NCBI GenBank assembly: GCA_022567305.1
Contig: JADFHF010000020.1
Span: 1 to 62,832, forward strand
DNA length: 62,832 nt
Direction: 5' to 3'
DNA from: Bacteroidota bacterium
Lineage (GTDB): Bacteria; Bacteroidota; Rhodothermia; Rhodothermales; UBA10348
Below the pieces are notes generated by a model. The model was given only the letters and a program-made list of their open reading frames with translations, was not told the DNA's origin and did no database searches. Position 1 is the first letter of the stretch; the number at the start of each line of letters is the position of its first letter. Both the position numbers and the translations under genes were made by a program. Positions 1-62,832 of this stretch are shown piece after piece.

Positions 1-265
1 GGGCGTTGACCACTTCGAGCGACTCCTGCACACGAAGATCATATTTGTACAGGGTCGTCCAAGGCGCGTGAATCTGCAATCCTTCACCAAAACGTGCATC
101 CACGTCCGTACCACCAAATACGCTGTATTTGACGGCTCCTTGGCCGGAACCGATCGTCGTCGTCATGCATCCGCCGGCCATGGCAGCTACAACGACGAAT
201 ATGATTCCAAATACTGCGAACCGCATGGTCGCGCGCGTTAAATTGGGAAATTGGGGTTCTGTCAT
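1..265 (-). CDS. SPFH/prohibitin-like lipoprotein, partial (C-terminus off window)
   Basis: Only the first 88 or so residues are inside the window. After an N-terminal hydrophobic stretch (about residues 17-31) ending in AGGC, which looks like a lipobox with Cys33, the protein reads GQGAVKYSVFGGT and then FGEGLQIHAPW. This is the start of an SPFH/prohibitin (Band 7) domain, where a 'GxGAV...G...GEGLHF..PW' pattern is usual. Prohibitins form membrane-anchored rings that modulate proteases. I chose ATG at 265; a second in-frame ATG at 226 gives a shorter signal region. The lipoprotein reading is inference. Without the rest of the domain, the HflC/HflK versus prohibitin assignment cannot be made. 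Confidence 0.7.
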   Translation of the reverse strand, partial: MTEPQFPNLTRATMRFAVFGIIFVVVAAMAGGCMTTTIGSGQGAVKYSVFGGTDVDARFGEGLQIHAPWTTLYKYDLRVQESLEVVNA

Positions 266-380
266 TTTTGCTACCCGCTGGTCTTTGTTCAAAAGGATAA
301 GTTGATTTGTAAACGGCGCGGTGTGCACTGGGGTTGCCGACTATTGTGCGAATCTTGAGGAATCGGTTCTGGAATAACGT

Positions 381-1325
381 ATGGGGATGACGGACAAACA
401 GCGGCTCGAACAGACTCTCGGCGAGTCCCGCATATCGGAAGAGATTGTTCTCGCTCCCATGACCACGTTTCAGATCGGGGGTCCGGCCGATCTCTATTTC
501 GAAGCTCGCTCGGTAGACGAACTGGTGAGTTCGATATCAGCAGCCAGAGATCTCGACATCCCATATTTCCTACTTGGAAGGGGTGCGAATATTCTGGTCG
601 GAGACAAAGGGGTCAGGGGTCTCGTCGTTCACAACAAGGCCAGTCGGTTCGAAATCGACCATAAAACCCAGCAACTGCGAGCTGAAAGTGGTGCAATCGT
701 GTGGCCTGACATCATCACCCCGGTGGTTGACGCCGGATTATCCGGATTAGAACACTATGCCGGTATTCCTTCCACGGTGGGCGGTGCACTATGGCAGAAT
801 CTGCATTTTCTGTCGCCGCCACCGGAAAGAGCACGCACCATGTTCCTGGAAGAGGTCGTTCTCTCAGCGGAAATTCTGACGCCCGAAGGCGAGCTCAAGA
901 GCGTACCCAACGAGTATTTTGATTTCGGGTACGACCAGTCCATTTTGCACACCTCAGGCGACATCGTTCTTTCGGCTACGTTCCAACTCGAGAAAGGCGA
1001 TCCGGACTTGATGCGATCGATCATTGAAGCCAACCTGGAATGGCGTCGCGGACGACATCCGCCCTTGGATACGGAGCCGAGTGTCGGATCCATCTTCAAA
1101 AAAATTGAAGGGATCGGAGCCGGTCGACTCATTGACGAATGCGGACTCAAGGGAACGAGTATCGGGGGTGTCGAGATTACACATCGACACGGCAATATTA
1201 TGGTGAACAGAGGGACGGGGTCGGCGCGCGACGTGTTGGATCTGATTGAATTGGTACGCGAAACCGTTTTGCGTGAAACGGGATACGAACTCGAACCGGA
1301 AGTCGCGTTCGTTGGCGAGTTTTGA
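381..1325 (+). CDS. murB: UDP-N-acetylenolpyruvoylglucosamine reductase
   Basis: Cytoplasmic FAD enzyme that reduces UDP-GlcNAc-enolpyruvate to UDP-MurNAc with NADPH in peptidoglycan synthesis. At 314 aa it has the length of MurB. FAD-binding motifs are visible: GRGANILVG (residues 66-74) and GIPSTVGGALWQN (128-140). The catalytic region is SVGSIFKK (234-241), with Ser237 as the expected proton donor, followed by AGRLIDECGLKG and the C-terminal LEPEV with the conserved Glu. The usual GSxFKNP is FKKI here. The absence of the type I insertion suggests type II MurB. It precedes ccmB by 69 bp on the same strand. A second ATG lies two codons downstream of the chosen start. Confidence 0.96.
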   Translation: MGMTDKQRLEQTLGESRISEEIVLAPMTTFQIGGPADLYFEARSVDELVSSISAARDLDIPYFLLGRGANILVGDKGVRGLVVHNKASRFEIDHKTQQLRAESGAIVWPDIITPVVDAGLSGLEHYAGIPSTVGGALWQNLHFLSPPPERARTMFLEEVVLSAEILTPEGELKSVPNEYFDFGYDQSILHTSGDIVLSATFQLEKGDPDLMRSIIEANLEWRRGRHPPLDTEPSVGSIFKKIEGIGAGRLIDECGLKGTSIGGVEITHRHGNIMVNRGTGSARDVLDLIELVRETVLRETGYELEPEVAFVGEF

Positions 1326-1394
1326 ACCCCGCTCAATAGTAGACTAGTTTGGCCATCGTTCGGACTTAATAGAAAGGCTTGTGGGAAAAGAAGA

Positions 1395-2066
1395 ATGAAT
1401 TGGCTATCCGGCGCCTGGGCCGTCTTTGAGAAGGACCTTCGACTCGAACTTCGCAGTCGATACGCGATCAACATGCTCATCATGTTCGTCCTGTCTTCTC
1501 TTCTATTGGTCTCTTTTGCCATCGGACAGGATGCAGTGAGCACCAAGATGCAGAGTGCCCTTTTGTGGATTGTCATCCTGTTTTCGGCTTCAATTGGACT
1601 CGGAAGGACGTTTGTGAGTGAAGAAGAAAGGGGAACCGTGCTCATCCTTCAACTCAGCGTTCCAGGAAGCCAGGTTTTTGCAGGAAAACTCGCTTTCAAC
1701 TATTTCCTTCTGGTTTGCGTGAACCTGATTGGGGTCTTTGTCTTTACATTCCTACTTAATCTGGACATCATTCACATCGGATTGCTCGCGACAACGCTGC
1801 TTCTTGGATCTCTGGGGCTCGCCGCCGCCACGACGATGCTGTCGGCCATTATTGCCCGGACAACGAACGCGGGGCCACTTCTTCCCGTCCTCTTGTTCCC
1901 GCTTCTCTTTCCGTTGCTGCTCTCGGTCGTGAGCGCTTGTGAAAATGCTCTCATCGGTGGATTCGGTTGGGCTCAATCCGGTTCCGACCTGACCACGCTC
2001 GCCGCATTTGCGGGCGTAGTTATCACAGCCTCGGTTCTGCTTTTCGACTTCGTCTGGAACGACTGA
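1395..2066 (+). CDS. ccmB: Heme exporter protein CcmB
   Basis: Integral membrane subunit of the CcmABCD complex in system I cytochrome c maturation. The 223 aa start with FEKDLRLELRSRY, then about six hydrophobic segments separated by the cytoplasmic loop VSEEERGTVLILQLSVPGS, a CcmB hallmark (EEE..G....L..P). It is followed by ccmC, ccmD and ccmE in the canonical order. The ATPase ccmA, normally adjacent, is not in the window: murB sits upstream instead. CcmB therefore needs a CcmA encoded elsewhere. Confidence 0.94.
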   Translation: MNWLSGAWAVFEKDLRLELRSRYAINMLIMFVLSSLLLVSFAIGQDAVSTKMQSALLWIVILFSASIGLGRTFVSEEERGTVLILQLSVPGSQVFAGKLAFNYFLLVCVNLIGVFVFTFLLNLDIIHIGLLATTLLLGSLGLAAATTMLSAIIARTTNAGPLLPVLLFPLLFPLLLSVVSACENALIGGFGWAQSGSDLTTLAAFAGVVITASVLLFDFVWND

Positions 2067-2163
2067 AAGGAAGTTGAATCCGCTTTATCAATCATTTGAT
2101 TTGCCGGATGGACCCCTTCGCCGTAAGATGGGTTAGCGGCGAGAAAACACATCTGGAAAAGGC

Positions 2164-2871
2164 TTGAATAAACATCCGCATATTCGAATCGATCGCTATG
2201 CGCTTGTCCGAAATACAGTTTTTGTATGGCTGACTGCTGTCGTCGTGGCTGGATTTCTGGTGAACATTCCGCGGATCAATATTCTGGAACACACGGCCCG
2301 AAACCTTTATTTCCACGTTCCGATGTGGTTCACCATGATGGCTGCCGTCGGCGTTTCGGGATATCACTCGCTCCGCCTGCTGCAAACGGGCTCCCTTATC
2401 CGAGATATCCGAGCCATGCAGGCTGCGCGCGTGGGCGCCTGGTTTGGAGTTCTCGGACTACTCACGGGAATTATCTGGTCCAAATTTACATGGTACGTCG
2501 GCACAGACGTCTGGTGGAATTTTGACCCTCGGCAAACCATGGCTTCGCTCCAGTTGCTTATTTATGGTGCCTATTTCGTGCTTCGTTCGGCCCTGGATGA
2601 CCCGGACAGACGCGCGAGAATTGCTGCGGTGTACAATCTGTTTGCGGCAACGACGACCCCCTTTCTCCTGTACGTGATTCCCCGTCAGCTTCAAAGCCTT
2701 CATCCGGGGGCCGAGGGCAATCCCGCATTCAGCGATATCACGGAACCTGTGATGCGTCTCATTTTTTATCCGGCAATTATTGGTTTCATCGGGCTGTTCT
2801 GGGTGCTATATACCCAGCGTGTGCGCACGGCCTGGATCAAATACCGGGTGATTCGCGATCCCGAACTTTGA
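2164..2871 (+). CDS. ccmC: Heme lyase/handling protein CcmC
   Basis: Membrane protein that presents heme to CcmE on the periplasmic side. The 235 aa hold six hydrophobic helices. The tryptophan-rich heme-binding (WWD) motif is visible as GTDVWWNFDPRQT around residues 118-130. The two flanking histidines expected as heme ligands are in LYFHVPMW (about residue 54) and SLHPGAEG (about 180). The reading frame opens with TTG at 2164; I see no ATG or GTG that would keep the first helix, so a TTG start is likely. The gap to ccmB is 97 bp and ccmD follows 20 bp downstream. Confidence 0.94.
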   Translation: MNKHPHIRIDRYALVRNTVFVWLTAVVVAGFLVNIPRINILEHTARNLYFHVPMWFTMMAAVGVSGYHSLRLLQTGSLIRDIRAMQAARVGAWFGVLGLLTGIIWSKFTWYVGTDVWWNFDPRQTMASLQLLIYGAYFVLRSALDDPDRRARIAAVYNLFAATTTPFLLYVIPRQLQSLHPGAEGNPAFSDITEPVMRLIFYPAIIGFIGLFWVLYTQRVRTAWIKYRVIRDPEL

Positions 2872-2891
2872 CTCGGCCTCTACCCTAAAAA

Positions 2892-3170
2892 ATGGAACAG
2901 GAAGTACAAAGCATTCAAGATTCTCTGAGGGCTAAGGAATCGATCTCGACTCCCTTCGACAGCATTTGGACCGGCGCCGATGTCCCGACCGTTGATCCTT
3001 CCGCGCTCGAACAGGTCATGCTTTCGAACGACAAGCTTTACGTGGTACTGGCTGTGGTGCTGCTCATCTGGTTCGGATTCATTTTCTTCGTGTACCGAAC
3101 GGATCGGCGATTGAGCCAGGTGGAACGAACTCTAGAAGACCGCATTTACGAAAGGGACGACGAGGTATAA
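2892..3170 (+). CDS. ccmD: CcmD-like small membrane protein
   Basis: A 92-aa protein with a single transmembrane helix (about residues 48-68, LYVVLAVVLLIWFGFIFFVY) followed by RTDRRLSQVERTLEDR, a charged amphipathic tail typical of CcmD. CcmD releases holo-CcmE from CcmABC. Position between ccmC and ccmE supports the call. It is longer than proteobacterial CcmD because of a polar N-terminal extension of about 45 residues of unknown role. The family is poorly conserved in sequence, so the name rests mainly on topology and context. Confidence 0.8.
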   Translation: MEQEVQSIQDSLRAKESISTPFDSIWTGADVPTVDPSALEQVMLSNDKLYVVLAVVLLIWFGFIFFVYRTDRRLSQVERTLEDRIYERDDEV

Positions 3171-3223
3171 TAGTTCCAGTGTCGAATACACGTATATGAA
3201 ATAAAAGAACGACAGAAGACATC

Positions 3224-3637
3224 ATGCGACCGAAAACCATCATAGGAATCGTACTCATCCTGGTATTTACCGGCTTTCTGCTCATGAATTTCGGGCAGCA
3301 GGTGGGTGGATATATGAATTTCTCACAGGCTGAAGAATCGGGCTCCCGAGCCCATGTAGTGGGAGACTGGGTGGAAGAAAGGGCCTTCCAGTATGACGTA
3401 GAGTCAAACGTCTTCAGTTTCCATATGCGGGATGATCAAGGGGCAATAAGAGAAGTCCGGTACAATCACCCGAAGCCCCCGAACTTCGAGGACGCGGAGA
3501 AAATCGTCGTCGAGGGTCGCGTTGAGAAGGAAATATTTCTTGCCGAAAATATTCTGATCAAATGCCCGTCGAAATACGAGGGTGTCAAAGGACTGGACGT
3601 TGTGCCCGATGATGTACCCGATCTGACGGGAGGCTGA
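3224..3637 (+). CDS. ccmE: Cytochrome c maturation heme chaperone CcmE (Cys-type)
   Basis: Periplasmic, membrane-anchored heme chaperone of 137 aa. It has an N-terminal anchor (about residues 5-22), then an OB-fold region including VVEGRVEKEIFLAENILIKC. The heme-attachment motif is CPSKY (about residues 112-116), not the HxxxY of the E. coli type, so the covalent heme ligand is predicted to be Cys. Such CxxxY CcmE proteins are known from Desulfovibrio and some other lineages. It is the last gene of the ccm block, converging with mgtE after 20 bp. CcmF, which takes heme from CcmE, is not in the window. Confidence 0.92.
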   Translation: MRPKTIIGIVLILVFTGFLLMNFGQQVGGYMNFSQAEESGSRAHVVGDWVEERAFQYDVESNVFSFHMRDDQGAIREVRYNHPKPPNFEDAEKIVVEGRVEKEIFLAENILIKCPSKYEGVKGLDVVPDDVPDLTGG

Positions 3638-3657
3638 CGTGAAAATCCAGCTGAACC

Positions 3658-5070
3658 CTAGAGGTAGAGCAGCTCCGCCAGCGAGAAGAAAACGATGATA
3701 CCAATGATATCGTTGCTCGTCGTGATGAAGGGGCCGGTCGCCAGTGCCGGGTCGATTTCAAATTTATTCAATATCAGCGGAATTAGCGTACCGAAAGCGG
3801 TCGCTTGAACAATCACAATCAACAAGGCCGCCGTGGCTGTCGTCGCCAGTTTCAAGGGGTCCGTGATTCCGCCCAATAGAACAGGCGCGAGCAATAGTAT
3901 AGCGAGGCCCAGAACTACCGCAGAAATCGTTGCATTTAGAAGGGCAACACGCATTTCCTTTCCCAATCGTCGCGCCAAATCCGTTGCCCACATGTCCCCG
4001 GAGGCCAAACGCTGAACAGTAATGGCTGAACTTTGAATCCCGGCGTTTCCAGCGGTTGCCATGATGATCGGAATGAATCCGGCGAGAATGGATGCTTCCT
4101 GCAGGGTAGCATGGAACGTCCAGATTACACCGGCCGCCAAACCGGCGCCGGCGAGTCCTGCTAAGAGCCACGGCAATCGGTGACTTACGATTCGTATGAC
4201 CGAGTCGGTCGGCTCCTCACCACCGGATACACCACTCATCCTTTGGATATCCTCTTCAGCCTCATCTCGGATTACATCGACGATATCGTCGATCGTGATT
4301 CGGCCCACGAGCTTGGATGCCGTGTCCACAACTGGAAGTGAGATGAGATCGTAGCGCTGCATGATGAGGGCCACCTCTTCCTGGTCCAGATCGGTCTGAA
4401 CGGAGTGAACGTCGCTCTCCATGATGTCAGAAATCGCATGAGATGCCGGTGAAAGAAGAAGCCGATTGAGCTTGACAACTCCCAACAGTCGTCCGTCCTG
4501 GTCGATAACAAAGACGACATAGATGTCTTCCACGGACTCTGCATTTCGGCGCACCTCTTCGGTGGCCTGAGCGACCGACCAGTGGCTCGGCACCGCGACG
4601 TATTCCGTAGCCATGAGGCCCCCGGCCGACTCTTCGTCATAGGCCAACAACTCCTGGACGTCTTCTGAATCCTCGAGTGTAGGAAGAACCTTCTCTACAA
4701 CTTCTTCGGGAAGATCAGCGATAACGTCAGCCGCATCATCCGAATCCAGTTCGTCCAGAATTTCGGTAAGACGCTCCTCCGGTATCTCTTCAACGAGCTT
4801 CGCGCGGTACTCGTCGTCCAGCTCGGTGAGTGAATCTCCGGCCTTCTCTACCGGAAGCCAGAGAAAAACCTGTTGAGCATTCTCAATGCGTAGATGGGTC
4901 AAGACCTGCGCCAGGTCGGCCGGGTGGAGATCGGCCAGAATATTGAGAACCATACCCTGCTCGCCCGACTCAACGAGCGCAGTGATGTCGTCAATCAACT
5001 CAGCGTCCATTTCGATGATCGGACCGAGATGAGGGGACGTTTCTGAGCCGGTTGTACGAACGGTTTCCAT
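3658..5070 (-). CDS. mgtE: Magnesium transporter MgtE
   Basis: A Mg2+-gated Mg2+ channel/transporter of 470 aa. In order: an acidic N-terminal MgtE_N domain with repeated helices (about 30-150, e.g. LDSDDAADVIADLPEE), a CBS pair (about 155-275, with SAGGLMATEY and GRITIDDIVDVI), a plug helix, then the SLC41-type membrane domain (about 300-470). Signature segments are IPIIMATAGNAGIQSS and DPALATGPFITTSNDIIG, which contain the pore Asp/Asn residues. Cytoplasmic N and CBS domains sense Mg2+ in this family. It follows ksgA on the same strand after a gap of about 100 bp. Confidence 0.95.
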   Translation of the reverse strand: METVRTTGSETSPHLGPIIEMDAELIDDITALVESGEQGMVLNILADLHPADLAQVLTHLRIENAQQVFLWLPVEKAGDSLTELDDEYRAKLVEEIPEERLTEILDELDSDDAADVIADLPEEVVEKVLPTLEDSEDVQELLAYDEESAGGLMATEYVAVPSHWSVAQATEEVRRNAESVEDIYVVFVIDQDGRLLGVVKLNRLLLSPASHAISDIMESDVHSVQTDLDQEEVALIMQRYDLISLPVVDTASKLVGRITIDDIVDVIRDEAEEDIQRMSGVSGGEEPTDSVIRIVSHRLPWLLAGLAGAGLAAGVIWTFHATLQEASILAGFIPIIMATAGNAGIQSSAITVQRLASGDMWATDLARRLGKEMRVALLNATISAVVLGLAILLLAPVLLGGITDPLKLATTATAALLIVIVQATAFGTLIPLILNKFEIDPALATGPFITTSNDIIGIIVFFSLAELLYL

Positions 5071-5171
5071 CTGATTCGGAAAGTTCTCTGGTAATCTGGA
5101 TTGCAGCCCGCGGCTGCGTAGCGAAAATCTATTTGGAAAATCTTCCTGAAAGGCCTTTTTGGGGCGCCCTT

Positions 5172-5951
5172 TTACAAGTCGGTCTGAAGATACCCAGCGA
5201 GTTGGACAAAGTCGTCAGGGGTGAGCTCTTCAGCGCGTTTGTCTGCAAACTCGCCAGGAACAGGCAAATTGTTCGATTCGGAGATGACTTTCAGGCTGTT
5301 TCTGAGCGTTTTTCGACGTTGATTAAACGCCGTTCGGAGAACCCTTCGAATCCAGCGGGGATCTGAGCCCTCGGGAAGTTTGGACGTGGCTCCAAAATCG
5401 AGACGAACCACCGCACTTCTCACATTCGGCTTAGGGTAAAACACACTCCGAGAGACGGAAAATAACATTTTAGGACGAGTTGCCAGCTGCGTCGCGACGC
5501 TGAGTATGCCGTATGCCTTGGTTGACGGCGTGGCAACCAGCCGTTCCGCCACTTCGTACTGCATCATCAGAACGGCCTCCGAGAAAACCGTTGAAGCGTC
5601 CAGCAACGAGAACAGAATCTGAGACGTGATATGGTAGGGTAGATTTCCGATCACGGTAAGCAGGCCGCCTGACGATTCAGAAATCTGATTCCAATCGACG
5701 GTTAAAACGTCCGAAAGATGAACCGATGCGCTCGGGTAGCTTTCGCGGAGCAGCTCGGCTGCTCTTGGATCTACCTCAATGGCCTGAACGTGCTTGAATC
5801 GGTCAACGAGCAAGCCGGTCAAGGCGCCGGTCCCGGGGCCAATTTCAACGACCGGATCACCGGGATCTGCCTCCAGAGCGCCCACGATCTTCCGAGCGAT
5901 GTTTTGGTCGTGGAGAAAATGCTGACCAAGATGTTTTCTCGGTCTCAGCAT
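5172..5951 (-). CDS. rsmA: 16S rRNA (adenine1518-N6/adenine1519-N6)-dimethyltransferase
   Basis: KsgA/RsmA dimethylates two adjacent adenines in the helix 45 loop of 16S rRNA late in 30S assembly. The 259 aa begin with the family signature KHLGQHFLHD (6-15). SAM motif I is VVEIGPGTGALTGLL (34-48), motif II AIEVDPRA, and motif IV is the catalytic NLPYHI (about 107-112). The C-terminal helical domain includes FNQRRKTLRNSL. Length is normal. The stop codon of the upstream TPR gene abuts the start (position 5951 shared), which suggests co-transcription. Confidence 0.96.
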   Translation of the reverse strand: MLRPRKHLGQHFLHDQNIARKIVGALEADPGDPVVEIGPGTGALTGLLVDRFKHVQAIEVDPRAAELLRESYPSASVHLSDVLTVDWNQISESSGGLLTVIGNLPYHITSQILFSLLDASTVFSEAVLMMQYEVAERLVATPSTKAYGILSVATQLATRPKMLFSVSRSVFYPKPNVRSAVVRLDFGATSKLPEGSDPRWIRRVLRTAFNQRRKTLRNSLKVISESNNLPVPGEFADKRAEELTPDDFVQLAGYLQTDL

Positions 5952-7192
5952 TACGAGGAGCCAGCCGCACCCGAATAGGGGTCCTTTCGATAGCGTTTGG
6001 CCAATTCATGCGCTTGACCCTGGTCCTTCATGTCAAGAACACGATGATAGTCCAGAAGAGCCTTGGAGCGCTCCCCATTCTTATCGAAAATCATCCCGCG
6101 ACGCAGCGTGGCATAGAGTTTGAAATAGGTTTCCGCAGAAAGAGACTCGTTGAGATCGATGACCCGGTCGAAGCCGGTCAGCGCGTCGTCAAGCCGTCCC
6201 GCAAGCATATCATAGCGCGCGATGTAATAGAATGCCTGAGACGCGATCAACGGATTATAGCCCGTAGTTCCACGTTCGTAAAGGTCCACGACTTCGCTAA
6301 AAACACGGACTGCCTGATCCCATCTGGCCCAGGATGCAAACACCCGTCCCTCCAGAGCATGGAAAAAAGCATTCCGCGGATGTTCAGTCCGTAGCCACTC
6401 AACGTACTCCCTCGCACCGACATAATCTCTTTCATACGTCAGGAAGATCTGAAGAAGAAAATAAACGGCCTCTGTCTGTATAAAATGGCCCTCCTCGGCT
6501 GTAAACATAAGGTTCTTCAATCCTCTCTCCTTCTCCGCATTGGGAAAAAAGATCATCATCGGCCTAACAATCGGATATTTCTCCGGAATAACGGATGCGA
6601 AATAGTCGTAGACCCCTCGCCCGAATTGAAAGTCTGCATTGGTTGTATCCGCATCAGCAATCTTGAAAATGTAATCGAGCGTGGCTCGCCCGTCCATGGC
6701 CGCCGCCAGCCATTCGCGGCGATTGGATCGTAGTCGACCCCTGAAACCAAGAGCAGCACCCTTGAAAAACATGGCGTCGAAATCGTCCTCGTCGGCATCA
6801 AGCAATTCATCGGACCGACGAATGACGCTTTCCATCGCCTCGTAAAACTTGTCGTCATCCTCCGTTGGTCCCAGTTCCAGGCGTGGCAGAATTTGCCACC
6901 AGACGACAAGTGCTTTCAGAAAGGGGCCAACGGGATGCCCGACGTACCGATCTTCTATCCGGGAGAATATGGAGTCGGCGGCCTCAAATCGCATATTGTA
7001 TAGCGCCATCAAACCGGCACGACCTTCCTCGATGAGAATCGGGTCGTCCAAAACCGACTCAGATGAGTCGTTTTGGATCCCCAGGGATGCCGACTGGGCG
7101 TGGGCGGTCGATTCAACCGTCAGGGTCCCTATCAGGAAAATCCAGATAGCGGAGAAAATGACGGTTGGGACGGATCGAATGAACGCCTTCAA
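5951..7192 (-). CDS. Exported TPR-repeat protein
   Basis: A 413-aa protein with an N-terminal signal segment (about 10-30, ending AHAQ) and several helical repeats of TPR type in the C-terminal half (e.g. YIARYDMLAGRLDDALTGFD, ALEGRVFASWARWDQAVRVF). TPRs mediate protein-protein contacts; the partner is unknown. I place the start at the TTG at 7192-7190, not at the open frame's upstream ATG at 7309. AAGGAGGT lies 9 bp before this TTG, and starting there gives a clean signal peptide. The TTG overlaps the TGA of the upstream DUF1272 gene (TTGA), a translational-coupling arrangement. Similar exported TPR proteins are common in Bacteroidota; function not known. Confidence 0.85.
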   Translation of the reverse strand: MKAFIRSVPTVIFSAIWIFLIGTLTVESTAHAQSASLGIQNDSSESVLDDPILIEEGRAGLMALYNMRFEAADSIFSRIEDRYVGHPVGPFLKALVVWWQILPRLELGPTEDDDKFYEAMESVIRRSDELLDADEDDFDAMFFKGAALGFRGRLRSNRREWLAAAMDGRATLDYIFKIADADTTNADFQFGRGVYDYFASVIPEKYPIVRPMMIFFPNAEKERGLKNLMFTAEEGHFIQTEAVYFLLQIFLTYERDYVGAREYVEWLRTEHPRNAFFHALEGRVFASWARWDQAVRVFSEVVDLYERGTTGYNPLIASQAFYYIARYDMLAGRLDDALTGFDRVIDLNESLSAETYFKLYATLRRGMIFDKNGERSKALLDYHRVLDMKDQGQAHELAKRYRKDPYSGAAGSS

Positions 7193-7380
7193 TCGGGAAT
7201 AACCTCCTTCACGCGGAGGGGTCGTCGAACAAGTTCTCCTTCGCAATTCGGGCATCGGCGACTGACTACGCGAGAGCAGTCTGGACAGTAGGTACATTCG
7301 TAGGAACATATATACGCTTCGGCATCCATAGAAAGATCCGTCCCACAGCGCTCACAATTTGGCCGCATATCTAGCGTCAT
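7189..7380 (-). CDS. DUF1272 small zinc-ribbon protein
   Basis: A 63-aa protein with the DUF1272 pattern: MRPNCERCGTDL, then ICSYECTYCPDCS, then RRCPNCEGELVRRP. Seven cysteines arranged as CxxC plus CxxxCxxC and CxxC pairs suggest one or two Zn sites; this is an inference. The biochemical role of the family is unknown. Its 3' end carries a near-perfect ribosome binding site for the TPR gene, with which it overlaps by 4 nt. bioY ends 10 bp upstream on the same strand, so bioY-DUF1272-TPR-rsmA-mgtE may be one transcript. Confidence 0.88.
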   Translation of the reverse strand: MTLDMRPNCERCGTDLSMDAEAYICSYECTYCPDCSRVVSRRCPNCEGELVRRPLRVKEVIPD

Positions 7381-7390
7381 GAACGAACGC

Positions 7391-7978
7391 CTATTTCCTG
7401 GTGAATCTGCGAGTGCCGATATAGACCATGGAAACGAGCAAGATTTTTGCCATGTCTACACCCACAAACCGAAGCCATCCGATATCGATCGAGTGGAACC
7501 AGGAAGTATGGCCCGCTGCATAGTGAAGCCACGTCACGCCCAGGGTAAATAATACGATCGAACCTGCGAGAAGAGACAGAACACTGCCGATCGGTCCATT
7601 CCAGTTTTTCGAAACAAAGCCGGTCGCCATCGCGGCAAATGGAAATCCAATCAGATATCCAACCGTGAAACCGCTCAGGAGGAAGGAAATTCCAAACTCC
7701 GGACCTGCATAAACGGGAAGAAAAAGTCCGATCGACAGGTATAGAATCTGTGCCAACAGACCATTTCGCCACCCGAGAAACAGACCACTCCCGTAGACTG
7801 CCAGTGTTTGCAGTGTAAACGGCACTTCCCAGACATAAAGACGGATTTGAGAACCCATGGCTGTGAGAAGAGCAAACCCGACGATTCCCACGATCTGAAG
7901 GGTAATCGTCGCGTCGCGACTGCGGAGTATATCCACGGTCGACGCTCTATTTGAATGCAAATTCAGAATGGTATCCAT
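7391..7978 (-). CDS. bioY: Biotin transporter BioY (S component)
   Basis: Integral membrane substrate-binding (S) subunit for biotin uptake, either alone or with an ECF module. The 195-aa protein has about six hydrophobic segments and the BioY signature in the N-terminal half: VPFTLQTLAVYGSGLFLGWR followed by LSIGLFLPVYAG. I start at the ATG at 7978 because the 49 residues upstream in the same frame are low-complexity and unlike the family. No ECF ATPase (ecfA) or ecfT is in the window, and I see no BirA operator. It lies downstream of metH after 166 bp, with a hairpin between them. Confidence 0.9.
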   Translation of the reverse strand: MDTILNLHSNRASTVDILRSRDATITLQIVGIVGFALLTAMGSQIRLYVWEVPFTLQTLAVYGSGLFLGWRNGLLAQILYLSIGLFLPVYAGPEFGISFLLSGFTVGYLIGFPFAAMATGFVSKNWNGPIGSVLSLLAGSIVLFTLGVTWLHYAAGHTSWFHSIDIGWLRFVGVDMAKILLVSMVYIGTRRFTRK

Positions 7979-8073
7979 GGGCGTTTGAAGTGACCTGTTT
8001 TCCGATCGGTTAAAAAATGTTTCCCCATCAACGAGAATCCTAGAGCGCCAAGATAGTGGGATTTTTACACACA

Positions 8074-8090
8074 CGCAGCCCAAGGCTGCG
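8074..8090 (-). terminator. Possible terminator hairpin after metH
   Basis: A perfect 7-bp stem, CGCAGCC/GGCTGCG, with a 3-nt loop lies 55 bp past the metH stop. On the minus strand it is followed by TGTGTGTAAAAATC rather than a real T tract, so it is at best a weak intrinsic terminator between metH and bioY. It could also be an unrelated inverted repeat. Confidence 0.35.
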
Positions 8091-8144
8091 TCGGCTGCTG
8101 GATCGTGCGCCCTCGCGCGTCGCATTGATCATTCAGCCAGGGTC

Positions 8145-11100
8145 TTATTCTACGACGGTCTCAACAGGCTCATAGTTCAATCGCGGAGCTAACCATTCCT
8201 CCATTTCGCTCAATGAATAGCCCTTTCGATCTGCATAGTCGCGGATCTGATCGGCACCCAGTTGACCAACATTGAAATAGGCCGCATCAGGATGGGAGAA
8301 AACCATGGCGCAAATTGAGGAGGCCGGCATCATGGCGAGGCTTTCCGTGAGCTTTATTCCTGTCGCAGCCTCCGCGCCCAGCATGTCCCAGAGCGTCCTC
8401 TTCTCGGTGTGATCCGGTTGCGCAGGATATCCAGGAGCAGGTCGGATGCCTGCGTACCGTTCGGCAATCAGTTCATCGGTCGACAGCTCTTCGCCCGATG
8501 CAAATCCCCAGCTTCGAGTTCGCATATACCAGTGGACGTATTCAGCAAGCGCTTCTGCCAAGCGATCCGCCAGAGCCTTTACCATGATGGCATTGTAATC
8601 ATCATGTGCCTTCTCGAAATCCGAAACCAGCTCGTCGACTCCGTGCCCGGCCGTGACCGCAAAAAGCCCGATATAATCCGGAGTGTCCGATGGAGCAAGA
8701 AAATCAGCCAGGGCTCGATTTGGCTTGCCTGGTGCTTTTTGTGCTTGCTGCCGCAGCGTATGTAGCGTGGCAATGACCCGGGAACGTGACTCGTCCCGGT
8801 AGACGAGTATGTCGTCGCCGCTCCGGTTGGCGGGGAAGATTCCGAAAACATTTTTGGTCTCGAGAAGATCATCCTTGATGATCATTTGGAGTATCTCCTG
8901 AGCGTCCTCCCATAGCTTCCGGGCGGCTTCTCCTCTGGCCGGATCGGAGAGAAGCGCAGGGTACTTTCCTCTCATCTCCCACGTTTGAAAGAATGGTGTC
9001 CAGTCGATGTAGCCGGATAGTTCTTCCAGGGTGATACTCTCAACGGACGCGATACCCAGTTCTTTGGGTTTGTACGCCTGATAGGTGGAAAAATCGAACT
9101 GAAGTGAGTTTTCTCTGGCATCTTGAATGGCTAAATACTTTGTCTTCTGCTGCCTGCGTTCGTGCTGCTCTCTCTTCGCGATGTAGGATTCGCGCACCTG
9201 GCGACTGAAATCCTCTTTTCGTGTCTCGGAAACCAACTGGCTCACGACGCCTACGCTTCGCGAAGCGTCCAAGACGTGCACTACGGGGCCATCGTAGTTG
9301 GGTTCGATCTTAACGGCTGTATGAATCTCAGACGTCGTCGCGCCCCCGATCAGAAGCGGTACGGTCAGATTGCGCCGTTGCATTTCCTTTGCAACATGAA
9401 CCATTTCCATTAGAGACGGCGTGATCAGACCGCTCAGGCCGACGATATCGGCTCCAATTTTTTCCGCTTCGTCCAAAATCTTGTCGGCCGGGACCATCAC
9501 GCCCAAATCGACAATATCAAAGTTGTTGCATCCTAAGACCACGCCGACAATATTCTTCCCGATGTCATGAACATCACCTTTTACCGTAGCCAAGAGCACT
9601 TTTGTACGGCGGGCGGGACCGGATCCAGTCTTCTTATCCTCCTCCAGATACGGCGTGAGGTAAGCCACGGACTGTTTCATGACCCGCGCGCTCTTGACGA
9701 CCTGAGGTAGAAACATCTTCCCTGAACCGAAGAGGTCTCCGACGTGATTCATCGCGTCCATCAGTGGGCCCTCGATGACAAGAAGTGCCTGGCCGAGCTT
9801 CACCCGCGCCTCTTCCGTGTCCTCGACAATAAATTCCGTAATGCCTCTAACGAGGGCATGCTTGAGTCTGGACTCGACACTTTCTGTTCTCCACTCCGCA
9901 ATTTCGCCTTCTTCCTTATCCGGTTCACCCGAAACCGTCTCCGCGTATTCGACGAGGCGCTCCGTGGCATCGTCTCGGCGGTGGAAAAGAACATCTTCGA
10001 CGACTTCCAGGAGATCGGCGGGAATCTCTTCATAGACCTCGATCTGCCCCGCATTTACGATTCCCATATCCATCCCCGCATCGATGGCGTGGTATAGAAA
10101 GGCCGTATGAATTGCTTCGCGAATGCGATTATTACCCCTGAATGAGAAAGACACGTTGCTTACCCCACCGGAGACATGAACCTCAGGCAGATTGGCCTTG
10201 ACAAACCGGGTCGCTTCAATAAAATCAGTAGCGTAGGTTGCATGGGCCTCGATACCCGTAGCAATCGCAAAGATGTTCGGATCGAAGATGATATCCTCAG
10301 CAGGAAATCCAACATCCTCGGTCAATATTCTGTAGGCCCGTTTACAGATTGCTATTCGGCGTTCGTAGGTATCGGCTTGCCCGTCCTCGTCGAACGCCAT
10401 GACAATGACAGCCGCTCCCAGCCTCCGTGCGAGTCCGGCCTGCTCTTTGAACGGTTCCTCGCCCTCCTTGAGGCTGATCGAATTCACAACCGATTTTCCC
10501 TGGGTACACTTCAGACCGGCAAAAATCACGTTCCAGTCCGAAGAATCGATCATCAAAGGAATCCTCGCAATGTCCGGCTCGGTGGAAATCAAGTTCAGGA
10601 AAGTGGTCATCACGGACGAGGAATCAAGCATGCCTTCATCCATATTCACGTCGATGATTTGCGCCCCGTTTTCTACCTGCTGCCGGGCAACCGACAGGGC
10701 TTCCTCAAACTGATCGTCGAGAATCAAACGGGCAAACTTTTTGGACCCGGTCACATTGGTGCGCTCTCCAACGTTGACAAAATTCAGATCCTTTCGAAAC
10801 TCCAGCGTTTCGAGGCCGCTCAATCTAAGTGCCTTTGTCGTTTCCGGAACAACACGAGGGGAATGCGCAGCGGCGGCCTCAGAAATGGCTTCAATGTGTT
10901 CAGGAGTCGTTCCGCAACATCCACCCACCAGATTCAAGAATCCTTCGGCGGCATACTCAGACACCTGCTGAGCCATGAATTCAGGGGTTTCGTCATACCC
11001 TCCGAACGCGTTGGGTAAACCGGCATTCGGATAAAGACTGGTAAAAACATTCGCCACGGTCGAGAGTGTTTCGAGGTACGGCCTCATTTGCTCCGATCCC

Positions 11101-11849
11101 AGGGCGCAGTTCAGCCCGACGCTGAGCAATTGAGGTGTATGGGAGATCGAAACCCAAAATGCGTCGATAGATTGTCCTGACAGGGTGCGGCCGGACTGGT
11201 CTACAATGGTCCCCGAAATCATGACCGGACATGACGTTCCGGTTCGCTGGAAATACTCATCGATCGCATAGATCGCTGCCTTGGCGTTGAGGGCGTCGAA
11301 TATGGTTTCGACCAGCAAGACGTCGACGCCGCCATCTATCAATCCGGCCACCTGCTCAGCATATGCCGCCGCCATGTTATCGAAGGTGGTTGCCCGATAG
11401 CCTGGATTCGAGACGTCGGGTGACATGGATAGGCTCTGATTGGTTGGTCCGAGAGCTCCCGCAACAAAGCGAGGTTTTTCCGGCGTTTTGCGTGTCCAGT
11501 CGTCTGCCGCTTCTCTGGCGATTTTAGCGGACGCCTTGTTCATATCGGGAATCCACGATTCGGTCGAGTAGTCGGCCTGCGAAATACGATTGGCGTTGAA
11601 CGTGTTCGTTTCGATGAGATCGGCCCCGGCACTCAAGAACGAGTCGTGGATGGAGCGAATGACGCCGGGCTGAGTGATACTCAGTATATCGTTGTTGCCC
11701 TGAAGAGGCGATTCGTGCTCCGCCAGAGCTTTCCCACGGAAATCTTCTTCGGTAAGACTCTCGCCCTGGATCATCGTACCCATGGCCCCGTCCAGGACGA
11801 GGATCTGGGCGTGAAGACGTTCGAGCAATTGGTTGAAGCGACCAGGCAT
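8145..11849 (-). CDS. metH: Cobalamin-dependent methionine synthase
   Basis: Transfers the methyl of 5-methyl-THF via methylcobalamin to homocysteine, giving methionine. At 1234 aa all four modules are present. The homocysteine/Zn domain has GLNCALG and [11 protein letters not shown] (about residues 245-320). The pterin-binding domain starts near [16 protein letters not shown] (about 355-370). The B12 cap and B12-binding Rossmann domain contain DVHDIGKN (about 755-762), with the His that replaces dimethylbenzimidazole. The AdoMet reactivation domain ends with [12 protein letters not shown] (about 1160). The leader before the next gene upstream is only about 80 bp and shows no cobalamin riboswitch. 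The organism must obtain B12; no cobalamin genes are in the window. Confidence 0.97.
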
Positions 11850-11931
11850 AGGTAATGGGTAATAATCCAGTCAGGGACCGTCCTACGGCCTATTGGGCAT
11901 TTGAGATCCTCTTTAGATGGCCCGAATCACG

Positions 11932-12777
11932 CTAGACGCTCTCCAGAAACGACATCACGATCTTCCCGAATTCGTCAGGTTCATCCGAATGAATCCAATG
12001 TCCGGCCTGCTCGATGGTCGAAATCTCAGCATATGGAAACTGAGTCCGGATGGCAATCAAGTGTTCCTGCTGTACGTAAGTGGATTTTCCCCCGTGAACA
12101 AACAGCGTCGGCCCTTCGAATGGCTGCCACCCCAATACGGCTTCCATCAGCGACGAATAACCTTTATTGATGGCGTCCAGATTAAACATCCACTCGAATC
12201 CCGCCTCGCCTCGAACCACACCCTTGAGAAGAAAATTGCGCATGGAGGCCTCCGGAAACGATGGCTCGAGCGCGCTGTCAATCTGCTCGCGGGACGAGAA
12301 TTCCGTCAGATTCAACGTGATGAGCGCGTCCAAAGTTTTCCGGTGTAGATGTGGATAATCGACCGGAGCGATATCGACGACGACTAACCCATTTACCCGT
12401 TCTGAGTGCTGTAACGCGAAGTGCATTGCCGTTTTACCGCCCATCGAATGACCCAGCAAATGGGCAGACTCGATCGCCAAATCGTCCATCAGTTCCACGA
12501 CGTCTTCTGACATGGCATCATAGGAAAACGCCTCTGAATGTGGAGACCGCCCGTGATTACGCTGATCAACCACGATAACCCGATAGGATTTACCAAAAAC
12601 TCTGGATGCGAGAGTGTGCCAGTTTCCGCTAGAACCCAAGAGTCCGTGGAGGATGATCAGCGGATGTCCTTCGCCGTATGATCGAGAGTAGAGTTTCAAG
12701 GGCTCGGGTAGTGGAGAATTTCTGAGCTGACTGGCTAAATAGAATGGCTGAGCGATCCAGCTCAGGCCAAAAACCAC
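11932..12777 (-). CDS. Alpha/beta hydrolase, YbfF/ABHD11-like esterase
   Basis: An alpha/beta-hydrolase with oxyanion-hole region LHGLLGSSGNW, then VVDQRNHGRSPHSE, nucleophile elbow LGHSMGG (Ser catalytic), VVVDIAPVDYPH, and a C-terminal QAGHWIHSD with the catalytic His. This combination is typical of the YbfF/ABHD11 esterase family. It should not be read as MenH merely because the men operon is nearby. Start is uncertain: the frame opens with GTG at 12777, but a TTG at 12699 (LKLYSRSYGEG) matches where homologues usually begin. The natural substrate of this family in bacteria is not well defined. It is followed by metH after 82 bp. Confidence 0.85.
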   Translation of the reverse strand: MVFGLSWIAQPFYLASQLRNSPLPEPLKLYSRSYGEGHPLIILHGLLGSSGNWHTLASRVFGKSYRVIVVDQRNHGRSPHSEAFSYDAMSEDVVELMDDLAIESAHLLGHSMGGKTAMHFALQHSERVNGLVVVDIAPVDYPHLHRKTLDALITLNLTEFSSREQIDSALEPSFPEASMRNFLLKGVVRGEAGFEWMFNLDAINKGYSSLMEAVLGWQPFEGPTLFVHGGKSTYVQQEHLIAIRTQFPYAEISTIEQAGHWIHSDEPDEFGKIVMSFLESV

Positions 12778-12882
12778 CGTCCGACTAAAAACGAAAAAGC
12801 GCCCAGCGCATCCCGAAGGATACGAGGCGCAATTTCAGCGTCATAATGGGCGTTACACGCCCTCCGAAATCATTCGCTCGAT

Positions 12883-13152
12883 CTACTTGGTGTCGTCTTT
12901 AGAGTCTTCTGCCGAGTCGTCTGCGGACTCATCTGTGGACTCGTCTTCAACCTCGTCGGTGCTACAACATCCTTTCTTGCCGCAGCATCGGCAACGAGAA
13001 AAAAGGAGCCAGAACAGGAGTCCGAAAAGAATCCAACGCATCCATGAGCCCCCGTGCATAAAACCAATCCCATGAAACCCGAACCCTCCGTTCATCAGCA
13101 CCATAACGAGGACGATGAGCGCTCCAAAAAGTATTATTCGCGACTTATCCAA
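12883..13152 (-). CDS. Hypothetical small membrane protein with Cys cluster and acidic tail
   Basis: An 89-aa open frame not recognised as a family. It has two hydrophobic segments (about 5-22 and 36-52), then a cysteine cluster SRCRCCGKKGCC (about 52-63), then a strongly acidic Asp/Glu/Ser/Thr tail made of short repeats (STDE, STDES, ADDS, AEDS, KDD). The cluster could bind metal; this is a guess. The start is TTG at 13152; an in-frame ATG for MVLMNGG would shorten the first helix. It lies 141 bp downstream of menE on the same strand. Coding status is supported by its membrane topology and lack of competing frames. Confidence 0.55.
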   Translation of the reverse strand: MDKSRIILFGALIVLVMVLMNGGFGFHGIGFMHGGSWMRWILFGLLFWLLFSRCRCCGKKGCCSTDEVEDESTDESADDSAEDSKDDTK

Positions 13153-13293
13153 TTTCTGCTATACCGATCTTTAGTACCTGTCAGCGATACCAGGCGATTA
13201 TAAATCGAATGTGAAATCGGGACTACGTGACGACTACTTCATTGTTGCACGGGTGCCCCAATATTTCGAAGGGATAATCCGCCGTACTTGGGA

Positions 13294-14730
13294 CTACATG
13301 GAGGCTGCAAGCTCAGCAAGCAACTTTCTATCGACCTTCATGGCTTTAGAATCCAATCTGTCGGGCCATTCAAGAAATCGCTTCGGGATTTTGAACGAGG
13401 GTAACGTTTCTTCCAGTTGCTGTTTCATGGCGTTCTCGTCAATGGCAGGTCCAGTACTCCGGATGAACGCAACCGGATAGAATCCGAATTCTATATCCGA
13501 TACAGGAACCACTACGGCCAATTCTACGTGATTGAGAGTCAACAGGGCACGCTCGATCTCTTCAGGCTGAATGTTCTCACCGCCGGAGACAAACATTTGA
13601 TCTCGACGACCCAAAAGAAAAAGTTCGTCGTCGTCCATTCGGCCAACATCTCCGGTTCGTATCCAGGCGCCCTGCTTCCGTCGAGTAAACGATCCACCTG
13701 ACTTGAGGTACCCCAGGAAGGCCGACGGCCCGCGTACTAAAATCTCGTCGTTCGTATCGATCACTAGCTCCGTTTGTGGCAACACCCGACCACTCGAATA
13801 GAACTCCCGTGTCTCAGTCCAGATATCGGACGTTGCAATTTGCGAGCTCATCTCTGTCATTCCGTACGTCGTCCGAATGGGATATCCACCCTCCACAGCC
13901 AATCGGATGAGCGACGCAGGAACGGGACCGCCGCCGACCAAAACATCCTTCAAACAGTGCGGTGAAAATGGCTTCTCGTGAAGCAGCCGTCGAAGCTGCG
14001 TCGGAACCAGAGATACGTGCGTGGCTTCGGACAGGTCTATCGCGTCTCCAATTGATCGCTGAATCGGTTGAATCGCTACGGTGCCTCCGGCAACGAAGGT
14101 CCTGAATAAAATCCCAAGTCCTGCGACATGATGCAGCGGCAATGACAACAACCATTTACTCGAAGGTGTGACCCGGATCCGCGTGTTCGATGAAAGCGCA
14201 CTCGAAAAATGATTTCGTAAGGAATGAACGGCAATCTTGGACGCGCCTGCGGTTCCGGACGTATGGACGAGCGTTGCAGGTCGGTCCAAAGGAAGCAGAT
14301 AGTCCACACTTGGAGGGGAATCATCGTCGTATTGAGTTGGGTCAATCCAACGGCTTTTTTCCACGTCGAGTCGTTCGTGGGAGATGTACATTCGGATGCC
14401 CAGATCCGTACAGGTTGTTTCCCGTGCAGCACGTGGTAGACGCGTACTTAGCAGGATAATCTCGGCAGTCGCCCGTAGTGCAGCAAACAGCCACACCATG
14501 GTGTCACGTGGATCGTCAACACAGATGGCCACCCGATGGCTTTCGCTGTCGAGCTTCAAGCAACCAGCAGCCCTCGATACGGCCTCGTCTAGATCTCGAT
14601 ATGAAGTGGCCACGCCTGACTTCCAAACGGCCATGCTATCTGGAGCCATCCGAGCGTGAGCCCGGATCGGGCATTCTATCTGATCGGACTCGGCGAGCGT
14701 AGAATATTTGAGTGGATAGGAATTGAGCAA
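13294..14730 (-). CDS. menE: o-Succinylbenzoate-CoA ligase
   Basis: Acyl-CoA synthetase (ANL superfamily) that activates o-succinylbenzoate with ATP and CoA in menaquinone synthesis. The 478 aa include the P-loop-like VHTSGTAGASKIAVHS (about 153-168), YGMTEMSSQ (adenine/acyl pocket), RTGDVGRMDDDELFLLGR with the AMP-ribose Asp, FVSGGENIQPEEIE (hinge region) and a C-terminal KAMKVDRKLL with the expected catalytic Lys. The P-loop reads TAGASK instead of TTGKPK. It is the last men gene, 20 bp after menC, so the assignment as MenE rather than another ANL ligase rests on sequence plus operon. Confidence 0.9.
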   Translation of the reverse strand: MLNSYPLKYSTLAESDQIECPIRAHARMAPDSMAVWKSGVATSYRDLDEAVSRAAGCLKLDSESHRVAICVDDPRDTMVWLFAALRATAEIILLSTRLPRAARETTCTDLGIRMYISHERLDVEKSRWIDPTQYDDDSPPSVDYLLPLDRPATLVHTSGTAGASKIAVHSLRNHFSSALSSNTRIRVTPSSKWLLSLPLHHVAGLGILFRTFVAGGTVAIQPIQRSIGDAIDLSEATHVSLVPTQLRRLLHEKPFSPHCLKDVLVGGGPVPASLIRLAVEGGYPIRTTYGMTEMSSQIATSDIWTETREFYSSGRVLPQTELVIDTNDEILVRGPSAFLGYLKSGGSFTRRKQGAWIRTGDVGRMDDDELFLLGRRDQMFVSGGENIQPEEIERALLTLNHVELAVVVPVSDIEFGFYPVAFIRSTGPAIDENAMKQQLEETLPSFKIPKRFLEWPDRLDSKAMKVDRKLLAELAASM

Positions 14731-14750
14731 ACTCGTTCGAAAATTGACGA

Positions 14751-15836
14751 TTACACGACTCGTGCGAGTCCGGATAAATCAGGATTTTGATACAAGGAAA
14801 TTTTATTTGCCTCTCGAATTGGCTCAGATGGCAGATCCGCATCGAAATATCGTAGCGTATCCAGGCCGGCGGCCCATCCTGAACCGGAAATCACAGCTGC
14901 CAGAGACACGAGGCCGGCATGCCCCACCTCAGTTTCGAAGCTCGACGTAATTACCGGTTCGACGCCGATGCTAGAAAATCGATTTGCAAGATCGATCGTG
15001 GTCGCCATTCCGCCTATCACAGTGGGTTTGAGTATGGCTGTGCATGCAAACGCGAACTCTTCCAAACGTTTCCCCTGTTCAAGAATTTCGGGAATCGATT
15101 CGTCAAGGGCGATAGGTACGGAGGCGTTCCGAGCCATCCGATTTAGCAGTTCCGGATTTGAGAGCGGCTCTTCGATATAAGCTATGTCCTGGTTTTCGAT
15201 TTCAGAAAGGAATTGAACGGCCCTGTCGTAATCCCAGGCTCGATTTGCGTCGAGTCGTAATTCTGCTTCGGGGCCGATTGTCGATCGGACATCGGCAACC
15301 AGTTGCGCTTCCTGATCGATGCGATTGGACCCAACTTTGAGTTTGAAGACGCCGTATCCGCCACTCTGGGCATCGCGAGCTTGCTGTAAAACCACATCGG
15401 GTGAGCCGTTGAGTAGTGCGTTTACCGGGACATGATCTCGAGCGTCTTCGCGAAGCCACTTTGAAAGCGAAACGGATGACTCTTTGGCCGAGAGACCATA
15501 AATCGCCTGTTCAATTCCATATCTGCAGGAGGACGGAAGGTCCTCGAATTCGTCGGGCTCTGTCCATTCCCGAAACGAACGAGGGAGAGTCATCCCAGCG
15601 AGCGTCGGAAGAACATTCTGAATGGCCAGCGTTGCCTCCTCGAGTGTCTCTCGACTTCGCCCAAACAGCGGAGCCACTTCACCGAACGAGACGGTGCCCA
15701 GCTCGGATCGAATTCTGACTAAGAGACCTTCTCTTCTGAATGAGCCGAGCGCCTGGGTATCCGAATAAGCCGGTCGCGGAAATTCATCAAGAACCAGCCT
15801 GGAGTAACGATATATTTCTATCGAGGTGATGCGCAT
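14751..15836 (-). CDS. menC: o-Succinylbenzoate synthase
   Basis: Enolase-superfamily dehydratase that converts SHCHC to o-succinylbenzoate. The 361 aa show an N-terminal capping domain and a barrel with the expected catalytic residues: KLKVG (KxK, acid/base Lys), RLDANRAW (Mg ligand Asp), YIEEPL (Glu), ALDES (Asp) and LKPTVIGG (second Lys). This is the MLE/OSBS layout. I chose ATG at 15836 (MRITSIEIYRY), which is 20 bp after the menA stop; the frame also allows a TTG at 15875 that would overlap menA. It is followed closely by menE. Confidence 0.92.
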   Translation of the reverse strand: MRITSIEIYRYSRLVLDEFPRPAYSDTQALGSFRREGLLVRIRSELGTVSFGEVAPLFGRSRETLEEATLAIQNVLPTLAGMTLPRSFREWTEPDEFEDLPSSCRYGIEQAIYGLSAKESSVSLSKWLREDARDHVPVNALLNGSPDVVLQQARDAQSGGYGVFKLKVGSNRIDQEAQLVADVRSTIGPEAELRLDANRAWDYDRAVQFLSEIENQDIAYIEEPLSNPELLNRMARNASVPIALDESIPEILEQGKRLEEFAFACTAILKPTVIGGMATTIDLANRFSSIGVEPVITSSFETEVGHAGLVSLAAVISGSGWAAGLDTLRYFDADLPSEPIREANKISLYQNPDLSGLARVV

Positions 15837-15856
15837 TTCGTCAGATCGATGCTGGC

Positions 15857-16750
15857 CTATGGACTTGCGACCCAACCGATAGAGAAGAAAAGACTGTAGA
15901 ATAGAAGCAGTCGTCCCGTGGCGGCCAAAACAGGATTCAGTTTTTCCATCTCAAGTTCCGACGTCGTAATGAGTGTCTTGATCGTCGGAATGGAGATCGG
16001 GAGAATAAGAGCGGCTGCCATTGACCAGATGGGTGCGCCCATCAGAAAAAAGAGAAGGACAGGTGTAGCTGCCGCAAGGAAGATGCAGCTCACGTAGGCG
16101 AAGTACCCGAACTTTCTACCGAAACGAACCACGATCGTCATTTTTTGATGATCTCGATCTTCGTCCATATCCCGGATATTGTTGACCAACAGAATCGCGA
16201 CCGACAGAACCCCGGGCGCTATTCCAATCAGCCACGCCTCAATTGGCCAGTCCAACGCTTGTACAAAATACGTTCCGGCTACGGCCACTGGGCCAAAGAA
16301 GATGAACACGAATACGTCAGCAAGTCCCAGATTTGCCAGCGAGTATTTCCCTGCCGTATAAAGCACGCCAAAGAGAATCGAACTTACCCCGATCAATACG
16401 ATGGGCCACCCTCCTCTGATCATCAAATAGAGACCCGCAACGACCGCCAAAGAAAAAGCAAAAACGGTCGCACGCTTCATAGCGGCCGGCGTCACCAGCC
16501 CTGCCTGAACGGCCCTTGTCGGGCCTTTTCGGGAGCTCGTATCTGCACCACCGACAAAATCTTTATAGTCGTTGTAGTAGTTCGTTCCGGTCTGAATGAG
16601 CATCGCGGCGGCAACGGTCAATGCAGCCGCCGTGGGATGAACCACGTCAGCGCGAATAGCAATCGCAATGCCGATCAGGACGGGCGAGACCGCGGCCCAA
16701 AGCGTTTTTGGACGCGCAGCTAAGATCCAAACGTTGACTTTCCCCGGCAT
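15857..16750 (-). CDS. menA: 1,4-Dihydroxy-2-naphthoate polyprenyltransferase
   Basis: UbiA-superfamily membrane enzyme that prenylates DHNA, releasing CO2, to give demethylmenaquinone. The 297-aa protein starts WILAARPKTLWAAVSPVLIG, a MenA hallmark. The first Asp-rich motif is NYYNDYKDFVGGADT and the second is NNIRDMDEDRDHQKMT, both for Mg-diphosphate binding. About eight hydrophobic helices follow. Start is taken at ATG 16750, with AAGGG upstream; the open frame extends to 16867, but this would overlap menB. The methyltransferase MenG/UbiE that follows MenA in the pathway is not in the window. Confidence 0.93.
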   Translation of the reverse strand: MPGKVNVWILAARPKTLWAAVSPVLIGIAIAIRADVVHPTAAALTVAAAMLIQTGTNYYNDYKDFVGGADTSSRKGPTRAVQAGLVTPAAMKRATVFAFSLAVVAGLYLMIRGGWPIVLIGVSSILFGVLYTAGKYSLANLGLADVFVFIFFGPVAVAGTYFVQALDWPIEAWLIGIAPGVLSVAILLVNNIRDMDEDRDHQKMTIVVRFGRKFGYFAYVSCIFLAAATPVLLFFLMGAPIWSMAAALILPISIPTIKTLITTSELEMEKLNPVLAATGRLLLFYSLFFSIGWVASP

Positions 16751-16811
16751 GGAGTACCCTTGCTCAAGAAGTATTCGAGTCCCGTATTGTTTATGCGTTG
16801 ACCGCGGAAAG

Positions 16812-17636
16812 TCAGGGTCGGTAAGGAAACTTCTTAAAATCGGGCGGACGCTTTTCAAGAAACGCATTCCTACCCTCCTGCCCCTCTTCCGTCATATAGA
16901 ACAGCATGGTGGCGTTCCCCGCCAATTCCTGCAGCCCCGCCTGGCCATCGCAGTCAGCATTCAGGCCTGCCTTCAGACATCGAATCGCCATGGACGAGTG
17001 GGCCAAAATCTCGCGACACCACTGAACGGTTTCCTCCTCGAGCTGCTCAAGGGGAACGACCATGTTGATCAGGCCCATCGCCAGAGCTTGCTGCGCATCG
17101 TACGGGCGACAGAGAAACCACATTTCTCTGGCCTTTTTCTGACCCACGATCCTGGCTAGATAACTGGCACCATAACCGCCGTCAAACGATCCTACTTTCG
17201 GCCCGGTTTGCATAAATCGGGCATTGTCTGCCGCGATGGTTAGATCGCAGAGCACATGAAGTACCTGACCCCCTCCAACGGCCCATCCAGCAACCATCGC
17301 GATCACGGGCTTTGGACATGAGCGCATCTCTCGCTGGAAATCCAGAATGTTCAGACGTTCGATTCCCGTGCCCTCTTCTTTATATCCTGCATTCCCCCGA
17401 ATTTTTTGGTCCCCTCCTGAACAGAACGCCTCGGACCCTTCCCCCGTGAGTATGATGACACCGATGGATGGATCATCTCTGGCATCCTGAAGGGCATGCC
17501 GCATTTCGGTAACGGTTAACGGTCGAAATGCATTCCGAACTTCGGGGCGATTGATAGTGATCTTGGCGATGCCGTCTGCTTTATCGAACCTGATATCCGT
17601 AAAATCGCCCGACGACTGCCATTCGATGGTAGCCAT
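16812..17636 (-). CDS. menB: 1,4-Dihydroxy-2-naphthoyl-CoA synthase
   Basis: Crotonase-fold enzyme that cyclises o-succinylbenzoyl-CoA. The 274 aa carry MenB-typical motifs: [22 protein letters not shown] (oxyanion hole), [32 protein letters not shown] (with the catalytic Asp) and C-terminal [31 protein letters not shown] is also a MenB signature. It begins after a 172-bp spacer that contains degenerate tandem repeats, so it may have its own promoter, and is followed by menA after 61 bp. Confidence 0.97.
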
Positions 17637-17694
17637 GATACGCTGTGGGGAAAGTGAAGACGTTGCTCAATTCAGGGCGTGAAGATAAGCCATG

Positions 17695-17780
17695 GCTGAA
17701 CATTGCTGAATAACTGCGGAAAGACCGCTGAACGATGGCAGAAAAACCGCCGAACGACGGTTGAACGATGGCAAAAAGAT
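17695..17780. repeat. Degenerate tandem repeats upstream of menB
   Basis: The only sizeable gap in the men operon contains repeated units. CTGAACGATGGCAGAAA (17729-17745) and TTGAACGATGGCAAAAA (17761-17777) are 32 bp apart, and further GCTGAA/GAACGACGG variants flank them. Read on the minus strand this is a run of related TTTTTGCCATCGTTCA blocks. I see no protein-coding signal; function unknown. Confidence 0.55.
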
Positions 17781-17808
17781 TGCCTAACAAGACCGTGAGC
17801 CCCCACCC

Positions 17809-18132
17809 CTAAGGATGTTCGCAAGGAAGGTCCTTTTCGATCAGGACGAAAAGAGAATTCCCGTCGGTGATCGAAACCGAGCCTTCAATTCCGATCCGGT
17901 CCGTACTCGCCCAGGTGCTCACCTCGTTTTCGGGGACCACGATCTCAAGGGATGAACCCTCAAGGCCCAGAGCAATTTCGCCATGCGATGGACTAGATCT
18001 TAGACGAAACGCCAACAAGCCACCGGGTCCCAGATCAAGACAGGTTTCCAATCCTTCTCCACGGTTGAGCACCTGTACATCGTCCGGAGACAGCCTCAGC
18101 CGGATTTGATTTGGGGTTATCCTGACTTTCAT
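17809..18132 (-). CDS. DUF7009 family small protein in men operon
   Basis: A 107-aa cytoplasmic protein beginning MKVRITPNQIRLRLSPDDV and ending near LFVLIEKDLPCEHP, the beginning and end patterns I associate with DUF7009 ('MKIRI.GNSIRLRLS...' and 'EKDFxC'). No catalytic motif is evident. It sits between menD (25 bp upstream) and menB, so it is probably co-transcribed with menaquinone genes. The start is ATG 18132; an in-frame extension to 18216 overlaps menD and lacks family similarity. Function unknown. Confidence 0.78.
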   Translation of the reverse strand: MKVRITPNQIRLRLSPDDVQVLNRGEGLETCLDLGPGGLLAFRLRSSPSHGEIALGLEGSSLEIVVPENEVSTWASTDRIGIEGSVSITDGNSLFVLIEKDLPCEHP

Positions 18133-18157
18133 CTTCTCTAAAACATGCTGGCCGTGC

Positions 18158-19936
18158 TTAGTGGTAGGCGTTCTCTGATAGCAACGACTTTGCTTCTTCC
18201 AATAGCTGATCGCCAAAGGCTTTGGTCTCGTCTCGATTCGTTTTCACTTCGATCAGGGTCGCGCCGCGGCGCCCGAGAGCCGACAAGTAATCGTCCGAAA
18301 ACTGATTCAAATCTTCGGGCGCATGGTATTCAATTCCAAACAAGCTTGCGGCATGCTCGAAGTTCATACCGTGTGGCGTCGCGAAGAAGCGTTCGAAGAT
18401 ATCCGCTTGATTCTGGATGGGTAAATACGAAAAGATTCCACCGCCATCGTTGTTAATCACAACCAGGATTAAGCCTCGGTCCTTGGCGAGAACCAACGAG
18501 TTCAGGTCATGGAGCATGGCCAGATCTCCTAGTAGAACCGTCGTCCGCTCTCCGGAACTCCACTGGCTTCCAGCGGCCGTCGCGATCGTGCCGTCTATTC
18601 CGCTGACTCCCCTATTCGCCACAATTCCGACTGGATTGCCCTGGGACGATGAAAACGTATCCACATGTCTGATCGGGAGGCTGCTGGCGATCATGAACTG
18701 GTGCGATTCAGGAAGAAGTGAGCAGAGCCGGTGTGCAACGCCCTGTTCCGACAATGCCGATTCGGAAGAACCGCCGAATCGAACGCGCAACCACTTTTCT
18801 ATCTGGTTGCTACCCTCTCTCCATCCCGCCAGCCACCCCTCTTCTACGTCGGACACGGGCTTCATCCCAGAGAAAAGCGATTCGACACCCGAGTGGTTCA
18901 GGTCCATTCGGTGCGAAACCAGGTGGTTCGGATCCTGCCTCTCAGGACCGTCAACGACAAGCACGTAGGTTTCCGGCCTGCTCGAAGTCAGAAATTGTTG
19001 AATACGTTTCGAAACAGGAGTACGCCCGACTTGAACAACGGCGTCAGGTTTCATGAGACGGTTGAACCGCTCTGAATTCGTCAAGAGGTCGTAGTAAGGA
19101 ATAAGCGATTTTTCTGTTCTTCCGAGTCGAAATCCCGACGTGATATCCGGTAGAATGGGAATCCCGGATTGCTCCGCCCACTTCAGGGCGGGCTCTGCGT
19201 ACCGGGTATCCGCCAGGCGCCCGAGAACACAGATGGGGCGTTTTGCTTGAGCAAGCGCTTCTTTGATCTCGGACAGATCAGCATCGCCGCTTACCCTGTC
19301 GGCCTTAATGTACTGCGTATACGGCTTCTCGCTGGCATCCCATCTCGACAGCCGGGCGTCTGAGCGTGCACTCTCAAACGCCGGGGCCTCCGTCGCCAGG
19401 GGCTCACGAAACATACAATTGAGATGAACCGGACCACGTTCGGACGTTGCACGATAGACGGATTGATCCACGGTGGAGAGCACAAAACTCGGATCGACGT
19501 CTTCGGAGGGCGTCGGCATGTCGAAGTGCCATCTTACATAGTCTCCAAAAAGACCCGGCTGGCGGATCGTCTGATTGGCACCCGTGTCTCTTAGTTCGGG
19601 TGGTCGATCGGCGGTCAATAGAACGAGCGGCACCGAATCTATTGAGGCTTCGATCACGGCCGGAAGACCGTTTGCCAGCGCGGTGCCCGACGTGGTCACC
19701 CACACGGCTGGGCTGGACGATTTTCTACTGTAACCAAGCGCGGCAAACGCACTCCCACGTTCATCATAATGCACGCAAGTACGCGTCTTGAAATGTCGGC
19801 CGATGGCAGCTACCAGATCAGACGACCTGGATCCGGGAGAAATAAAGAACATGGTACAGCTAAGTCGCACCAATTCCTCGACAATGAGGCCGGCCCAAAA
19901 ACCGTTTCTATTTGGTATTTCGGAGTTCAAGTCCAA
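18158..19936 (-). CDS. menD: SEPHCHC synthase (2-oxoglutarate decarboxylase/isochorismate adding)
   Basis: ThDP enzyme that joins 2-oxoglutarate-derived succinic semialdehyde to isochorismate, giving SEPHCHC. The 592 aa include FFISPGSRSSDLV and HYDERGSAFAALGYSR (catalytic Glu region) in the N-terminal Pyr domain, VTTSGTALANGLPAVIEAS, ADRPPELRDTGANQTI, and the PP-domain segments GVSGIDGTIATAAG and LLGDLAMLHDLNSL with INNDGGGIFSYLP binding ThDP-Mg. The start appears to be TTG (19936 or two codons later at 19930), overlapping the menF 3' end by about 29 bp. No ATG is available without losing conserved sequence. Confidence 0.95.
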   Translation of the reverse strand: MDLNSEIPNRNGFWAGLIVEELVRLSCTMFFISPGSRSSDLVAAIGRHFKTRTCVHYDERGSAFAALGYSRKSSSPAVWVTTSGTALANGLPAVIEASIDSVPLVLLTADRPPELRDTGANQTIRQPGLFGDYVRWHFDMPTPSEDVDPSFVLSTVDQSVYRATSERGPVHLNCMFREPLATEAPAFESARSDARLSRWDASEKPYTQYIKADRVSGDADLSEIKEALAQAKRPICVLGRLADTRYAEPALKWAEQSGIPILPDITSGFRLGRTEKSLIPYYDLLTNSERFNRLMKPDAVVQVGRTPVSKRIQQFLTSSRPETYVLVVDGPERQDPNHLVSHRMDLNHSGVESLFSGMKPVSDVEEGWLAGWREGSNQIEKWLRVRFGGSSESALSEQGVAHRLCSLLPESHQFMIASSLPIRHVDTFSSSQGNPVGIVANRGVSGIDGTIATAAGSQWSSGERTTVLLGDLAMLHDLNSLVLAKDRGLILVVINNDGGGIFSYLPIQNQADIFERFFATPHGMNFEHAASLFGIEYHAPEDLNQFSDDYLSALGRRGATLIEVKTNRDETKAFGDQLLEEAKSLLSENAYH

Positions 19937-21308
19937 TCACGTTTATGAAATCGACGATCTTTTGCTCGATTTCCTCCCACTCCAATTCGGGTTGCGACCC
20001 TTCAACGATACCTGCTCCGGAGAACAAGGACAGCCGCTCTCGGTCGACCACACCGCAGCGCAAGGCTACGGCAAACTCAGCTGAATCTCGACCCACCCAT
20101 CCGACAGGCCCCGCGTACCAACCACGGTCGAACTTTTCGACATCTCGGATGACGCTTACGGCGAGGTCCGTCGGGTGCCCCCCTACGGCCGGCGTCGGAT
20201 GCAGGTCTTCGAGTAGATCAAAATTGGATACGGGTTTGGACAAGACTCCGGAAATTCTGGAAACGAGGTGCCTACCCTGAGCGAGTCTCATTTCCGAAGC
20301 TTCGTGATCGACGGTCACCGAATCGCAATACGCTCTTAGGACGGATTCGATAGTATCTCGGACGTACGCGTGTTCTCTTCTGTCTTTTTCGCTAGAGAGA
20401 AGCGATGCCCGATATTCTTCATCCACATCTTCGGTCTTACCACGCGGACGAGTTCCTGCTACCGCCTCGCTATCAATCTGTAACCCGTTTCTGTAGAACA
20501 ACCGCTCTGGTGAAGCTCCTACAAATGCCGCACCCTGATCTGATTCAAGATAAAAGTGAAAACAGTTCGGGGTGGCTCCAACCAGACGTTTCAATAGAAG
20601 AAAGGGATTGATCGGTGCCGAAAATTTAAAATCTGTACGCCGTGCAAGGACTACTTTTTCAAACTGGTCCCTGGAAAACATCCCCAAGGCCCATTGGATG
20701 CGCTCAACCCACTCATTCTTGTCCGGAATATCGTTTCGCGTAACCGGAGTAGATAATCCCTCCTCGAACTCCTCAACGCCCTGATTCAACCGAGCGATTA
20801 CCTTCAGGATCGAATCCAGATTTTCGGAGTCTTCCGGAAAAACGAGATTGCAATAGATCTGTGCATTCGGACCCCGTGTGTGCAATTCGAATCGGGGAAG
20901 TACAAATCGATATCCACCGAATGCCCTCCAAACCTCGTCGGATTCGCAAGACCCATCGAATCGCGTCCCACCGAAAAACCGCATTTCATCTCCCGGCCTC
21001 GATAGGAATCGATCAATTTCGCTCGTCAAGATGGAAGAATCAACCCTGCCATCGCCGGCAATCACTGCAGCGCTCCCGAACATGGCCCGAATCTTATTGT
21101 GATGTCGAGCTTGCCAGATGATTCGATCCGGTCCTTGCATGGAAGATAGCCAGGCGAATGGATCTACATTTCCAACCGGAACACCGACACGCATCAAGAG
21201 CGGTAGACTGTTACCGCGAAGAAAGGCTGCTCGTACGGCGCTGGCCAGCGTGGCGGTCCATTCCCTGACCTTAGTCGGTGCTACTGTATCTATCTCTTTG
21301 CTTCCCAA
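19908..21308 (-). CDS. menF: Isochorismate synthase
   Basis: Chorismate-utilising enzyme making isochorismate, the first menaquinone step. The 466 aa contain the C-terminal chorismate-binding domain with VGASPERLFYRNG, EAVAGTRPRGKT, LLEDLHPTPAVGGHPT and FSGAGIVEGSQPELEWEEIEQK. These carry the Mg-binding glutamates and the general acid/base residues of MenF/EntC. The N-terminal domain is weakly conserved, as usual. It overlaps menD. A membrane protein gene ends 46 bp upstream, so menF is either second in that operon or starts its own transcript. Confidence 0.95.
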   Translation of the reverse strand: MGSKEIDTVAPTKVREWTATLASAVRAAFLRGNSLPLLMRVGVPVGNVDPFAWLSSMQGPDRIIWQARHHNKIRAMFGSAAVIAGDGRVDSSILTSEIDRFLSRPGDEMRFFGGTRFDGSCESDEVWRAFGGYRFVLPRFELHTRGPNAQIYCNLVFPEDSENLDSILKVIARLNQGVEEFEEGLSTPVTRNDIPDKNEWVERIQWALGMFSRDQFEKVVLARRTDFKFSAPINPFLLLKRLVGATPNCFHFYLESDQGAAFVGASPERLFYRNGLQIDSEAVAGTRPRGKTEDVDEEYRASLLSSEKDRREHAYVRDTIESVLRAYCDSVTVDHEASEMRLAQGRHLVSRISGVLSKPVSNFDLLEDLHPTPAVGGHPTDLAVSVIRDVEKFDRGWYAGPVGWVGRDSAEFAVALRCGVVDRERLSLFSGAGIVEGSQPELEWEEIEQKIVDFINVIGLELRNTK

Positions 21309-21354
21309 GCGCTTCAGTATTTGTCACGATTGCCGACCGATTCATCCGAATATA

Positions 21355-22044
21355 CTATTCGTTCCGTTTTCCTCTCTGCCAGATTTCAATGATGCGCTTT
21401 TCGAATGATTCCGTCGACGAGAGTGTAACGCGCATGGAGATCGCATATCGAACGATCAATGAGCGGAGTACTCGGTCTGATCCGGGTGCGCCTTGTGTTG
21501 TACCCGACAGCCGTTCAGCCAGGGGCTCCAACACCTTACGAATAATTCCCCATCGAAACAGAATGAACCCTGACAAGCCCACGCCTGCGGCTATCAGTTG
21601 GCCGCCGGATGCCAACCAACTCATGATCAATACATAGAGTATGCCCTGAAAAGAAGCGGTCGAAAGCACTGAAAAAAGACGGACGATCGGAACGAATACA
21701 ACGGCTGGCCCAATGGCTTCCCAACCCACGAACACGACCAGAGTGATTAACACGGCTGATAAAGGCGAAACCAGGAGGAGAGAAATTGCGAGACTCAGAA
21801 CGGCCGCAGCTTCAGCGGATTTCAGCCAGGATCCGGCCTGAGCAAGGAGCCTCCCGACACCCACGCTCTCGATAACCTCTCCGGCGTACTCGTAAAGCGC
21901 AGCCTCGGAGGTATGAAACCAAATCCCGTCGGTGGTAAAAATCCCTGTGGGCAATTCCACCCATGAATCGTCGTCTTTCAGCCTCGCGCGTTTTTTCATC
22001 TCGAAAATCTGTCTGAATCGGTTGGTCGACATTAAATGGATCAT
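21355..22044 (-). CDS. Hypothetical integral membrane protein upstream of menF
   Basis: A protein of about 229 aa with four to five hydrophobic segments (first near AVLSLAISLLLVSPLSAVLITLV, written here only as positions about 80-105) and polar ends; I do not recognise a family. A soluble N-terminal stretch DDSWVELPTGIFTTDGIWF precedes the membrane part. Several starts are possible: ATG 22116 (longest), 22044 (used here) and 22032; none has a good ribosome binding site. It is on the same strand as the men operon, 46 bp upstream of menF, so a link to quinone biology is possible but unproven. Confidence 0.7.
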   Translation of the reverse strand: MIHLMSTNRFRQIFEMKKRARLKDDDSWVELPTGIFTTDGIWFHTSEAALYEYAGEVIESVGVGRLLAQAGSWLKSAEAAAVLSLAISLLLVSPLSAVLITLVVFVGWEAIGPAVVFVPIVRLFSVLSTASFQGILYVLIMSWLASGGQLIAAGVGLSGFILFRWGIIRKVLEPLAERLSGTTQGAPGSDRVLRSLIVRYAISMRVTLSSTESFEKRIIEIWQRGKRNE

Positions 22045-22263
22045 ACTGAACGGGCCGGCCCTTGTGGATACGCCTTCGTGATCAGGCCTATATGGGCGCA
22101 TCGGGTTACGATTCACGACTGATCGAGTTTCGACTGAACAGAACCGCGGATAGCGTCCGTAAAATGGATATCACGGCACCAATCGGAACCAATCCTCCGA
22201 AATCGGCTATAAATGATGATATTTCTGTGAAGGCAGAATTCTTTCCCACCCTAATCTCCTATC

Positions 22264-22719
22264 ATGAATACGCCTGTATCCCGACTCATTCGTTCCGACG
22301 GCCAAGTGGTTTCTGTGCGAGCAGAAGTCATGGTTGACCAAGCCGTCGAGATCATGGTCGACCAAAATGTCGGATCCATCGTTGTCCTCGACAGCGATGA
22401 AATTCTGATTGGCATTTTCACTGAGAGGGATCTCCTTCGACGAGTTGTCGGCAAGAATTTAATTCCCGCGAAGACGACGATTGAATCGGTGATGACGAGA
22501 AACGTATACGTCGTAGACCGAACAGCGGACCGACGTGATGTTCATCAAATGATGGACAGTGAACACATTCGTCACATACCGATTGTTGATGAAGGAACCG
22601 TTCTCGGAGTGGTGTCCCTACGAGATGTACTTCGCAGCGAAAACGCTGAGAAGGAATTCGAGTTGACTCAGCTAAAAGGCTACGTTTCCGACAAACCCTA
22701 TCCTTCTTATCCCGGCTGA
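22264..22719 (+). CDS. CBS-domain pair protein
   Basis: A 151-aa stand-alone CBS pair. CBS1 covers about 8-65 (VGSIVVLDSDEILIGIFTER then DLLRRVV) and CBS2 about 70-130 (SVMTRNVYVV, HIRHIPIVDEGTVLGVVSLR then DVL). Each ends with the G-[IV]-[FV]-[TS]-x-R-D motif where adenine nucleotides usually bind. Such proteins sense AMP/ATP/SAM and act through partners; the partner here is unknown. It is the only plus-strand gene between 3.6 and 25 kb and is divergent from the membrane protein upstream of menF. Confidence 0.88.
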   Translation: MNTPVSRLIRSDGQVVSVRAEVMVDQAVEIMVDQNVGSIVVLDSDEILIGIFTERDLLRRVVGKNLIPAKTTIESVMTRNVYVVDRTADRRDVHQMMDSEHIRHIPIVDEGTVLGVVSLRDVLRSENAEKEFELTQLKGYVSDKPYPSYPG

Positions 22720-22734
22720 ACGGCCACCGAAACG

Positions 22735-23745
22735 TCAGTCCGGACCAGGAAGGTTGTGATAGTACCTGAAGGCATCAGGAAATATTCTTATTTCCCTGAG
22801 AATGAGTCCTGCAGGCGGGTTGACGAGCGGATAGACATTCCCGGTCGTGTCCGTCCTGATCTCCTCGAACGGAACAAACGCGTAGAAATCGACCGCATCT
22901 TGCGCCAGGTCATACTGGATAATCGGGACTTGATACGTGACCATCGTCGTAGCGGGCTCGAACGAAACGGGCATTGAATCCACCCCGTCTTTGACTCGCA
23001 CGGCTATCTCGCGACGTCCCTCTGTAAACTGTAGCACGATGGCCTGCGCTTCGGTCTCCAGTGAACTCAGCTCAACCAGACCAGCAAGTGTGTCCGCCAA
23101 AGAAAGCAATACGCGAACGGAATCGTTGACGGTCGTCTGTGTCGCTGGTGCGGTATTCCAGAAACTAAGGCCCTCCAGTATGGAGACGGCTCCCCAGACG
23201 GTTACAGAATCCGGTGTGAGAGTAACCGGTCCAACCACATGATATCCTGGGGCCGTATCGATCCCAAGTCTGGATCGAATGGGAAGTCGCTTCTCGGCGC
23301 GGGCTTCCTTGTGTAAAACAATGGATGCCGGAAACACCGATTCAGAGCGAACGTTATTGGCCGCTTCTGCGGCTAATACTTCCAGGTCGATCTCCGAGAG
23401 CGACGCGTCTATCGTAATCGTCGGCGGGTTATAGTACAGACGAAGTAGCTGAATGCCCTCCCCTTCAACCTGAACCCGAATGGTTGCCGGCGGCACCTGG
23501 GTCAGGGCTTGGTCTACAGGAAGATTCTGCAGCTCGGTAGGGAAGTCGAAAAACTGAGTGTACGTCTCCTGCATTGAGAAAGTGAACCAGAGCAAACAGG
23601 ACGCCAGTAGACAGAAGGTGATGATCCAACCCTTCTTTCGAGGAGCATTTTCAGGGAGCAGACGACGGCTTTCAGATGTCGCAAACATCCGTCTAGCACG
23701 GCTGGTCAATTCTCTCAACGAAACGTAATCTCCAGAACCCGCCAT
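22735..23745 (-). CDS. YbbR/CdaR-like membrane-anchored protein
   Basis: A 336-aa protein with one N-terminal transmembrane helix (about 41-57, ITFCLLASCLLWFTFSM) after a basic cytosolic segment, then extracytoplasmic YbbR-type repeats. The second shows the family pattern VVGPVTLTPDSVTVWGAVS (about 165-183). YbbR/CdaR proteins regulate the diadenylate cyclase CdaA where the two are encoded together. No cdaA is visible here. Instead the gene starts 6 bp after a microcompartment shell gene, and is likely co-transcribed with it. Repeats are divergent, so a function in c-di-AMP control is not assured. Confidence 0.8.
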   Translation of the reverse strand: MAGSGDYVSLRELTSRARRMFATSESRRLLPENAPRKKGWIITFCLLASCLLWFTFSMQETYTQFFDFPTELQNLPVDQALTQVPPATIRVQVEGEGIQLLRLYYNPPTITIDASLSEIDLEVLAAEAANNVRSESVFPASIVLHKEARAEKRLPIRSRLGIDTAPGYHVVGPVTLTPDSVTVWGAVSILEGLSFWNTAPATQTTVNDSVRVLLSLADTLAGLVELSSLETEAQAIVLQFTEGRREIAVRVKDGVDSMPVSFEPATTMVTYQVPIIQYDLAQDAVDFYAFVPFEEIRTDTTGNVYPLVNPPAGLILREIRIFPDAFRYYHNLPGPD

Positions 23746-23751
23746 CGTACC

Positions 23752-24213
23752 CTAGTGGAAATGAGGCCTCAGCGCATTGATCAATTGCTCTTTGTTTGCC
23801 CGGGCAATCTGACGCCCCTGAATCGAAATTCCAGACGTTTTTCTTGCCAACGCACGCAATTCACGAACGGTCATGCTTCCAAGTTCCTTTCTTGATGATA
23901 TGAAAGCCGGATTCGCAGGTTGAGTTTCCGTCCCGTACAACTGCATTTTCGCAACCGCCGAAGCCGGTCGCGGAATCACATGCGATGACACCAACTCTCC
24001 AACACGTTCGGCGGCGACTCTTCCCGCATCTACAGCAGACTGAACGGCAGCCGTTTCACCTACGATCTGAACCGTCATCAAGGCAGCCATGGTTTGTTCG
24101 ATACCAACGAGCCTCACGTTTGCGGCTTTGGTCATCACGTCCGCAGCTTCAATAGCCGCGACAAGACCTTTGGTTTCGACTAATCCCAATGCTTGTTCGT
24201 CGGAAATCGCCAT
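23752..24213 (-). CDS. BMC-H microcompartment shell protein with SAP/Rho-N-like tail
   Basis: A 153-aa protein. Residues 8-85 are a single bacterial microcompartment (BMC, Pfam-type PduA/EutM/CcmK) domain: ALGLVETKGLVAAIEAADVM, then [20 protein letters not shown], then VIPRP. BMC-H proteins form hexamers tiling the shell. Its pore loop (residues 40-45) reads QTMAAL where its neighbour has KIGGGY, so the central pore should differ. After a linker (about 91-112) comes a basic helical tail, MTVRELRALARK plus RANKEQLINALRP (113-150), resembling SAP/Rho-N/HeH nucleic-acid-binding motifs. ATG at 24213 is used; a GTG lies two codons upstream. It is downstream of the other BMC-H gene and 6 bp before the YbbR gene. 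Confidence 0.92.
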   Translation of the reverse strand: MAISDEQALGLVETKGLVAAIEAADVMTKAANVRLVGIEQTMAALMTVQIVGETAAVQSAVDAGRVAAERVGELVSSHVIPRPASAVAKMQLYGTETQPANPAFISSRKELGSMTVRELRALARKTSGISIQGRQIARANKEQLINALRPHFH

Positions 24214-24301
24214 GTGCACGTTCGTACTATTGAGAAGGCAATCGACCGACCCGATTCACAAACTGCGCACCGGAGCCGCCGATTCCGGGTCCCGGATTAA
24301 A

Positions 24302-24595
24302 TTAGTCCGAGATGCCCGTTGGAAGAATCATCTCCACGTCTGAATGAGGACGCGGGATCACATGTACTGAAACGAGCTCACCGACCCGTTCTGCTGCTGC
24401 CGCCCCGGCATCTGTAGCTGCTTTAACAGCGCCAACGTCCCCCCGGACCATAACGGTAACGTATCCTCCGCCGATCTTTTCCTTGCCTATCAATCGGACA
24501 CGGGCGGCTTTAACCATGGCATCGGCCGCTTCAATTGAACCAACGAGGCCTCGGGTCTCTATCATGCCGAGGGCTATTCCGTAATCTTCTGACAT
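24302..24595 (-). CDS. BMC-H microcompartment shell protein (PduA/EutM-like)
   Basis: A 97-aa canonical single-domain BMC-H hexamer subunit: [20 protein letters not shown], pore loop [10 protein letters not shown] (residues 39-48), [20 protein letters not shown] and [10 protein letters not shown]. The Lys-Ile-Gly-Gly-Gly pore is that of standard small-metabolite shell proteins. It aligns without gaps over about 80 residues with the next gene, so the two are recent paralogues or a functional pair. A near-consensus promoter lies about 140 bp upstream. No BMC-T, BMC-P (EutN/CcmL), aldehyde dehydrogenase, PduL or signature enzyme is in the window, so the enclosed pathway cannot be named. Confidence 0.95.
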
Positions 24596-24673
24596 TGTGC
24601 GTTCGGTTGAATAAAGAGTGGTAAGGAGCGGAGTTCGGTTCTATCCCGTCTCCGAATCCCTGAATATACACCC

Positions 24674-24686
24674 AACCGTAACGGTT
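24674..24686. promoter_or_regulatory. Interrupted palindrome upstream of BMC genes
   Basis: AACCGTAACGGTT is a 13-bp inverted repeat (6-bp arms, 1-bp centre) in the leader between the BMC promoter and start codon. A second TATATT-like box (AATATA on plus at 24663-24668) lies just downstream in the direction of transcription. It has the look of an operator; the regulator is unknown. Confidence 0.35.
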
Positions 24687-24735
24687 CGGAGCATCTTTTC
24701 AGATTGACGGGAGCAGGTCTTCCAGCTCTTTGATG

Positions 24736-24764
24736 AATATAGATCGGCTCATAGCCTTTGTCAA
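24736..24764 (-). promoter_or_regulatory. Sigma-70-type promoter for the BMC operon
   Basis: Read on the minus strand: TTGACA (24764-24759), exactly 17 bp, then TATATT (24741-24736). This matches the -35 consensus fully and the -10 in five of six positions. It points at the BMC-H gene, with a leader of about 135 nt. It is the best promoter-like sequence I found in the window. Confidence 0.65.
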
Positions 24765-24918
24765 TCGACTCGCGAAACCAGCATCGGTTCGAACCAGTTG
24801 TTAGAGGGGGTGATGGTAATCCGTTGTAACCCATCGCATCGGATTGGATCGCACGATACGAGGCAAGATGGCGAAAATGAATTTCGTGTATATCCAGCCG
24901 ACACTCCAGAATGACCTA

Positions 24919-24980
24919 TTGACGCTGACCCATCGGCATTGACGTATCCACGTTGACCCATCCACGTTGACCTATCCACG
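24919..24980. repeat. 14-bp tandem repeats upstream of wecB
   Basis: Three contiguous 14-bp units, TTGAC(G/C)(T/C)ATCCACG, occupy 24939-24952, 24953-24966 and 24967-24980. A longer, degenerate unit (TTGACGCTGACCCATCGGCA) precedes them at 24919-24938. Every unit starts with TTGAC, and the last one supplies the -35 of the wecB promoter. Confidence 0.85.
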
Positions 24981-24995
24981 TTAAGATCGTATATA
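24967..24995 (+). promoter_or_regulatory. Promoter for wecB
   Basis: TTGACC (24967-24972), 17-bp spacer, TATATA (24990-24995): five of six and five of six to sigma-70 consensus with ideal spacing. It points toward the epimerase gene starting at 25090, giving a leader of about 90 nt. The -35 hexamer is part of the last 14-bp tandem repeat, so repeat number could shift or multiply -35 elements. Confidence 0.6.
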
Positions 24996-25089
24996 CGCCA
25001 TCGACTTGAGATGCACCGCGTACCCGTCTTGACCATCGTTTTAGATCCTTGATGTCAAGCGAATCTGACTCCATCTACGCAAACCTCCT

Positions 25090-26199
25090 ATGATTCACAC
25101 GCTTCTAGTCGCAGGAACCCGGCCAAACTTTATTAAAATTGGTCCCTTGTATCACGCGTTTGCGAAGCATGATGGCCTGGAGACCACACTGGTACACACC
25201 GGGCAACACTACGACGCGGCAATGAGCGATGTATTCTTTGACCAGCTCGAGCTCCCGGAGCCGGATATTTTCCTTTCGTCTGGATCGGGCACGCACGCGA
25301 CACAAACAGCCCGCGTCATGATGGAACTGGAACCTGTTATTATTGAGCAGCGGCCCGACGTCGTGGTTGTAGTTGGAGACGTGAATTCAACCTTCGCCGC
25401 AGCGCTGACGGCCAAAAAACTACACGTTCCCGTAGCACACGTGGAGGCAGGGCTAAGATCGTTTGACAGACGCATGCCTGAGGAGATCAACAGAGTGGCG
25501 ACAGACGCCATCTCCGATTTCCTCTTTACGACGGAAGCCGCTGCCGAAGTTCATCTGAAAAACGAAGGAAAGTCTGAGGATATAATCTTTTTCTGTGGTA
25601 ACGTAATGATCGATTCGCTCCGGCGATTTCAGGACAAGGCCCGGGCCGTCCGACAGCACGACGTCTACGATCTTCGGGCAAAGTCGTACGTGCTTCTGAC
25701 CGCGCACCGGCCGGAGATGGTGGATCACCCCGAAAAATTGGAACAGTTCGTTCGAGGCGTGGCCCAGATATCGAATGATCATCCACTTGTGTTCCCCATT
25801 CATCCACGAACCCTTTCCCGAATAAAAGACTCCGGGTTGTGGGATTTATTGGATGGAAACCAAAACGTCCATCTGGTCGAGCCGCTCGGTTACCTAGAAT
25901 TCTTGAGTCTGATGATGGACGCCGGACTGGTCTTGACAGACAGCGGCGGTGTTCAGGAGGAAACGACCGTACTGGGTGTCCCGTGTGCTACGATCAGGGA
26001 CAACACGGAGCGACCCTGTACGATTGACGTGGGGACGAATGAACTGATTCCTCTTGAAACAGACGCCATTAAAGACGCTGCCGAACGGGCGCTATCCGGA
26101 AAATGGAAGAAGGGCTCGTTACCCGAGTTATGGGATGGTCATGCGGCTGAAAGAATCGCTGCAATACTAGCGGACGAACTCTCAGTGCCCGCGTCCTAA
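25090..26199 (+). CDS. wecB: UDP-N-acetylglucosamine 2-epimerase (non-hydrolysing)
   Basis: Interconverts UDP-GlcNAc and UDP-ManNAc for surface polysaccharide. The 369 aa show the family's GT-B fold motifs: AGTRPNFIKIGPL at the N-terminus, VHTGQHYDAAMSD, VVVGDVNSTFAAAL, HVEAGLRSFDRRMPEEINR (catalytic Glu/Asp region), TAHRPE, and C-terminal TDSGGVQEETTVLGVPC with RDNTERPCTI for UDP binding. It is alone on the plus strand, with its own promoter, and converges with the broken glycosyltransferase. A second paralogue is encoded 1.2 kb further. Confidence 0.93.
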   Translation: MIHTLLVAGTRPNFIKIGPLYHAFAKHDGLETTLVHTGQHYDAAMSDVFFDQLELPEPDIFLSSGSGTHATQTARVMMELEPVIIEQRPDVVVVVGDVNSTFAAALTAKKLHVPVAHVEAGLRSFDRRMPEEINRVATDAISDFLFTTEAAAEVHLKNEGKSEDIIFFCGNVMIDSLRRFQDKARAVRQHDVYDLRAKSYVLLTAHRPEMVDHPEKLEQFVRGVAQISNDHPLVFPIHPRTLSRIKDSGLWDLLDGNQNVHLVEPLGYLEFLSLMMDAGLVLTDSGGVQEETTVLGVPCATIRDNTERPCTIDVGTNELIPLETDAIKDAAERALSGKWKKGSLPELWDGHAAERIAAILADELSVPAS

Positions 26200-26207
26200 A
26201 AATCGGA

Positions 26208-27398
26208 TCAGACGAGCAACTTTCGATAAAAAGTTGCCAGTCCCGAAGATGTCATTTCCCAGTTATACCGGGTGGCGACACTTCTTCGTCCGTTTTTCCT
26301 TTTTCAGAGCCTATGCCGGGGTTCTCCGCCAACGATATGACGGCCCGAGCCAGATCTTCAGGGTCGCCGGATAAATGGATTAAACCCGAATCGGAGTCTT
26401 GTAGAATTCGTTCAATTGGTTTGCAATTTGACGCGACCACTGGAAGTCCCAAACGCATATAGTGAAACAGTTTGCGTGGAATCGTGTGGTCCCATTGCTC
26501 AGTTTTTATGTAGGGAATTAATCCAATGTCGTCGCCAGCGATGTAGCTTGGGATCGTCTCCTGGGGCTGCCAGCCTAGAAATTGAACAGAGTCCCCAAGA
26601 GCCAGTTGATTGCACCGTTCTTCCAGTTCTCGCCGAGCAGCTCCGTCCCCGACAAGAATGAGTCTTGCCGTCGGAACCGAAGTTAAAATCGTCGGCATCG
26701 CCCGGATGGCGGTGTCTCTACCCCGGTGCCCATCCATTCCTCCCGGATACACCAGGGTCAGGTCGCTTTCGACTGAATCTGATAATGATTGATTAATTCC
26801 AAAAGTATCGAAGTGGGCGCGATGAATCGTGTTTGGCAGAACGATCATATTACTTTGCGAGATACCCTTGTTTCTTAGTCGTTCTGCCATCTCCTCTATA
26901 ACGACAATAACTCCGTCTGCTGCCGATGACCACGCCGACTCCAACCGATCCCAGCGATTCAGATTGATGATCATTTTGGCCGGAAACCGATTGCCACATG
27001 TAATGCTTCAGAGCAGCCACCCAGTTCTCGTGAAGGTCCGCAATCACTTTGACACCGAGCTGACGTCCTCCCCGTAGCGCCCCGCCAACGAGATAGAGAT
27101 CGTGTGCGTGCACCGCTTGAAATGGCCAGGATTCATAAATCGAACGCATCCGACGTGCGATGTAGTGATCGAGAATCGGAATGACCCCAGCGAGGCCCCG
27201 CATTCTGATTCTCTTCGGGGCGGATATTCGATCTCGAATAATTCGAAGTCCACCCACGACCTCCGTTTCTGGCCGCTAGTCTGGACCTATGGCTAGCAGG
27301 CACACCTCGAAACCGGCTTCCACCAGCGTCTCAATCTCGTTCTCAACTCGCAGATCAGGAGGAAACGAGTGATCCAGAATCATTAGAATTCTTGACAT
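26208..27398 (-). pseudogene. Disrupted family-4 glycosyltransferase
   Basis: A complete GT-B glycosyltransferase can be read only by crossing three lesions. The N-terminus starts at ATG 27398 (MSRILMILDHSFPPDLRVEN). It meets an in-frame TAG at 27278-27276 after 40 codons, and the same frame resumes with VVGGLRIIRDR and AVHAHDLYLVGGAL to LHENW. A +1-type frameshift near 26990-27002 leads to FPAKMIINLNRW, GDGAARRELEERC and KLFHYMRLGLPVVASN. A second, compensating shift at an A/T run (26293-26297) gives NGRRSVATRYNWEMTSSG and the stop at 26210. The start is 3 bp after the upstream epimerase stop. Either a decaying gene or assembly errors; the frame-compensating pattern at a homopolymer makes errors possible. 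Confidence 0.8.
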
Positions 27399-27401
27399 AC
27401 G

Positions 27402-28448
27402 TCAGGCACTCACTAGGATGGAGGCTATGCGAGAGGATGCGGTATCTTTACCGAACTGACCCAGTAAAGGTGGTGGATCGACGGGTTCAAGTTCCATGGC
27501 CTGTTTTATCCGCAGAGGATCTGCCCCTACAAGGACATTCCATGAGCGCTCGAGCGTCTCGACCCATTCGGTTTCGTCGCGAAACGTGATACAGGGGGTC
27601 CCCAACCAGAGTGCTTCTTTCTGCATACCACCCGAATCCGTAAAGACGCGATGGGCACCCTTCATCGCGCGCAACATCTGTTTGTACGAAAGTGGCCTGA
27701 TGATTCTGACATTGTCAGGCAGGCCAATTCCTTTTAGGCGCCCAGCCGTTCTTGGATGAGCCGGAAAAATGACTGGGAGGCCCACGCTCCCCAATCCTCG
27801 AATAATTCCTGCCAACCGGTCGGGGTCATCTGTGTTTTCCGCTCGGTGGACGGTCGCAAGCGCGTAAGAACCGTCCGGAAACTGCGAATTCGCTGGTGTA
27901 CTTGATGAGGAATAATGAACAACGGCGTCACGCATCACATCTCCCGTGAGAAACACTCCAGCGGTCAATCCTTCTTTTTTCAGTTGATCGCAAGCGGTCT
28001 GGGTAGGACAGAACAGAAAATCGGAAAGCCGATCCGTGACGATTCGATTGATTTCTTCGGGCATTTGCATGTTGAACGATCGAAGTCCCGCCTCTACATG
28101 AGCAACGGGAATAAGCAGCTTCCGGGCTGTTACAGCCGCCGCGATCGTACTGTTGGTATCACCGTAAACCAAAACACAATCCGGTCGGTCGTTCTGCAAC
28201 AGATAGGCTTCGAGACGAACCATGATCTCACCGGTTTGTATGGCGTGAGATCCAGACCCGACTTCCAGGTTAGTATCAGGCGCGGGAATATCCAGTTCAT
28301 CAAAGAAAACCGAAGACATGTCATCGTCGTAATGTTGACCGGTATGGATCAACCGCTCCTGAATACCCGCTTTTGCAAGAGCAGGGCTTACCATGGCTGC
28401 CTTGATGAATTGAGGCCTAGCTCCGACGACACTGACGATTTCGTTCAT
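27402..28448 (-). CDS. UDP-GlcNAc 2-epimerase family protein (WecB/WbpI-like)
   Basis: Second non-hydrolysing UDP-sugar 2-epimerase, 348 aa, start ATG 28448 overlapping the upstream glycosyltransferase stop (ATGA). Motifs: VVGARPQFIKAAMVSPAL, IHTGQHYDDDMSS, VYGDTNSTIAAA, HVEAGLRSFNMQMPEEINR, TVHRAENTDDPDRL, and TDSGGMQKEALWLGTPC followed by RDETEWVETLERSWN. The last two motifs are typical of the WbpI/CapG-like branch that acts on modified UDP-sugars, so its substrate may differ from that of the 25.1-kb paralogue. The in-frame extension to 28565 lies inside the previous gene and is not used. Confidence 0.9.
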   Translation of the reverse strand: MNEIVSVVGARPQFIKAAMVSPALAKAGIQERLIHTGQHYDDDMSSVFFDELDIPAPDTNLEVGSGSHAIQTGEIMVRLEAYLLQNDRPDCVLVYGDTNSTIAAAVTARKLLIPVAHVEAGLRSFNMQMPEEINRIVTDRLSDFLFCPTQTACDQLKKEGLTAGVFLTGDVMRDAVVHYSSSSTPANSQFPDGSYALATVHRAENTDDPDRLAGIIRGLGSVGLPVIFPAHPRTAGRLKGIGLPDNVRIIRPLSYKQMLRAMKGAHRVFTDSGGMQKEALWLGTPCITFRDETEWVETLERSWNVLVGADPLRIKQAMELEPVDPPPLLGQFGKDTASSRIASILVSA

Positions 28449-29755
28449 GTTCTCTCGCAGACGATTTCTGAAAATATCTCCGCGAGCCGTTTGGTCTGCG
28501 CTTTCCTGCTGAATTGGATCACACGGTCCGCCGGTGCCCCGTTCAGTCGGTCTCCGTTTTTCCATGCCTGATAATGCCGATCGATCATTCGCCCGACTTC
28601 AGCGCCATCTTCGAACCGATGACACTCACCTGCAGCGACTGATTCGATGATGTTTGAGGCATCCCCGTCGGTCGAGGCCAGGCACAAGATGGGTCGGCCC
28701 GATGCCAGGTATTCGTACAGCTTTCCGGTAACGATCCCGCCGGGATTTGGAACTTGGTTTATAGAGAGCAGGAGCATGTCTGCCCCGCACATGTACCGTA
28801 CGGCTTTTTTATGCTCGACATAGGGGATCAAGTCAACATGATTCCTCAATCCGGCTTGCTCAATACTTGCAAGTACTTCACCGGCCGTATTCCCCACCAG
28901 ACAAACGCGGAGGTCGGGCCAATCGCCCCGCGACTTGTATTGCTTGATTCCATGCCAGAGGGCGATCGGATTTTGCTCCGCCGACATATTTCCAGCGTAG
29001 ACGATCGTGAACGAGTCATGTCGAATTGGGTCGACGGTGTCAAAATCATCCGGGTCAAAACCATTGGGAATGATTTCTATCGGCGTCTCCGTTAATGCTC
29101 CAACATCCCTCCCAAGAGACTTACTGACGGTAATGATGACATCGGCATCTGAAAACGAAGAACGACGGATCTTAACATCTCTGGACCGTGCCCATTCGGA
29201 CATGGGCAGTAAATCGGCATAAGACTCAGGTGGCCATGCGTCGCGGAGATCCAACACCCACGGAAGGGCCAACGGGCGTGTCGCCGCCTGCGCAACAAGA
29301 TGAGTAGAATGAGGGGGTCCGGTCGAAAAAACGATATCGAAAGAGTCCCCGACAAGGGCTTTTCGAGCTGCAGCCAGGGCATGGGGAACCCATCCCTTGC
29401 GAGCATCCGGCAAGAAAAGATTCGCTCTCACCCATCGAGCCAGCCGTTCTCGGGATCCCGGCCGGGTTTGACTCAAAAATCCAACACCGACGACATCATC
29501 CTTTTTTTTCCCGAATAGTCGACTGTAGGCCGAATACGGATCACGGGATTTCGTCCGAATCAGCTCGAGCTTCGCTGGGATTTCATTCTCCAATTCCCGG
29601 TCCTGTTCTGGATATGCAGCATAGGCCGGATCCACGGTCAAAACGGTCGGCTCCCAGCCAAACTCCGGCAGGTACTTGACGAACTTTAAAGATCGCTGCA
29701 CGCCAGGCCCACCAGACGGAGGAAAATAGTATGTAACGATGAGGACGCGTTTCAT
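28445..29755 (-). CDS. Glycosyltransferase, family 4 type
   Basis: A 436-aa GT-B glycosyltransferase of cell-envelope polysaccharide. N-terminal LIVTYYFPPSGGPGVQRSLK is the typical opening. WVLDLRDAWPP is a family-4 acceptor-domain motif. The C-terminal donor domain has IIPNGFDPDDF, TIVYAGNMS, PYVEHKKAVRYM and KLYEYLASGRPILC, where the Glu of LYEYL is a conserved nucleotide-sugar contact. I use ATG 29755, which overlaps the YfhO stop (ATGA) and follows GGAGG closely; the open frame to 29851 lies inside yfhO. It is the second gene of the yfhO-GT-epimerase-GT cluster. Sugar specificity cannot be told. Confidence 0.9.
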   Translation of the reverse strand: MKRVLIVTYYFPPSGGPGVQRSLKFVKYLPEFGWEPTVLTVDPAYAAYPEQDRELENEIPAKLELIRTKSRDPYSAYSRLFGKKKDDVVGVGFLSQTRPGSRERLARWVRANLFLPDARKGWVPHALAAARKALVGDSFDIVFSTGPPHSTHLVAQAATRPLALPWVLDLRDAWPPESYADLLPMSEWARSRDVKIRRSSFSDADVIITVSKSLGRDVGALTETPIEIIPNGFDPDDFDTVDPIRHDSFTIVYAGNMSAEQNPIALWHGIKQYKSRGDWPDLRVCLVGNTAGEVLASIEQAGLRNHVDLIPYVEHKKAVRYMCGADMLLLSINQVPNPGGIVTGKLYEYLASGRPILCLASTDGDASNIIESVAAGECHRFEDGAEVGRMIDRHYQAWKNGDRLNGAPADRVIQFSRKAQTKRLAEIFSEIVCERT

Positions 29756-32268
29756 CCTCCGCTCGACCGCCTCCATCGCAGGATCAATCCAGGAATCAGG
29801 AGAAAAAGCAGTCCGCCATAGACCAGCACGGTTGACACACTCGATATCCAAACGCCGCGCTTGTGCATGGCCGGGTCAAACACCATCTCAACCGTATGCT
29901 GACCTTTCGGGACATATATCGCGCGTATCAGATAATTTGCCCGTTCAATCTCAACGAGCTGTCCGTCGATCGTGGCCCTCCAGCCGGCCGGATAGTAGAT
30001 TTCCGATATAACGAGCCATCTCGGTTCGTCGGTTTCAACCTGCCATCCCAGTTCATTCGGTGAATGATGAAGAAGCGCGGTCTCTGCGATCGAATTTGAA
30101 TCGATCGCTGCGATCGGCTCGTCGCTTCTTCGACTTAGAATCACGCTCCTCGAAGGATCGAAATCAGCTGAGCGTAACCGTGTCCAGACAGCCGAGGCGT
30201 CTTCGATGTACTCGACGTCAGAGACGAAGAAGGCGCGTGGAAGCATGTCCGGATTCTCGAATACGGAATTCCCGCTTGCGTCGTCCTGAAACACCATCTC
30301 ATATCCTGGTACGGCGCGACGGCCCACTACGTAGCGTACGTTCATCATGCTGAGCGCGTTCGAATTGAGCGCGTTGGAGACCGGGTCGAAGAGAATATTC
30401 TCTAGGAAATCCTGGTACAATCTGAGCTTTGCGCCATGATATCCGCCGAGTGATTCATAGTGGAATGACGGTCTTGAGTTCACCGTCGGGTCCCTTCCAA
30501 ATTCAAGAGACAGAACCCTCAAATGACCGGGGCCACCGGCGGTGGCTACTTTTTCAAGGATGAATTGGTCGAATTCATACAGTGGGACGTCCGAAGCCTC
30601 GTTTTCTGCACTTCTCAAAGCATCCCGGTTGACATATCGTCTACCGACGCCTCCCAGGTCCAGAAGGACCAGCAGCGCGAACGCAAACCCTGCGAGCCAG
30701 GTCGGCAGTTTTCCCCGATAGAATAGGAAAAGAATGAGCATTCCCACGACCAAAAACAGAATCGAACGCCGGGCATCCGAATGAAATCGCTCCATCCTTC
30801 CCGTTTTTCGCCTAGTTAGTTCTTGCGAGAGGATCTGCTGAACTCTCGGATCCGACTCGGATATGCCTGGGTATTGACCGTTTACCTGCTGAAATATCTG
30901 GGCTCGTTCATTCGGTTTTTCGAAATCCAGAGCTGCGTCGGGGGCTACGAGCATCACGAGCAATATGCCGGTTGCGAATCCGATGGATAACATGGTGGGC
31001 CGATTAAACCCACCTCGCGGTGAGTCCTTGAGTATCGATGCCAGACCCAAACCAGCTAAGACGGAGACCGTGAGAGCGACCATGCTGAGCCATGTTTCCG
31101 GTACGCGAAAAGCATCGAAGAGCGGGAAATACATGAACATGGGCCTGTTCACGAGCGACATATTCTCGCCGAGGGCAAAGAGGATCATTACCACCGAGGC
31201 GATACCCAGTGCTCGAGTGACGGAATCACGGCGCCTGATCAGGGCGATAACGGCAAGGACCACCGTCAATGCTCCGAAATAGTGCGGACCTCCCGTAAAC
31301 GTTTTCGGTCCCCAGTAAAGAGCACCGCCACCTCCATAGGCGTCTGCAACAAAAAGGGTTAGCAACTCCCCTACGCCTTGACTCCAGGCCATGGCATAAT
31401 CCCACGACATCCCTCCCGGTGCACCCCCGGCGGCCGCACCGCGTATCGTAAACGCCTTGTATTCCCATTGAACCAGATACGGCTGGGCGATCATCAACAG
31501 CGCCAGAACCGCTCCGAGCCCAAGCCACCCGGACGCCCGCCAAAACTGACTCGCATCCTCCGAACGGATGGCTTTGACCGCCTCTACGATCCACCATATA
31601 GCGGCAACAAGCACGGCGTAGTAGGTAATCTGTACGTGCCCTGCACGCAGGTTCACGGCCATCACGAGGGCCAAGAGCAGCGCGGATTTTAACGACGGGT
31701 TTCTGAGCCCATACGCAAATACGAGTAGTAACCAGGGTGCCCATGCCAATGCCACGAATTTGGAATTATGACCCGCGATGAGAATAATCGGCAAGTACGT
31801 AGTCAAGCCGAAAGCGATCGCAGAAAAGAGACTGGCAATTTTGTCTTTCGAGAGATACCACGTGAGCAGATAGATGCCGCAGAGAAGGAGGATCAAGTGT
31901 GAACTCGGCCACATGAATCCGCGCAGGAATCTGAAAAAAGAATCGACTTGCGGTACGTCCAGGGGATACGAAACCATAAATCCCGGCATCCCGGCAAAGG
32001 CATTTGGCGACCAAAGTGCTTTTATCCCGGTCTCCTGCTCAAACGAGATCATCGCATTGGCCATGCCTGACCAATGAATCGTGTCTCCACCGATCAGGTA
32101 CCTCGAGGAAAAGTGGATCGAAGAAAAGAAGCCAAGCGAAACGGCGATCAGTACCAGAATGACGATTACGTGCTGCCTTAATTCTGACTGTTTATTCCAC
32201 AGAGAAGCCCATTCGTACGAGGCCCGTTTTTGTCTCCTTTTTGCCGAACGAGGATTCTTTATTGACAT
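29752..32268 (-). CDS. YfhO family membrane protein (GT-C-like)
   Basis: An 838-aa polytopic membrane protein. After a basic N-terminus there are about 12 hydrophobic segments in the first 540 residues, with extracytoplasmic loops including DTIHWSGMANAMISFEQET and WSPNAFAGMPGFM, then a periplasmic domain and a final helix pair. This is the YfhO pattern; relatives modify teichoic or lipoteichoic acid or other glycans, using lipid-linked sugars. It heads the polysaccharide cluster after gatC (25 bp gap). The substrate here is unknown. Length is usual for Bacteroidota YfhO proteins. Confidence 0.88.
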   Translation of the reverse strand: MSIKNPRSAKRRQKRASYEWASLWNKQSELRQHVIVILVLIAVSLGFFSSIHFSSRYLIGGDTIHWSGMANAMISFEQETGIKALWSPNAFAGMPGFMVSYPLDVPQVDSFFRFLRGFMWPSSHLILLLCGIYLLTWYLSKDKIASLFSAIAFGLTTYLPIILIAGHNSKFVALAWAPWLLLVFAYGLRNPSLKSALLLALVMAVNLRAGHVQITYYAVLVAAIWWIVEAVKAIRSEDASQFWRASGWLGLGAVLALLMIAQPYLVQWEYKAFTIRGAAAGGAPGGMSWDYAMAWSQGVGELLTLFVADAYGGGGALYWGPKTFTGGPHYFGALTVVLAVIALIRRRDSVTRALGIASVVMILFALGENMSLVNRPMFMYFPLFDAFRVPETWLSMVALTVSVLAGLGLASILKDSPRGGFNRPTMLSIGFATGILLVMLVAPDAALDFEKPNERAQIFQQVNGQYPGISESDPRVQQILSQELTRRKTGRMERFHSDARRSILFLVVGMLILFLFYRGKLPTWLAGFAFALLVLLDLGGVGRRYVNRDALRSAENEASDVPLYEFDQFILEKVATAGGPGHLRVLSLEFGRDPTVNSRPSFHYESLGGYHGAKLRLYQDFLENILFDPVSNALNSNALSMMNVRYVVGRRAVPGYEMVFQDDASGNSVFENPDMLPRAFFVSDVEYIEDASAVWTRLRSADFDPSRSVILSRRSDEPIAAIDSNSIAETALLHHSPNELGWQVETDEPRWLVISEIYYPAGWRATIDGQLVEIERANYLIRAIYVPKGQHTVEMVFDPAMHKRGVWISSVSTVLVYGGLLFLLIPGLILRWRRSSGG

Positions 32269-32293
32269 GTCCCGGTGCAGCTCCTAAGCCCTG

Positions 32294-32581
32294 CTACTCA
32301 ATTACTTTTGGGACGCGGAAGAATTTCCCGTCCGTATCCGGGGCGTTTGATAACGCCTCGTCTCTACTGATACGCGGTTCGACCCTGTCTTCCCGAAGCG
32401 TGCCGAAATCATCATGAACGTGGGTCATGGGTACGACATCGGACGTGTCGATTTCTTCCAGTTTTCTGACGTACTCCAGGATTTTCTCTAATTCGCCCGC
32501 CATGCGTCTCAGTTCTTCCTCGGAAAAACGAAGTCGTGCGAGTTCGGCGACACGTGTTACTTCTTCGATCGAAATGGCCAT
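32294..32581 (-). CDS. gatC: Asp-tRNA(Asn)/Glu-tRNA(Gln) amidotransferase subunit C
   Basis: A 95-aa small subunit that stabilises the GatAB amidotransferase converting Glu-tRNA(Gln)/Asp-tRNA(Asn). Family motifs: EVTRVAELARLRFSEEEL at the N-terminus, ILEYVRKLEEIDTSDVVPM, LREDRVEP and NAPDTDGKFFRVPKVIE at the end. Length is normal. gatA and gatB are not adjacent, which is common. The 154-bp upstream gap holds a TATATTTG box (minus strand, about 32629-32636) like the Bacteroidota -7 element, but no matching -33 element was clear. Confidence 0.95.
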   Translation of the reverse strand: MAISIEEVTRVAELARLRFSEEELRRMAGELEKILEYVRKLEEIDTSDVVPMTHVHDDFGTLREDRVEPRISRDEALSNAPDTDGKFFRVPKVIE

Positions 32582-32735
32582 CTTCCGATTGTAATTGCGC
32601 AGAGATCATTCCCTCGTCCCGTGATGCAAATATACCCGTGTCGTGACCGGGATCCGAGTAAGCATCTCAGAGAGTATTCCACAGGGCAAATCTCAACGGA
32701 AGGGGTTCTACGGTGTTCCACTCCTGGCTGAGGCG

Positions 32736-33503
32736 TTACCCGTCGGGATCAAAGGCGAAATCAAATTGACTTTCGATTTCGTTCTTGACTCGATCCATTA
32801 GTTCCGGAAGATCTGATCGAGACATTTCAGCCAAGGGGATTGGATTCCCGACGACAACGCGAATCAATCCGGGTCGGGCTAGTCGCGATTTCTCATTGAA
32901 GACCCGATAGGCATCCAGAATCGTAACAGGTACGATAGGTACACCGGCTTCGAGAGCAAGCAGGAACGCGCCCCTTTGAAACGGAATCAATGCCTTCTGA
33001 TACGTCCGGGCTCCTTCCGGAAAGATGATGACTGACGTCCCGGCGCGAATGTGTTCGCCCGCCCTCTTTATGCTTTCGTACGACTTGCGAGGATTGGATG
33101 GATTGACAAATACTGAAGGTGAATATCGAAGCGCGGCACCTAGAAATGGAACTCGAGCCAAATCGGATTTCGCAACGAATCCAAACGGGCACGAGATAGC
33201 CAGGGCCGTCAAAGGAATGTCAATTAATATTTGATGATTCGAGGCGAAAACGTACGAGGTGTCGCAGTCAAGATGTCCCAGCTGACGCTGCTCGATTCGG
33301 AGCCCGACGCCAATAAACATCGAGCGTGCCCAAAACACGCTCCACCATCGAAATACGCTAACTCGCCGAAGAAAGAACTGAGTTAGCAGGTAGCCACTCG
33401 CTGAGACGACGGTCATGGCACATCCCCAGGCCAACGCCCAGAAATAGAATAGGCGTCGCCCGATCGAGAATTCAAGTTCTGCCCAGGAGTCGTCAGTGTT
33501 CAC
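32736..33503 (-). CDS. 1-Acyl-glycerol-3-phosphate acyltransferase (PlsC-like)
   Basis: Membrane-associated LPLAT acyltransferase of 255 aa for phospholipid synthesis. An N-terminal hydrophobic segment (about 18-45) precedes the HxxxxD motif in NHQILIDI (about 91-98), the FVNPSNPRKSYESIKRA region, and FPEGART (about 158-164) that binds the phosphate of the acceptor. The PxxPV motif VPIVPVTI follows. PlsC is the likely function; other LPLAT acyltransferases look similar. It precedes gatC by 154 bp on the same strand. Confidence 0.88.
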   Translation of the reverse strand: MNTDDSWAELEFSIGRRLFYFWALAWGCAMTVVSASGYLLTQFFLRRVSVFRWWSVFWARSMFIGVGLRIEQRQLGHLDCDTSYVFASNHQILIDIPLTALAISCPFGFVAKSDLARVPFLGAALRYSPSVFVNPSNPRKSYESIKRAGEHIRAGTSVIIFPEGARTYQKALIPFQRGAFLLALEAGVPIVPVTILDAYRVFNEKSRLARPGLIRVVVGNPIPLAEMSRSDLPELMDRVKNEIESQFDFAFDPDG

Positions 33504-33747
33504 GTTCTGCGCCGGCTTAGTTTTTTGGCTCGAGAATTCGATCCTGGATTACTCAATGGATAAGAATAAATGATCTAGATTTGAAATGGTTAGATTTGTG
33601 GGGCTCGGACAGCCTGAATAGAGCAAAAGTGAAGCTGCGCACACCGGAATGCCTTGGATGAATCTACCAGAAACAGGTAATTTCCCAAAAATTTTGTTGT
33701 GTGACCATTCTTTAACCTTTCTGTAACCGTCGCTTCAAATCGCTGTA

Positions 33748-34413
33748 ATGAATAAGATTCCGTTCTTCAAGCCGGCCGTCGTACTCCTTTTCCTCGGGCT
33801 TTTCTCGACCAATCAACTGGCTCATGCTCAAATGCGTGGGATGATTAAGGCCGGAATAAATGGCTCAACGCTTCGGGGGAACTCGGAAACGGATTATTCG
33901 AGCATTATGAGGTTTTCTGGTGGTGTCGGCTTTTCATTTGGCATCGGGAACGGTTTTCGAATTCAACCTGAGTTTCTTTACGTGGTCAAAGGGGCGCAGG
34001 CAGAGGGTGCACTGGAAGTCGCGGGTGTCGACGACAAGGTTCTGATTGATGCGACGTTCGACCTCACCTACCTGGAGGTTCCCATACTGCTAGTATATCA
34101 GTTTAGATCGAGAGGTGTTCGGCCGCAAATCTTTGCCGGTCCCACACTGGCGATTAAATTGGACGCTCAGGTAAAATTTAGAGCTGTCGCCGGGGGTCCG
34201 GAATTCCGGGAGACGGACGATTCGGTTGAGAGTCGCGATATCGGACTTACGATCGGAGCAGGAATTGAAATGGATGTAGGAAGTGAGCGGATTTCATTCG
34301 GTCTTCGCAGCTCACTTGGCTTTTCCAATGCTCGAAAAACGAATCCGGATTCGCCGGATAATCCACCGCTTTACAACACATCTCTAGGACTTTTCGCAGC
34401 CATCATTTTCTAG
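33748..34413 (+). CDS. Outer-membrane beta-barrel protein (PorT-like)
   Basis: A 221-aa protein with a signal peptide (about 1-28, ending AHAQ) and an 8-strand-like barrel: alternating hydrophobic strands such as GMIKAGINGSTLRGNS, FRIQPEFLYVVKGAQ, LTYLEVPILLVYQF and RPQIFAGPTLAIK, and a C-terminal strand ending in aromatic Phe (LFAAIIF). This is the pattern of PorT/OMP_b-brl_2 proteins common in Bacteroidota. PorT itself belongs to T9SS, but this generic fold does not prove that role. It stands alone on the plus strand after a 244-bp gap in which I see no clear promoter. Confidence 0.85.
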   Translation: MNKIPFFKPAVVLLFLGLFSTNQLAHAQMRGMIKAGINGSTLRGNSETDYSSIMRFSGGVGFSFGIGNGFRIQPEFLYVVKGAQAEGALEVAGVDDKVLIDATFDLTYLEVPILLVYQFRSRGVRPQIFAGPTLAIKLDAQVKFRAVAGGPEFRETDDSVESRDIGLTIGAGIEMDVGSERISFGLRSSLGFSNARKTNPDSPDNPPLYNTSLGLFAAIIF

Positions 34414-34532
34414 CTTCTCATCACGGAGACGACTCGTCAGTCCTTTTTCTTCTGCGAGTTCGTATTCAGAAACGTTTTGCGGATTGAATCGGCAGTTCGT
34501 ACGATGCCAATTCGACATGAACGAGGTACGGC

Positions 34533-35297
34533 ATGCTTTCTCGGATCAGTGGAAAGATACTGTCTTTGACCAAGATCGTTCGCAGAACGCAGACACTTGC
34601 AGCCACATCGGCGACTCTGACGCTTGGCTCGATGACCACGTGGGTGTTCCTTCCATTGGAGCTTCCAGCGCGGCTAGCAATGGCCGTTTCCAGCATCCTG
34701 TTTTTCTCCAGGAAGATCTACATGTATGTCTACGCACGTCACTCTACGAAACGGCTCGAATTTGAAGAGAGATTTGTCTCGCTCAGCTCAAATCCACGGC
34801 ATTTTCGCGAGAGCCTTTCGGCCAAGAGCGAGAGGTGGAATCAGTCCGCGATTGTTCGGAGCATAAAAGGGGCGAACTACAGACCCTACGCGGATGTATC
34901 TCCGTCCAGCATGCCGAACATAAAACTTGAACGGCATCTTAAACGAGCGTTTTCGAACATCGCCCTACCGTCGCCCTGGCCCGACCATACGTTCCTTTTT
35001 CTGTGGATCGGAACCTGGGTGTATCATGCCATCCTGAACCCAAGTCCGAACGTCCTCGCAGCGACCATTCTGGTGGTTACAGGACTGGGTCTGTTTACTA
35101 TGATTTGCTGGCTGGAATTGAGTTTCAATATCTCGTTGCGAGATCAGCGAGTTCGACTCCACACGTTGTATTGGGACCTGGTAGAGTGGCTCGTCGATCA
35201 GTTGTCCCCTCTTCGAGAGACGAAGTCTAATGGGAATGGTTATACCCATAACGAATATTTTCGCGACAATCCATGGTTTGTCGCCAAAGAAAAATAG
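34533..35297 (+). CDS. Hypothetical membrane protein
   Basis: A 254-aa protein of no recognised family. It has two hydrophobic segments near residues 30-65 and a helical hairpin near 150-200 (WIGTWVYHAIL, ATILVVTGLGLFTMICWLEL), with a soluble central part (about 70-145). Codon usage and topology suggest that it is real, while the antisense frames here are short. The gene is followed within 3 bp by the start of a strong hairpin that would also stop plus-strand transcripts. Function unknown. Confidence 0.7.
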   Translation: MLSRISGKILSLTKIVRRTQTLAATSATLTLGSMTTWVFLPLELPARLAMAVSSILFFSRKIYMYVYARHSTKRLEFEERFVSLSSNPRHFRESLSAKSERWNQSAIVRSIKGANYRPYADVSPSSMPNIKLERHLKRAFSNIALPSPWPDHTFLFLWIGTWVYHAILNPSPNVLAATILVVTGLGLFTMICWLELSFNISLRDQRVRLHTLYWDLVEWLVDQLSPLRETKSNGNGYTHNEYFRDNPWFVAKEK

Positions 35298-35300
35298 GCC

Positions 35301-35338
35301 AAAAAAATGCGGGCGGTCACACGTGGAGACCGCCCGCA
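35301..35338 (-). terminator. Strong intrinsic terminator after the pilus operon
   Basis: An 11-bp GC-rich perfect stem (35308-35318 pairs with 35328-35338) with a 9-nt loop. On the minus strand it is followed by seven T residues (plus-strand A run 35301-35307), the classic rho-independent layout. It lies 28 bp beyond the secretin stop. On the plus strand it also follows the 34533 gene but lacks a T tract there. Confidence 0.9.
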
Positions 35339-35365
35339 TCTGGACAATCACAATCAGGATCGGTA

Positions 35366-36727
35366 CTAGTTGTTTTGTCCAGAGAAGTCGCGAGGTTTCG
35401 TCGCTTTCTCTCGTACGCGCTCATTGAAGCGCTGCAGCGCTCTCTGAATCTCATCCCGTCTGTTCTGAAGTAGATTGTTCTGGAACGGATTTTGTGATCG
35501 AGTCAACAATGGCTCGATGATCGTAGCCTGAATAACGATAATCAGCTCTTTCTGAGTCTCCGATTGTTGCGTGCGCCCGAACAGATACCTCAAACCAAAG
35601 AACCATCCTGGAAGATCTTTTAAAATCGGGATACCGGAGCGTGTAAAGGACTCATCCGTACTGTACATACCTCCAATAATCGTCTGTTCACCATCCAACA
35701 GAAGAAGCTCAGTGGTAGCCTGGTTTCGGTCGATTACGATACCAGCGGTTGACGGACGGCTACCCGATTTCTCGACTTTTACCTTCAGGTGAATGAATTC
35801 GAGCTCTGGAGACCCCAGTGTGTCAGCGATCGGTTCCGTTATCAGCGTCGGGGTCACATCGATGATGATTCCCGTCTTGAAGAACTGAGTCACGGCGTTT
35901 CCAGAGAAATCACGGACCTGAACAGGAATGTCCGAGCCAACCTGGATGCTACCCATCTTACCGCTTTGCACGGTGATGGACGGACTCGCAATAGTTTCTC
36001 CCAATCCATTCACCTCAGCGAGACGAATAAAAGAGTTGATATCTTTCAGATTGATTAGGTCCGGACCAATAATATTGTCAAAGTTGTCAAACAACTTGTC
36101 TGTTTTGACGAAAATACTGATTCCCTGCTCCTCTGCCTGACCACCCTGTTGACCACCCTGGCCTCCCTGCTGCTGCTGTCCAACGATCACGCTCCAGTCC
36201 AGTCCAAAGTCTCTGGATACGGTATGATCGATTTCGAACAGGATCGCATTGATCCTGATCTGCCTCGTCATGAGTGTGGCAGGAGGACCAAGTAAGCCTG
36301 GCGCAACACCTTGACCACCCGCTGTTACTAGAGCGGCTTCAGAACCCAGAATCAGATTGCTCTCCGGGGCAACTTCAATCATGAAGAACTGCTCTGTCTC
36401 TCGATACTGAAGATTGTTGTATCCGAGTACGAGTTCTAACGCATCCAGAAAGTGCATTCCAGCAATCGAGATACCGATTGGATGTTTGCGCGTTTCCGGA
36501 TCGATGATCTGTTTCGCGGTGACTCGCTGAAAGATTGGATTGAGAAATTGAACAAATCGATCAAACGGTGTCGATGGAAGAAACGATACCAGTTGATCCG
36601 GGGGAATGTAAGTGCGAATCTGCCTTCGAAGAGCCGCATCTTGGGCGCTGGAGGTATTCGCGATTCCCGACCATAATCCCAAGAGCAGAAAGGTGCCCAG
36701 GAAAACTTTTATAATGGATGTACGCAT
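35366..36727 (-). CDS. PilQ/GspD-type secretin
   Basis: A 453-aa outer-membrane secretin monomer. Signal peptide at about 1-28 (SSAQ). A short N-domain follows (about 60-130, GMHFLDALELVLGYNNLQYR resembling an N1/STN fold). The C-terminal secretin domain contains VQSGKMGSIQVGSDIPVQV, KTGIIIDVTPTLI, LDGEQTIIGGMYS and SGIPILKDLPG. A Gln/Gly-rich stretch (about 183-197) lies in the middle. It is small for PilQ. It is last in the pilT-pilMN-pilOP-secretin operon and is followed by the terminator, which supports a type IV pilus or related secretion role. Confidence 0.9.
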   Translation of the reverse strand: MRTSIIKVFLGTFLLLGLWSGIANTSSAQDAALRRQIRTYIPPDQLVSFLPSTPFDRFVQFLNPIFQRVTAKQIIDPETRKHPIGISIAGMHFLDALELVLGYNNLQYRETEQFFMIEVAPESNLILGSEAALVTAGGQGVAPGLLGPPATLMTRQIRINAILFEIDHTVSRDFGLDWSVIVGQQQQGGQGGQQGGQAEEQGISIFVKTDKLFDNFDNIIGPDLINLKDINSFIRLAEVNGLGETIASPSITVQSGKMGSIQVGSDIPVQVRDFSGNAVTQFFKTGIIIDVTPTLITEPIADTLGSPELEFIHLKVKVEKSGSRPSTAGIVIDRNQATTELLLLDGEQTIIGGMYSTDESFTRSGIPILKDLPGWFFGLRYLFGRTQQSETQKELIIVIQATIIEPLLTRSQNPFQNNLLQNRRDEIQRALQRFNERVREKATKPRDFSGQNN

Positions 36728-36761
36728 GGTTCTGGTGATTGTGATAGCTCTTGAAATTTGG

Positions 36762-37763
36762 TCAGTAAGGATTCGAAGGCGTGAGCTTCATCGGACCTAG
36801 CGCCTGGCGAAACTGTTCTTCTGTATCTAGAAAGATCTCGATCTCATCAATAATTCCACCTTTGTTCAGGCGGGCTCGAACCCTGCCCTGGCGTGGATCG
36901 ATCTCTGTTATTTGTCCCAGATAAACGTGGTCGCCTAATGCCAGCGACACAAATCCGTCTTTCGTCTCAAAGACCGCTTGATCTCCTACAATGGAAATAA
37001 GATTAGCCTGTTCAATTTCAAGTAATCCCAACGTATTCGGTGGAATCTGATCAAGAATCAGAGGTAAAAACGGATTTAGAGCGGTTCTACGGGTGGGTAG
37101 GATGCCCGGAGGGAGTTGACTCAGATCCGGAAGCGGTGTTGGGATTCCGCCTTCCTGCCCGATACCCGTTCCTCGTAGATCATCCTGGGCGCTAAGCCCA
37201 GCTGCACCACCGTAGTAGGCTTCAAGCACAAAACTGAAGCTGACCATGACCTCCATTTTGTCGCGATTCGTATCTGGATCGGTCGTAATAAGGTCAAAAT
37301 GAGATAGTTCAAGATTTCGGATCCGGTAGAAGCGTCGCTCGTTTTCGATACTCCAGATCAGGTCGTATAAGCTGTTGAACCGGCCACGACCTGTTATTTC
37401 AAAAATGTATTTCTTGAAACTGGGTTCCGAACTCATGTCGCGGAAGACGACATCGAATGGATTGAATCCGACGCGCGTTTTCTTATTGAGATAGGCGATG
37501 ACTTCTTCGGATACGAGGGTTGTAGGAATCACTTTGTAACGTGATCTCCAACGCCTCATGACTTGGTCCACCTCTGTTTTGGATGCCGTTACTTCCAGCA
37601 TGAGTCCATCAAGTTCGGCTTGCTTACTCTTTGCCAGCTGTTCGGCTTTCTGAAGGCGTTTCATCTCACCTTCCTGCTTGAAGTAGGTGATCCAGATTCC
37701 ACCCCCGGCGACCAGGGCGAAGCACAGCCCGAGGGCGAGAATATTCTGATAAACGTTTCCCAT
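36762..37763 (-). CDS. PilO-PilP-like fusion protein
   Basis: A 333-aa inner-membrane protein. It has one N-terminal helix (about 8-28), a coiled coil (about 30-75), a PilO-like ferredoxin-fold region (about 80-190, with FEITGRGRFNSLYDLIWSIE), a Pro-rich linker (about 205-240), then a PilP/GspC-homology-like beta domain (about 250-320: SIVGDQAVFETKDGFVSLAL, GDHVYLGQITEIDPRQGRV). PilP normally is a separate lipoprotein that contacts the secretin. Both domains here are in one chain; the PilP part is called from its pattern and position only. 34 bp separate it from the secretin gene. Confidence 0.78.
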   Translation of the reverse strand: MGNVYQNILALGLCFALVAGGGIWITYFKQEGEMKRLQKAEQLAKSKQAELDGLMLEVTASKTEVDQVMRRWRSRYKVIPTTLVSEEVIAYLNKKTRVGFNPFDVVFRDMSSEPSFKKYIFEITGRGRFNSLYDLIWSIENERRFYRIRNLELSHFDLITTDPDTNRDKMEVMVSFSFVLEAYYGGAAGLSAQDDLRGTGIGQEGGIPTPLPDLSQLPPGILPTRRTALNPFLPLILDQIPPNTLGLLEIEQANLISIVGDQAVFETKDGFVSLALGDHVYLGQITEIDPRQGRVRARLNKGGIIDEIEIFLDTEEQFRQALGPMKLTPSNPY

Positions 37764-37798
37764 TTTCTTTTCGCTGTTATCGTGTGACCTGGGTGTAA

Positions 37799-39664
37799 TT
37801 AGTCTCCAACAGAATCCTGATCTTTCTCGGCTGGTGCGTTGGCATTATCCAGGATCACATTATTGCGTAGATAGACAGCTGCTTTCGGCAACTCTCTCGG
37901 AATTCTCCGTCGCATACTGAAACTGTAGACAGGCCATCCACGAATCTCAGAGAATGAAAGTGTCTCGATCGTGGCGTTGGACTGCGTGGCAAAAGCGACG
38001 ACCTCATCGCGATCCGTTGCGTTTCCTTCGAGTCGAAGGAAATCGCCGTCTTCGCTCCACCTCTCAATCCAGATTCCCCGTACGTCCGCAGAAACGTCTG
38101 CGGTATGTTCGAGTGCGCGACTCCAGGCATCGCTTCCGACGAGGAGAGAATCCAATACATCGAGGGACGTCAGATACCCTATCGTTTGAGCTCGCAAACT
38201 GTCTATACGCGACTGAAGAACCTTAACATTAGCTTCAATCAAGGCCTCTGGAATGTGGCTCAGTTCATACCGGTAAAGCTCTATCTCATGTCGCTGGGCG
38301 AAATACCTGTACACAAAGAAAAGTGATGTACAGAAAAGCACTCCGTACGTCGCGGCGATCTGCCATGAAAACGGCAGCTGAAACTGAGCCTTAAGTAGAT
38401 CCTTGGGTAGGAAATTGACGGGCGGAAATACTTTCTTGTGCAGATCAGACCCGATCACCCGAAGGGTAACCGCTGCAGCCAGAATCGCCTCTCCGTGGAG
38501 CGCAAGGGCACCATCGCCTGCATGCTTTGGAAGGTAGGAACGCAACAATTCTACCCTCGTGTCGGGGAAGAACGTACGAAAACTCTCAACCAGTCCTGAC
38601 TCCCGCTCCTCACCCAGGAGAACCACCATGTCGGCGTCACCCAGCCCAATTTCATCTTGTAAAAGCAGCACACGGCTACAGATGGTTTCAGGCGGATCGA
38701 TCGCTGTAATTGACCGAAGGCTCTCGAAGAGAACGAGCTCTTCTCCTTCGATAAACATGACAATCGTATCCCCGACACCGGCTCTTACGAACAAAATACG
38801 ACCTTCTTCATAGGTATTGGATCTAGGAGAATCAACGCTTTCGGCGCTGAGTAAATACACTGCTCTTGCTAAACCGTGATAGAGTGTAAACTCCGTATCG
38901 AACAGTTCTACTGGCGGAAGCGGTCGTTTTCGGGCCCGGATGTCTGCAATGGTCGGACCGACTGGTTCAAAAGCCTTCGTAAATACTGCCAGGCTCCGCT
39001 GCTCTCCCTCCTTCTTAGATTTCATGGGAAGGAATGTAACCTTGCCTTCGTCCACTTCACCTGGATGCTTCTCTTTCAGGGCTTCCATCCTTGCATTGCT
39101 TGAACGCGAACCGTTTCCGAGGCTGAACTTCTTTTTCTTCTTGCTCTTCTTGTCCTTTTTCGCAGACCTACCTTTTTTGAACGAGGGAGACTCATCGCCG
39201 CCGATAAGAATCTCTTCGGTCTCGAGAAACGTCGAACCGACAGTAAATGCGATCCGAAACTCATCGTATCCAGCGTCTTTGCACTCGGTGATGATGTCGA
39301 GTAATTCGATGTCAAATTTTTTGGCCGACTCGTACATGGACATCGACATCTCAGAATAACCGGATTCAAGTGAGTCAGGAAGAATAGGCGCAGAGTCGAA
39401 GTCGCCGGACCCTTGGAACTCGGATCCAAGAAACATGGAATCAGGTCTCTGAACGTACTCGCCGACATGAAATGATGAATCGCCGGAAGAGCGGTCACTT
39501 AACTCCGGGGTCAGAGGTCCAAACGTGTCGCCGCGACCTCGCGACCGATGGAATTTCTTCAATATGACCGGGCCGTCCGTCGTATTGTGAACGAGTACAG
39601 CGTTAATAGCCTTTGGAGAGGCTGAAATTCCAAGTACATATTCTGTTGAACCGATACGCTTCAT
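37799..39664 (-). CDS. PilM-PilN-like fusion protein
   Basis: A 621-aa protein. The N-terminal part (about 1-410) is a degenerate actin-like PilM/GspL domain starting YVLGISASPKAINAVLV. Where PilM has DIGA for the phosphates this has VRAGVGDTIVMF (about 296-307), so ATP binding may be lost. A Lys-rich insert (about 163-185) interrupts it. The C-terminal part is PilN-like: NFLPKDLLKAQ then a helix (about 428-450) and a coiled-coil periplasmic domain. PilM and PilN form the inner-membrane platform of type IV pili. The gene lies 22 bp after the ATPase and 35 bp before the PilO-PilP gene. Confidence 0.8.
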   Translation of the reverse strand: MKRIGSTEYVLGISASPKAINAVLVHNTTDGPVILKKFHRSRGRGDTFGPLTPELSDRSSGDSSFHVGEYVQRPDSMFLGSEFQGSGDFDSAPILPDSLESGYSEMSMSMYESAKKFDIELLDIITECKDAGYDEFRIAFTVGSTFLETEEILIGGDESPSFKKGRSAKKDKKSKKKKKFSLGNGSRSSNARMEALKEKHPGEVDEGKVTFLPMKSKKEGEQRSLAVFTKAFEPVGPTIADIRARKRPLPPVELFDTEFTLYHGLARAVYLLSAESVDSPRSNTYEEGRILFVRAGVGDTIVMFIEGEELVLFESLRSITAIDPPETICSRVLLLQDEIGLGDADMVVLLGEERESGLVESFRTFFPDTRVELLRSYLPKHAGDGALALHGEAILAAAVTLRVIGSDLHKKVFPPVNFLPKDLLKAQFQLPFSWQIAATYGVLFCTSLFFVYRYFAQRHEIELYRYELSHIPEALIEANVKVLQSRIDSLRAQTIGYLTSLDVLDSLLVGSDAWSRALEHTADVSADVRGIWIERWSEDGDFLRLEGNATDRDEVVAFATQSNATIETLSFSEIRGWPVYSFSMRRRIPRELPKAAVYLRNNVILDNANAPAEKDQDSVGD

Positions 39665-39686
39665 TGCAATTAGGGGTGTTTTCTTC

Positions 39687-41021
39687 CTACTGAATCAATT
39701 GATTCAATCTGCGCTTGTTATTGCCAAAATTGAGTGCGGTCTCGCGTGTAATTTGTCCCTCGCGTAACAGTCGAAATAGGTCCTGCTCGAGCGTACACTG
39801 TCCGTGGGCTGTCCCTTCCCACACCATCTGGTAAACCTCGTTAATGTTGCCATTCTTAATGGCGGCACGCGCCGGGGGCGTCATCCAGAGGACTTCCTTG
39901 GCGAGTACTCGCCCGCCACTGGTGCTGGGAACAAGTTTCTGAGAGATGATGCATCGAAGAACGTCGGCGAGTCGATTTCGAACGCGGGTCTGTTCTTCAT
40001 GGGGATACTCAGCGATGATTCGATCGATGCTCTCAACGGCTGAGGACGTATGAAGTGTAGAAAACACTTTGTGGCCTGAGTCCGTGATCTCGAGAGCTGC
40101 AGAAATCGTTTCCGGGTCACGCATCTCACCGATCACGATGATATCCGGATCCTGTCGAAGAGATTGAACGATCCCGTCCTTGAAGTTCGGCACATCGCGA
40201 CCCACCTCTCGATGTCGTATGATGCACTTTTTCGAATCATGCCGGTACTCGATCGGGTTTCCAATAATTACGATGTGACCGTGTAATTCTTCATTGTTGG
40301 CGTCGATGATGGCATCCAGCGTGGTCGATTTACCTGAGCCCGTCACGCCCGTTATCAGAGTGAGGCCATCGCGGACGTACTGAAACATCATTCCGCGTTC
40401 CACACTCGGGTGTAAGTTGATCGATTTCAGCGTGCGTAGTTGATCCGTAATAGCGCGCATGTTGAGTGCGAGATATTCCATGTCGAAGTAGACGGTGGCA
40501 CGCAGTCGCACGGAACGTCGCTGTCCCCTGACGGCGACCTGATAAGAAAAGTCGGTTGCTCCCCGCTCCAAGATTCTCGTGACGTTAACTTCATCAAGTA
40601 GGTTTAAGATCAAGAAATTCGTTTCGTCGACGGTATAGCCGCCGGCTCCACGGTCCGGGCTCTTGTCGCCGTGGATTCGGTACCAAACCGAACCGTTTGC
40701 AGATTCGCCGCCCATGTCAATATCCGAAGCATCTGATCTGATCATTTTGCTGATCAACTGGTCCATGTGGACGTGCATTGAGATCCGATCCTTGGCCTTG
40801 AGCCGCTTAAGTTGGTCGAGCTGATAAGCCAGTCGGCCGCCGCCTCGAAGGCGGTCCGGTGTGTTCTCAGCTAACGACGCACAAGCCGGAGGAATAGGAG
40901 ACACGCTACGAGGAGACTGACGTCTGGCAACGCGCGCCTTTGCAGGTAGGGGCGCGGCTCCGTTCGACGGATTACGTGAGTCGGAACGTGATGGCTTATT
41001 ACTTATATCTCGGGTCGGCAT
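39687..41021 (-). CDS. PilT-like type IV pilus ATPase
   Basis: A 444-aa secretion/twitching ATPase. After a basic, low-complexity N-terminus (about 1-60) comes the N-domain, then Walker A GVTGSGKST (about 225-233), Walker B DIIVIGEMRDPETISAALE and the His box STLHTSSAVESIDRII, then LADVLRCIISQKLVP. These fit PilT-type retraction ATPases better than PilB. Odd: the Asp-box reads GNPIEYRH instead of EDPIEYxH. I use ATG 41021; a GTG at 41084 extends the frame. No other pilus ATPase (PilB) or platform protein PilC is in the window. Confidence 0.9.
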   Translation of the reverse strand: MPTRDISNKPSRSDSRNPSNGAAPLPAKARVARRQSPRSVSPIPPACASLAENTPDRLRGGGRLAYQLDQLKRLKAKDRISMHVHMDQLISKMIRSDASDIDMGGESANGSVWYRIHGDKSPDRGAGGYTVDETNFLILNLLDEVNVTRILERGATDFSYQVAVRGQRRSVRLRATVYFDMEYLALNMRAITDQLRTLKSINLHPSVERGMMFQYVRDGLTLITGVTGSGKSTTLDAIIDANNEELHGHIVIIGNPIEYRHDSKKCIIRHREVGRDVPNFKDGIVQSLRQDPDIIVIGEMRDPETISAALEITDSGHKVFSTLHTSSAVESIDRIIAEYPHEEQTRVRNRLADVLRCIISQKLVPSTSGGRVLAKEVLWMTPPARAAIKNGNINEVYQMVWEGTAHGQCTLEQDLFRLLREGQITRETALNFGNNKRRLNQLIQ

Positions 41022-41219
41022 GGTCCGTATTCCGGTTTTTTGGAAAGTCAGAGCTGGCGTTCGCGAACCCGCGAAATGGGGCACCTTTCTAGGATCATAT
41101 CGGCTATAGATGCCTGCACTTAAGAACTATTCGGGGCCCAAAAATGCCGAAATACGGCCATATTGGCCAGTCAGTGGAGTTTTAGAATCAAAACGAGACA
41201 ATCCTGACGACCTGAACGA

Positions 41220-41253
41220 AAACGGGGCGTCTCGTATGCGAGACGCCCCGTTT
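41220..41253 (-). terminator. Intrinsic terminator after the S8 peptidase gene
   Basis: A perfect 15-bp inverted repeat (41220-41234 with 41239-41253) with a 4-nt loop, GC-rich and flanked by A/T residues. It begins 44 bp after the subtilisin stop codon. On the minus strand the stem ends in CCCCGTTTTCG, a short T tract. A good rho-independent terminator. Confidence 0.85.
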
Positions 41254-41297
41254 CAAGCCCTCAATGGTTAAGAGCGAATCAATCTTGTTACGAGATC

Positions 41298-42608
41298 CTA
41301 TTGCACGACAACGCTTAGTAACTCACGCGTGGTGCCCTTGGGAACCCTCTTGCCGGCTGGAGACGACCTCGACGCTAGGATCTGAGACACATAATCACTG
41401 TCCCCGGACGGATACTCCGCCAGAAATAGTGCGGCTGCACCACTAACGTGGGCAGCAGCCATAGACGTTCCCGACATCAAATCGACGCCGAATATGTTGG
41501 ACGACGTGGATATCACATCCTGGCCAGGGGCCAGTATGTCCAATCCCAGACCGAAATTGGAAAATTTTGAAAAGCGCCTGCGCTCATCCAAAGATCCTAC
41601 CGTAATGGCACCCGGTACATGCGCAGGTGATATCACAGATACATCCACACCTTCGTTCCCGGCCGCCACGACGACCGTAACTCCCGCCTCAATGAGCCCT
41701 TTTACGGCATCGTCCAACAACGTGAATTCGGTCGTTCCTACATCGACTCCAAGACTCAGGTTTACGACAACAGGGCGATCAGCATTATGGCGTTTCCAGG
41801 ACAGAACATAATCTAACGCCCGGATCACGATTGAGTCATCTGCCGACCCATCTGGACCAAATACTTTGAGATTGTGAATACGAGCGCCTGGAGCCAATCC
41901 TACAATCCCGTAGTCGTCATCTTTCGCTCCAACAATTCCTGCGATGTGCGTTCCGTGTCCATCGGAATCGGAAGCGCTCGGATCGGTCCCTGAAAAGTCA
42001 ATATTCTCGACAATATTCAAGTCAACGGAGGAAACACCCGTGTCGATCACGAACACGTCAATATCAACGGTACCTTTCCCGTCACCGGAAACGGCCCAGC
42101 TTTCGGTTCCACCCACCATGTCGACGCTCCATGGAACGCTGCCCAATTGTCTCGCTCTGCGGCGTTTCCCCCGTCTTGGCGCGGCGATCCTGAATGCAGC
42201 TTCGATAGAGGCAACATCCGGATCCGCTTCCATCAGAGCAAGGAGTTCGTTCAGGTGACGGCTCGATGCCCAGATGGCAAATCCGGGGAACACATCCATG
42301 AACTCGTATCGATCTACAATCTTATATCGATCAACGATTTTGTACCGGTCGACAATTTTGTACCGGTCAACGATTTTGCTTGGATGAATCGTAAACACCA
42401 ACCCTGTGTAGGTCTCTCCTTTCGACACGAGCTGACTTGCCTCAGCGAACAGGTGGCGATTTCGAACTTTATCAGTTGAGTGCTGTGTTTCATTTAATTC
42501 CTGGATGGGATCGATAACCTGGTCAAGGCAACCGCTCAGGAAGAGGATACTCGTGCTCAGGCAATACGTGGCGAGTCTCTGTGTACGTCGGATGTTGAGG
42601 AATTTCAT
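41298..42608 (-). CDS. Subtilisin-like (S8) serine protease, lipoprotein
   Basis: A 436-aa protease with a lipoprotein signal (lipobox FLSGC, Cys27). An Inhibitor_I9-like propeptide region follows (about 50-145), which contains four perfect KIVDRY repeats (78-101). The S8 catalytic domain has Asp189 in VIDTGV, His218 in DSDGHGTHIAGI, oxyanion Asn318 in AAGNEG and Ser382 in MSGTSMAAAHVSG, so all catalytic residues are present. ATG 42608 is chosen; the open frame runs to 42905 but the extra 99 residues look non-coding. It is predicted to be anchored outside the inner membrane or on the surface. It is followed by a strong terminator. Confidence 0.92.
   Translation of the reverse strand: MKFLNIRRTQRLATYCLSTSILFLSGCLDQVIDPIQELNETQHSTDKVRNRHLFAEASQLVSKGETYTGLVFTIHPSKIVDRYKIVDRYKIVDRYKIVDRYEFMDVFPGFAIWASSRHLNELLALMEADPDVASIEAAFRIAAPRRGKRRRARQLGSVPWSVDMVGGTESWAVSGDGKGTVDIDVFVIDTGVSSVDLNIVENIDFSGTDPSASDSDGHGTHIAGIVGAKDDDYGIVGLAPGARIHNLKVFGPDGSADDSIVIRALDYVLSWKRHNADRPVVVNLSLGVDVGTTEFTLLDDAVKGLIEAGVTVVVAAGNEGVDVSVISPAHVPGAITVGSLDERRRFSKFSNFGLGLDILAPGQDVISTSSNIFGVDLMSGTSMAAAHVSGAAALFLAEYPSGDSDYVSQILASRSSPAGKRVPKGTTRELLSVVVQ
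42306..42377 (-). repeat. Four 18-bp tandem repeats encoding KIVDRY
   Basis: Four consecutive 18-bp units inside the S8 protease gene encode identical hexapeptides KIVDRY. The units differ at silent positions (GAC/GAT, CGG/CGA, AAA/AAG), so the peptide is conserved while the DNA has drifted, which argues for selection on the protein repeat and against a very recent slippage event. Confidence 0.92.
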
Positions 42609-43150
42609 GATTTGGGGGACTGAACTCGTTGCAGGTCCTATCGCCGCCGTCAGATTCAGCCATAGGAGAATCTGCATCGGCAAAACTTTGCCTGTCCGGT
42701 ATCGGCCGAAAATGTTGTCGATTAAAGCTTTACCCCGATTTTTTTCGGACAGTAGGCTGCCGGGAGCGCGTTCGTATAGAGCTGCCTTGCGTGCGCACGT
42801 AACCGCTCGCTGAATGACCGGACGGATGCCGCGGAAATGACCCCCCCTGGGGCTGCGCCTCGTGGAGCGATCACTGGCTTCTTGACGCGCTCTAAATCCG
42901 CTCAAAAATCGGGTTCTGGACTCACTTCTTTTATCCAGGCCAGGAGCCTTCGAGCCACCAAATGTTGATCTAACACGAATAAGATTTTTTCTAGTCGATC
43001 ATCCTTTAGTAGGGCACCGAAATAACCGATTAACAGGTTGACTCTGACCCCGATTTCAGCATTCCCCACCATGTCGATGTACTACAGGCACCGATTTTCG
43101 TCAAATTTGACACATTCTGGCAAGAAAAGCACCTGTTTCCCATACTAAGC
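42609..43150. other. Long non-coding spacer between divergent peptidase genes
   Basis: The S8 protease and the M28 peptidase are divergent and separated by about 690 bp. I see no convincing gene here: the minus frame is open to 42905 but is low-quality, and a plus frame (42505-42813) is antisense to the protease start. The stretch carries a 12-bp perfect palindrome (43100-43111), and the hairpin at 43151-43210 follows. It probably holds promoters for both genes, but I cannot place them. Confidence 0.6.
43100..43111. promoter_or_regulatory. Perfect 12-bp palindrome GTCAAATTTGAC
   Basis: A self-complementary 12-mer that includes TTTGACA, a full -35 hexamer on the plus strand (TTGACA 43107-43112). 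No -10 hexamer is present 16-18 bp downstream, so I call it an operator-like site in the divergent spacer rather than a promoter. A chance palindrome of this size is possible. Confidence 0.35.
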
Positions 43151-43210
43151 GTGAGCCATAAAAGGAGTCGGACGTGTATTTGAGGGGGTACTCGTCTGAC
43201 TCTGGCTCAC
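43151..43210 (+). ncRNA. Long hairpin, possible structured leader RNA or terminator
   Basis: GTGAGCCA (43151-43158) pairs perfectly with TGGCTCAC (43203-43210). GAGTCGGACG (43165-43174) pairs with CGTCTGACTC (43193-43202), with one G-U pair. The 5' arm has a 6-nt bulge TAAAAG and the apical loop is 18 nt, including GAGGGGGTACT. CCGGGTTTTCTG follows. It ends about 60-85 nt before the M28 peptidase gene, so it may be a leader element or an attenuator. It matches no RNA family that I recognise. Confidence 0.45.
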
Positions 43211-43295
43211 CCGGGTTTTCTGATATTCAGCATCTCGACGTCAGGCACTTCTCTCTGTTCTGAGTAGTAGATTGGATGTTCCCCCGTTTGTTCGA

Positions 43296-44687
43296 ATGTC
43301 ACCCTTCCTCCCTATGCTTTTCAGAGCTCGTCCTTCCTCAATCCTTGCTGGAGTCGTGATTTTTTTCTACCTGGCTCAGTTCTGCTCAGCGCAAGGTCCC
43401 AGCCGGAGTGATATGCGCATGTACGACATCATTAAGGGAGTGTCAGCCGAACGAATTGAGTCGGATATTCGAACGCTGGTGAACTTTGGGACGCGTCACA
43501 CGATGTCTGACACGGTATCGGCCACACGGGGAATTGGCGCAGCTCGCCGGTGGATCAAAGACGAATTCGACCGGATTTCTGAGGCATGCGGGGGTTGCCT
43601 GAATGTTTCTTTTCAACGATCCCTTGTTACGGGTGGCGAAGGAACGCGCATCCCGCGAGATACGTGGATCGTCAATGTGGTGGCGATCCACAGAGGCACA
43701 CGATACCCGAATCGCTACATAATCATGTCGGGAGATATCGATTCCAGGGTGTCGAGTTCAATGAACGATTCACTCGATAGCCCAGGAGCCAATGATAATG
43801 CGTCAGGCATGGCAGGTGTTTTGGAGGCCGCCCGAATCCTGTCGAGCTACTCCTTTCCTACGAGTATTGTGTACTTAGGACTGTCCGGTGAAGAACAGGG
43901 ATTGTTCGGTGGAAAACACATGGCCATGGTCGCCCGCGAAGAGGGATGGGATATCGTCGGCGTGCTCAACAACGACATGATCGGGAATATCGAAGGGGTT
44001 GATGGGGTGATCGACAATCGGACGTTTCGCATCTTCTCAGAACCGACACCCGTGACCGAGACCGAGCAGCAACGACGGAGTCGACGGTATAGCGGGGGTG
44101 AAGTCGATGGTGTCTCCAGACAGTTGGCGCGGTACGTTGTCAAAATGACGAATTCGTATATGCCGGGCATGAATCCCATGATGATCTATCGATTGGACCG
44201 GTTCGGGCGGGGCGGGCATCACCGGCCTTTCAATGACGAAGGATTTGCCGGTATCCGCATTATGGAGGCCCATGAAAACTACACGCGTCAGCACCAGGAT
44301 TTACGCGAGGAGAACGGGATCCAATATGGAGACGTGATCGAAGGAGTCAACTTCGAGTACGCCGCCAAATTGACGGCCGTCAATGCTATCTCTCTTGCCG
44401 CTATTGCCTGGGCGCCGCCGGCGCCGTCGAATGTAGGCATCGGTGGGGCCGTTCGTCCGTCGACGACACTGACTTGGGATGCAGTTGAAGATCCCGGTAT
44501 GGCCGGATACATCGTGTACTGGCGCGACACGACCGCGCCTGAGTGGCAATACTCGAGGTTTGTCGGCAGAGAGACACGTTATACACTGGATGGAATCGTC
44601 ATTGACAATTTTCTGTTCGGTGTTGCATCCGTTGGCAACGACGGGAACGAAAGCCCTGTCAGCTTTCCGTCGCGTCGCATTCGGTAG
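43296..44687 (+). CDS. M28 family metallopeptidase with fibronectin-III-like C-terminus
   Basis: An exported 463-aa M28 (aminopeptidase-type) zinc peptidase. A signal peptide ends near FCSAQ (about 32). Metal-binding motifs: SGDIDSR in place of the usual GHxDS (first ligand His is Asp), PGANDNASGMAG (bridging Asp), LSGEEQGLFGG (Glu pair), LNNDMIGN (Asp) and TRQHQD (His). The last 85 residues form an FN3-like domain (TTLTWDAVEDPGMAGYIVYW). There is no T9SS sorting domain. Start is uncertain: ATG 43296 is used; TTG 43272 and ATG 43314 are alternatives. Transcribed away from the S8 protease. Confidence 0.88.
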   Translation: MSPFLPMLFRARPSSILAGVVIFFYLAQFCSAQGPSRSDMRMYDIIKGVSAERIESDIRTLVNFGTRHTMSDTVSATRGIGAARRWIKDEFDRISEACGGCLNVSFQRSLVTGGEGTRIPRDTWIVNVVAIHRGTRYPNRYIIMSGDIDSRVSSSMNDSLDSPGANDNASGMAGVLEAARILSSYSFPTSIVYLGLSGEEQGLFGGKHMAMVAREEGWDIVGVLNNDMIGNIEGVDGVIDNRTFRIFSEPTPVTETEQQRRSRRYSGGEVDGVSRQLARYVVKMTNSYMPGMNPMMIYRLDRFGRGGHHRPFNDEGFAGIRIMEAHENYTRQHQDLREENGIQYGDVIEGVNFEYAAKLTAVNAISLAAIAWAPPAPSNVGIGGAVRPSTTLTWDAVEDPGMAGYIVYWRDTTAPEWQYSRFVGRETRYTLDGIVIDNFLFGVASVGNDGNESPVSFPSRRIR

Positions 44688-44737
44688 CGCGTATCCGGCC
44701 GCCCGTTTCCGGCAGCCACTTCGCTAAAGCCCCCCGC

Positions 44738-46477
44738 CTAGACAGATTTGATGACAATCATCGTGATGTCATCGGAAAGTACAGGGGCATCCTCCGTAAA
44801 GACGCGAATGTCTTCACGAACCGCGTTCAAAATTTCCGAAGCACTCATATGACGGGTGTCCTGGAGGAGTTTTTCCAGGCGCTCCTCACCATATTCCTCT
44901 TCTTCGGGACTCATCGCCTCCGTCACTCCATCAGTAAACAGCGTGAGCACATCGCCAGTCATGAGCGTCACCGATCCCCTTTCGTAGACCGCATCTGCCA
45001 TGACTCCCAGGAGCAGGCCTCCCGTCTCCAGCCATTCAATATCCCCATTGGCCCTGACGAGCGTCGGTGGGTTATGACCGGCGTTAACGTATTCAAACGT
45101 CTTGGTCTCTTCGTCATAGATGCCGTGTACGTACGTGATGAACTTATCGAAGCCGGTATTCTCAGAGATGACCCGATTGATGTGCGCCGCGGCTTCTTCG
45201 AGACTCACGTCCATCGGAACGAGCACGCGGAGACAGGCCTGGAGATTGGACATCAAGAGAGACGCCGGCATCCCTTTCCCGGTCACATCAGCAATGGCGA
45301 AGAGAATTTTATGCTCTCCCACCTTAATGGCATCAAAGTAATCGCCCGCTACATAGCGACTCGGTATCGCCATGCTGGCCGTCTGCAGGGATGCCAATCC
45401 AGGAATTTCCGATGGCTGGAGTCGCTCCTGAATTTCTCGGGCAAGTCGCATTTCCTCTTCCAGTCTCTCTTTCTCGATCTGCTGATCAACCAGATAGGAG
45501 TTTTGAATGGACACGAAGGCCAGGTTACCAAGGGCGTAAAGAAATTCGATTTCATCCGGTTGATATTGCTCTCCCGTCATCTTGCTACCAAGACAGAGCA
45601 GGGCACCTGTCTCTCCCTTTTGCTTAATCGGTAAGATGAGCGTCAGACCTGCGTCTTTTAGCGACTGCCACTCCTCGGGTACTTCGTCATCATCGATCAG
45701 AAGCATTTCCTCAAGGGCGCTAAGGGATTCAATCATTTCTTCCGAAAGGACAGATCGTTTCACTCCCTTAGCCGTGACGATGTGAATGTTTGTTCCTTCG
45801 ACGCTATCAGATTTTGCACCGTCCTGGGTACGAAGTAGAAAGACATGCTTCTGGACTAGCATCTGACCCATGAGGGCAAACGTCAACAGCTTTACCAGGC
45901 GATCTCGATCAACCGTGGCATTGAATTCCTGAGATAAATCGAATAGTGTATTCAGCTGCTGCACCTTTCCGTCCAAATCGCGATTGGCCTGTCGGAGTTC
46001 TTCGACCATAAGCGAATTATGCACAGCGGACGAAGACATATTGACCAGCGAAAGCATGAATTCGAGCTCCTGCTCGCCAAAGGGCTGCTGAGTATACTTG
46101 GGACCGAGACCGATGAGACCGATCTCTCGATGCCCGAACGCAACCGGAAAGACAAGAGCGATACCGTGTGCTGCGAGCTCTTCGGGAACGTCATCTCCGG
46201 TCATCAGCTCCTCCTTATTCACTCCCGAAACCGAGCAATATTCTCCCTTCTTCAGATCCGTTATGCCCTTGGATGCCGCAACCTTATATGAATCCATCAC
46301 CGGATCGAAAACGAAGGCGCTTCCTCTGGTCACCAGGAGTTTACTCATCGCGGTCAGAAGAAGATTGCCGAGCACGAATTCGAGATCGAGCGACGAACTG
46401 AGGAGCTGACTCGTTTCGTAGAGCGCTCGAAGGTCGAATCGGTCCGTTTTTCGTGTATCTATTGACGGTTCTGCCAT
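44738..46477 (-). CDS. GAF-GAF-PP2C serine phosphatase (RsbU/SpoIIE-like)
   Basis: A 579-aa cytoplasmic phosphatase. The first GAF domain covers about 15-160 and the second about 180-335. Then a coiled-coil linker leads to EMRLAREIQERLQPSEIP, the typical entry into the SpoIIE/RsbU PP2C domain (about 350-579). Metal-binding motifs are GDYFDAI, FAIADVTGKGMPASLLMS, NAGHNPP, FTDGVTEAM and SDDITMIVI. Such proteins dephosphorylate anti-anti-sigma factors (STAS domain) in partner-switching. No STAS or anti-sigma gene is nearby, so its target is unknown. It is 51 bp after a YfcE-like gene. Confidence 0.92.
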   Translation of the reverse strand: MAEPSIDTRKTDRFDLRALYETSQLLSSSLDLEFVLGNLLLTAMSKLLVTRGSAFVFDPVMDSYKVAASKGITDLKKGEYCSVSGVNKEELMTGDDVPEELAAHGIALVFPVAFGHREIGLIGLGPKYTQQPFGEQELEFMLSLVNMSSSAVHNSLMVEELRQANRDLDGKVQQLNTLFDLSQEFNATVDRDRLVKLLTFALMGQMLVQKHVFLLRTQDGAKSDSVEGTNIHIVTAKGVKRSVLSEEMIESLSALEEMLLIDDDEVPEEWQSLKDAGLTLILPIKQKGETGALLCLGSKMTGEQYQPDEIEFLYALGNLAFVSIQNSYLVDQQIEKERLEEEMRLAREIQERLQPSEIPGLASLQTASMAIPSRYVAGDYFDAIKVGEHKILFAIADVTGKGMPASLLMSNLQACLRVLVPMDVSLEEAAAHINRVISENTGFDKFITYVHGIYDEETKTFEYVNAGHNPPTLVRANGDIEWLETGGLLLGVMADAVYERGSVTLMTGDVLTLFTDGVTEAMSPEEEEYGEERLEKLLQDTRHMSASEILNAVREDIRVFTEDAPVLSDDITMIVIKSV

Positions 46478-46528
46478 TACGATTGCGCCCCAGGGGCGGG
46501 ACGCCGATAGTTGAGTGGGTGGCTCAAG

Positions 46529-47020
46529 TTACTCATCTAAGTGAATCACTTCAGCCTGATCTACATTTCCGTTAGAAATTGACAGTCTCACGCAAGTTTT
46601 GATCGTGTGAAGACCTTGTCGACCGGCGGCTCCCGGATTGACAAATAACATTTCGTCTAAACTGGAAACACGCTCGATCTGAAGAATATGGCTGTGACCA
46701 CAAATAAAGACGCTGGGGGCCTCTTCTTTCAATCTGGATTCCATCCCTCGTTGCCAGCGACCGGGTCGGCCTGCAATATGCGTCATCCAAAACGTCACTC
46801 CCTCCTCTTCGAATCGATTGTGCTCTGGGAGGATTGACCGAATTTCAAAGCCATCTACATTGCCAAAAACACCGCGTACAGGCGCAATAGCCTCGAGCCC
46901 GACCAGGATATCTTCTGATCCTACATCACCGGCGTGAAGTATGAGGTCGACTCCCTCGAAATCCGAGACAAGAGAAGGATGGAAATAGCCGTGTGTGTCA
47001 GAGAGAATACCGATATTCAT
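46529..47020 (-). CDS. YfcE/MJ0936-family metallophosphoesterase
   Basis: A small calcineurin-like phosphoesterase of 163 aa. Dinuclear metal motifs are SDTHGYF (7-13), HAGDVG (about 30-35), GNVDG (about 53-57), and FICGHSHILQIER (about 104-116) with the NPGAAGRQG that ends this family. YfcE-type proteins hydrolyse phosphodiesters; the physiological substrate is unclear. It is between an outer-membrane protein gene (10 bp) and the PP2C gene, which suggests one operon. Confidence 0.92.
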   Translation of the reverse strand: MNIGILSDTHGYFHPSLVSDFEGVDLILHAGDVGSEDILVGLEAIAPVRGVFGNVDGFEIRSILPEHNRFEEEGVTFWMTHIAGRPGRWQRGMESRLKEEAPSVFICGHSHILQIERVSSLDEMLFVNPGAAGRQGLHTIKTCVRLSISNGNVDQAEVIHLDE

Positions 47021-47030
47021 CGCACATGAC

Positions 47031-47963
47031 TCAGCGAATCATGAGTCGAAGACCTATCTGCGCTCTCGCATGGGGATAATCGTCGCCAGAGGGCGTCCAC
47101 TGCTTCAGTGGCAAGCTTAGAAACGGGGAGATCTGGTATCCTGGCCGATCGAACTCCAGGCCCGATCTAACCCAAATGACACCGCCGCTGAATTCGGTCG
47201 TCTTTCTGTCCGTCTCTTCGGCGGCAGCATTGGCGACGGTCCATTCCACAAGATCGTATCGCCCGCCTTCTCCGATGAAGGAAACGAACAGATTGCTTCC
47301 AGCAGGATCAAACAGGAGGTTGTAACCGCTCATCATATGAACTTCCCACCCATGGGCTCTCGAACGTAAAATTTCGCGGTCGGGTACCGACTGCGATACG
47401 ATTGGAGCATCCGGATCGATGGGAGGGGCGTCTGTCGGTACAATTTGCTGAAATCCCAGCTGAACACGCCGTATTCCTACCGCAAAATCGGATCTCAGAG
47501 TCGGAGACAGAGACGATGCATACAAGAAAGCGAGGTCGGTTTGCGGAAATCCTGATCTGCCATCCAGAGCCGGGTCGACCGCCAGGCGGATCGCATAGTC
47601 CATGTTTTCCTGCCTTCGATAATACTTGAGAGTAACCCAACTGAGCGACAGGCTACTCGAGGCTGTATTTCCGGAGGCGTCAACAAAGAAACCGAGGTTA
47701 AAACCATTCGTGAGGTGATAATCCAGCTTCAGACTCAGACCAAACGGATCCGAAACAGTCGTAGGAACGTTGGACGAACTGAAATTATCGCTCTGAAGCA
47801 GCCCCGCAGGTCGATAGGACAGCTCGCCCGTAACAGCATATCGATCGAAAAACACCCGTTCAGCCGTCTCGCCGTGGTAAAACGGGTCAAAAATCTGCAT
47901 GGGTCGCTGGGCGCTGGCCGTCAAATAGGCCGATCCGATCGTCGCGACAGCGAATACGAGCAT
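47031..47963 (-). CDS. Outer-membrane beta-barrel protein, unknown family
   Basis: A 310-aa exported protein. Its signal peptide ends near TASAQ (about 19). It has alternating strands rich in aromatic girdles such as FGLSLKLDYHLTNGFNLGFF, SLSLSWVTLKYYRR and RYDLVEWTVANAAAE, and ends with a strand closing in RLMIR. This is an outer-membrane barrel pattern; no specific family is recognised. It starts with ATG 47963. The gene is 10 bp before yfcE-like and probably in the same transcript. Confidence 0.75.
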   Translation of the reverse strand: MLVFAVATIGSAYLTASAQRPMQIFDPFYHGETAERVFFDRYAVTGELSYRPAGLLQSDNFSSSNVPTTVSDPFGLSLKLDYHLTNGFNLGFFVDASGNTASSSLSLSWVTLKYYRRQENMDYAIRLAVDPALDGRSGFPQTDLAFLYASSLSPTLRSDFAVGIRRVQLGFQQIVPTDAPPIDPDAPIVSQSVPDREILRSRAHGWEVHMMSGYNLLFDPAGSNLFVSFIGEGGRYDLVEWTVANAAAEETDRKTTEFSGGVIWVRSGLEFDRPGYQISPFLSLPLKQWTPSGDDYPHARAQIGLRLMIR

Positions 47964-48116
47964 CAGTCGGCGTACTGAACTCCATGTGTTCTCGAAAAGG
48001 GCCTGGGCGCTATGAGAGTACGGGGGACGCAGGGAAATGGGATTCGATTAGTGAGTATTACCGGACGAACAATCACCCATTTGAGTTTGACGAATGTTGG
48101 AGCGGTTGGTTCGCGT

Positions 48117-48803
48117 CTAAATTTCGATGGTCTCACCGGGAGTCAAGACACGGGTGCGGTGCCCGGCGTCGGCCATGAGGCGCTCCCATTCGGACGTGTC
48201 CACTTCTATCAGCGGAAACGTATTGTAGTGGATGGGAATCGTAACTCCTGCTCGAATCATATTGGCCGCCCGGATTGACGCGGCCGGCCCCATCGTGAAG
48301 CAATCCCCTATCGGCATGAGCGCCATATCGATATCGTAGTCTTGTGCGAGCCACTCCATCTCCGAAAATGGACCCGTATCACCCATGGCGTAAATGACTT
48401 TCCCGTCTGCCTCAATCATGAAACCATTTGGATTCCCACCGTACGTACCATCTGGGAAGGCGGATGAATGGCGAGCGTACGTTTGGGTGACACGACCCCA
48501 CTCAAACTTCCACGATCCACCCGTGTTGAGGGGCTGGACATTGCTGTGTCCGTGATTCTCGGAGAGGTACTGCGTAATCTCAAAATTGGCCACGACTTTC
48601 GCCCCCGATCTGGTAGCGATCTCGGCGGTATCGCCCCAATGATCCCCATGCGCATGCGTCAGGAGAATAAAGTCCGGGGACAGAGAATCAGCGGTCACTA
48701 CACCCTCCGCGTGAATATTTCCGGTGATGAAGGGATCCAAAAGTATGTCCACTCCTCCGATCTCGAATCGGAAGGCTGAGTGACCGAAGTAAGTAAGCTT
48801 CAT
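48117..48803 (-). CDS. UPF0173 metal-dependent hydrolase
   Basis: A 228-aa metallo-beta-lactamase-fold hydrolase of the UPF0173 (YtkL) family. Motifs: TYFGHSAFRFEI at the N-terminus, ILLDPFITGN, LLTHAHGDHWGDT (HxHxDH, about 48-60), YAMGDTGPFSEM (Asp ligand) and IPIHYNTFPLIE at the end. Such proteins are often related to UlaG/phosphodiesterase lactonases; the substrate is unknown. It follows the OPT transporter after 55 bp on the same strand. Confidence 0.93.
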   Translation of the reverse strand: MKLTYFGHSAFRFEIGGVDILLDPFITGNIHAEGVVTADSLSPDFILLTHAHGDHWGDTAEIATRSGAKVVANFEITQYLSENHGHSNVQPLNTGGSWKFEWGRVTQTYARHSSAFPDGTYGGNPNGFMIEADGKVIYAMGDTGPFSEMEWLAQDYDIDMALMPIGDCFTMGPAASIRAANMIRAGVTIPIHYNTFPLIEVDTSEWERLMADAGHRTRVLTPGETIEI

Positions 48804-48858
48804 CGGCAGGAGTTTCTATAGTTGACTATCACTTTGAGCTACTGACTAAGACCGTTGT

Positions 48859-50928
48859 CTAAACCGTCCCCTTGGCGACGCGATATAACCAGGTGCAAAA
48901 GAGTATAAATCCGACGAGTCCGAGGCCTGTAGCAACGGTCTCAAATCCTTCTGGGGCAAGACGGAGAACATCCGTGCTTTGTGTGGCGGCAAACGGAACC
49001 GCTAGCAAAATACCTACGAGCGCCTCTCCCGTGATCAATCCCGATGAGAATAACAGACCGCGCTGACTGGCCTCTGCTCTTTCCACCGACGCTCGATCCG
49101 GGTCTGCGGCGAACGCGGCATTTACACGTCGAGTCACCGCCCAGGCGATCATTCCACCGACAAAGATGGGAACCGTCAACTCGATGGGCAGATAGATGCC
49201 GACGGCCACTGCAAGCACGGGAGCCCGGAACGTACTTCCCCTGGCCTCCAAAAATTTATCGTAGACGATAATTGCGACGGCTATGGCGACTCCAATCCAG
49301 ATCATGGTCCATGGCAGATTCCGTGTAAACACGCCTTCTGCAACCGAACTCATCAGGGTCGCTTGCGGTGCTTTCAAAGCCTCCGATGCATCCATCCCCG
49401 CTCTTGGAAACACATCGCCCAGACCATACGCGGTGAACAAAAGCTGTAGAACGGGTGCGATCACGATAGCTGCCGCCACCACACCAATGATCTGCATAAT
49501 CTGCTGTTTCACGGGGGTCGCGCCAACGAGGTATCCGGCCTTCAAATCTTGAAGATTGTCTCCGGCGATCGCCGCTGCACAGGCGACTACGGCGCCAACC
49601 ATTATCGCCGTTGCGGCCGCGGCAGTGGCTTTGGACGCATCAATCGCGAAGTCGATTTGTGATCCTAACAGGACCAGCAAAATCAGAGAGGTCGACAGAA
49701 TGGTTGCGATCGTTACTCCGGAAATTGGGTTATTCGACGAACCGACGAGGCCCGCCATGTAGCCGGCGACGGATGAAAAAATAAATCCGGCGAGAAGAGA
49801 GAAAATGACTGCGAAACCTATTGTGCTGGCGTAGAGACCCGTCGTAATTCCGAGCTCTCCGCGGTCCACAACGCCTAGAAAGACAACCAAAATGGGAATG
49901 GCCAATGCGACCGTACCGATAAGAACGTAATTGAAAGGGGTGTCTCGATCGGTTCGAAGAATGGTCGTTTCTCGGCCTTCCCGGTTGGCTCGCATCGCTT
50001 CGAGCGAGGACTGTACGCCCTCCTTGATGGGCGTCCAAAGTGAAAGAAGGGCATAGATTCCACCGGCTGCCATCGCTCCAACTCCCAGATATCGTATCTG
50101 TGAACTCCAGATTTCCTCAGCCGCAGCGTATCCCGTAGCACCTCCCGTTACCTCCTGAAGCGTCGCAGCATCTACCACCGCCGAATAGATTGGAATACCA
50201 AACAACCAGGAAATCAGTCCGCCCGTAAAGACGAGGATCGCAATGTTTAGCCCCACGATGTACCCAACACCAAGAAGGGCCACACCGAGTTCTGTTCCCA
50301 TACCGAATATCGATCCGCCAATCGTGACAGAACCGGATGCCTTGCCGGCAACCAATTTCAAACCGGTCTGAGACAATTTGAGAAAGGCGCCAGCCAGGGC
50401 AGCGATTCCGATAAGTTTGGCTCCTTTGCCACCCTTCTCCCCGACCTTTAAGACTTCTGCCGTTGCCACCCCCTCCGGAAACTGCAATTCGGCCTTGATA
50501 ATCAGGGCCCGCCGTAGCGGGATCGTAAAGAGAACGCCCAGGATCCCACCACAAAGTGCAATGGCCATCGTCGGCAGAAACTCGAATCCCTGCCAGTATT
50601 GTAGCATGATCAGCGCAGGCAGCGTAAATATGACACCTGCCGCCAGCGCCTCGCCGGCAGATGCTGACGTCTGCACAATATTGTTCTCGAGAATGTTATG
50701 CTCGCGAAAGAGTCGGAGCAGTGCCATCGATATGACGGCGGCCGGGATCGAGGCAGATACGGTCATGCCCACCTTTAACCCCAGATAAGCGTTGGCGGCC
50801 GCTAGAATCGCCGAGAGTAAAACACCCAGAACGACCGCTTTCAGAGTGATTTCGGGAAGGGATGTTGAGGCCGGGATAAACGGCCCGGCCACCGAAGCAG
50901 TTGGATCAGATCGATCAGTGGATTCCAT
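48859..50928 (-). CDS. OPT family oligopeptide transporter
   Basis: A 689-aa polytopic membrane transporter. The N-terminal segment LPEITLKAVVLGVLLSAILA (about 23-42) and NAYLGLKVGMTVSASIPAAV are hallmarks of the OPT superfamily. Sixteen or so hydrophobic helices follow, with internal motifs AGDNLQDLKAGYLVGATPVK and SNNPISGVTIATILST. The family imports oligopeptides or metal chelates by proton symport; which substrate is used here is not evident. It is 39 bp downstream of the LamG/T9SS protein gene. Confidence 0.92.
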   Translation of the reverse strand: MESTDRSDPTASVAGPFIPASTSLPEITLKAVVLGVLLSAILAAANAYLGLKVGMTVSASIPAAVISMALLRLFREHNILENNIVQTSASAGEALAAGVIFTLPALIMLQYWQGFEFLPTMAIALCGGILGVLFTIPLRRALIIKAELQFPEGVATAEVLKVGEKGGKGAKLIGIAALAGAFLKLSQTGLKLVAGKASGSVTIGGSIFGMGTELGVALLGVGYIVGLNIAILVFTGGLISWLFGIPIYSAVVDAATLQEVTGGATGYAAAEEIWSSQIRYLGVGAMAAGGIYALLSLWTPIKEGVQSSLEAMRANREGRETTILRTDRDTPFNYVLIGTVALAIPILVVFLGVVDRGELGITTGLYASTIGFAVIFSLLAGFIFSSVAGYMAGLVGSSNNPISGVTIATILSTSLILLVLLGSQIDFAIDASKATAAAATAIMVGAVVACAAAIAGDNLQDLKAGYLVGATPVKQQIMQIIGVVAAAIVIAPVLQLLFTAYGLGDVFPRAGMDASEALKAPQATLMSSVAEGVFTRNLPWTMIWIGVAIAVAIIVYDKFLEARGSTFRAPVLAVAVGIYLPIELTVPIFVGGMIAWAVTRRVNAAFAADPDRASVERAEASQRGLLFSSGLITGEALVGILLAVPFAATQSTDVLRLAPEGFETVATGLGLVGFILFCTWLYRVAKGTV

Positions 50929-50967
50929 CTACAAAAAGAGTTGACTCGTGATGGGCATTCGATTCGC

Positions 50968-52674
50968 CTATTTCATCAGAATGATCTGTCGCGTCTGGAC
51001 CCCTTCTTTCGTCCTCATGCGAACAAAATAGGTACCGGTTGGAAGATCGATCGCTTCAAACTGAACCTGGTGTTCTCCCTGTTCCTGGCGACCGTCTACC
51101 AGCATTGCAACCATCTGCCCGGAAAGGTCCCAAACGGAAACCTGTATATGTTGGGCTTCGCGCAGTAAATAAGTGATGGTCGTACTGGGATTGAATGGAT
51201 TAGGGAAATTCCCTGTGATCGTTCCAGAGGTGTCCTTGTCCTCGACGCCCATTCCGATCTTTACGGCCGCGGATACGGTTTCCATTCCGTCCACAAAAAA
51301 CTGACGAATCCTGTAATACGCAACGCCTCCGAGGATCGTAGCGTCTCGATACCGAATGAGCGAGTTACCGCCTTCTACGACGGAGCCTAATCCGGAATCT
51401 ATCCGCTCAAGTTCGTCGTAATTCACGCCGTCGATCGATCGCTCTACACCGAATCCGGTGGCGTTGGGATCGACTCCCCGCCACACCAACAATACGCTGG
51501 CGATGTCGAGACTCACGTCCAGGTCCCGAATCGGTTCATAAAATGACAGATCCGAGAGCGCGATAGAGGCCTCCTCTTTAGACCCTTCAAGAAATCTCGT
51601 GTCCTCGTTATCAAAAGAGAGCACGTCTACCGTGCCTTCTTGGGATACCAGGTGTTGACGCATGGCCGTTCTGACAGATTGCCCATCCCGTGCGACGTTC
51701 CAGATCCGGATCTCATCGATGAATCCGATGAACGAATCCACGTCTGAATCATCATCTTCCACATCACCTCGACGTCTTCCCAGAACGAGCGGTTCGGCTC
51801 GTTGAAAGGGAAGCGGATTAAGATGGAACAACGAATCAGACGAATGGCCATCTACATACATCCGGCTCCATCGCGAATCACCGTCGTGCGTAACGGAAAC
51901 ATGGTGCCATGAACCGTCCGCGACCGGCTCTGCGCTCCGCATCGACCGGTGTTCGCCTGGAACCCCTCTATAAAAAACAACATGCCCGGCTGCGTCGAGG
52001 ACAAGTTCGAGAGGATAGGAAGATTCGTCGTCACCATCCCAGGTCGAGAGCACAACCGCATTCAATGAGGCCGTCTTAATCCAAAACTCGGCTGTGAAAG
52101 CCGTCGTGGCCGCCAGATCCAGTTCGGAAACCACAAGCAAACTCGAATTTTCTTCTGTCCGCTCCAGAACACGGTTTTCGGGTGTTTCGCGTTCGGGGTT
52201 AATTCTGACATCCTGCCTGAGAGAAAGGCCATCGTAGAGCACCATTCGACTCTCGAAGCCCGAGGTAATCAGCGTAAAGGGCGTGATTCGAAAGGAGAAT
52301 GGACCGGTCAAATCCCCGATACTCAGCCGAAGTATGAATTCCTCCTGTCCGGTCAATCGCCGAGCTGGAAGCAACTGATACCGATTGCTGGATGCTTCAA
52401 GCGGCCGGAAGGACACGTCCGATGCTCGATTCAACGCCGAAATCAGTGTTACATGTTCCAGCTCCCAGTCGGTTGGGATGGCCAGATATGCACCGTCAAA
52501 TCGGATCGAGGCATCAATCGTGACGTAAAAATTCACCGTTTGCCCGATGTGAATCCGGGACGGGCCATGGACCAGCTTGAATTGCCCAACGGCCGTATGT
52601 ACGGGTGCAAGCAACCCGGTTGAAAGGATGACTGCAAGCAGTAGTACCCCTCGCCTCTGAATGGGTAAACTCAT
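50968..52674 (-). CDS. LamG-domain protein with type IX sorting domain
   Basis: A 568-aa surface/secreted protein. Signal peptide at about 1-31 (ending AVGQ). A concanavalin/LamG-like jelly roll (about 200-355) includes FTAEFWIKTASLN, GSWHHVSVTHDGDSRWSRMY and IDEIRIWNVARD. A fibronectin-III-like region (about 400-480) follows. The C-terminal domain (about 490-568) has NFPNPFNPSTTITYLL and YFVRMRTKEG, a type A T9SS sorting domain that is cleaved on export. I use ATG 52674; the frame extends to 52857 but the extra residues carry no export signal and overlap the divergent gene. Confidence 0.9.
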   Translation of the reverse strand: MSLPIQRRGVLLLAVILSTGLLAPVHTAVGQFKLVHGPSRIHIGQTVNFYVTIDASIRFDGAYLAIPTDWELEHVTLISALNRASDVSFRPLEASSNRYQLLPARRLTGQEEFILRLSIGDLTGPFSFRITPFTLITSGFESRMVLYDGLSLRQDVRINPERETPENRVLERTEENSSLLVVSELDLAATTAFTAEFWIKTASLNAVVLSTWDGDDESSYPLELVLDAAGHVVFYRGVPGEHRSMRSAEPVADGSWHHVSVTHDGDSRWSRMYVDGHSSDSLFHLNPLPFQRAEPLVLGRRRGDVEDDDSDVDSFIGFIDEIRIWNVARDGQSVRTAMRQHLVSQEGTVDVLSFDNEDTRFLEGSKEEASIALSDLSFYEPIRDLDVSLDIASVLLVWRGVDPNATGFGVERSIDGVNYDELERIDSGLGSVVEGGNSLIRYRDATILGGVAYYRIRQFFVDGMETVSAAVKIGMGVEDKDTSGTITGNFPNPFNPSTTITYLLREAQHIQVSVWDLSGQMVAMLVDGRQEQGEHQVQFEAIDLPTGTYFVRMRTKEGVQTRQIILMK

Positions 52675-52847
52675 AGATTCAACAAGTCGAACAACGGGCT
52701 GATCATTGTATCGGCAGGGGCAAGTGTCAAAGGGGGTGGGTGACGGGTCATATGCTCCAGCGAGCATGAAAATAAACGCGCGAGTCTGGGGTGTCAACTC
52801 AGTATCTTTCAGAGTCATCAGATAGCAAGCATCACATTCACCGCCAA

Positions 52848-53792
52848 GTGTCAACAAAGAACCCGGAAATAGGGCGCGTTTTAGTTACGGGAGGTACCGG
52901 TTTTGTCGGAGGATATGTCGTCCGGACTCTTTTGAAAAACGGATACGTCGTCCGTGTTTTTGCCAGATCGAATAGGCGACGATTAGGGAGTTCAGAAAAT
53001 AGTGAGCGCTCCGAGATCGTACAAGGTGACATTCTTAACCCATCCGTTATTCAACAGGCCGCCGAGAACTGTGATGCAATCATTCACTTGGTCGGGATTA
53101 TTGAAGAAGCTCCCCGCCGGGGTATCACGTTTGATTCGATACACGTAACGGGTACCCGAAACGTGTTAAGCGCAGCCCGATCGGCCGGGGTGCGTTCCGT
53201 TGTCCACATGAGCGCTAATGGCGCTTCCGAGAGCGGGCGAACCGCGTATCAGCGAACCAAGTGGGAAGCAGAAGAACTCGTTCGAAATTCGGGAATGGAG
53301 TATTGGACGATCTTTCGCCCTTCTCTGATCTTTGGAAAACCAGACTCGGGCTGCATAGAGTTCGGGTCGAGGATTGTTGATACTCTGATCAGGCCCTTCC
53401 CGATCTGGCCGATTCCCGGCCGCGGTGACTATCGCCTCCAGCCGGTTGCCGTTGAAAATGTGGCGACGGCCTTTGTCAACGCCCTCGGAAGTCGACGGCA
53501 CTCGGGGAAAACCTATTGTGTCGGTGGACCGGAGACACATTCATATGTCGAGATCTTAGACATGCTGTCGCGTGCCATCGGAAAGAAGCCGCGCCCCAAA
53601 TTGTATCAGCCGATTTGGGGGATGAGACCACTTGTATCCCTGCTCGCACCAACGGGAATCTTACCGATAACACCTGCACAACTGGAATTGCTGATCGGAG
53701 GAAATACGTGTGACTCGAACCAGTTTCAGGAAGATTTCGAGATCCAATTAACCCCCTTCGGGCCGGAATCACTCGCCTATCTCATCGAGTGA
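52848..53792 (+). CDS. NAD(P)-binding SDR, complex I NDUFA9-like
   Basis: An atypical short-chain dehydrogenase of about 314 aa, with the Rossmann motif VLVTGGTGFVGGYV (about 11-24), RVFARSNRR, QGDILNP, HLVGIIEEAP, and the Y-x3-K-like YQRTKWEAEELVR. This composition matches the NDUFA9/complex I 39-kDa-like reductases found in many bacteria; some bind ubiquinone/menaquinone-related enzymes. It can start at GTG 52848 (used) or GTG 52791; neither has a clear ribosome binding site. It is divergent from the LamG gene and converges with the 53845 gene. Confidence 0.88.
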   Translation: MSTKNPEIGRVLVTGGTGFVGGYVVRTLLKNGYVVRVFARSNRRRLGSSENSERSEIVQGDILNPSVIQQAAENCDAIIHLVGIIEEAPRRGITFDSIHVTGTRNVLSAARSAGVRSVVHMSANGASESGRTAYQRTKWEAEELVRNSGMEYWTIFRPSLIFGKPDSGCIEFGSRIVDTLIRPFPIWPIPGRGDYRLQPVAVENVATAFVNALGSRRHSGKTYCVGGPETHSYVEILDMLSRAIGKKPRPKLYQPIWGMRPLVSLLAPTGILPITPAQLELLIGGNTCDSNQFQEDFEIQLTPFGPESLAYLIE

Positions 53793-53844
53793 CGAGTTGG
53801 AACGAGAGACCCACCGCTGGAATCAGTGTGCGTCTACCGGTCGC

Positions 53845-54357
53845 TTACTCCAGATAGGGTTCGGATGAATCGATCGGTTCCGAACGAATTTCGGGATACC
53901 GCTGCAAGATCCTGACGACCGTGTTCCACCGCAGATCTGCGTCCGCATTCTCAGCTGAACTTAACTTGGATGCAGCCTCGTAACTTTCCAGCGCCCGTTG
54001 AAACCACTCGTATGCCACGTAGCCTGATGCCGGTTGTCCCGAATGAAAACTGGCCTTGGCTCTGCGCTCGAAAATCAAGCCTTCGTAGTAGCGTCGACTG
54101 TATTCGTCGGGAAGTCGTTCCAGGAGAGCACATGCATTTCGATAGACGGGCTGCAGTCTTTGCGCGAATTGATCGGTCAATGCAAGAATCAGGATAACCA
54201 GCGCCTCTTCGTTCTCTGAAAAGACGTCCAGAATATCGAGGCAGATGCTCTCGGCTTCGAGAGGCTCGTTCAAAAGGCGATATCGGTGCGCTTTTTCCAG
54301 CGCTTCTGGAATAGATTCGCTTCGAAGTCGCTTCAGTTCATGGGTTTTATTTTCCAT
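53845..54357 (-). CDS. Hypothetical helical-repeat protein downstream of frdD
   Basis: A 170-aa acidic, all-helical protein with TPR-like spacing (AHRYRLLNEPLEAESICLDI, AYEWFQRALESYEAASKL). No signal peptide or transmembrane segment. No family is recognised. It starts 12 bp after frdD and ends the frd transcript, so a role in that complex's assembly is possible, but nothing in the sequence proves it. It converges with the NDUFA9-like gene. Confidence 0.78.
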   Translation of the reverse strand: MENKTHELKRLRSESIPEALEKAHRYRLLNEPLEAESICLDILDVFSENEEALVILILALTDQFAQRLQPVYRNACALLERLPDEYSRRYYEGLIFERRAKASFHSGQPASGYVAYEWFQRALESYEAASKLSSAENADADLRWNTVVRILQRYPEIRSEPIDSSEPYLE

Positions 54358-54369
54358 TTTTAAACACCT

Positions 54370-54720
54370 CTAAAACGTATAAAGCGATAGGGCAGCAAAC
54401 CCCGTAAACGCTATGGCCGAGCCATAACAGAAGAGCGCGACAGGGGCATTTAAGTGCTTGATATGTAACCCGTCATACAGCGTAAATCGAAATCGGTGAG
54501 CCCAATGAAACGCAGATAACGAAACGATGGCCAGAATGGCAAGACGCACCAACGGATTCTCGAACAGACCGTACAGAGATTCATAATCCGGCGCAGCCAG
54601 CCATTCCAACGGAAATGCAACACCGGTCATGAACAACAGGGCTGGCAGACACAAGGCGGCCACAACACCGCCAGCCCCAAAAAGCGCCCACCAAAAAGGT
54701 TCGTTGGATCGTTTGACCAT
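54370..54720 (-). CDS. frdD: Fumarate reductase subunit D (membrane anchor)
   Basis: A 116-aa membrane anchor with three hydrophobic helices. It starts KRSNEPFWWALFGAGGVVAA, closely matching the start of E. coli FrdD, and retains HWAHRFRFTLYDGLHIKH. With FrdC it anchors the FrdAB catalytic dimer and forms the quinone site; this anchor type carries no heme. Third gene of the anchor region, 26 bp after frdC. Confidence 0.92.
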   Translation of the reverse strand: MVKRSNEPFWWALFGAGGVVAALCLPALLFMTGVAFPLEWLAAPDYESLYGLFENPLVRLAILAIVSLSAFHWAHRFRFTLYDGLHIKHLNAPVALFCYGSAIAFTGFAALSLYTF

Positions 54721-54746
54721 TATTTATGCCACGCTTTCGCTTCTCA

Positions 54747-55157
54747 TCAGAAAGTTAACAGCCAGAAAAGCCCGACCGTCACGACGACCCACGTCAAATA
54801 ATTCATCGCTAGAATGACTGATCCGGACACTTTCTTTGCGCCAATGTGAATGACCATGGCCTTGGGGGCCAGGTTAAACCACGTGATGCTATGAAAAACC
54901 AAAAAGAAGAATGCCACCGCGTGAAGGCTGATGGATAAAGGACTCTTCAGCCAGGCTGTGAATGCCGCAAACGCCTCCGGCCCATCCGAGACAGCATTGA
55001 CATACAAGAGCAGTACGACCGCATAGAACACGACAGCGAGGCTGGTCATCTCCCGGAGAATGAACCGGATATAGGCCCATTTCTTAATCCACCAGAGAAT
55101 AGGAAATCTCGGCTCATACAGCCATGGATGATATTTCTGATACCGACCGTATGTCAC
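54747..55157 (-). CDS. frdC: Fumarate reductase subunit C (membrane anchor)
   Basis: A 136-aa anchor with three hydrophobic helices, resembling E. coli FrdC (131 aa): an N-terminal [19 protein letters not shown], and a final segment with [14 protein letters not shown]. FrdC with FrdD forms the quinol site for electron transfer to FrdB. Its start overlaps the frdB stop by 4 nt. This is the four-subunit type D architecture of complex II. Confidence 0.93.
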
Positions 55158-55915
55158 TGTTTACTGGTCCAGGGCAAGAGTTTTGATTTCCACCAGTCGT
55201 TCGTGCTTGTCACCTTGTACCGCTGAATAGCCCCGGCAGGATCCACGTTCTCGGGGCAAACCTCCGAACACTCGCCAACAAAAGTACACTGCCATATCCC
55301 GTCATCTGTTGAAAGAATATCCATTCTCGTCTCCTGGCCATGATCGCGGCTGTCCAGATTGTATCGCTGTGCTAGAGCGATTGCTGCGGGTCCTATAAAC
55401 GATGGTTCCATTCCATAAATTGGACAGGCAGAATAGCAGAGTAAACAGTTGATGCACATACTGAACTGCTTATACTCGTCGACCTGATCGGGCGTCTGCA
55501 GGTATTCGCCCTCTTCGAGCGGTTTTTCCTCGTCCGTGATAATCCAGGGCTGGATCCGATTCATCTTTTCCATGAAGTCATCCATGGAAATGATCAAGTC
55601 ACGCGCTACAGGAAAATTCGCCAGGGGCTCGACACGGATCGAACCCGGCGCGTAACTCTTGAGAAAGGCCGCGCACGTCAATACCGGTTCCCCGTTTGCC
55701 ATCATACCGCAACTCCCGCACACGCCCATCCGGCACGACCACCTGTACGACAACGAACCATCCAACTCGTCTTTAATGTAATTGAGAGCGTCAAGAATGA
55801 CCCATTCATCGCGCAGCGGGACCGTGAACGTATCGTAGGTCGGTTCGGCCTGTTGCTCGGGCCGGTACCGATACACTTCAAGATCAATCGTCGGTTGTAA
55901 ACCTGAGTTGCTCAT
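55154..55915 (-). CDS. frdB: Fumarate reductase/succinate dehydrogenase iron-sulfur subunit
   Basis: A 253-aa electron-transfer subunit. The N-terminal [2Fe-2S] domain has [19 protein letters not shown]. The C-terminal part carries [12 protein letters not shown] for [4Fe-4S] and [17 protein letters not shown] for [3Fe-4S]. It passes electrons between the FrdA flavin and the quinone in FrdCD. Overlaps frdA by 4 nt (ATGA) and frdC by 4 nt, which implies tight co-expression. Confidence 0.95.
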
Positions 55916-57675
55916 TCAGCTTGTTCCTGTCCGTAGACGCGCTCGCCTGGAGGCCAGCGTGTGATCACCACATCTTTGTAATCGATCTTTGGGGCGCCGT
56001 CTCCCTTGTAAGCCATAGAATGCATGAGATAGGAATCATCGTCGCGTACAGGATGATCCGTTCGCTGATGAGAGCCCCGACTCTCCTTTCTGGCTCGGGC
56101 GCTGTGTGCAACTGCTTCGGCCACGTCCAGCATCGCGTCCAATTCCAGCACCGAAATCAACTCAGTATTGTAGGTCAGGCTCCGATCATCGAGAGAAATG
56201 TTGGAGAATCGATCCCTTAGTTCCGCCAACTTATTGCATGTATTTTTCAAACCCTCTTCCGAGCGATAGATGCCCGCACCATCCTCCATGGTATCGCGCA
56301 TTTCAGTCCGAATGGTTGAGATTCGTTCCGTTCCACCTTCTTTGGTCAGATATGACTTGGTGATCCGCTCATCTTCATCGACCACCTGTTTGCGGAGCGG
56401 TGCCAATTCCGTCGGGGATTGCTCGAGTGCGAACTGTGCAGCGGCACGCCCGGCTCTGGCTCCAAATACAAGAAGCTCGGTTAACGAATTCGAACCCAAC
56501 CGATTCGCGCCGTTAATGGAGACGCATGCCACCTCCCCCGCGGCATAAAGCCCTGGTAGCGACGTTGAACCCGTCTTGTCCGTATCTATGCCACCCATGA
56601 AGTAATGCAAAACGGGGCGGACAGGAATCGGCTCATGAACCGGATCGATACCCGCATACTTGGATGCCAGCTCCCGGACAAAGGGAATTTTCTGGTCGAT
56701 TATCTTTTCTCCCAGATGGCGGACATCCAGGTAAACAACGTCGCCAAATTTCCCCTTAATCGTTCGACCCTTTCGCTGCTCGTGGATAAATGCCTGACTG
56801 AGCCGGTCTCTCGGTCCAAGCTCCATACTTTTCTTGACCGGGTGATTTGAATCGGAGACATCAAGTGGTTGACCAAGATTATAATCCTGCAGATACCGGT
56901 ATCCGTCGCTGTTCACAAGAATTCCACCTTCTCCGCGGGCCGCTTCGGTGATCAGAATTCCCGTGCCCGGAAGACCCGTCGGATGGTATTGAACGAATTC
57001 CATGTCCTTAAGCGGAACACCGGCCCGATACGCCATAGACATTCCATCACCGGTTTTTATGGCGCCGTTCGTGGTAAAAGGATAGACTTTTCCCGCGCCG
57101 CCCGTGCATATAATCACAGATCGGCCGGCGATCACTTCAACGCGTCCGGTTCGCTGTTCTAGGGCGGCCACCCCCTGGCAACGACCGTCGTGAATCAGAA
57201 GCGTGGTGGCAAACCACTCGTCGTACGGGACGATGCCGGGATACTTGAGCGACGTTTGAAAGAGCGAATGGAGCATGTGGAATCCGGTCTTGTCTGCAGC
57301 ATACCAGGTCCGCTCTTTCTTCATCCCCCCGAATGGTCGCACGGCAACCTTTCCGTCGGGCTCGCGACTCCACGGACAACCCCAGTGCTCCAATTGGACC
57401 AATTCGTTGGGGGCCTCATTGACGAACAGCTCAATGGCGTCTTGATCGACAAGCCAGTCCCCGCCGGAGATCGTATCAAAGATGTGATTTTCGAAACTGT
57501 CATGGTCCTTGATGACTGCCGCCGCACCACCCTCCGCAGCCACCGTGTGGCTGCGCATCGGATAAACTTTGCTCACCAGCGCGACTTCCAATGATGGATC
57601 GGTTTCAGTCACAGCAATTGCCGCCCGTAGTCCAGCTCCACCTCCTCCTACAATGACAACATCATGGACCGGCAT
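55912..57675 (-). CDS. frdA: Fumarate reductase/succinate dehydrogenase flavoprotein subunit
   Basis: Catalytic subunit of complex II, 587 aa, close to E. coli FrdA along its length. FAD site [11 protein letters not shown] (10-20), covalent-flavin His43 in [20 protein letters not shown], then [20 protein letters not shown] and REGGILVN. Substrate-site His is retained in HYFMGGID and Arg in GANRLGSNS. Odd: the usual HGANR reads NGANR (codon AAC, 56512-56514). The complex interconverts fumarate and succinate with the menaquinone pool, for which genes are in this window. Sequence cannot tell which direction dominates, so sdhA is an alternative name. Confidence 0.95.
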
Positions 57676-57755
57676 CTGCCAAAAACTTGAACCGTTAGTT
57701 CGAGGGGATGTACGTCAAGAAAGACATGGGGAGAACTCCGCCGTCTTGCGGCTCA

Positions 57756-57784
57756 ACGATACAATGGGATCGCGGCTTATGCAA
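57756..57784 (-). promoter_or_regulatory. Weak candidate promoter for the frd operon
   Basis: On the minus strand TTGCAT (57784-57779), 17 bp, TATCGT (57761-57756). Spacing is ideal, but both hexamers match consensus only partly (three and four of six). It is 80 bp upstream of frdA in an otherwise empty gap of 195 bp. Confidence 0.25.
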
Positions 57785-57870
57785 CCACCGCATATGAATG
57801 GGCGGCAGCGAATTGCTGAGTGAGTTGCCGAGAGTAATGCCCGTCAGTGAACGACCGACTCTACGGCGAT

Positions 57871-58251
57871 CTAATTCAGAAGTGCGGCGGGCACTCTAAC
57901 AACCCGCTTGAGAACCGACGTGAGAACTCGATTCCCGAATTCGACGCGCATACCGCAGCTGGCAACAAAATCCCTATGGATGCTGGACCCTCCCCAAGTG
58001 CATCCAACAATAGACGTAATTACCTCAGTGCCGTAATGCTGATCAAACCACCCACCAGAAACGGCAAAACGATTCGCGTCAAGTTTTCTCGCCCGATAAA
58101 TGGAATTCTGAGTGTAAAGCAGCAACACATCTCCGTCGCTCAAATCATGGCGACGAATCCCAGTGGCCCCGGCTGCTTTTCGGACCAACGTTCTGAGATC
58201 GTGTGCTACTTTCATCGAAGTCTGGTTAAATTTTGTCTCTTTACTCTTCAT
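57871..58251 (-). CDS. Hypothetical conserved-looking small protein
   Basis: A protein of about 126 aa (shorter from ATG 58215, longer from GTG 58281). Its core, HDLSDGDVLLLYTQNSIYR, then RFAVSGGWFD, then VGCTWGGSSIH and EFGNRVLTS, has the feel of a conserved beta-rich domain, which I recall from other uncharacterised bacterial proteins but cannot name. No signal peptide. It lies upstream of frdA on the same strand, separated by 195 bp. Coding status is supported by its length and by the absence of a competing gene. Confidence 0.6.
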   Translation of the reverse strand: MKSKETKFNQTSMKVAHDLRTLVRKAAGATGIRRHDLSDGDVLLLYTQNSIYRARKLDANRFAVSGGWFDQHYGTEVITSIVGCTWGGSSIHRDFVASCGMRVEFGNRVLTSVLKRVVRVPAALLN

Positions 58252-58297
58252 TCCTTCCCGAGTTGCACTCGAGTCAGGCACTTATGCCTGGTCCATT

Positions 58298-58516
58298 CTA
58301 CAAATCGTTTTGCTCTCGATCACTGGCCTCATCGCCTTCAGTCATACTCGGCTCCTTCAAACATGAACTTAACCATTCAGCCGCTCTTTCGTCGTAGTCC
58401 GGTTTCGCCGAGAAAAAATCTGGTAACACTCTACTGTAGACTCCAAAATAATACAAACTCGCCAGGAAGCTCAAAAGAACGACAACGACGGTGACGAATG
58501 TGTCTGAAATAAACAT
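58298..58516 (-). CDS. Hypothetical single-pass membrane peptide
   Basis: A 72-aa open frame with one hydrophobic helix (about 7-28) and a polar, acidic C-terminus. No family is recognised and no strong ribosome binding site is seen before ATG 58516. It is immediately upstream of the previous small protein (17 bp from its longest form). It may be real, or a chance frame; the 200 bp upstream of it (58517-58716) hold no gene I can support. Confidence 0.35.
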   Translation of the reverse strand: MFISDTFVTVVVVLLSFLASLYYFGVYSRVLPDFFSAKPDYDERAAEWLSSCLKEPSMTEGDEASDREQNDL

Positions 58517-58716
58517 TGCGAATACCGTACCCGAGAGTTTCTATTCGTATCGCTTGGGTTCCACTGCAACTGTAGCTCATCGCGGAATTGAGTCCAGATT
58601 CGCAGAATTGACTCCTGTCGTAAAGTAAAACCGTATGTCCCCTGTATCACGTGACGGAATCCTACTGAAGCGTCCAAGATCGTCCAGCATGTTAGACGAT
58701 AACGCCCTGGAACCCC

Positions 58717-59595
58717 TTACCTATAAATACAATCACCAGGGAGCGAATGGACGTAGTATGATGCGAAGTTTCGCGCACTGGGATCGGTACATCCTGCCAA
58801 ATTGAGCAGCTCCACTTTCCGGAATTCGATCGGATGACTCTCGCTCTGAAGGCTAATAAAACCGCTGGAAAGCAGTCTACCCTCTTCCTTGAAATCCGGG
58901 TTGTAGTGGTTGACTACGCCTCCTCCTATCTGGGGCAACCGATACGACAACACATCTTCACCTTCAATTCGGTGCGTGATGAGCGAATCGCCAAGAACCT
59001 CGACTTCAACCCGGATCCATGCCTCACCGTAATATGTTTTGGACATCGAAGGAATACAGTGCGTGGTAACGAGCGAATCTCCCATCACGACATGCGTGCC
59101 GGGCGTGCACAGGTTTGCCGTCGGGCGATCCCCTTCGCCCGTCCCTCCAAGTAGCTGCACCTCGATAGAAATCGGAAAGTCCTGATCCTTCGTCATGCTC
59201 TCAGCGGGTTGTGAATGGATCATGATGCCGCTGTTTCGGAGTGCCCAATCCGGCCCGCCATTCAATTGTTCGCCGGTAAATCGATACTCTACCGCAATCA
59301 CGTAATAAGAAAATTCTTCCTTGTACACCAGGACGCCAAAGTCATCTCTGAACTCATCATAGGCATCGTATGCAACTTTCAGAACTCCATCCTCAACCCG
59401 AAACGTATCACCGAAATTATCATTCAGTTCCCTTCCGGTAAGCTTGACATCCCAGTCCAAAAGATCCTGTCCATTGAAGAGTTGAATCCAGTCCGATGCG
59501 TCCGGAGTCTGATTCTGACAGTTCGTCACTGACATGGACAACAGCACAACACCAAAAAATAGAGCGGGGTGCCTGCGAGCGTGAGAATAGGTCAT
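58717..59595 (-). CDS. DUF1080 (3-keto-disaccharide hydrolase-like) lipoprotein
   Basis: A 292-aa exported lipoprotein (signal region ending VTNC, Cys about 26). The DUF1080 concanavalin-like fold is indicated by DWIQLFNGQDLLDWDVKL, then FRVEDGVLKV, NSGIMIHSQ, and LSSGFISLQSESHPIEFRKVEL, the closing motif of the family. Relatives hydrolyse 3-keto-glycosides or bind sugars. The last 30 residues (GCTDPSARNFASYYV and on) carry extra Cys. It follows the DinB-like gene with a 4-nt overlap. Confidence 0.9.
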   Translation of the reverse strand: MTYSHARRHPALFFGVVLLSMSVTNCQNQTPDASDWIQLFNGQDLLDWDVKLTGRELNDNFGDTFRVEDGVLKVAYDAYDEFRDDFGVLVYKEEFSYYVIAVEYRFTGEQLNGGPDWALRNSGIMIHSQPAESMTKDQDFPISIEVQLLGGTGEGDRPTANLCTPGTHVVMGDSLVTTHCIPSMSKTYYGEAWIRVEVEVLGDSLITHRIEGEDVLSYRLPQIGGGVVNHYNPDFKEEGRLLSSGFISLQSESHPIEFRKVELLNLAGCTDPSARNFASYYVHSLPGDCIYR

Positions 59596-60107
59596 AAATA
59601 CCGCTCGTTGAGAACACGCATGTGATGTTCTACATGTCCTGCGATGATATACATGAGAGCGCGGACCGTGAATGAAAAGCCAGATGCCATTCCCGATCGA
59701 CTCCGGATTTTTTCATCGAAACTGGAAAACAGCACGATGGACGCAGACCGGAGATGGTCGAATTCATCCATGAGCGATTGCAGCGTTCGATCGTCAAAGT
59801 TGGCTCCCTCCATCACTTCATTCTGATCCATCCCGGCTAAAGGCGTACTGTCGTTTCTGGCCATCCGAAGGGCTCTGTACGTCAAAATCCACTCTGTGTC
59901 GACGATGTGGCCAACCACCTCTTTAGCACTCCATTTCCCTTCTGCGTATCGGTAGTCAATTCGAGATTCAGGAAAGGAAGAAAGTAGATCGTTCATTCGT
60001 AGCTTCTGAGACAATAATACGCCCAGTATTTCGGCATCGGGTACCTGATCGATATACTCTTTATAGAATACGTTGTATTCGTCCGGTGTAGGCCGCGCGA
60101 TTTCCAT
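59592..60107 (-). CDS. DinB family protein
   Basis: A 171-aa DinB-superfamily four-helix bundle. EYIDQVPDAEILGVLLSQ at the start, WSAKEVVGHIVDTEWIL (first metal His region) and AGHVEHHMRVLNERYL at the end (HxxxH-type ligands). Related proteins are thiol transferases or metal-dependent enzymes; the function is unknown. I use ATG 60107 (MEIARPTPDEY) because DinB proteins of this group begin just there. The longer frame to 60428 runs into the divergent haloperoxidase gene and is rejected. Confidence 0.85.
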   Translation of the reverse strand: MEIARPTPDEYNVFYKEYIDQVPDAEILGVLLSQKLRMNDLLSSFPESRIDYRYAEGKWSAKEVVGHIVDTEWILTYRALRMARNDSTPLAGMDQNEVMEGANFDDRTLQSLMDEFDHLRSASIVLFSSFDEKIRSRSGMASGFSFTVRALMYIIAGHVEHHMRVLNERYL

Positions 60108-60282
60108 TTGAATGGGCGGTTCGAGTTGATGAATGTGAGCGAATGATAACTCCGCCGTAAATGTATTGGAAGTCCCGGGGGTTTCACGGCTCATTGCTTC
60201 CTCGGCGCGTCGTCGTAGCGAATTGCGGGGTGCGTTCGTACTTTTTCGCAAAGTAGCGAGAGGAGCACACCGAGGCTGATAC

Positions 60283-62490
60283 ATGAAAAAGTGGATTGGG
60301 CTGTTGTTCGCTGTTATTTTCGCAGCATTCTCAGTAAAGCGGGCAGAGGCACAGGAGCACTCGGTTGCCCGGCTCTGGAATGAGGCGCTACTACAGGCCA
60401 TTCGAGAAGATTTTGCGCGCCCCACCATTCATGCTCGAAATCTGTTTCATGTCTCGGTCGCGATGTATGACGCCTGGGCAGTATTTGATGGAATTGCACG
60501 GCCTTATCTCGCCGGCAATACGGTAAATGGTTTCTCGTGTCCCCTTTTTGACCTGAATCCTCCCGAAGATTTGGAGGCGGCTCGACAAGAAGCGATCAGC
60601 TACGCCGCGTATCGCGTCCTGATTCAACGCTTTCGTTACTCCCCTGGAGCCCAGGTATCCGTGGGTCGGTTTGTGCAACTGCTACACTCACTTGGATACA
60701 GTATTTCCTCTCTGTCTTCGGATTACACAACTGGATCACCCGCCGCGCTCGGAAACTACATCGGTCAGTGCGTCCTCGACTATGGTCTTCAGGATGGATC
60801 CAACGAAGCAAATGGTTATGCCATTCAGAGTTATGTGCCGGTAAATCCGCCGATCGCAGGCGCTCTTCCCGGAAATCCAGGCCTGCTGTTTCCAAATCGG
60901 TGGCAACCGATCACATTCCCGCTCTTTATCGATCAATCGGGAAACGTAACTGAGGGAACAACCCCGGAATTTGTAAGCCCGGAATGGGGACGGGTATCAC
61001 CCTTTGCGCTCAGCCGAGTAGACCTGTCTATCTACGAGCGGGATGGCACCGAATACTGGGTTTATCATGATCCAGGTCCACCTCCTCTCCTCAGTGAGAC
61101 CGGCACCGATCTGGACGACGATTACAAATGGGGATTCGATCTTGTTGCCAACTGGTCTTCGCACTTGGATCCTTCCGACGGTGTCTTGTGGGACATCTCT
61201 CCCGGGTCGATCGGAAATATCGACTCATTCCCCCAGACGTCGGAGGGATTCCGCACCTTTTATGATCGGTTAAACGGGGGTGATCCGGGCACAGGGCACG
61301 CTTTTAACCCTTTCACTGGTCAGCCGTACGAGAAGCAGGTCGTACCGCGCGGGGATTACGCCCGCGTTCTTGCTGAATTTTGGGCAGACGGCCCCGATTC
61401 CGAGACACCACCCGGTCACTGGTTCACGATCGTGAACTACTTGAACGATCATCCTGATCTGGTCAAACGATTTCGGGGAGAAGGGCCGATTCTAGGTGAT
61501 TTGGAGTGGGACGTAAAATCGTATTTCCTTCTTGGAGGCACTATGCACGATGCTGCCATAACCGCCTGGGGCATCAAAGGGTGGTATGACTACGTTCGGC
61601 CGATATCCGCAATCCGGTATATGGCCGACAACGGGCAGAGCACGGATCCCGGACTTCCCAACTACTCCACGGAGGGAATTCCTCTAGTTGATGGACTGAT
61701 CGAACAGGTCATGTCTGATGACCCGCTCGTCGGGCTTGGAGGAGAACATTTAGGAAAAATCAAATTGTACGCCTGGCGCGGTCCGGATTTTATTGGTGAC
61801 CCGGCCGCAGACGCCGCCGGTGTGGGCTGGATTCTTGCAGAAAATTGGTGGCCGTACCAGAGACCTACATTCATTACGCCACCTTTTGCAGGCTATATAT
61901 CCGGGCATTCCACCTACTCTCGAGCCGCCGCCGAAGCGCTAACCCTACTGACAGGGGATCCATTCTTTCCCGGTGGGATGGGTGTTTTTGAAGCTCCGCG
62001 GAACGAATTTCTCGTCTTTGAAGAGGGTCCGAGCGTCGATATTGTGCTTCAGTGGGCGACGTATCGGGACGCCTCGGACCAGTGCAGTCTCTCTAGAATC
62101 TGGGGAGGAATTCATCCTCCTGCCGATGACATTCCGGGAAGAATCAAGGGCGAAATACTGGGAGTAGATGCCTTTTTGTTTGCGGAATTATACTTCAACG
62201 GCGTTATCACGTCGAATGAAACGATCTCTCTCCCCAAGGAGGTGTCCGTGTTGTCGGCTTACCCGAATCCCGTTAACCGGGGCGATCTAATTCGGCTCGA
62301 ATTTAGGCAACCCGCCGACCACACCATACTCGAGGCATTCAATATGCTGGGCCAGCGGATCCGAATCGAAACGGTTTTCGGGGGAACAACCGCTACCATG
62401 AATACAGACAATTTCTCACCTGGTGTCTATATCATTCGCCTGAGCGAGGAAGGCTCTGTACCCATTCACAATATGGTGGTCGTCCAGTAA
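60283..62490 (+). CDS. Vanadium haloperoxidase-like PAP2 enzyme with T9SS sorting domain
   Basis: A 735-aa exported enzyme. Signal peptide about 1-23 (EAQ). All vanadate/phosphate-site motifs are present: K-x6-RP in KGWYDYVRP (about 430-438), SGH in YISGHSTYSR (about 539-541), and SR-x5-H in SRIWGGIH (about 603-611), so the residues that hold vanadate (or phosphate) are conserved. The N-terminal helical domain (about 30-250) resembles those of vanadium chloroperoxidases. The C-terminal 75 residues are a type IX sorting domain (LSAYPNPVNRGDLIRLEF, NFSPGVYIIRLSEEG). It may oxidise halides or act as a phosphatase. Divergent from the DinB gene. Confidence 0.9.
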   Translation: MKKWIGLLFAVIFAAFSVKRAEAQEHSVARLWNEALLQAIREDFARPTIHARNLFHVSVAMYDAWAVFDGIARPYLAGNTVNGFSCPLFDLNPPEDLEAARQEAISYAAYRVLIQRFRYSPGAQVSVGRFVQLLHSLGYSISSLSSDYTTGSPAALGNYIGQCVLDYGLQDGSNEANGYAIQSYVPVNPPIAGALPGNPGLLFPNRWQPITFPLFIDQSGNVTEGTTPEFVSPEWGRVSPFALSRVDLSIYERDGTEYWVYHDPGPPPLLSETGTDLDDDYKWGFDLVANWSSHLDPSDGVLWDISPGSIGNIDSFPQTSEGFRTFYDRLNGGDPGTGHAFNPFTGQPYEKQVVPRGDYARVLAEFWADGPDSETPPGHWFTIVNYLNDHPDLVKRFRGEGPILGDLEWDVKSYFLLGGTMHDAAITAWGIKGWYDYVRPISAIRYMADNGQSTDPGLPNYSTEGIPLVDGLIEQVMSDDPLVGLGGEHLGKIKLYAWRGPDFIGDPAADAAGVGWILAENWWPYQRPTFITPPFAGYISGHSTYSRAAAEALTLLTGDPFFPGGMGVFEAPRNEFLVFEEGPSVDIVLQWATYRDASDQCSLSRIWGGIHPPADDIPGRIKGEILGVDAFLFAELYFNGVITSNETISLPKEVSVLSAYPNPVNRGDLIRLEFRQPADHTILEAFNMLGQRIRIETVFGGTTATMNTDNFSPGVYIIRLSEEGSVPIHNMVVVQ

Positions 62491-62496
62491 ACCCGA

Positions 62497-62832
62497 TCAA
62501 AGGCTCGAGTCGAATTCAATTCTCACCAGGCGTGCGTCCGGATTTCGGACGTTCCAATTGGTGCCATATTCGAGTAGGTAGAGCACTCCGCCGGGTCCGA
62601 TGATCATGTCCGTCGGGCGGCTGAATTCCACGTTGGGTGCGAATCTTTCCATGTACGCATAATCGCCGTTTCCATCCATCGTTACTGCGAAAATTTGGTG
62701 CCGCATCCATTCATAGATGATCAATTTGCCGTCGTAGTATTGCGGAATTTGCGCGTCCGATTTCTCGAAGTCGTTGAAGTGATAAACCGGCCCCGCCAGA
62801 GCCGTTCTTCCACCCTCCCCTACGAGCGGAAA
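62497..62832 (-). CDS. Glucose/sorbosone dehydrogenase-like protein, partial (N-terminus off window)
   Basis: The last 111 residues of a beta-propeller protein are inside the window: ALAGPVYHFNDFEKS, YYDGKLIIYEWMRHQIFAV, SRPTDMIIGPGGVLYLLEYG and ARLVRIEF. This pattern is that of the GSDH/PQQ-dependent sugar dehydrogenase-like domain, often joined to ThuA in Bacteroidota. The reading frame is open through position 62832. It converges with the haloperoxidase, with 6 bp between stops. Enzyme activity cannot be judged from this fragment. Confidence 0.8.
   Translation of the reverse strand, partial: FPLVGEGGRTALAGPVYHFNDFEKSDAQIPQYYDGKLIIYEWMRHQIFAVTMDGNGDYAYMERFAPNVEFSRPTDMIIGPGGVLYLLEYGTNWNVRNPDARLVRIEFDSSL

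Follow-up and report, generated by a model that had tools for sequence, protein, structure and literature searches.

The operon described here, together with genes on a second contig (C74) of the same genome, very probably encodes a type IVa-like pilus whose pilins are made without a leader and which needs no prepilin peptidase. The operon lies in the window, by which we mean the whole stretch of 62,832 nucleotides that was analysed, from contig JADFHF010000020.1 of a Bacteroidota bacterium (Rhodothermales). The computational basis consists of gene content, the gene order of relatives, the lack of a leader, the lack of a detectable A24 peptidase, a predicted pilin fold and a distinct PilC clade; from it we infer removal of the first Met, membrane topology, the filament and its retraction. 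The unusual feature is the pilins and the missing peptidase, which is beyond what the window alone could have shown the initial annotation.

An open reading frame check confirmed the four minus-strand genes that had been annotated initially:

35366..36727, minus strand: short PilQ-like secretin, 453 aa (PF00263); no other secretin was found in the genome
36762..37763, minus strand: putative PilO-PilP-like fused protein, 333 aa, assigned by position, length and eye, without a family match
37799..39664, minus strand: fused protein, 621 aa, with a putative PilM-like N-terminal part (by position and motif only) and a PilN-like C-terminal part
39687..41021, minus strand: PilT-like retraction ATPase, with Walker A motif GVTGSGKS, DPDIIVIGEMRD, and with family and PDB matches

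Judged from their sequences, the identities of PilT and the secretin are certain. PilT was matched by TIGR01420 (pilT_fam; E 6.3e-93, 311.7 bits, just below the cut-off of 319.1) and by PilT in the PDB (2ewv, E 3.8e-60), and its reading frame is open farther upstream, back to a GTG at 41084. The secretin matched PF00263 at E 1.7e-28; its best NCBIfam model was PilQ, at 92.1 bits (far under the cut-off of 284.4 bits for that model), while the GspD model gave 64.9 bits.

Taken singly, the 621-aa and 333-aa proteins matched no curated family above its cut-off. Alignments of 18 sequences each were used for the two fusion proteins, the PilM-PilN-like protein (PilMN) being known in 25 genomes. A profile of the 18 relatives matched the C-terminal part of the 621-aa protein to Myxococcus PilN (3jc8, E 1.6e-6), Pfam PilN gave weak matches in 7 of the 18 (best 0.0073), and a membrane helix lies near residue 440, within this PilN-like part. 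The name PilM-PilN given initially is thus supported at the level of sequence for its PilN half; the PilM half, like the PilO/PilP assignment, is putative and comes from location, protein length and visual reading of motifs. The fusion itself is real, as it is kept in 25 of 31 relatives, and in a paralogous locus PilMN occurs as two separate reading frames. No separate PilM and PilN genes that would make the fusion spurious emerged elsewhere in the genome, where PF11104 (PilM_2) gave only weak matches; in all 31 genomes such matches had the sizes of FtsA, MreB and DnaK (names read from size and position). The sequence VRAGVG, which had been noted in place of a DIGA-type motif, is present, and because R294, G296, D299 and T300 are invariant in 18 orthologs, the change in the motif is itself conserved. 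As for the Lys-rich insert, also noted initially, it sits in a stretch that varies in length and composition among the same orthologs. An AlphaFold model of PilMN from its single sequence was uninformative, with a pLDDT of 31. Profiles of PilMN and of the PilO-PilP-like protein (PilOP) gave no usable match to HofM, HofN, HofO, HofP or GspL of E. coli K-12, single distant sequences that make this a weak test.

The initial annotation had reported no pilin, PilB or PilC nearby, and this holds for the window, but all three were found elsewhere in the genome. PilC and PilB are encoded on C74 (T2SSF, E 2.9e-28; T2SSE, E 4.4e-98), with two pilin genes directly upstream of them. Where relatives carry the system at a single locus, its genes run pilins, PilC, PilB, minor-pilin candidates, PilT, PilMN, PilOP and secretin, and the same order recurs in contigs of the distant phyla KSB1, Calditrichota and Electryonea. 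PilC of these loci forms a clade separate from canonical PilC (support 100/100). The minor-pilin candidates, m1–m3, are named as such by position, size and N-terminus, and had no useful Pfam family match; tblastn found none of them in the window or in the stretches L038 and L039 of its own genome. All 29 m1–m3 sequences have no upstream start by construction, the first start codon after the stop having been taken, which only limits any leader to a few residues.

Could these genes build something other than an extended, retractable pilus, namely a secretion apparatus (another option of the initial annotation) or a short pseudopilus? We consider this unlikely. GspL of type II secretion has PilM-like and PilN-like parts in one protein, which makes the PilMN fusion less remarkable than the initial annotation supposed, and both this resemblance and the several short pilin-like proteins would suit a secretion apparatus. 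It is made less likely by the presence of PilT in the operon, and among the listed loci covering this region PilT is missing only from L055, whose contig stops there. The higher score of the secretin with PilQ than with GspD, and the finding that many relatives have two pilins of the major type per genome, also argue for a pilus.

The pilins begin MGQQQLLLLVLG. Our set, drawn from a listing of 80 loci for 110 stretches, comprised 95 of 110 motif matches, in 67 of 80 listed loci, and was chosen by length and hydrophobicity; among the other listed loci, 12 look like chance and one (L201) is truncated. Of 86 sequences, 79 went into alignment A3; those omitted are L126, L137, L144, L159 and the second match each from L168, L188 and L200. 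That MGQQQL is invariant follows from the search pattern itself; more loosely matching neighbours include MAQQQLMLL and MGQQQLLLI. None of the 95 pilins has a Lys or Arg before the helix, compared to 1–3 in six E. coli pilins and pseudopilins. Glu5 is absent from the hydrophobic stretch, which starts only at Leu6, and in all 86 sequences residues 6–9 were Leu or Phe, partly forced by the pattern. Starting at MGQQQ without a leader, these proteins carry no class III signal peptide. Pfam named none of the seven MGQQQ pilins scanned, and the pilin of this genome matched N_methyl only at E 8.5, under the cut-off.

The fold is nevertheless predicted to be that of a pilin, with a long N-terminal helix and a beta-sheet head. 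The AlphaFold model (pLDDT 90.7) has a helix at residues 3–55 and beta strands. Foldseek alone gave no significant match for this model, with pilins at ranks 2, 6, 12, 17 and 18; in the realigned PDB chains, ranks 1–9 were all type IV pilins, although their Z scores (5.1–7.5) stay below 8. In the structural alignment, residue 4 of the modelled pilin falls on the first residue of the mature chain in PAK and gonococcal pilin.

This pairing bears on another reading, in which the pilus is otherwise ordinary and MGQQQ is a much-reduced leader, some five residues long, which a peptidase outside the A24 family would cut at the Gln5/Leu6 bond or behind Gly2. The late start of the hydrophobic stretch would fit such a leader, as would the spacing between Met and the best hydrophobic window, which is 6–9 in the MGQQQ pilins and overlaps the 8–13 of E. 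coli pilins. However, there is no basic residue, no Gly before a cut at Gln5/Leu6, and no known peptidase was found; moreover, since residue 4 pairs with the first mature residue, the Gln residues overlap the mature chain. We therefore regard a short leader as rather improbable.

A leader could also be supplied from an upstream, non-standard start codon if the pilin starts had been misread. This is very improbable. A possible in-frame standard start lies upstream of the pilin Met in 5 of 93 cases, but in the other 88 there is no start codon between that Met and the upstream in-frame stop, and 59 of 95 pilins have a Shine-Dalgarno-like site positioned for a start at the Met of MGQQQ, compared to 12% at random places. 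In 18 of 93 the stop is at most three codons away (one codon for pilin 1 of this genome), which leaves no room for a leader of six residues that ends at Gly2, whatever the start codon. Finally, a retraction-only platform without a filament, which the initial annotation had offered and which would fit the absence of the rest of the system from the window, is hardly credible, since PilB, PilC and pilins are encoded in the same genome and, in relatives, form one contiguous locus with these genes; a derived pilus, another of its options, is supported.

What of the peptidase itself? No A24 prepilin peptidase (PF01478) was found at E 0.1 in this genome, which is 95.6% complete; as a control for the search, 12 of 14 named genomes were positive. 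The pilin motif occurs in 153 of 244 genomes of the class, and hand cross-reading of two listings left the peptidase undetected in 137 of these 153 and present in 16. It was present in 8 of the 19 genomes behind named loci. Both sets of genomes with the peptidase count against the leaderless reading. Among the 31 relatives, 28 carry the motif, compared to none for a reversed-motif control, and it was found in all 25 genomes with PilMN but in only 3 of the 6 without. A likely reading is an ancient branch of type IV pili whose major and minor pilins are leaderless, which has no use for a prepilin peptidase and spans several FCB phyla; the branch would take in Rhodothermota, Ignavibacteria, Kryptonia, KSB1, Calditrichota, Electryonea and relatives.

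In the leaderless pilus that we favour, the window operon would supply PilT for retraction, PilMN and PilOP as the alignment complex of the inner membrane, and the outer-membrane secretin; PilB, as the assembly ATPase, and PilC, as the platform, would come from C74 together with two pilins. Translation of the pilins would start at Met-Gly-Gln-Gln-Gln, the leader being absent, and methionine aminopeptidase probably removes the Met because Gly follows. The hydrophobic N-terminal helix would take the pilin into the inner membrane, PilB and PilC would build the filament directly, and PilT would retract it.

If this is true, type IV filaments can be assembled without the step long held to come first in all of them, and the reported pilus machines that lack pilA and pilD are explained. 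It would also provide a natural experiment on the purpose of the leader and of N-methylation, on what orients a pilin in the membrane when no charged leader is present, and on how filaments can form in the absence of Glu5; hypothetical proteins of many uncultured lineages would gain a suggested function. A limited search of the open-licence literature found no description of leaderless pilins.

A removable leader and the enzyme that cuts it belong to the textbook definition of type IV pilus machines. In the sections of PMC4471445 consulted, the subunits of type IV filaments have a class III signal peptide, with a leader of 6–26 aa ending in Gly, and this peptide and its peptidase are used to define, detect and annotate the filaments. 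A lineage without both escapes searches built on these two marks. The genome paper of Melioribacter roseus may be such a case: as excerpted, it reports pilT, pilQ, pilB and pilC, with pilA and pilD not found, and judges the pilus incomplete for want of these two genes (PMC3534657). We expect that M. roseus carries MGQQQ pilins.

The system shares with the type IVa pilus of Neisseria, Pseudomonas and Myxococcus (PilA, PilB, PilC, PilT and PilMNOPQ) the PilT, PilB, PilC and secretin families, a PilN-like domain, the predicted pilin fold and separate ATPases for assembly and retraction. It differs in having no leader, no Glu5 and, in most genomes, no detectable prepilin peptidase, and in its fused alignment proteins, short secretin and Pfam-unrecognised pilins. 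The type II secretion system (GspC–GspO) belongs to the same superfamily; in contrast to it, PilT is present here, the secretin is nearer to PilQ than to GspD, and neither GspL nor GspC was matched among the 18 PilMN and 18 PilOP members, which gave one weak GspM-type match. MSHA-type pilus loci likewise have no prepilin peptidase gene, but their genomes, in the portion of PMC6668835 that describes them, hold other systems that encode one. Here, most genomes lack a detectable peptidase altogether, and the pilins are leaderless.

The four minus-strand genes that the initial annotation had grouped as a compact, fused pilus-like operon (35366-41021: PilT, a 621-aa PilMN-like protein, a 333-aa PilOP-like protein and a secretin) are all present in the window, and the secretin was the sole one found in this genome.

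Matches and flanking genes in the window
34533-35297, plus strand: 254-aa protein, convergent with the secretin gene; no Pfam match
35366-36727, minus strand: secretin (PF00263, E 1.7e-28; top NCBIfam model of ten, PilQ)
39687-41021, minus strand: PilT (TIGR01420, E 6.3e-93; solved PilT 2ewv in the PDB, E 3.8e-60)
41298-42905, minus strand: subtilase (PF00082) immediately upstream of PilT, with a start (SGCLDQVID) like that of a lipoprotein

The subtilase is possibly a component of the pilus system. By eye, proteins with SGCMDQVVDT-like starts lay upstream of PilT in 8 of the 12 relatives' loci listed.

Searched singly, neither the 621-aa nor the 333-aa protein matched a curated family above cut-off. 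Orthologs of the 621-aa protein were present in 25 of 31 relatives, so this fusion is genuine rather than an artefact. A profile of 18 orthologs reached Myxococcus PilN (PDB, E 1.6e-6) through the C-terminal part, and Pfam PilN matched weakly in 7 of these 18 members; PilM, PilO and PilP are putative names that sequence comparison does not establish. The altered VRAGVG motif is conserved (R294, G296, D299 and T300 are invariant in the 18 orthologs); the Lys-rich stretch varies among the same orthologs. G024, judged to be Roseithermus sacchariphilus (order Rhodothermales), has a second, paralogous full locus (L266: pilin, PilC, PilB, m1, PilT, PilM and PilN parts, PilOP, PilQ; m1 to m3 are minor-pilin candidates). 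There, regions matching residues 2-378 and 389-603 lie in two ORFs about 1 kb apart, as expected of a two-module protein, with an insertion as a possible alternative cause.

No pilin, PilB or PilC had been noted near the operon, and this holds for the window; all three occur elsewhere in this genome, whose 115 contigs total 3.76 Mb and which is 95.6% complete. Contig C74 carries one PilC and a PilB, with two ORFs (148 and 138 aa, starts MGQQQLLLLVLGIVIVG and MGQQQLLLLVMGIIIVG) directly upstream of PilC, and contig C32 carries a second PilB. Five relatives (G020, G024, G026, G028 and G030) have both halves of the system in a single locus, ordered in L254 and L258 as pilin(s), PilC, PilB, m1, m2, m3, PilT, PilMN, PilOP, PilQ. 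In m1-m3 a membrane helix follows within a few residues of the N-terminus; the PilB-PilT gap in G028 is too small for these proteins. An O-antigen-ligase gene sometimes lies between pilin(s) and PilC, and is by position a candidate pilin O-glycosyltransferase.

Genes elsewhere in this genome and in relatives' loci
L002:1480-3435 (C32): isolated second ATPase of PilB type, with neither PilC nor pilins nearby
L254:3935-5449, L256:4243-5799, L257:3944-5464: O-antigen-ligase-like gene between pilins and PilC (PF04932 tested in L254, E 1.3e-18)
L259:4571-11898 (G026): separate canonical cluster of GFTLVEVVV-type pseudopilin, canonical PilC and A24 peptidase, in a genome with the leaderless system

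The pilins start at MGQQQ with no leader. The MGQQQLLL DNA pattern was detected in 28 of 31 relatives, against 0 of 31 for the reversed control pattern; at the level of the class, 153 of 244 genomes carried it. The 80 loci listed from a scan of named genomes contained 110 matches, 95 of them pilin-like and spread over 67 loci. An in-frame stop lay within 300 nt upstream in 93 of the 95, and in 88 of these 93 no start codon intervened before the MGQQQ Met. The stop was at most three codons away in 18 of the 93, which leaves no room, with any start codon, for a leader of six residues whose last is Gly2; only one codon separates stop and start in pilin 1 of this genome. Shine-Dalgarno-like sites preceded 59 of the 95 (12% at random places). 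Basic residues (Lys or Arg) ahead of the membrane helix were absent from all 95, in contrast to the 1-3 counted in each of six pilins and pseudopilins of E. coli K-12. Cysteine number was even in 74 of 86 distinct full-length sequences (43 none, 29 two, 2 four), which would suit a pilin domain outside the cytoplasm. The best N_methyl match in this genome was below cut-off (E 8.5).

AlphaFold modelled the Roseithermus pilin from a 79-sequence alignment (pLDDT 90.7, pTM 0.79) as a helix (3-55) followed by beta strands. Foldseek returned nothing significant with this model. When its 1000 best chains were realigned, ranks 1-9 were all type IV pilins, including 1oqw (PAK pilin; Z 7.5, rmsd 3.3, 118 aligned), 5v23 (PilV; 7.2, 2.5, 88), 4noa (PilE; 7.1, 3.3, 90) and 1ay2 (gonococcal pilin; 7.1, 3.4, 120), although Z below 8 may, by the tool's own warning, reflect only a common arrangement. 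As modelled, the MGQQQ proteins look like type IV pilins, the unbroken top run being a stronger sign than the Z values. Model residue 4 aligned with pilin residue 1 in 1oqw and 1ay2; read from these alignments, Gly17 would fall at the canonical Gly14 and Leu8 at Glu5.

The A24 prepilin peptidase model PF01478 had no match at E 0.1 in this genome; it passed its cut-off in 3 of 31 relatives and matched in 19 of 244 class genomes. Cross-reading the two class tallies, 137 of the 153 pilin-pattern genomes lack A24 and 16 carry both. Among the 19 genomes behind the named loci, A24 was present in 8 and absent in 11. Among the 11 are the two Kryptonia, the two Ignavibacteria, Salinibacter, Salinivenus and two complete genomes, Roseithermus and KatS3mg041. 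The A24 gene of G026 lies near a canonical PilC and a protein with the canonical GFTLVEVVV start, which suggests that it belongs to a separate, ordinary system.

In loci from KSB1, Calditrichota, Electryonea and other MAGs, pilin, PilC and PilB are accompanied by between one and three of the m1-m3 candidates (L165 has none) and, wherever the sequence extends far enough, by PilT. PilC of this genome was 39-48% identical to PilC of distant lineages and 58% to that of KatS3mg041, against 22% and 26% for canonical PilC proteins encoded within its order. A 26-row PilC tree split 19 leaderless-system rows from 7 canonical ones (5 distinct) with support 100/100; the branches leading to E. coli are long. 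The pilin pattern co-occurs with PilMN: it was present in 25 of 25 genomes with PilMN and 3 of 6 without (p 0.004, for relatives that are not independent). L261 of G013, a genome lacking PilMN, encodes a pair of MGQQQ pilins and a truncated PilB, with no PilC between them; the pilus system there is probably in decay. ORFs in L159 and L163 have an MGQQQ pilin start and a PilB-like end, and are probable assembly chimeras or deletions.

We propose that the pilins are most likely inserted directly into the inner membrane and would lose at most the initiator Met, whose removal is proposed because Gly follows. PilB and PilC would polymerise them via the alignment complex and secretin, and PilT would retract the filament. 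The C74 PilB has an MshEN domain (PF05157, 26.0 bits; cut-off 23.1), MshEN being a c-di-GMP-binding domain type.

Among the features by which PMC4471445 defines type IV filaments are a class III signal peptide and a peptidase dedicated to it. We looked for both in the leaderless system and found no such leader and, in most of its genomes, no such peptidase, so we do not file it as a strict member. MSH loci are described in PMC6668835 as lacking a peptidase gene, their genomes having one in another system. For Melioribacter roseus, PMC3534657 reports pilT, pilQ, pilB and pilC without pilA and pilD. Our search of the open-licence literature found no description of leaderless pilins. The leaderless system is homologous to the type IVa pilus and should work like one.
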